A DNA stretch of 18,875 bases from Actinomycetes bacterium (GTDB lineage: Bacteria > Actinomycetota > Acidimicrobiia > Acidimicrobiales > Palsa-688). The stretch covers positions 1 through 18,875 of the forward strand of contig JAKBBA010000063.1 in assembly GCA_021808665.1 (NCBI GenBank), given 5' to 3'. A program made the position numbers and the translations under genes. Shown here in pieces: positions 1 through 18,875 of this stretch (positions are counted from its first letter, which is position 1; the number at the start of each line of letters is the position of its first letter). Below the pieces are notes generated by a model that was not told the origin of the DNA, searched no databases, and was given only the letters and a program-made list of their open reading frames with translations.

Positions 1-1
1 C

Positions 2-115
2 CTGCACGCGCTGCGCCACACCGCCGCCTACCGCATGGCCGAAGACCCCGCCCTGCCGTTGACCGACGTGCAGTGGGTCCTCGGGCACGTGCACCTGACC
101 ACCACCCAGATCTAA
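2..115 (+). pseudogene. Tyrosine recombinase/integrase, C-terminal remnant (5' end outside window)
   Basis: The first 37 readable codons encode the end of a phage-type tyrosine recombinase. The box II signature is visible as ALRHTAA near the start, followed by VLGHVHLTTTQI. In this family the next codon is the nucleophilic tyrosine (QIY); here it reads TAA (113-115), so the protein stops exactly where the catalytic Tyr should be. The H-x-L-R-H motif and the second His (LGH) are present, so the gene was once a normal integrase. The break coincides with the start of the intergenic DNA that precedes the intact recombinase operon, which suggests interruption by that element, although a point change TAC to TAA would look the same. 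The N-terminal portion lies outside the window. It is almost certainly non-functional as it stands. Confidence 0.75.
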
Positions 116-131
116 GAGAACCCTCGGGTAT

Positions 132-252
132 TGCATCAGACGCGAGAGAAAGCGCAGGTCGCCTGTGGATACAGGGCTTGGAGTGCGTCGAGTTGCTGGG
201 CTGTGAATGCCTCCTGAGCAGGCGGGTTTGACGGGCCGTCCCGTCTGATGCA
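132..252. repeat. Perfect 11-bp inverted repeat upstream of recombinase operon
   Basis: TGCATCAGACG (132-142) and its exact reverse complement CGTCTGATGCA (242-252) bracket 99 bp of non-coding DNA just upstream of the recombinase gene. A small hairpin (CCTGT at 162-166, ACAGG at 171-175) sits between them. The stretch 116-289 has no convincing gene. The repeat could be arm-type recombinase binding sites, an element end, or an operator for the HTH protein of the operon; the sequence alone does not decide. Confidence 0.6.
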
Positions 253-289
253 TGATCCCATCCTTCAACGGGAATGACAGGAGTGTGGT

Positions 290-1402
290 TTGGGACGTGG
301 GGATCTGGCCGGCGCGGCGCGTCTGGAGCTGGTGTCGGGGGTGGCGCAGCTTCGTCCGGAGGACGCCATGTTCGAGGCGATGCTGCGCGGCTGGCGGGCG
401 CAGCAGACCGCCCGGGGGTTGCGGGAGGACACCATCGCCGGGCGGGAGCAGCTGGTTCGGCGGTTCGTGGAGTTCACCAACGAGTACCCGTGGGGCTGGT
501 TGCCGGCCCATGTGGAGGAGTTCACGCTGTGTCTGACCGCTGAACGCCATCTCAGCCCGGCGACGGTCCGCAACTACCAGATCGACGTGCGTCTGTTCAG
601 CGAGTACGTGACCGATGCCCGCTACGGGTGGGGTCGGGCGTGCGAGGAGGCGTTCGGGCCGGGGGTGCACCCCGTCGCGGTCTGTCATGAGTGGAACACC
701 ATCGCTCATCTCAACGAATACGAGGGCAGTCCCGAGGCCCGGCCGTTCAGCCGGGAGGAGCTGCAGACGTTCTTCGACTTCGCTGATGATCAGGTGGAAC
801 GGGCGGTGGCCGCGAAACGCAAGGGGGTGCTGGCCGCCTACCGCGATGCCACGCTGTTCAAGGTGATCTATGGGTGGGGGCTGCGCCGCAACGAGACAGC
901 GAAGCTGGATTTGGCCGACTGGGGCCGCAACCCCGCGGCAGCGGAGTTCGGCCGGTTCGGGATGCTGCATGTCCGTTACGGCAAGGCTGTTCGAGGTCAG
1001 CCGCCCCGGCGACGTAACGTGTTGTCGACGATGGGCTGGGCGGTCGACGCGGTGGCCGACTACGTGGAGAACGTCCGGCCCCGCTTTGGGGTCGGCGATC
1101 ACCCGGCGTTGTGGGTGACGGAACGGGGCGGGCGGATCAAGCCGGCGGAGATCAACGCCCGTTTCGTCGCCTACCGTGACGCCCTGGGCCTGTGCCGGGA
1201 ACTGACACCTCACTCGCTTCGCCATTCCTATGTCTCACACCTCACCGAGAACGGGGCGGATAGGCGGTTCCTGCAACAGCAGGTGGGTCACCGCTGTGAC
1301 ACTTCGACCGCCATTTACACCCATGTGAGCTCCGATTTCATGAACACGGCTCTACGAAAGGCGCTCTCGCCGGTCTTGGGCGACGATGGAAAGGAGCAGT
1401 GA
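290..1402 (+). CDS. Tyrosine-type site-specific recombinase, first gene of a three-gene recombination operon
   Basis: Complete tyrosine recombinase of about 370 residues that should cut and rejoin DNA through a 3'-phosphotyrosine. Numbering from the TTG at 290, the SAM-like core-binding domain covers roughly residues 25-115 and the catalytic domain 145-355. All catalytic residues are recognisable: R199 in GLRRNE, K232 in the beta-hairpin (YGKAV), H308 and R311 in HSLRH, H334 in VGH, and nucleophile Y343 in AIYTHV. The TTG at 290 has AGGAG 6 bases upstream (279-283). An ATG at 368 (residue 27) has a stronger GGAGG at 358-362 with 5-base spacing, so a 344-residue product is equally likely. The stop TGA overlaps the ATG of the next gene (TGATG), so translation is coupled. 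It is probably the catalytic subunit of an integrated element formed with the two genes downstream. Confidence 0.9.
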   Translation: MGRGDLAGAARLELVSGVAQLRPEDAMFEAMLRGWRAQQTARGLREDTIAGREQLVRRFVEFTNEYPWGWLPAHVEEFTLCLTAERHLSPATVRNYQIDVRLFSEYVTDARYGWGRACEEAFGPGVHPVAVCHEWNTIAHLNEYEGSPEARPFSREELQTFFDFADDQVERAVAAKRKGVLAAYRDATLFKVIYGWGLRRNETAKLDLADWGRNPAAAEFGRFGMLHVRYGKAVRGQPPRRRNVLSTMGWAVDAVADYVENVRPRFGVGDHPALWVTERGGRIKPAEINARFVAYRDALGLCRELTPHSLRHSYVSHLTENGADRRFLQQQVGHRCDTSTAIYTHVSSDFMNTALRKALSPVLGDDGKEQ

Positions 1403-1722
1403 TGACCGCCAAGTTGGACTACCGCTGGAGGCTGCGACAGGTGATGGCGGCCCGGGAGATGTTCGCCACCACCGATCTGATCCCGGAGCTGGCCAAAAGG
1501 GGGATCCGGCTGTCGTCGAGCCAGGTGTACAGGTTGGTGGTGGAACGACCCGAACGGCTAAGCCTCAAGGTGCTCATGGCCCTGTTGGACATCTTGGACT
1601 GCAAGATGGAGGACCTGATCGAACCTGTCGAGGCCCCCAAGGCCCGCCGCTCCAAGGCGGCGGCCGGCGGCGGCGAAACGGGGATCGGCGACCTGCGCCC
1701 CAAACGGGCCCGCATCCGATAG
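1402..1722 (+). CDS. Small Cro/C1-type helix-turn-helix protein, second gene of recombination operon
   Basis: A 106-residue basic protein. Residues about 20-72 read as a Cro/C1 (XRE, HTH_26-like) fold: LIPELAKRGIRLSSSQVYRL forms the helix-turn-helix, followed by the usual LSLKVLMALLDILDCKMEDL helices. The tail (about 78-106) is low-complexity, rich in Lys, Arg, Ala and Gly, and probably disordered. ATG at 1402 is chosen because AAGGAG (1391-1396) is 5 bases upstream and the codon overlaps the recombinase stop; a GTG at 1399 is also in frame. The next gene starts immediately at its stop codon. By position it may act as repressor of the operon or as a directionality or accessory factor for the recombinase, as small partners do in Tn554-like or phage systems; that role is inferred. 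Confidence 0.8.
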   Translation: MTAKLDYRWRLRQVMAAREMFATTDLIPELAKRGIRLSSSQVYRLVVERPERLSLKVLMALLDILDCKMEDLIEPVEAPKARRSKAAAGGGETGIGDLRPKRARIR

Positions 1723-4167
1723 GTGACCGCCGAGTTTTCGAAGGCGCTGTCGGATCCTGTCGGCGTCGTGGTGGGACTGGTGACGGAGCTGGAGCCGGCC
1801 ATGGAACACTCGACGGTCACTGACATCGTGGAGCGGGTCGGGGGCGGCCGGGCGAAACGTCGCCGTCTCGCCCAGTTCCTCCTCGACTCCCCGGCGGTGC
1901 TGGCCGACGGCCGCTCCCCGGCACCCCGCGTGGTTGGGAACCTGCTCATCGCGCTGCGAGCCGCTGGAGCGCTGCAGGTGTCGCCGCCGGTCTGCGCAAC
2001 CTGCGGGAAGGGCCTGCGGACCTTGCAGCGGCGCGGCGACGATTGGTACTGCGCCCGCTGTGGCCCCCACCGGGAGCCATGCACGGCCTGCGGTCTGACT
2101 CGCCCGGTCTCCGGGCGCGACAGCGACGGACGCCCCCGCTGCGTCGGCTGCCCACCCATCGACGAGCGAGAACCGCTCGAGGTCATCGTCGAGGTGGTGA
2201 CCAACCTGGACCGGACGATCCCCCTCGAAGCGGTGATCGGCGCCGTGAACGCCGCAGCGACCAACGCCGGCCAACGCCGCCGGCTCGCCTGGGCGATCAA
2301 CGAACGGCCCGAGCTGCTCACCGGGGCGGGCGCCGAAGCGCCGGTCCCGTCGGTGCTGAGGCTCATAGACCGGCTCTGCGCTGCCGGGGCCATCCACATC
2401 GTGGCCCCGGCCTGCCCGCACTGCCGGCGAGTCATTGCGCTCGTGAAACCCCGCGACGGCCTGCGGTTGTGCCGCATGTGCGTGGCCCGCTCCCGAGCCG
2501 AGCCCTGCGCCCGCTGCGGCGCCGTGCGAGAGCCCGCCACCCGTGACCAAGCCGGGGCGGCGATCTGCCCGTCCTGTCTGATCCGAGACCCGGTCAACCA
2601 CGAGACCTGCTCGTCGTGCGGGCGGCTCCGGCCAGTCAGCGTCCGCGGTCGCCGTGGCGTTATCTGCGAATCCTGCCGTCCGGCCAAGGTTGCTACCTGC
2701 GCCATCTGCGGGCGTCACGGCCCGGCCCTGATCTCAGAGACCACCGGGCGACCGTGGTGCCGGGCGTGCAGCCAACGCTGGGTCCGCTGCAGCCGCTGCG
2801 ATCAGTTCCGACCGCTGCGAGGCGGCAGCGTTGACGAACCGCTCTGCGGCCCCTGCACCCGTCCAGAGCCGGGGTTCTGGAAAGCGTGCACCGGCTGCGG
2901 GCAACCCGGACGCATCCACGCCGGGTACTGCCCTCGCTGCAGCGTTGACCGGCGGCTGCAGCAACTTCTCGGCGACAACTCCGGGACCATCCGGCCGCAA
3001 TACCAAGCGCTTTATCAGGCTCTCACAGCTACGGAACGGCCCACGACCGTGGCTCGCTGGCTAGACCAAAGCGCGGCTCCGACAATCCTGCGTGCCCTCG
3101 ACACCGGCGACAACCTCTGCCATGAAGCTCTCGACAAGCTGCCGCCGAGCAAACCGCTCGAGCATCTCCGTGCCGTCCTGGTCGCGATCGGGACCCTGCC
3201 CGCCCGAGACGAGCAGATGGTCCGCCTCGAACGCTGGATCACCGCCACCATCGCCGGCCGCAGCGACCCTGACGAGAAAAAACTGTTGCACCGTTACGCC
3301 ACCTGGCACGTGCTGCGCCGCCTCCGCCGTCGAGTCGGTGACGCCACCACGAGCTACAACCAGAACTTCTCTGCCCGCCAACGAGTCAGGGCCGCCATCG
3401 CCCTGCTCGACTGGTTGGCCGGGGCTGACCTCACCCTGGCGACCGCCGGCCAAGGAGACCTCGAAGCCTGGCTGGCCAGCGACGACGCCACCCACCGCCG
3501 CGACATGGGGAACTTCGTGCGCTGGGCCCACAGGCAGAAACTGACCACTCTGGAGCTGCCCGCTGTTCGCTGGGCAGGCCCGACCGGCCTCATCGATACC
3601 GAAACCCGATGGGAACAGGCCCGCTGGCTGCTCCATGACGACAGCCTCGAACCCGGAGATCGCTTCGCCGGGCTCCTCGTTCTCCTCTACGCCCAGTTCC
3701 CAGCCGCCATCAGCCGCCTCACCGTCAACGACGTCGAGATCACCAACGGCAACGTTCGGCTGCGACTCGGCCCCGAACCTGTCATCCTGCCCGAACCTGT
3801 CGCCACTCTCGCTCTCCAACTGGTCGCCGACCGACAAGGACACGCTGCAATCGGCCACCAACCACACTCGCAGTGGCTGTTCCTCGGCGGCCAGCCAGGA
3901 CGACCCATCGGAGAGGGCCGTCTCGGCGAACGGCTCCGGGCCCTCGGCCTCCGATCCGGACAATCCCGATCCACCGCCCTGTTCCAACTCGCAACCGAAC
4001 TCCCCGCCGCGCTCCTGGCCCGGATGCTCGGCATCAACATCAGCGTCGCTGTCGCATGGCAACACGCCAGCGCCGGCGACTGGACCACCTACGCCGCCGA
4101 CTACAGCCACCGAACCGACCACCACCACGCCGCTGGCCCCAACAACTCCCATCCCGCCCTTCCCTGA
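1723..4167 (+). CDS. Zinc-ribbon-array protein with catalytically dead tyrosine-recombinase domain, third gene of recombination operon
   Basis: An 814-residue protein. Residues about 91-406 carry 16 CxxC motifs, which pair into eight zinc-ribbon-like modules. The first four sit in two copies of a duplicated unit (about 11-145 and 148-285), each a helical segment (RRRLAQFLLDSP / RRRLAWAINERP) followed by two ribbons; four more ribbons follow in series. Residues about 545-610 resemble the SAM-like core-binding domain, and 640-800 resemble a tyrosine-recombinase catalytic domain (RFAGLLVLLYAQFPAAISRL, LLARMLGINISVAVAWQHAS). Every catalytic position is lost: box I GLR reads QFP, H-x-L-R-H reads STALF (750-754), LGH reads LGI (769-771) and no Tyr follows at the right distance. 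GTG at 1723 abuts the previous stop, so it is translationally coupled; an in-frame ATG at 1801 is an alternative. It is likely a DNA-binding partner of the active recombinase. The exact family is not recognised. Confidence 0.8.
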   Translation: MTAEFSKALSDPVGVVVGLVTELEPAMEHSTVTDIVERVGGGRAKRRRLAQFLLDSPAVLADGRSPAPRVVGNLLIALRAAGALQVSPPVCATCGKGLRTLQRRGDDWYCARCGPHREPCTACGLTRPVSGRDSDGRPRCVGCPPIDEREPLEVIVEVVTNLDRTIPLEAVIGAVNAAATNAGQRRRLAWAINERPELLTGAGAEAPVPSVLRLIDRLCAAGAIHIVAPACPHCRRVIALVKPRDGLRLCRMCVARSRAEPCARCGAVREPATRDQAGAAICPSCLIRDPVNHETCSSCGRLRPVSVRGRRGVICESCRPAKVATCAICGRHGPALISETTGRPWCRACSQRWVRCSRCDQFRPLRGGSVDEPLCGPCTRPEPGFWKACTGCGQPGRIHAGYCPRCSVDRRLQQLLGDNSGTIRPQYQALYQALTATERPTTVARWLDQSAAPTILRALDTGDNLCHEALDKLPPSKPLEHLRAVLVAIGTLPARDEQMVRLERWITATIAGRSDPDEKKLLHRYATWHVLRRLRRRVGDATTSYNQNFSARQRVRAAIALLDWLAGADLTLATAGQGDLEAWLASDDATHRRDMGNFVRWAHRQKLTTLELPAVRWAGPTGLIDTETRWEQARWLLHDDSLEPGDRFAGLLVLLYAQFPAAISRLTVNDVEITNGNVRLRLGPEPVILPEPVATLALQLVADRQGHAAIGHQPHSQWLFLGGQPGRPIGEGRLGERLRALGLRSGQSRSTALFQLATELPAALLARMLGINISVAVAWQHASAGDWTTYAADYSHRTDHHHAAGPNNSHPALP

Positions 4168-4275
4168 AAGGCATTCGGACAGTTGGAATATCCGAGTCCG
4201 CCAGAGCACATCCTGGAGGAGACAGCGCGGGCTGCAGCACAGCAGGTTGGCGCTGCGTTGTGGGGGGCGTCGTAG
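4168..4275 (+). other. In-frame open tail after the zinc-ribbon gene, possible gene remnant
   Basis: After the TGA at 4165-4167 the same frame stays open for 35 codons to a TAG at 4273-4275, and the translation looks protein-like (EHILEETARAAAQQVGAALW). It may be the C-terminal scrap of a gene interrupted by the recombination element, the original tail of the zinc-ribbon protein, or chance. The rest of 4276-4429 shows no gene. Confidence 0.25.
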
Positions 4276-4408
4276 CGCGCAGCGCTGCCAGCGGCGGGTG
4301 ACGACCGGTCCTGATCCGGACTCGGCCCAGGCCTTTCAAGCACAGACTTATGCCAGTCACTGAATAGGCTTGAATAAGGATCCGATCGAGGGGCAGCGGC
4401 GACCCCCG

Positions 4409-4421
4409 GCGCGCTGCGCGC
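4409..4421 (-). terminator. Possible hairpin downstream of the hsdR remnant
   Basis: GCGCG-CTG-CGCGC lies 9 bases beyond the stop codon of the minus-strand hsdR remnant. The arms are short (5 bp) but pure GC, and there is no T tract. It could act as a weak terminator. Confidence 0.3.
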
Positions 4422-4429
4422 AATGCCCT

Positions 4430-6495
4430 TCACGCCGCCTCCGCAGCGGCGCGGACATGATCCAGAACCGCTACGAGGCGATCGACCTCCTCCGAGGTGA
4501 ACAGATCATCCGGGCCGTGCGGGGCGGTATCAGTGAAGGGAGACTCGTACAGCAGCGCCGCTCCCATGACCCCGTGTTCGGTGAGGTGGTTGATGACGAG
4601 ATCGATGAACTCGATCTGATTGCCACTGAGCGTGCGCCCGGAGAGGAAGTCGGCGAATGCCTCCTTCGCAGCCCCTCGGTCAAGCCCGATCAGAGAACGC
4701 ACGAAGAGGCCCATTCCTTGGCTCTCCTCCTTCGCTCTCGCAATGGTCTCCGTGTCTCCGATGCCGTTCTCCGCCAGCATGCTCTCCAGGGCCTCCAGGT
4801 CCCTCGGGGTCAACGGCTTGTTCATCCGGAGGCGGTGGATGGCGATGTGGTCCTGGTGGTCACGGAGGAACACCCGAGCCTTCGCCCTGAATCGCTCCAT
4901 GTCGTGGGATGGTGTATGCCCAGCAGGTCGAACGACGTGGCCTCACCGATCTCGTCCTCGAAGTCGGTGAACAGCAGGTTCCGATTCCGCTTCTCGATGA
5001 ATCGAACGAGGTTTCGCAACTTCTTGCGGACCTGCTCCAGCATCACGACGGTGACGTCCTGCCACCATTCCTCGGACTGGAGCTCCTCCAGGACCACGAG
5101 CTGCTCCCTCACCATCGGGATGTTGGCTTGTTCTTCGAGCATCGCGGCGATCGCGATGACCTAATCCCGCAGCTTGCTGAACCGCGGATCGTGCCGCAAC
5201 ACGGCAAGCTGCAGGTTGAGCATCAGGAGGTCAAAGCGCTTGGCCTCCTCCTCTTCCGCCTCAACGTCAGAGGGAAGCGGTACGACCTCCGACGCCAGCT
5301 CGTGGAGGTCATCCTGCCCCAGCACAGCCCATGCCTCTGCTTTGGCGAAGCGCTCGACGTGCTCCCGTTTCGGGCGCACGACGAAGTTATCGAGGTTCAT
5401 GGAGGCCACGACGCCGTGCAGGAGTGAGGCCGTTTCGGACCGCAGCTCGCCGTCTTCCTCTCCCCGAGCCGCCGAAACCTCGCCTCGGTCAAGCTCGGCG
5501 ATGAGATCGAGGCGGGTCGTGAACAGCTTGGTGCTCAGCGTCGTACCCAGACGTCCCTCCGCGGTTGCCGGGTCCAAGCTGAAGAATTCGAGGTTGCCGC
5601 AGTAGTCAAGGATGAAGAAGCTTTTCTTGTCGTCGCCCGGCCCGAAGAGATCGGGGCGGAGCCCTGGTTCCCCATCCCACCATTTGCCAAAACTTCGTCT
5701 TGGAGCGGACCTGCTTGAAGAACACGAGGTTGGCGACATCCGGCACATCGATGCCGGTATCGAGCATGTCGACAGAGACAGCGATGTGCGGTGCCTTGGC
5801 CGAATCCGAAAAGTTTTCAATCAGCGACTGGGCGTAGGTGACGCCGTGGTGGACGGTCCGCGCAAAGGCACCTTTGAACTTCGGATAGTTCGCGTCGAAG
5901 CGCTCGACGATGAAGTCCGCGTGCGCCTGGTTCTTGGCGAAGCTGATCGTCTTGCCGATCCTGTCGCCGCCGGGGACCCGCTGGCCGTCGGTCATGAGGT
6001 GGGCCAGGACCTTGCCGACGGTGTCCTCGTTGAAGAGCCACGCGTTCAGTGCCGATGACTCCACGCTGTCGGGAATCGGGTCGTCGTCACCCCACTCCAA
6101 GGCGTCCCATTTCTCCTGCTCCTCAGGAGAGAGGTCCTTGTACCTGATGCCCTGGCGTTGGAACTTGATCGGCACAGAGACGGCAATGGGCGGGACGAGG
6201 AAGCCTTCCTTGATGGCATCGTCGAGCTGGTAGGCGTCGGTCGGGACTCCCCGCTCCAGCTCGAAGAGCTGGTACGTGTTCATGTCGACCTCATCCTTGG
6301 GGGTAGCGGTCGGACCGACAGGCAGGCTGTCGAAGTAGTCGAAGATCGCCCGGTACTTCTGGTACGCGGAACGATGCGCCTCGTCAATCACGATGAGGTC
6401 AAAGTGGCCAGGACCGAATCGCCGGTGTCCTTCCTGCATCTCGTCGATCAAGCCATAATCGTCGGGTACGTCGAGACGTAGACCCGTCCATCGCC
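4430..6495 (-). pseudogene. hsdR: Type I restriction enzyme R subunit, C-terminal half, multiply disrupted
   Basis: Reading right to left, the fragment covers the second half of an HsdR motor subunit: VYVSTYPT (6460s-6480s), the DEAH box (VIDEAHRS), motif III as PTATP, the second RecA domain (TGIDVPDV, QMVG), then an EcoEI-type C-terminal domain ending at 4430. The nuclease domain and Walker A half are absent; the gene is cut at about 6485-6500 by an IS1380 fragment. Lesions seen: a one-base loss near 6453 (GCC for expected GCCC), a one-base gain in CCC at 5662-5664, CAG to TAG at 5161-5163 (LRD-stop-VIAIAA), and a frame change near 4905-4920. Motif VI reads GWGTR instead of GRGTR, losing the arginine used in ATP hydrolysis. 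No hsdM or hsdS partner is in the window. The gene cannot make an active restriction subunit. Confidence 0.88.
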
Positions 6496-7097
6496 GTGGC
6501 GCTCGGCATGACCCTCCGCTCCAACGTTGCCATCAAAGCAGCGACCGCCGCCATCGCCGAGACGGCGTGGGTCGACATCGCCTACACCGACAACGCCGGC
6601 GCCGCCCAGGTCGCCGAGTGCCCCTACAACGGTCTCCGGCTGATCGTGCGGCGCGCCCGACTCGCCGAGAGCGAACAGCCGGCGCTGTTCCCAACCTGGC
6701 GACACCACAGCTTCCTCACCGACCTCGCCGCCGACACCGTCGCTGTCGACCGGTTCCACCGGCATCACGCCGTGGTCGAACTCGCCATCCGCGACCTGAA
6801 AGAGAACGCCGGGCTCGGCCATGTCCCCTCCGGGCATTTCGCCGCCAACGGCGCCTGGCTCGCCTGCGCCGTGCTCGCCCACAACCTGATCCGCTGGACC
6901 GCCACGCTCGGCCACTTGGTCCCCGACGACCAGACCTACACCGTCGGCCCCCCCGGATCCGCCACGTCGCCATGCCCGCCCGGCTCGTCAACCGCGCCGG
7001 CACCCTCACCCTCCGGGCCCCGGCCCGCTGGCCATGGGCCACCCAGTTCGCCATCGCGCTCGAACATCTCCGGGCCCTCCAGCCCGCCACCGGCTGA
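6496..7097 (+). pseudogene. IS1380-family transposase, C-terminal fragment with frameshift
   Basis: The reading frame matches the last third of actinobacterial IS1380-type DDE transposases: WVDIAYTDN, a long insert, LFPTWRHHSFLTD, DTVAVDRFHRHHAVVE with the catalytic-region Glu, LKENAGLGHVPSGHFAANGA and LAHNLIRW. The N-terminal two thirds with the first catalytic Asp residues are missing. The frame breaks in a run of seven C at 6948-6954; downstream the correct frame (IRHVAMPARLVNRAGTLTLR, then ALEHLRALQPATG and stop at 7097) is the +2 frame relative to the start of the fragment. The left edge abuts hsdR directly, so an insertion followed by deletion removed both hsdR's 5' half and the IS 5' end. 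It cannot encode an active transposase. Confidence 0.8.
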
Positions 7098-7284
7098 CCA
7101 CCAGCCCGACGGACCGGGCGCCCCGTCAGCACCTCACCCAGCCGCCGACAACACGCCGATCACGACCATGAACCCGTGGCCGACAACGCCCCAGAACCAG
7201 CCCAGCGCAAACCACCCGCTCGCCAAGCCGGCGACCCGCCAACACCCCCTCGCTCAGCCCGAGACCGTGGATTCAGGCTTAGCC
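6496..7284 (+). mobile_element. IS1380-family insertion sequence, right-hand remnant
   Basis: The transposase fragment is followed by about 165 bp of Pro/Ala-coding-like low-complexity DNA with no gene. It ends near GACCGTGGATTCAGGCTTAG (7263-7282), which resembles the terminal inverted repeat region of actinobacterial IS1380 elements. The left terminal repeat is not present, so no target duplication can be identified. The right boundary is approximate. Confidence 0.6.
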
Positions 7285-7440
7285 ATGGCGCGAGAGGTAC
7301 AGCGTTTCGGCCTACAGCCGGCGGACTGCCAGCGCCTGAAACCGTCGGGCAGTCGAAAAAAAGAACCTTGAAATAACCCCCGCCAAAGACGCAGGTCGGA
7401 ATAGTCTCCAGAGTTCGCTTGCTCGTCACCCTGGGCGACT

Positions 7441-7515
7441 CGGCGCCAGCTGGTACTCCAGGAGCACTTGCGCCACAACGCTGCGCGAGCTACTCTCGAC
7501 ATCTATATCGACTGG
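7441..7515 (+). pseudogene. Possible integrase C-terminal scrap
   Basis: Translation in the frame of 7441 gives LVLQEHLRHNAARATLDIYI, which fits the end of a tyrosine recombinase: Q-E-x-L-R-H, then T-L-D-I-Y with the nucleophile-like Tyr at the usual distance. There is no upstream catalytic domain in any frame and the continuation is not integrase-like. It is about 25 codons long and could be chance. The surrounding 7285-7790 holds no other supportable gene. Confidence 0.3.
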
Positions 7516-7557
7516 AGGGGGTTCAGTGGTGATGCATTTTTCGGGAGGGGCGCTGGG

Positions 7558-7599
7558 GCCCAACCTTCGGCGCGAGTGGCCCAACCTTCGGCGCGAGTG
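7558..7599. repeat. 21-bp direct tandem repeat, two copies
   Basis: GCCCAACCTTCGGCGCGAGT followed by G occurs twice head to tail (7558-7578 and 7579-7599), and GCC follows as the start of a third unit. The copies are identical. It lies in the non-coding spacer between the IS1380 remnant and the amidohydrolase gene. The length is a multiple of three, but no convincing gene covers it. Confidence 0.85.
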
Positions 7600-7801
7600 G
7601 CCTGCGTCAGACATGTGGCGGCTTCGCTACCCGGCCGCGCCCAGGGGCCCGTCCGCCAGTTCGAAGAATCGCAATGGCGCTCGTTACGAGCTCGGCTATT
7701 CACCGAGTCCGATCAGGGGGCGGGCTACCCAAATGAGCCCTCAGTGCCGGGCGGACGGCCGCCAGCGACTTGGAATGACTCTCGATCAATGAGGAGTGAA
7801 T

Positions 7802-9529
7802 ATGCACGACGTCGTCATTAGGGGTGGAACCGTCGTCGATGGGAGTGGCGGTGCCACAGTCCACGCAGACGTGGCTATCGATGACGGACTCATCAGTGAG
7901 ATCGGACAGGGTGTCACTCGTGGACGAAGGGAGGTCGACGCGTATGGGCTGGCCGTCACGCCGGGATGGATCGACATCCACACCCACTATGACGGCCAAG
8001 CACTGTGGGACCCGGACCTCACACCGTCGTCGTGGCATGGGGTGACGACTGCGGTAATGGGAAATTGCGGTGTGGGCTTTGCGCCCGTGCGTCCAGGGGG
8101 CGCCGAGCTTCTCGTGGAGATCATGGAGAGCGTCGAGGACATCCCCAGCGAAACGCTCCATGCGGCACTCGACTGGTCTTGGGAGTCCTTCGGCGATTAC
8201 ATCGATGCGCTAGCCGCTCAGCCACGCACGATTGAGCTCGCGACGCTGGTTCCGCACATCGCTCTCCGGGCCTACGTCATGGGAGAGCGCGCGCACGATG
8301 AGGTCGCCACCCCCGACGATATTGTGCAGATGTCTGCGTTGGCGGAGGCGGCGCTCAAGGCGGGTGCCTGCGGCATCAGCACGAGTCGCTCGCCGGTACA
8401 CGCATCCCGTCACGGTTACGTTCCAGGTACGTATGCGTCGCGCAACGAACTCTTCGGGTTCGCCGAGGCCATCCGTCGAGCAGGCCACGGCGTCTTTCAG
8501 TTGCTCAGCGATAAGCGGGGCAACGCAGAGGACCGCGATTGGATGGTCGACTTCGTTCGCCACACCGGCACCACGCTGACCTACATTCTGAGCCAAACGG
8601 GAAAGGCTCCGACGGCCTACCGCGACTCGCTGGCGGCGGCCGCTGCCGACCTGGCCGCAGGCGTCCCGATCGTCCCGCAGGTCGCGTCCCGCCCAGTCGG
8701 GACATTGCTGGGTTTGGACTGTACTCTGCACCCGTTCGTCACCAGCCCGACTTGGAAGCGTCTGGAAGGCATACCACGGGCCGAGCGCATCGCTGCGTTG
8801 CTCGATGCTGACCTTCGCGCCGCAATGATTGCCGAGCCCTACGATCCGGAAGATCTGCGCATCCGATCACGTGTTCGTATGGGAACATGGCAGCGCTGGG
8901 ACATGATGTTCCGCCTTGGCGACCCGCCAGACTATGAACCCGAGGCGTCGAAGAGCGTGACGGCTGCCGCCGCAGCAACGGGTCGCTCACCGGCAGACGT
9001 CGCCCTAGATTGGATGCTGGACCGTGACGGTCGCGGCTTGATCTTCTCCCCCTCGGTCAACTACGTCGACGGCAACCACGACGTGCTACGCGAGCTGATC
9101 ACTCACCCGGCGACGATCACGGGGCTCTCGGACGCCGGAGCCCACTGCTCCACAATCTGTGACGCCAGCGTTCAGACCCATATGCTGAGCCATTGGGTGC
9201 AAGGTCGCGTTCGAGGCGAGCGGCTATCGCTCCAAGAGGCAGTCGAGCTGCAGACCGGTCGACCAGCTCGCTTGTTTGGGTTCACCGATCGCGGCGTACT
9301 CGCACCAGGCAAGCGGGCCGATGTCAACATCATCGATGTAGAGGGTCTAGCCATCGATCCGCCGGAGATGATTTTCGACCTGCCGGCGGGTGGCCAGCGG
9401 CTGGTGCAGCGCGCCCATGGTTACGTGGCCACCTTCGTTCGCGGCATCACCACGCTCGAGCACGACGAACTCACAGGCGCCCGTCCGGCAGGCGTGGTGC
9501 GCCCAACCGCAGCAGTGGAGAATGGGTGA
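7802..9529 (+). CDS. Amidohydrolase of the D-aminoacylase / N-acyl-D-amino-acid deacylase type
   Basis: Cytoplasmic metal-dependent hydrolase of 575 residues in the amidohydrolase superfamily (amidohydrolase_3, D-aminoacylase-like). The N-terminal strand is typical (VVIRGGTVVDGSGG). Metal ligands H60 and H62 lie in DIHTHYDG and Cys89 in GNCGVGFAP; the 29-residue spacing matches D-aminoacylase H67/C96. D444 in LSDAGAHCS is the probable catalytic Asp. The two later His ligands expected in D-aminoacylase are not seen; the segments read VFQLLSDKRG and TYILSQTGKA, as I recall for the mycobacterial Rv2913c-type subfamily. ATG at 7802 is chosen because AGGAG (7792-7796) is 5 bases upstream; a GTG at 7796 overlaps that site. 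The gene is intact although it lies between degenerate elements. The natural substrate is unknown; it could be an N-acyl amino acid or a cyclic amide. Confidence 0.85.
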   Translation: MHDVVIRGGTVVDGSGGATVHADVAIDDGLISEIGQGVTRGRREVDAYGLAVTPGWIDIHTHYDGQALWDPDLTPSSWHGVTTAVMGNCGVGFAPVRPGGAELLVEIMESVEDIPSETLHAALDWSWESFGDYIDALAAQPRTIELATLVPHIALRAYVMGERAHDEVATPDDIVQMSALAEAALKAGACGISTSRSPVHASRHGYVPGTYASRNELFGFAEAIRRAGHGVFQLLSDKRGNAEDRDWMVDFVRHTGTTLTYILSQTGKAPTAYRDSLAAAAADLAAGVPIVPQVASRPVGTLLGLDCTLHPFVTSPTWKRLEGIPRAERIAALLDADLRAAMIAEPYDPEDLRIRSRVRMGTWQRWDMMFRLGDPPDYEPEASKSVTAAAAATGRSPADVALDWMLDRDGRGLIFSPSVNYVDGNHDVLRELITHPATITGLSDAGAHCSTICDASVQTHMLSHWVQGRVRGERLSLQEAVELQTGRPARLFGFTDRGVLAPGKRADVNIIDVEGLAIDPPEMIFDLPAGGQRLVQRAHGYVATFVRGITTLEHDELTGARPAGVVRPTAAVENG

Positions 9530-9631
9530 CGGACACCAGCATAAGAGGCCACGCTTATCGCTCCGACGCAAGGGCCTAGAAGGCTCGTCCCGGGATGCGC
9601 AGTACCCATCGGCCTGACCGAGGGAGATTCG

Positions 9632-9748
9632 GTGAGCCCTCGCACGGATCTCCTTCGACTCTCTCAGGCCACCTTCTACTCAGAGTCCGGCCTGCTCGTC
9701 GAGTCGCATCAGTCTCCCTCGGACTTTCGCATCCGCCTGTGGGGTTGA
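9632..9748 (+). CDS. Short open frame of 38 codons, unknown
   Basis: GTG at 9632 is preceded by AGGGAG (9621-9626) at 5-base spacing and the frame runs to TGA at 9746-9748. The product would be 38 residues (starting MSPRTDLLRLSQATFYSES) with no recognised domain, signal or membrane segment. It sits between the amidohydrolase gene and the broken acyltransferase. It may be a real small gene, the remains of a longer one, or chance. Nothing else is seen in 9530-9757. Confidence 0.25.
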   Translation: MSPRTDLLRLSQATFYSESGLLVESHQSPSDFRIRLWG

Positions 9749-9757
9749 GGGCCTGAA

Positions 9758-9775
9758 CGTTAGTGGCGTCTAACG
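9758..9775. promoter_or_regulatory. Perfect palindrome upstream of acyltransferase pseudogene
   Basis: CGTTAG-TGGCGT-CTAACG: 6-bp arms around a 6-base spacer, 19 bases before the ATG of the WS/DGAT remnant and just ahead of its GGAGAGG ribosome binding site (9782-9788). The shape fits a TetR-type operator; a weak hairpin is the alternative. Confidence 0.45.
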
Positions 9776-9794
9776 CAGATCCGGAGAGGTCGAG

Positions 9795-10097
9795 ATGAAG
9801 CAGCTAAGCGGTTTCGATGCGGGGGTTCTTGTTCACGGAGACTGGCCGAGCATTCGGTCACTTAGCCGGTGCAGCTGTGTTTCGTCGGCCGAGCGACCCT
9901 TGCTGGTCGCCCCACGAGGCCGTCTTCCGCCAAATTCAGCTCGGCCTTCCTGTCCTCGAACCCCTGCGCCAGGCGCTTGGTAGAGGTGCCGTTCCAACTC
10001 GACTGGCCCTACTGGGTGGAAGACCCGGACTTTGACCTCGAGTTTCACATCCGCGCGACTGCGATCCCCTCTCCCGGAGGGCTCGAACAGCTTCGTA
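9795..10097 (+). pseudogene. Wax ester synthase/diacylglycerol acyltransferase (WS/DGAT), N-terminal fragment
   Basis: Start of a WS/DGAT-type acyltransferase, which joins acyl-CoA to alcohols or diacylglycerol for storage lipid. The frame opens MKQLSGFDAG, then shifts because of an extra G in the GGGGG run at 9821-9825 and continues as FLFTETGRAFGHLAG and WSPHEAVFRQIQLGLPVLEP. A second shift comes from an extra A at 9971, after which RLVEVPFQLDWPYWVEDPDF and DLEFHIRATAIPSPGGLEQL follow. The similarity ends at about 10097 where an ISL3-type transposase fragment begins on the other strand. The HHxxxDG active-site motif, expected some 35 residues further on, is absent. ATG at 9795 has GGAGAGG 6 bases upstream. 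Confidence 0.85.
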
Positions 10098-10935
10098 CCG
10101 TCAAGCCGGCCGTTGCTGATCCGCCTGGCTTTGGGGTGGTGGAACGCGATGATCTCGTCGCCCCAATCGCGCAGAGCCCGGACGACCCCGTCGAACTCGG
10201 GGATCGTCCCCGTCTCTGCGAGATCGCAGAAGTCCATGATGGCGGTGAGCGCGCCCTGCTTGTCCTCGGCGAGGTAGGCGCCGTGGAGTGTCTGGAGGGC
10301 CTGCCAGGCGGCGGCCAGGCGGGGGTGGGCCTCGAAGACGGGGATGAGCCGGGCGAGGGCTTCGGGTTCGAGGTGGTCGGCCCCTCAGGCGCAACAGGGC
10401 GAAACGGGCCCGGAACACCTCGGGATCAAACACCGGGGTGACCTCCCCGGCGGGCTGGCGTCGTTGCACCTCGCGCCGCACCGCGCTGAGCCCCGCCGCG
10501 AACCAACGGACCACGTGAAAACAGTCCAAGACGTGCACGGCGTGACCGAGATCGGCCTCGACCGCGGCACGGTACGCACCCGATCCGTCGGTCACCACCA
10601 CCTCCACCTGAGCGCACCACCGCCTCCCCTGGGCAGCCAGAAAGCCGTGCAACGCCTGAGCGTTGCGGTGGGAGACCATCGCCAACAGCTCACCGGTCTC
10701 ACCGTTCTGCAACACCGTCACGTACCGGTGCCGCCGTCGCATCGACGTCTCGTCAACCAGCAACACCCGACAGCGCCCCCGGCGGCGCCGCTGGCCGACC
10801 TGGTCCGCCCACGAGCGCACCAGGCCCATCACCGTCGCCCACGACACGCCGTGGCGGCGTGCCACCGCCCTGATCGCCATCACCTTTGCGTCGACGACGA
10901 GCTGACGGGCCAGGCGGGTGGTCACCCTCCCCTCG
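10098..10935 (-). mobile_element. ISL3-family transposase fragment, both ends missing
   Basis: Read right to left, the DNA encodes the central part of an ISL3-type DDE transposase: TTRLARQLVVDAKVMAIRAV, a helix-turn-helix-like segment (VARRHGVSWATVMGLVRSW), first Asp in VLLVDETSM, second Asp in VVVTDGSGAYRAAV and DCFHVVRWF. The frame then shifts near 10376-10390, after which AIMDFCDLAETGTIPEFDGV and IIAFHHPKARRISNGRLDG follow. The N-terminal zinc-binding domain and the last C-terminal segment are absent, and neither terminal inverted repeat is visible. It lies antisense within the WS/DGAT pseudogene and replaces its middle. It is inactive. Confidence 0.8.
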
Positions 10936-11560
10936 GACGGTCAACGACATCGTGGTGGCAGCCTGCGCAGGCGCACTGCGCACCTACCTGCTTGAGAAGA
11001 ACGCCCTGCCGGCTACACCGCTCGTGGCGATGGTCACGGTGTCGATCCGCACCGGGGTTGAGACCGACCGCTGGACCAACCGGGTGTCCCGCTCTTTTTC
11101 CTCCCATCCCCACGGACGAGTCAGATGCCTGGATGCGGGCGAGCCGGGTCCACCAATGGATGAGCGAAGCGAGCAATCGCTTTGCGCTTCTTCCTGCGGC
11201 CCTATTAGCGGACTATGCCTCCCTTGCACCCGTCGCCCTCGCTTTCGCGCACCCCGAGTTGCGTCGCGGTTCAAACTCGCCGGCCGAGTGGGGCTTCCCT
11301 TCAACTTGGTTATATCGAACATCCCCGGCTCTCGTGGAGCCCTCTGCCTCGAAGGAGCGGAGATGGAGCACTACTACCCGGTATCGACGATTGCCGACGG
11401 GCATGGCCTCAACATCACGCTGCAGTCGTATCGTGACGTCTTGGATCTTGCGATTGTCGCCGACCGGGCCATGGTTCCTGACGTGGGCGACCTGGCCGAC
11501 CTCTTGCAGGAAGAGTTCCACAGTCTTCACAGCCTTAAGTGGCTGAGCTTCAGATCCTGA
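10936..11560 (+). pseudogene. WS/DGAT acyltransferase, C-terminal fragment
   Basis: Similarity to WS/DGAT resumes with RTVNDIVVAACAGALRTYLL and LVAMVTVSIRTGVETDRWTN. A frameshift near 11090-11105 moves the match to another frame (IPTDESDAWMRASRVHQWMS, FALLPAALLADYASLAPVAL), and a second near 11240-11260 restores the first frame (LPFNLVISNIPGSRGALCLE, EHYYPVSTIADGHGLNITLQ, IVADRAMVPDVGDLADLL). The stop is at 11558-11560. The family motif PxNxxxSNVPGP-like (PFNLVISNIPG) is kept. Compared with full-length WS/DGAT proteins, about 130-150 residues between the two fragments are missing, including the catalytic HHxxxDG. Four frameshifts in total show long-standing decay. Confidence 0.85.
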
Positions 11561-11750
11561 TCGCAGACCACCTTCGCACCGAGGTTACGCGGCCAGGTCG
11601 ATGAAGGCCGTCCCGCAACGGAGACGGCGTCGACAGGTGCTGGTGTATCACTCGTGGGGCTCCACGCGAATGGCTCCCTCGGGCACACCTGTGAGACCCG
11701 CTCGGTTCCGCTAGGCGCGCTCGTCCTTGCGGGGTGAGTTCTGGAATCGC

Positions 11751-11779
11751 TTGCGAGCCCAAGCGTGCCCCACTAGAGT
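11751..11779 (+). promoter_or_regulatory. Candidate promoter of the phosphotransferase gene
   Basis: TTGCGA (11751-11756), 17 bases, TAGAGT (11774-11779) fits an actinobacterial housekeeping promoter. It would give a leader of roughly 75 bases. The rest of 11561-11860 shows no gene. Confidence 0.45.
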
Positions 11780-11860
11780 CGACATGGTTATCGATTTCAA
11801 GTCGGGCTCCGCCGCTGGTCCGACAGGACCCGTAGTTTGCGACCTGAGGGAGGGATCGCG

Positions 11861-12922
11861 TTGAGCTCACTGATAGTCCCGGTCACGCTTCAACTTCCGA
11901 CCGGCATCGAGGGGATGACGCCGGCGTTCTTCAGTTCCGCCCTTTCGACGTGGCACCCCGCAACGACGGTCACTGAAGTTCGGATCGGCCAGGTGATTCC
12001 CGGCACGGCTACGAAGCTCGCAGTCGAACTCGAATACGGAACCGATACCACCCTGCCGTCCCGGATGTGGGTGAAAGCCGGCTGGGAGAAGCACTCGGCC
12101 GCCGTCACCGCACAGTATCGAGCCGAGGTCACGTTCTACAGCTGCATCGCGGATAGCCTCGACATCAACACGCCGCAGTGCTACTTCGCTGGCATCGATC
12201 CGGTCAGCGGCTCAGGACTATTGCTACTCGAGGACCTCACCCTCCGCCCCGTAACCTTTGGTGACGCAACAAGGCCGATCACAGTCGATCAAGTCGCACA
12301 AGTGCTCGGCCTCCAAGCCAACTACCACGCTCGGCACTGGAACAGCGAGATCCTGTGGGCGCCCTGGCTTAAGGGTTCGCATAACGAGTCGACCTTCCAC
12401 GAGACGATGGTGTCGGAGGAGCATTGGTCCCGTCACCTCGCTATGCCGAGAGGAGAGTTGCTACCGCCTCCGCTGCGAGATCGGCACCGAGTGGCAGCCG
12501 CCCTCGCCCATATCTTTGAGATCACTTCGACGCCGCCCGAGCCGTGCCTGATCCACGCCGACCCCCACCTCGGCAACCTCTTCTTCGAAACCGACGGCCG
12601 GCCAGGTCTCCTCGACTGGCAGTCGCCGCAACGCGGCCACTGGGCTCACGATGTCACCTACACGCTGATCAGCACGTTGAGCGTCGAGGACCGTCGGGCG
12701 CACCAAGGTGATCTCCTGCACGGCTATCTCCGTGACCGTGCTGCGCTCGGTGTCGCGGTTCCACACTTCGATCAGGCGTGGCACGCATATCGGCAGCACG
12801 TTATCTATGGCTTCATGTGGAGCATGTGCCCGCCGGAGATCCAGGCAGAGGAGAACGTGGTCGCCATGACCGAACGGTTCGCCACTGCGGGTATCGACCT
12901 GGACACACTCTCAGTCGTCTAG
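11861..12922 (+). CDS. Phosphotransferase, aminoglycoside phosphotransferase (APH)/choline-kinase fold
   Basis: Cytoplasmic kinase-like protein of 353 residues that should transfer phosphate from ATP to a small-molecule hydroxyl. A hinge-like LLLLEDL lies in the first half. The catalytic loop is HADPHLGN (H232, D234, N239), and LLDWQ (D252) is the metal-binding Asp equivalent to DFG. TTG at 11861 is chosen because AGGGAGGG (11847-11854) lies 6 bases upstream; a longer frame from 11837 has no such site. Proteins of this fold in actinobacteria are often found in lipid, steroid or xenobiotic gene clusters, not as resistance genes; the neighbours here are acyl-CoA and alcohol enzymes, so a catabolic role is more likely than antibiotic resistance. 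The substrate cannot be read from the sequence. Confidence 0.8.
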   Translation: MSSLIVPVTLQLPTGIEGMTPAFFSSALSTWHPATTVTEVRIGQVIPGTATKLAVELEYGTDTTLPSRMWVKAGWEKHSAAVTAQYRAEVTFYSCIADSLDINTPQCYFAGIDPVSGSGLLLLEDLTLRPVTFGDATRPITVDQVAQVLGLQANYHARHWNSEILWAPWLKGSHNESTFHETMVSEEHWSRHLAMPRGELLPPPLRDRHRVAAALAHIFEITSTPPEPCLIHADPHLGNLFFETDGRPGLLDWQSPQRGHWAHDVTYTLISTLSVEDRRAHQGDLLHGYLRDRAALGVAVPHFDQAWHAYRQHVIYGFMWSMCPPEIQAEENVVAMTERFATAGIDLDTLSVV

Positions 12923-12931
12923 ACCTCGCGT

Positions 12932-12947
12932 TCACCGCAGTCGGTGA
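12932..12947 (+). terminator. Hairpin after the phosphotransferase gene
   Basis: TCACCG-CAGT-CGGTGA, a perfect 6-bp stem with a 4-base loop, begins 10 bases after the stop codon in the 151-bp gap between two convergent genes. No strong T tract follows (a TCCTTTGTCC stretch lies about 13 bases on). It may be a terminator for the plus-strand gene. Confidence 0.4.
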
Positions 12948-13073
12948 CGTCATCTGTCGGTCCTTTGTCCTGTGATTGTTGGAGCCTACGTGGTGCCGGA
13001 CTTGCGATAGCAACATTGCACCGCTGACCGTCGCGCTCCGCCGTTGGTGTCGGCTAGTGCGCATTTGCCACCA

Positions 13074-14543
13074 TCAGCGCTCGATCTCGCCTGTCGGTGC
13101 TCGGCGGACGGTTTCTCCAGCGAGACCGCTCGTCATCATCGCCTTGATCATGCCAGGATCTGTCGAGGTCGCCCAGCCCCGGCTTGCAGACAGCGGCCCG
13201 GGCCCACGCATTGCCGCCAGCACGTGGGATGGCCCGTTGCGGTCGAAGACGACGGTGGCCGCCTCGACCGTTCCCTCACCACTCCACCAGCGGGCAAGTT
13301 GCATCCTGTTCTGCTGGACGACGCTCGCCTGGCAGTCGTCGAAGATGAACTGCCGAGGCGGAGTGTTCGAATAGACACCGAACGCGTGCTTCGTCGCGTG
13401 ACCGCCGTTCCCGTGCACGACGCCCCAGCCTCCCGCTCTGAGCAGTGGCACCATCGCAGCGATTGACTGTCCCGTCGCGTTCCCGACCGCCGCCCCTGCG
13501 AATCCGAGCCCTCCGGTGACCGTTAGCTGGCGCTCCATTCCGAACCCCAACGCCCGAGCACTCATACGCACGACGGCTGGGAAGCAGGCGTAGAGGTCGA
13601 TGTGCTCGACATCGTCGGGCCCGATCCCAGCATGACGGAGCGCCGCTGTGCCCGCCGCCGCCAGCGCAGGGGAACCGTGCAGCTCGTTGCGCTCAACCAC
13701 CAGCCATGTCTCGTGCGCCTTGGTCACCGCATGCGGGAACACCATCCGGTCCAACGCCACCCCGAAGCGCCGAGCAGCCGTGGTACTGCACAGCAGAACG
13801 GCCGACGCCATGTCCACGTCGTTGTTGGCGACCATAGCCTTCGTGTATGGAAAGGCGATCATCCGGTTATCCGGGCGAGCGTCCCGGATGTCCTCAACCG
13901 AGTGGGCCTGGCGATGCCAGGCGAAGGGGTTACGGGCGGCCACCTGGCTGAAGCGAGCCCACAGGTCCGCCAACCGGGACCGATGGTCGCCGACCGTCTC
14001 GCCGTCCGCGACCCGCATGCTGTCACTCATGAGCGCATACGCAGGAGCCGCCACCCCGAACATACGGAACTCCTCGGTGACGGCGGCGTCGTCAGGGAAG
14101 GCGGGAACCAGCTCTGGATTCCCCTCCCCAACCGCTGTCGACCAGGGCGGGGCCTGACCGGCTCGCTTGAGACGTTTGGAGCTGTAGCGAGCCTCGCCCC
14201 CGACGACGAGCGCTACATCGACCTGCCCCCGGGCGATGAGGTCGGCAGCACGGCCGACCATCTCCTGTGGAGCGCTTCCCGAGATGGAGCTCAGCGCGGT
14301 CTTTGCAGATCGACACCCGATCATCTCGGCGACCAGTGCGCCGGGGTCACGGTAGCGCCAGTAACCGCCGGCCACGCCGAGCCACTCGACATCCAACAGC
14401 ATCCGGTCCGAGCCGGCATCAGCGGCTGCGGACAGGGCCGCTTCCGCCATGAGGTCAAGTGGTCCTGCGAGGCCCGATAGCCCTGTGCCAGGGCGCTGGA
14501 TCACCTGGGCGGCACCGGCTATGGCTGGGATCCCTACGCTCAT
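13074..14543 (-). CDS. Thiolase-like protein (acetyl-CoA acetyltransferase family, TLP1-like), nucleophile Cys replaced
   Basis: A 489-residue thiolase-fold protein, last gene of the minus-strand cluster. The N-terminal half contains SSISGSAPQEMV (85-96), where thiolases have the nucleophile in a C-x-S-G context; here the position is Ser86. Other thiolase landmarks are altered too: GLGFAGAAVGN (345-355) has Asn where the G-H-P His lies, and the C-x-G-G motif becomes HGNGG (377-381). About 75 residues after 415 form an extra C-terminal domain like that of mycobacterial thiolase-like protein 1. ATG at 14543 is preceded by AGGAGGAGG at 7-base spacing, so it is well translated. It may bind or process acyl-CoA thioesters without classic Cys chemistry, or work with a partner. 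The gap to the upstream aldehyde dehydrogenase gene is 66 bp, consistent with one operon. Confidence 0.8.
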   Translation of the reverse strand: MSVGIPAIAGAAQVIQRPGTGLSGLAGPLDLMAEAALSAAADAGSDRMLLDVEWLGVAGGYWRYRDPGALVAEMIGCRSAKTALSSISGSAPQEMVGRAADLIARGQVDVALVVGGEARYSSKRLKRAGQAPPWSTAVGEGNPELVPAFPDDAAVTEEFRMFGVAAPAYALMSDSMRVADGETVGDHRSRLADLWARFSQVAARNPFAWHRQAHSVEDIRDARPDNRMIAFPYTKAMVANNDVDMASAVLLCSTTAARRFGVALDRMVFPHAVTKAHETWLVVERNELHGSPALAAAGTAALRHAGIGPDDVEHIDLYACFPAVVRMSARALGFGMERQLTVTGGLGFAGAAVGNATGQSIAAMVPLLRAGGWGVVHGNGGHATKHAFGVYSNTPPRQFIFDDCQASVVQQNRMQLARWWSGEGTVEAATVVFDRNGPSHVLAAMRGPGPLSASRGWATSTDPGMIKAMMTSGLAGETVRRAPTGEIER

Positions 14544-14609
14544 CGTCCCGCCTCCTCCTGGTCCGCATCCACGTGCCGTAGGGCCGACGACAGATATGCA
14601 GGGGTAGCG

Positions 14610-16064
14610 CTAGCTCTGGAACAGTTGCTCGGTAAGCGGGTCAAGGTTGAGGGTCTTGAGCTCAAAGAAGGCCTCATAGCCTTCTCGCCCGCTATCGCGT
14701 CCGATACCTGACTTCTTCACGCCGCCAAATGGAGCACGGTTGTTGTACACAAAGTTATTGACGGAGAACGTGCCACTCCGAACTGCTCGTGCGACCTCCA
14801 TTGCGGCCTGCGGACTGCGTGTGAAGACCGCCCCATGGAGGCCGTATTCCGAATCGTTCGCTATCCGGATTGCATCCGCCCGGTCGTCGTAAGGGATGAC
14901 CACAGCCACTGGGCCGAAGATCTCCTCGCGAGCGACCTGCATGTCGTTACTGACGTCCGCCAAGACCGTCGGCTCGACGAACCATCCCTTATCGAGTCCG
15001 CTGGGGCGGCCGCCACCGGCGACGACTCGAGCTCCCGCTTCGACGGCCCCGTCAATGTAGCCCTGCACCCGCTCGCGCTGGCGACTCGTTACGAGTGGAC
15101 CGAGCGTTGTTCCCGGGTCGAAGGGGTCACCGATCACCCAGCTCTTTGCGCCACCAACCAGAGCCTCCACGACCTCCCCGTAGAGGTTGCGGGGGGCGAG
15201 GACGCGGCTCAACGCCGCGCACACCTGCCCCGAGTTGAAGAAGCAGCCCAGCGAGAGTCCGGCGGCAACCTGGTCAAGATCGGCATCCTCCAGCACGATC
15301 GCAGCCGACTTTCCCCCAAGTTCAAGCTGCACACGCTTGAACTCTCGACCGCAGACCTCACCGATTTGCCTTCCGGCGGCGGTCGAGCCCGTGAAGCTCA
15401 CCTTGTTCACCTCGGGATGCCGGACCATGGCTGCGCCCGTGGCCGCCCCGCCAGAGACGACGTTCAAGACACCCGCCGGCAGACCTTCACTCTTAAGAGC
15501 ATCGACGAGGAAGGAGATATCGAGCGGGGTCTCGGGCGCCGGCTTGAAGACGACAGAGCACCCCGCAAGAAGAGCTGGGAGAATCTTCGTCACGGCCGTC
15601 CCGACCGGACCATTCCAAGGGGCGATCGCGGCTACCACACCGACGGGTTCACGCAGAACAGCGGCGGGGCTGCCAGCGTATCGAAGGTCCTGCGCAGGAG
15701 TGGACGTCGCGACCTCGGAGAGGAAAGCAGCGGTGCCGCTTACCCGTTGTGCCTGCGCCGTCGAGGCCGAGATCGGCGCGCCCATCTCGGAGGTGACCAA
15801 ACGGCCCACCTCGTCTGCCTGCTCGGTGAGCGCCGACATAGCCCGCTCGATGACCGCAGCTCGCTCTGCTACCGGCGTGCGCGGCCATGCGCCCTCGTCA
15901 AACGCTGTGCGAGCCGCGCTCACAGCGAGGCCTACTTCCTCCTCAGAGGCCTCAGAGCAGTATCCAACCACCTCTTCCGTCGACGGGCAGACGACCTCGA
16001 TCCGGGCGCCCCCACGTGGCTCGACCCATCTCCCATTGATGAAGAATGAACTATTTTTCGGCAT
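14610..16064 (-). CDS. NAD(P)-dependent aldehyde dehydrogenase
   Basis: Full-length (484 residues) aldehyde dehydrogenase oxidising an aldehyde to a carboxylic acid in the cytoplasm. All hallmarks are present: N151 in APWNGP (oxyanion), K174 in FKPAPETP (cofactor), the FTGSTAAG Rossmann turn (224-231), general base E248 in LELGGKS, nucleophile C282 in NSGQVCAALS, and EEIFGP for cofactor positioning. The C-terminus (PFGGVKKSGIGRD) is typical. ATG at 16064 begins MPKNSSFFINGRWV, the usual family start, although the ribosome binding site is weak (GGA only). It lies 71 bp after the SDR gene and 66 bp before the thiolase-like gene on the same strand. In this cluster it may oxidise the aldehyde made by the NDMA-type alcohol dehydrogenase or the SDR. 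The specific substrate is not determined. Confidence 0.93.
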   Translation of the reverse strand: MPKNSSFFINGRWVEPRGGARIEVVCPSTEEVVGYCSEASEEEVGLAVSAARTAFDEGAWPRTPVAERAAVIERAMSALTEQADEVGRLVTSEMGAPISASTAQAQRVSGTAAFLSEVATSTPAQDLRYAGSPAAVLREPVGVVAAIAPWNGPVGTAVTKILPALLAGCSVVFKPAPETPLDISFLVDALKSEGLPAGVLNVVSGGAATGAAMVRHPEVNKVSFTGSTAAGRQIGEVCGREFKRVQLELGGKSAAIVLEDADLDQVAAGLSLGCFFNSGQVCAALSRVLAPRNLYGEVVEALVGGAKSWVIGDPFDPGTTLGPLVTSRQRERVQGYIDGAVEAGARVVAGGGRPSGLDKGWFVEPTVLADVSNDMQVAREEIFGPVAVVIPYDDRADAIRIANDSEYGLHGAVFTRSPQAAMEVARAVRSGTFSVNNFVYNNRAPFGGVKKSGIGRDSGREGYEAFFELKTLNLDPLTEQLFQS

Positions 16065-16135
16065 TATTCACATCCAAGTACCGGAAGTGGATGTGAAGCC
16101 CTCAAGCCTGACCCGCCCCAAGCCATTGACTCGCC

Positions 16136-17020
16136 TCACTCTTCGTCCTTGCGCCAAGCTGAGTGATCACGGACCGCATCCCCCGCAAACTGGATCGCCA
16201 CCCGGGCGAGGGTGCCCCCGTCCGCTGAAGGAAGGACCGCTCCGGACATGTAGGCCGAGTCATCAGACGCCAAGAAGAGGGCCACGTTGGCGTTGTCCCT
16301 TAGCGACGGGGGGCGACTGAGTTTCAATGGCATTGGCGCCACCGACGGGTCCCACGACCCTGCAGCCTCCTCGTAGGACATCCCGACGACTGGGGAGCCG
16401 GGGGGCTGGAGGAAGTTTGGACTCATACCGTGTGTAGGCGCGAGGGCATTTACGCGGATGCCGTACTTGCCGAGGTCAAAGGCAAGGTTGCGGACGAGGC
16501 CGTTGACCCCGGCCTTCGTCGCTGTGTAGGGACTAATGTTCGGGTACGCAGCAAAGGATGCAGAGGAGGATGTCACCACCATCGATCCCCCTCCGTTCTT
16601 GCGCATCGGAGCGATGACGTGCTTACAGGTGAGAAACACTCCGGTGAGGTTGACAGCGAGCACTGCGTTCCAGTCATCGAGAGGATAGTCCTCCACCTCG
16701 ACAGACTCGCCACCCAGGACACCTGGGACACCGCCGCGGGAGATGCGCCCCGCGTTTGCAAAGGCCACGTCAATCTTCCCAAACGCTGCCAGCCCATCAG
16801 CCACTCCACGGGCCAAGTCCGCCTCCTTCGAGACGTCCCCCTCGACAGCAAGGGCATTGCCCCCTTGGTTTCGAACAAGTTTCTCGGTCTCCGACGCCCG
16901 GTCGCCCAAGATGTCGAAGATGACTACGCTCGCCCCTTCTGCTGCAAAGAGTTGAGCACTCTCGCGTCCGAGACCGGAGCCCCCACCAGTGATAAATGCA
17001 ACCTTGTCCTGAAGCCTCAT
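16136..17020 (-). CDS. Short-chain dehydrogenase/reductase (classical SDR)
   Basis: Complete 294-residue SDR. TGGGSGLG (11-18) binds the dinucleotide; Asp36 at the end of the second strand (IFD) favours NAD over NADP. FANAG (87-91) is the structural NAG motif. The catalytic set is N124, Ser152 in VTSSSASF, Y165 and K169 in SPYTATKAG. The C-terminal part (SPNFLQPPGSP, LFLASDDSAYMSGAVLPSADG) contains the substrate loop and the usual closing motif. GGAGG lies about 10 bases before the ATG. It is the second gene of the minus-strand cluster; the enoyl-CoA hydratase gene ends 131 bp upstream of its start. Likely a secondary alcohol or 3-hydroxyacyl-CoA dehydrogenase; the pathway position after a hydratase suits the latter, but this is inference. 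Confidence 0.93.
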   Translation of the reverse strand: MRLQDKVAFITGGGSGLGRESAQLFAAEGASVVIFDILGDRASETEKLVRNQGGNALAVEGDVSKEADLARGVADGLAAFGKIDVAFANAGRISRGGVPGVLGGESVEVEDYPLDDWNAVLAVNLTGVFLTCKHVIAPMRKNGGGSMVVTSSSASFAAYPNISPYTATKAGVNGLVRNLAFDLGKYGIRVNALAPTHGMSPNFLQPPGSPVVGMSYEEAAGSWDPSVAPMPLKLSRPPSLRDNANVALFLASDDSAYMSGAVLPSADGGTLARVAIQFAGDAVRDHSAWRKDEE

Positions 17021-17151
17021 CGCAGTTCATCCTCCGGGTGATCGGTTGTCGTGTCGGTGCGCACGGAACAATGCGGCTCGGTGCCGGCACTCGACACCAA
17101 TGTCGAATCCTATCCCAGATCGTTGGCTAGGACAAGGGTCGCCCACGGCCT

Positions 17152-17952
17152 CTACTTGCCTTGCCACACGGGGGGCCGCTTCTCCACGAATGCTCGGGGA
17201 CCTTCTTGGTAGTCGCTTGTCATCGCCAAATCCCGCATGGCGAGTCGGCCCTCCCGCCACGTCTCGTCCGAGGTCTGGTCTGACCCCCTGCGGAGGATTC
17301 CTAAGGTCCGCCGTACGGCAAGCGGAGCGTTCGAGTTGATCCGCTCAGCGATAGCGAGCGCTGCCTCCACGCTGTGTCCCGGTTCTGTCAGGTCGCAGAC
17401 CATGCCCAGCTGGTAGGCGCGCTCCGCGCCGATCGGGTCTCCGGTCATCATCATGTGCGTCGCAACTCGTCTCGGTAGCGCCTGCGGCAGCCAAACGAGG
17501 TCGCCGGCCACAGCCAGAAGTGACCACCTCACCTCTGGCAGGCCGAAGCGGCTATCCGTGGACGCAACGATAAGGTCGCTCGCCAGAGCAAGCTCGCACC
17601 CACCCGCCAACGCCGGGCTATTTACGGCGGCGATGACTGGTTTACTCCGAGGCAGTTGGACGAAGCCCCCAAAGCCCCCACGTTTTGTGAACATCTCCTC
17701 GCTCCGGCCCTGGGACACCAGTTTCAGGTCTGCCCCTGCGGAGAACACCCCGCCGGCGCCGGTTAGGACGGCCGCCCAAATATCGGGATCGGCCTCGAGC
17801 CTCTCCACCGCCGCTTCGAGCCCTTGCGCCACTGCGCCGTCCACAGCATTGCGCGCATTCTCTCTATCCATTATGAGAATAGCTGTTCGACCACTTGTCT
17901 GGTATCGAATCATAAGAGTTGACACATCCTGTTGTAAGCGCCCATACTTCAT
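17152..17952 (-). CDS. Enoyl-CoA hydratase/isomerase (crotonase family)
   Basis: Crotonase-fold enzyme, first gene of the minus-strand cluster. DRENARNAV (29-37) is the CoA-binding start, FSAGADL (70-76) and ALAGG (114-118) form the oxyanion hole. Both catalytic acids of true hydratases are present: E120 in GGCELA and E140 in GLPEVRW, so hydration of a 2-enoyl-CoA is plausible. ATG at 17952 gives 266 residues with a partial AGG 4 bases upstream. An in-frame ATG at 17913 (residue 14) gives 253 residues, closer to the usual family length, and would leave the divergent promoter region free of coding sequence; I cannot settle the start. It ends 131 bp before the SDR gene. A ferredoxin gene is divergent 55 bp away, so the two are probably co-controlled. 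Confidence 0.9.
   Translation of the reverse strand: MKYGRLQQDVSTLMIRYQTSGRTAILIMDRENARNAVDGAVAQGLEAAVERLEADPDIWAAVLTGAGGVFSAGADLKLVSQGRSEEMFTKRGGFGGFVQLPRSKPVIAAVNSPALAGGCELALASDLIVASTDSRFGLPEVRWSLLAVAGDLVWLPQALPRRVATHMMMTGDPIGAERAYQLGMVCDLTEPGHSVEAALAIAERINSNAPLAVRRTLGILRRGSDQTSDETWREGRLAMRDLAMTSDYQEGPRAFVEKRPPVWQGK
17919..17948 (+). promoter_or_regulatory. Candidate promoter of the ferredoxin gene
   Basis: A perfect TTGACA (17919-17924), 18 bases, then CATACT (17943-17948; 4 of 6 matches to TATAAT). Transcription would start near 17955. It overlaps the annotated 5' end of the divergent enoyl-CoA hydratase gene if that starts at 17952, and lies just outside it if it starts at 17913. Confidence 0.5.
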
Positions 17953-17958
17953 CTAGCC

Positions 17959-17972
17959 TGTTTTGCAGAACA
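17959..17972. promoter_or_regulatory. Palindromic operator candidate between hydratase and ferredoxin genes
   Basis: TGTTTTGCAGAACA is a 14-bp palindrome with 12 of 14 positions symmetrical. It sits a few bases after the predicted ferredoxin transcription start, where a bound repressor would block the promoter. A TetR- or GntR-type regulator is plausible; none is encoded in the window. Confidence 0.45.
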
Positions 17973-18007
17973 CTTGCTCAGTCGCTTGCGGCCGATAGGA
18001 GGCCTTT

Positions 18008-18205
18008 ATGCATGTACGTGTCATCGAAGGACGCTGTCAGGGTCATACTGTCTGCAACTTGCATGCTCCTGAAGCGTTCGGACTGGACGACGACGACGGG
18101 CACGTCGTGATCCTCCTGGATTCCATACCCGAAGACATGGACGCTGCCGTTCGTCGTGCGGTAGCAAACTGCCCTGAGCGGGCGCTGGAGATCGAGGAGG
18201 CTTAG
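18008..18205 (+). CDS. Small ferredoxin (3Fe-4S type, CxxHxxC...CP)
   Basis: A 65-residue ferredoxin of the kind that passes electrons to cytochrome P450s or other oxygenases in actinobacteria. The cluster ligands are C10 and C16 in RCQGHTVC and the distal Cys in ANCPERAL; the second Cys of a 4Fe-4S motif is replaced by His (CxxHxxC), a variant known in mycobacterial ferredoxins. The acidic middle (DDDDGH) is typical of the partner-binding face. AGGAGG (17997-18002) is 5 bases before the ATG, so the start is firm. It is divergent from the enoyl-CoA hydratase gene and convergent, 17 bp apart, with the alcohol dehydrogenase gene. No P450 or ferredoxin reductase is in the window; one may lie outside it. 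Confidence 0.92.
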   Translation: MHVRVIEGRCQGHTVCNLHAPEAFGLDDDDGHVVILLDSIPEDMDAAVRRAVANCPERALEIEEA

Positions 18206-18222
18206 GATGACGGGAGCGGCGG

Positions 18223-18875
18223 TCAGAGGACGATCACACCGCGCAGGTTCGTACCTGCATGGAGATCGTCGTAGCCCTGGTTGATCTCGTCGAGTGTGTA
18301 GGTCCTCGTAACCATTTCGTCGAGCTTGAGTTGACCCTGCTCGTACATCGAAAGGAGGCGCGGTACATCCTTCGCAGGGGACATCATTCCGAAGAGCACT
18401 CCCTGAATCCGCTTCTGATACATAGCGAACTGCAGGAGGTTCACCGGGATACCGACTTCGTCGGCGCGGGCAACAGCTGTCATCACCACCGTCCCAGCCT
18501 TCCGGATACTGTCCACGGCCGCGGCGACGTCAAGGCTCGTCAGGACGCCCACGGCGAGAATCGTCGCATCAGCGCCCTGACCGTTCGTGAGCGACCGCGC
18601 AAGATCGGCCGCTTCCTCGATGGTCGCGAACGCTTCCGTCGCTCCGAACAGCAGTGACATCTCGCGCTTGAAAGGCACAGGATCGACCGCAATGATCCGG
18701 GTCGCACCAGAGTGGGCAGCACCCTGAACAGCGCTCATTCCGATTCCACCCACGCCGACAACGATGATGATGTCACCGGGCTTGGTCTCAGCAGCGTTGA
18801 CAGCCGACCCCCGGCCGGTAGGTACTCCACATCCGAGCAACGCTGCGGATTGCAGGGGGATGTGGTGCGGGATCT
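18223..18875 (-). CDS. NDMA-type Zn-dependent alcohol dehydrogenase, C-terminal part (5' end outside window)
   Basis: About 217 C-terminal residues of a medium-chain alcohol dehydrogenase; the gene enters from the right edge. LLGCGVPTGRGSAVNAAE, the Rossmann motif VGVGGIGMSAVQGAA, IIAVDPVPFKRE and YQKRIQGVLFGMMSPAKDVP match the group once called N,N-dimethyl-4-nitrosoaniline-dependent (NDMA) alcohol dehydrogenases of actinobacteria. Members hold their nicotinamide cofactor tightly and need an external acceptor, now linked to the peptide-derived cofactor mycofactocin. The catalytic zinc ligands in the N-terminal domain are not in view. The stop is at 18223-18225, convergent with the ferredoxin gene. 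It should oxidise an alcohol to an aldehyde, feeding the aldehyde dehydrogenase encoded nearby. Confidence 0.88.
   Translation of the reverse strand, partial: IPHHIPLQSAALLGCGVPTGRGSAVNAAETKPGDIIIVVGVGGIGMSAVQGAAHSGATRIIAVDPVPFKREMSLLFGATEAFATIEEAADLARSLTNGQGADATILAVGVLTSLDVAAAVDSIRKAGTVVMTAVARADEVGIPVNLLQFAMYQKRIQGVLFGMMSPAKDVPRLLSMYEQGQLKLDEMVTRTYTLDEINQGYDDLHAGTNLRGVIVL

Follow-up and report, generated by a model that had tools for sequence, protein, structure and literature searches.

Three abutting genes in an 18,875-nucleotide stretch of actinomycete DNA (hereafter the window) very probably, at a probability of about 0.85, form the transposition module of a site-specific tyrosine recombinase (YR) transposon. 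This transposon is about 4.0–6.4 kb long, sometimes carries cargo, and would target the DNA for the catalytic-Tyr box T-T-x-x-Y-x of other YR genes. The reading is carried by fixed element ends, one exact empty site, insertion past the Tyr codon, conservation of the trio, and a predicted YR-like fold of the third gene product. The whole element spans window positions 119–4206 on the + strand (4,088 bp), and the features are listed below.

1–118, +: interrupted target, the catalytic-domain part of a different YR (LHALRHTAAYRM...VLGHVHLTTTQI), from Pfam, sequence, and frames
119–4206, +: complete element, from the SM1 divergence point (left), right-end alignment, and the exact empty site of a relative
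119–139, +: left terminal sequence AACCCTCGGGTATTGCATCAG
132–252, no strand: subterminal inverted repeat, arms 132–145 and 239–252, 93% complementary
290–1402, +: g1, active YR, 370 aa, Y343 at 1316–1318
1399–1722, +: g2, Cro/C1-type HTH protein (HTH_26), 107 aa
1723–4167, +: g3, degenerate recombinase partner, 814 aa
1993–2940, +: g3 residues 91–406, 16 CxxC motifs in a zinc-ribbon-like array
3265–4110, +: g3 residues about 515–796, predicted YR core-binding and catalytic-type fold, Trp779 at the nucleophile position
4170–4206, +: right terminal sequence GGCATTCGGACAGTTGGAATATCCGAGTCCGCCAGAG
4207–4275, +: end of the interrupted target, coding for its C-terminal tail (HILEETARAAAQQVGAALWGAS, then a stop) and continuing the frame of the left flank

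The gene trio and its degenerate third member

The genes g1, g2, and g3 abut on the same strand. The g1 product matched PF00589 (Phage_integrase; E value, 3.7e-19) and retained R199, H308, R311, H334, and Y343, which were invariant across 17 aligned YRs; it is the only member of the trio to keep the YR catalytic residues. Gene order was examined in 49 loci in which the g3 match covered at least 380 residues, with at least 1,500 bases upstream, and with the contigs of Streptomyces sp. SM1 counted separately. Upstream of g3, g1 and g2 were present in order in 44 of these loci and g2 in 47; locus L019 was scored as missing both, though they sit 2 kb further upstream. The initial annotation had described a recombinase–HTH–partner set with a full catalytic set in its first member, and both statements hold, the genes abutting in a conserved order; g3 homologs standing mostly without the other two genes were not what was observed.

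Homologs of g3 numbered 1,182 among 7,995 scored candidates, and matches came from 22 genome loci and 252 plasmid records. Of 394 genomes sampled from the Streptomyces class, 73 had a match, often partial and at 27–40% identity; in the phylum of locus L001, the single match in 101 genomes was that of L001 itself. No family scored above the cut-off for g3 in Pfam, NCBIfam, or PHROGs, with nothing at an E value of 0.1 in the latter two. Searches of a phage collection and of viral contigs gave no g3 match, the left-end pattern nonetheless locating one element-bearing viral contig. By sequence, nothing in the PDB fell below an E value of 0.098 (XerD at 0.31), and profile comparison of the g3 C-terminus with g1 was negative.

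Structure prediction assigned to the g3 C-terminus the core-binding and catalytic domain fold of tyrosine recombinases, and the best-scoring rows were active YRs. All 71 aligned g3 homologs have Trp (Trp779 in g3) at the nucleophile position, and g3 lacks the Tyr nucleophile that defines an active tyrosine recombinase. A caveat is Tyr790, which is conserved in 70 of the 71. In g3, a predicted YR fold with degenerate catalytic residues is combined with zinc-ribbon-like motifs, and the CxxC array would bind zinc. A dead YR-fold protein with zinc ribbons had also been suggested initially, and it is supported by the invariant Trp779, the 16 CxxC motifs, and the YR-like fold predicted over residues of about 515–796; the suggested check on residues 545–800 did not go against a YR fold.

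Element ends, copies, and empty sites

In Streptomyces sp. SM1, four contigs agreed identically over 4,605 bp with two left and two right flanks: L007 and L009 diverge leftward at AACCCTCGGG, and L006 and L008 diverge rightward after CCACCATTA. Because the left and right flanks differ among the contigs, SM1 carries at least two copies of the element. The left end in the window (119) coincides with the divergence point of the differently flanked SM1 contigs, and the right end (4206) was set by alignment to the right ends of other loci. Element length was 4,048–6,414 bp in the 21 loci with both ends. Some loci carry cargo, annotated by Pfam, downstream of g3 and before the right end: an HAD hydrolase (L077), GNAT (L078 and L088), and SDR (L080). 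Right ends mostly terminate in CATTA, with CAGAG in the window, L001, and L073, despite different left flanks. The 14-bp inverted repeat inside the left end, a putative binding site, is also present in L012 and was absent when looked for in L084.

The joined flanks of L084 (Rhodococcus DK17 pDK3) matched pRHL2 of R. jostii RHA1 along all 500 bases, ungapped. At this one exact empty site, the 4,067-bp insert was accompanied by neither target duplication nor base loss. In pRHL2, the integrase gene is intact, and the same partner protein (WP_237724009.1) is encoded after it; PMC3414803 includes pRHL2 in its list of actinobacterial Tn554-like elements. The L012 target is uninterrupted in genome G527 (74% over 397 bases), and the joined flanks of L082 cross the junction in one piece in five other mycobacterial plasmids (80–87% over 190–211 bases). 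A search of plasmids for identical empty sites of L082 and L074 gave none, L074 matching its own record only.

In the window itself, positions 1–118 (a fragment of 36 aa) matched PF00589 at profile positions 130–163 of 172 with an E value of 1.3e-5 and 25.5 bits, slightly under the curated cut-off of 27.1 bits. The Tyr codon of this target (113–115) reads TAA, given which the exact exchange at the window site is uncertain.

The trio had been proposed to be a mobile integration module, and the element ends and insertion sites bear this out. The initial annotation had missed the ends (119 and 4206) and, as the central result here, that the element sits in another recombinase gene, in the region of its catalytic-Tyr codon.

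Target sites and alternative readings

Distinct insertion sites with a recognisable left end and a readable left flank numbered 50, of which 26 (including L023, found by the left-end pattern) were joined by 24 from flank-blind pattern scans. They are not all independent, several coming from one genome (e.g., L133, L140, and L141). The count leaves out loci without a left flank or left end (L001, L004, L005, L006, L008, L015, L017, L018, L020–L022, L075, L076, L080, L086, and L088), the distant L087 and L097 (left end present, flank not YR), other distant loci without such a left end (L095, L096, and L098–L106), the masked L119, and duplicates of counted sites (L091, L114, L115, and L124). Among 392 Streptomyces genomes scanned flank-blind with the left-end pattern, 22 contained a total of 26 sites, and the reversed-pattern control gave 0.

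Another YR gene was the target at 42 of the 50 sites (40 identified by motif or Pfam and two by eye), and at 38 of these the junction followed the Tyr codon at a distance of exactly 3 nt, or one codon. By source, YR sites made up 23 of the 26 from earlier loci and 19 of the 24 from flank-blind genome scans. The strict Tyr-box motif in the right phase was present at 36 of 50 sites compared to 496 of 200,000 positions drawn at random from this DNA, itself rich in recombinases, and TAY at −6 to −4 was present at 43 of 50 compared to 0.8% of random positions. YR targets beyond the strict motif were recognised by Pfam in the window, L084, L085, and L123 (the window and L123 below the cut-off), and by eye only in L127 and L130, which had no Pfam match. 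Among 30 flank frames analyzed with Pfam, PF00589 was above the cut-off in 21, below it in five (L019, L077, the window, L123, and L128), and not found in four (L081, L121, L127, and L130). In L084 and L085, the distance from the Tyr codon to the junction was 7 nt, and in L131 it was 6 nt.

Insertions lie in the orientation of the victim gene and in diverse YR genes. The victims include a (pro)phage integrase on an IMG/VR contig (L023), g1 of sister trios (L009 and L074), Tn554-like recombinases, a YR with a DUF6262 partner (L083), and forms of about 680 codons (L007 and L011). Specificity for YR genes is not absolute, given the eight other sites (L013, L081, L094, L117, L120, L121, L132, and L138). 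L013 is a tandem insertion behind another element's right end, L081 and L094 lie by eye in IS3-like and ISL3-like transposases, and L121 lies in a 2'-5' RNA ligase-like gene (below the cut-off); L081, L094, L121, and L132 nonetheless have TAY at −6 to −4. Judged from the aligned sites, the target consensus is weak at the DNA level and appears inseparable from the protein constraint of YR genes.

The targets of distant trios, at about 30–38% identity, are different. By motif, L104 interrupts a YR gene at box II, with both flanks readable, and the left flank of L095 is likewise box II; the left flanks of L099 and L102 resemble peptidase motifs by eye. Tyr-box targeting was not seen in the distant trios whose left flank was read (all but L086 and L105).

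The element's own g1 differs from its targets at the codon 18 bases before the would-be junction. This codon is TCG in the window (1304–1306) and TCN (Ser) in 44 of 44 rows of the clade, duplicates included, whereas targets carry ACN (Thr) in 32 of 39 and TCN in two of 39; distant trios have ACN in their own g1 (12/12). The difference possibly fits self-immunity. The Ser codon is common to one clade by descent and may go back to one ancestral event.

Alternative readings were weighed against these data. Directly upstream, 42 of 50 sites have a YR gene, in most cases with the same frame phase, and this gene could be read as a constant fourth component of an RIT- or GInt-like operon with several recombinases rather than as an invaded target. 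We find this hardly credible: the upstream YRs are of different kinds (L083, L023, L009, L074, L007, and L011), the identical SM1 element stands behind two different upstream YR genes, the right flanks continue the same interrupted gene, and that gene is uninterrupted in pRHL2, an empty site that already refutes this reading. Alternatively, insertion could replace the victim's C-terminal tail with an element-encoded one, giving a working hybrid recombinase that serves the element. Standard sites do keep the catalytic Tyr and continue in frame into such a tail (NPRELHQ...), but this outcome is improbable, as the tail frame is lost in L084 and L085 and the window YR frame stops at the Tyr codon. 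Pairwise comparison of 10 left ends gave 307, 296, and 370 tail differences at codon positions 1, 2, and 3, a slight position-3 excess with no clear bias, and coding selection on the tail was not clearly supported.

YR-fold phage regulators are not known to have recombinase activity, and g3 might by analogy be a repressor or regulator outside the recombination complex. This is unlikely in view of its place as the last gene of a recombinase operon, where g1 and g2 accompany it in 44 of 49 loci, its best-scoring rows, which are active YRs, and the HTH protein (g2) that the element already encodes.

If the trio is a transposition module as proposed, g1 would cut and join via a circular intermediate, and g2 and g3 would bind the element ends, the target, or both. 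In the synapse, the dead YR part of g3 could fill a position at which no cut is made, while the zinc-ribbon array of g3 could read flanking DNA. Loss of the C-terminal tail through insertion would probably disable the victim, on whose mobile element the transposon would hitch-hike, and Ser-TCN in its own box would prevent insertion into self. A broader picture, which we offer tentatively and at somewhat less than even odds, is that of a hyperparasitic family homing on the catalytic-Tyr codon region of its rivals, a region kept available as its loss kills the rival enzyme. The dead zinc-ribbon recombinase would aid in finding it, the Thr-to-Ser codon would mark self, and sister families would use other protein-motif DNA, at least one of them box II.

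Relation to known systems and meaning

As in Tn554 and actinobacterial Tn554-like elements (TnpA, TnpB, and TnpC; PMC3414803), one operon combines a YR of normal size with a large partner and a small protein, and insertion is site-specific with no target duplication, here at one exact empty site (pRHL2). Both large proteins of Tn554 have the RHRY motif (figure legend, PMC10214605), whereas the large partner here is dead, the small protein is an HTH protein, and the order is YR–HTH–large; a Tn554-like two-integrase element is itself the victim at the pRHL2 site. The Tn554 family requires two competent large recombinases, TnpA and TnpB, and only g1 keeps the residues.

SEs (intA-tfp-intB-srap) likewise carry a YR-fold protein without catalytic residues, Tfp, but differ in having four genes with two active YRs, a 6-bp donor footprint, a mainly gammaproteobacterial distribution, and a few selected sites (PMC10214605). 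That footprint is variable and is transferred from the left flank of the donor to the new right end; the CATTA and CAGAG right ends found here behind differing left flanks may speak against such a transfer. The three-gene module with one active YR does not have the SE gene content. GInts (ginABCD; PMC5385486) are similar in that GinC, beside active YRs and a small protein, lacks at least the first catalytic Arg; it is without the RHRY motif according to PMC10214605 and misses the first Arg alone according to PMC5385486. They differ in having GinD besides three YR-like genes, imperfect direct repeats on either side, and targets such as ssb (PMC5385486); the ginABCD content is not present here, nor is a flanking repeat at the one exact site. 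RIT elements comprise three adjacent YRs with catalytic residues, while g2 is HTH_26 and g3 is without the Tyr. For the GMT trio, considered by NCBIfam names only, no paper was found in the literature.

The res site hunters (Tn5053/Tn402 family) are transposons that seek the recombination systems of other mobile elements, and the present element is like them in this respect. They use DDE transposition into res sites near serine resolvases; the trio has no DDE protein, and its target lies in the coding DNA of YR genes.

Partners of YR fold that lack catalytic residues have been described, as have transposons that seek the recombination systems of other elements. A dead recombinase partner had initially been held to be new in mechanism, which is contradicted by Tfp of SEs and in part by GinC (PMC10214605, PMC5385486). 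No report of insertion at the catalytic-Tyr codons of rival recombinases was found in the literature searched, which covered subscription papers poorly.

If the proposed reading is true, this element would be a specialised invader of integrases at their active site, be they from phages, plasmid-borne elements, or other transposons; it would spread with these carriers and might immobilise them. It would account for truncated integrase genes beside a recombinase–HTH–hypothetical trio in actinobacteria. The trio would also provide a means of inserting DNA at a defined motif, as well as a one-codon test of self-immunity.

Genes downstream of the element

Four features were annotated downstream of the element in the window.

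4430-6451, minus strand: HsdR-like type I restriction gene, broken into pieces (matches to EcoEI_R_C and ResIII)
6496-7371, plus strand: part of an IS1380-type transposase (match below the curated cut-off)
7796-9529: Amidohydro_3 protein of 577 aa (Amidohydro_3 match)
10101-10925, minus strand: part of an ISL3-type transposase (match below the curated cut-off)

The two transposase parts were noted as further remains of mobile elements.

Residues of the recombinase and its degenerate partner

Residue 790 of the g3 protein, the degenerate partner of the active tyrosine recombinase (YR) g1, is a Tyr that lies 11 residues past Trp779 and is conserved in 70 of 71 homologs; Tyr790 may act as an unusual nucleophile. 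An internal stop codon was observed in the g1 stretch (6543-7613) of the L003 copy.

Flanks of distant trios

In two distant trios, L104 and L095, the left flank consists of YR-gene sequence that encodes box II, reading HALRHTYASVL and HDLRHAFATML, respectively; in L104, the trio is followed by a YR Tyr box. The left flanks of L099 and L102 read DHVHLGF and HYDHLHWT, which appeared peptidase-like by eye, and perhaps represent another motif-coding target.

Tandem and nested copies

The g1 gene of a sister trio houses a nested element at L009/L006, where the two halves lie on separate Streptomyces sp. SM1 contigs, and at L074. At locus L013, the right-end sequence of a second element was found at 6327-6364 with the left end immediately adjoining; this locus is a tandem accretion at one site.
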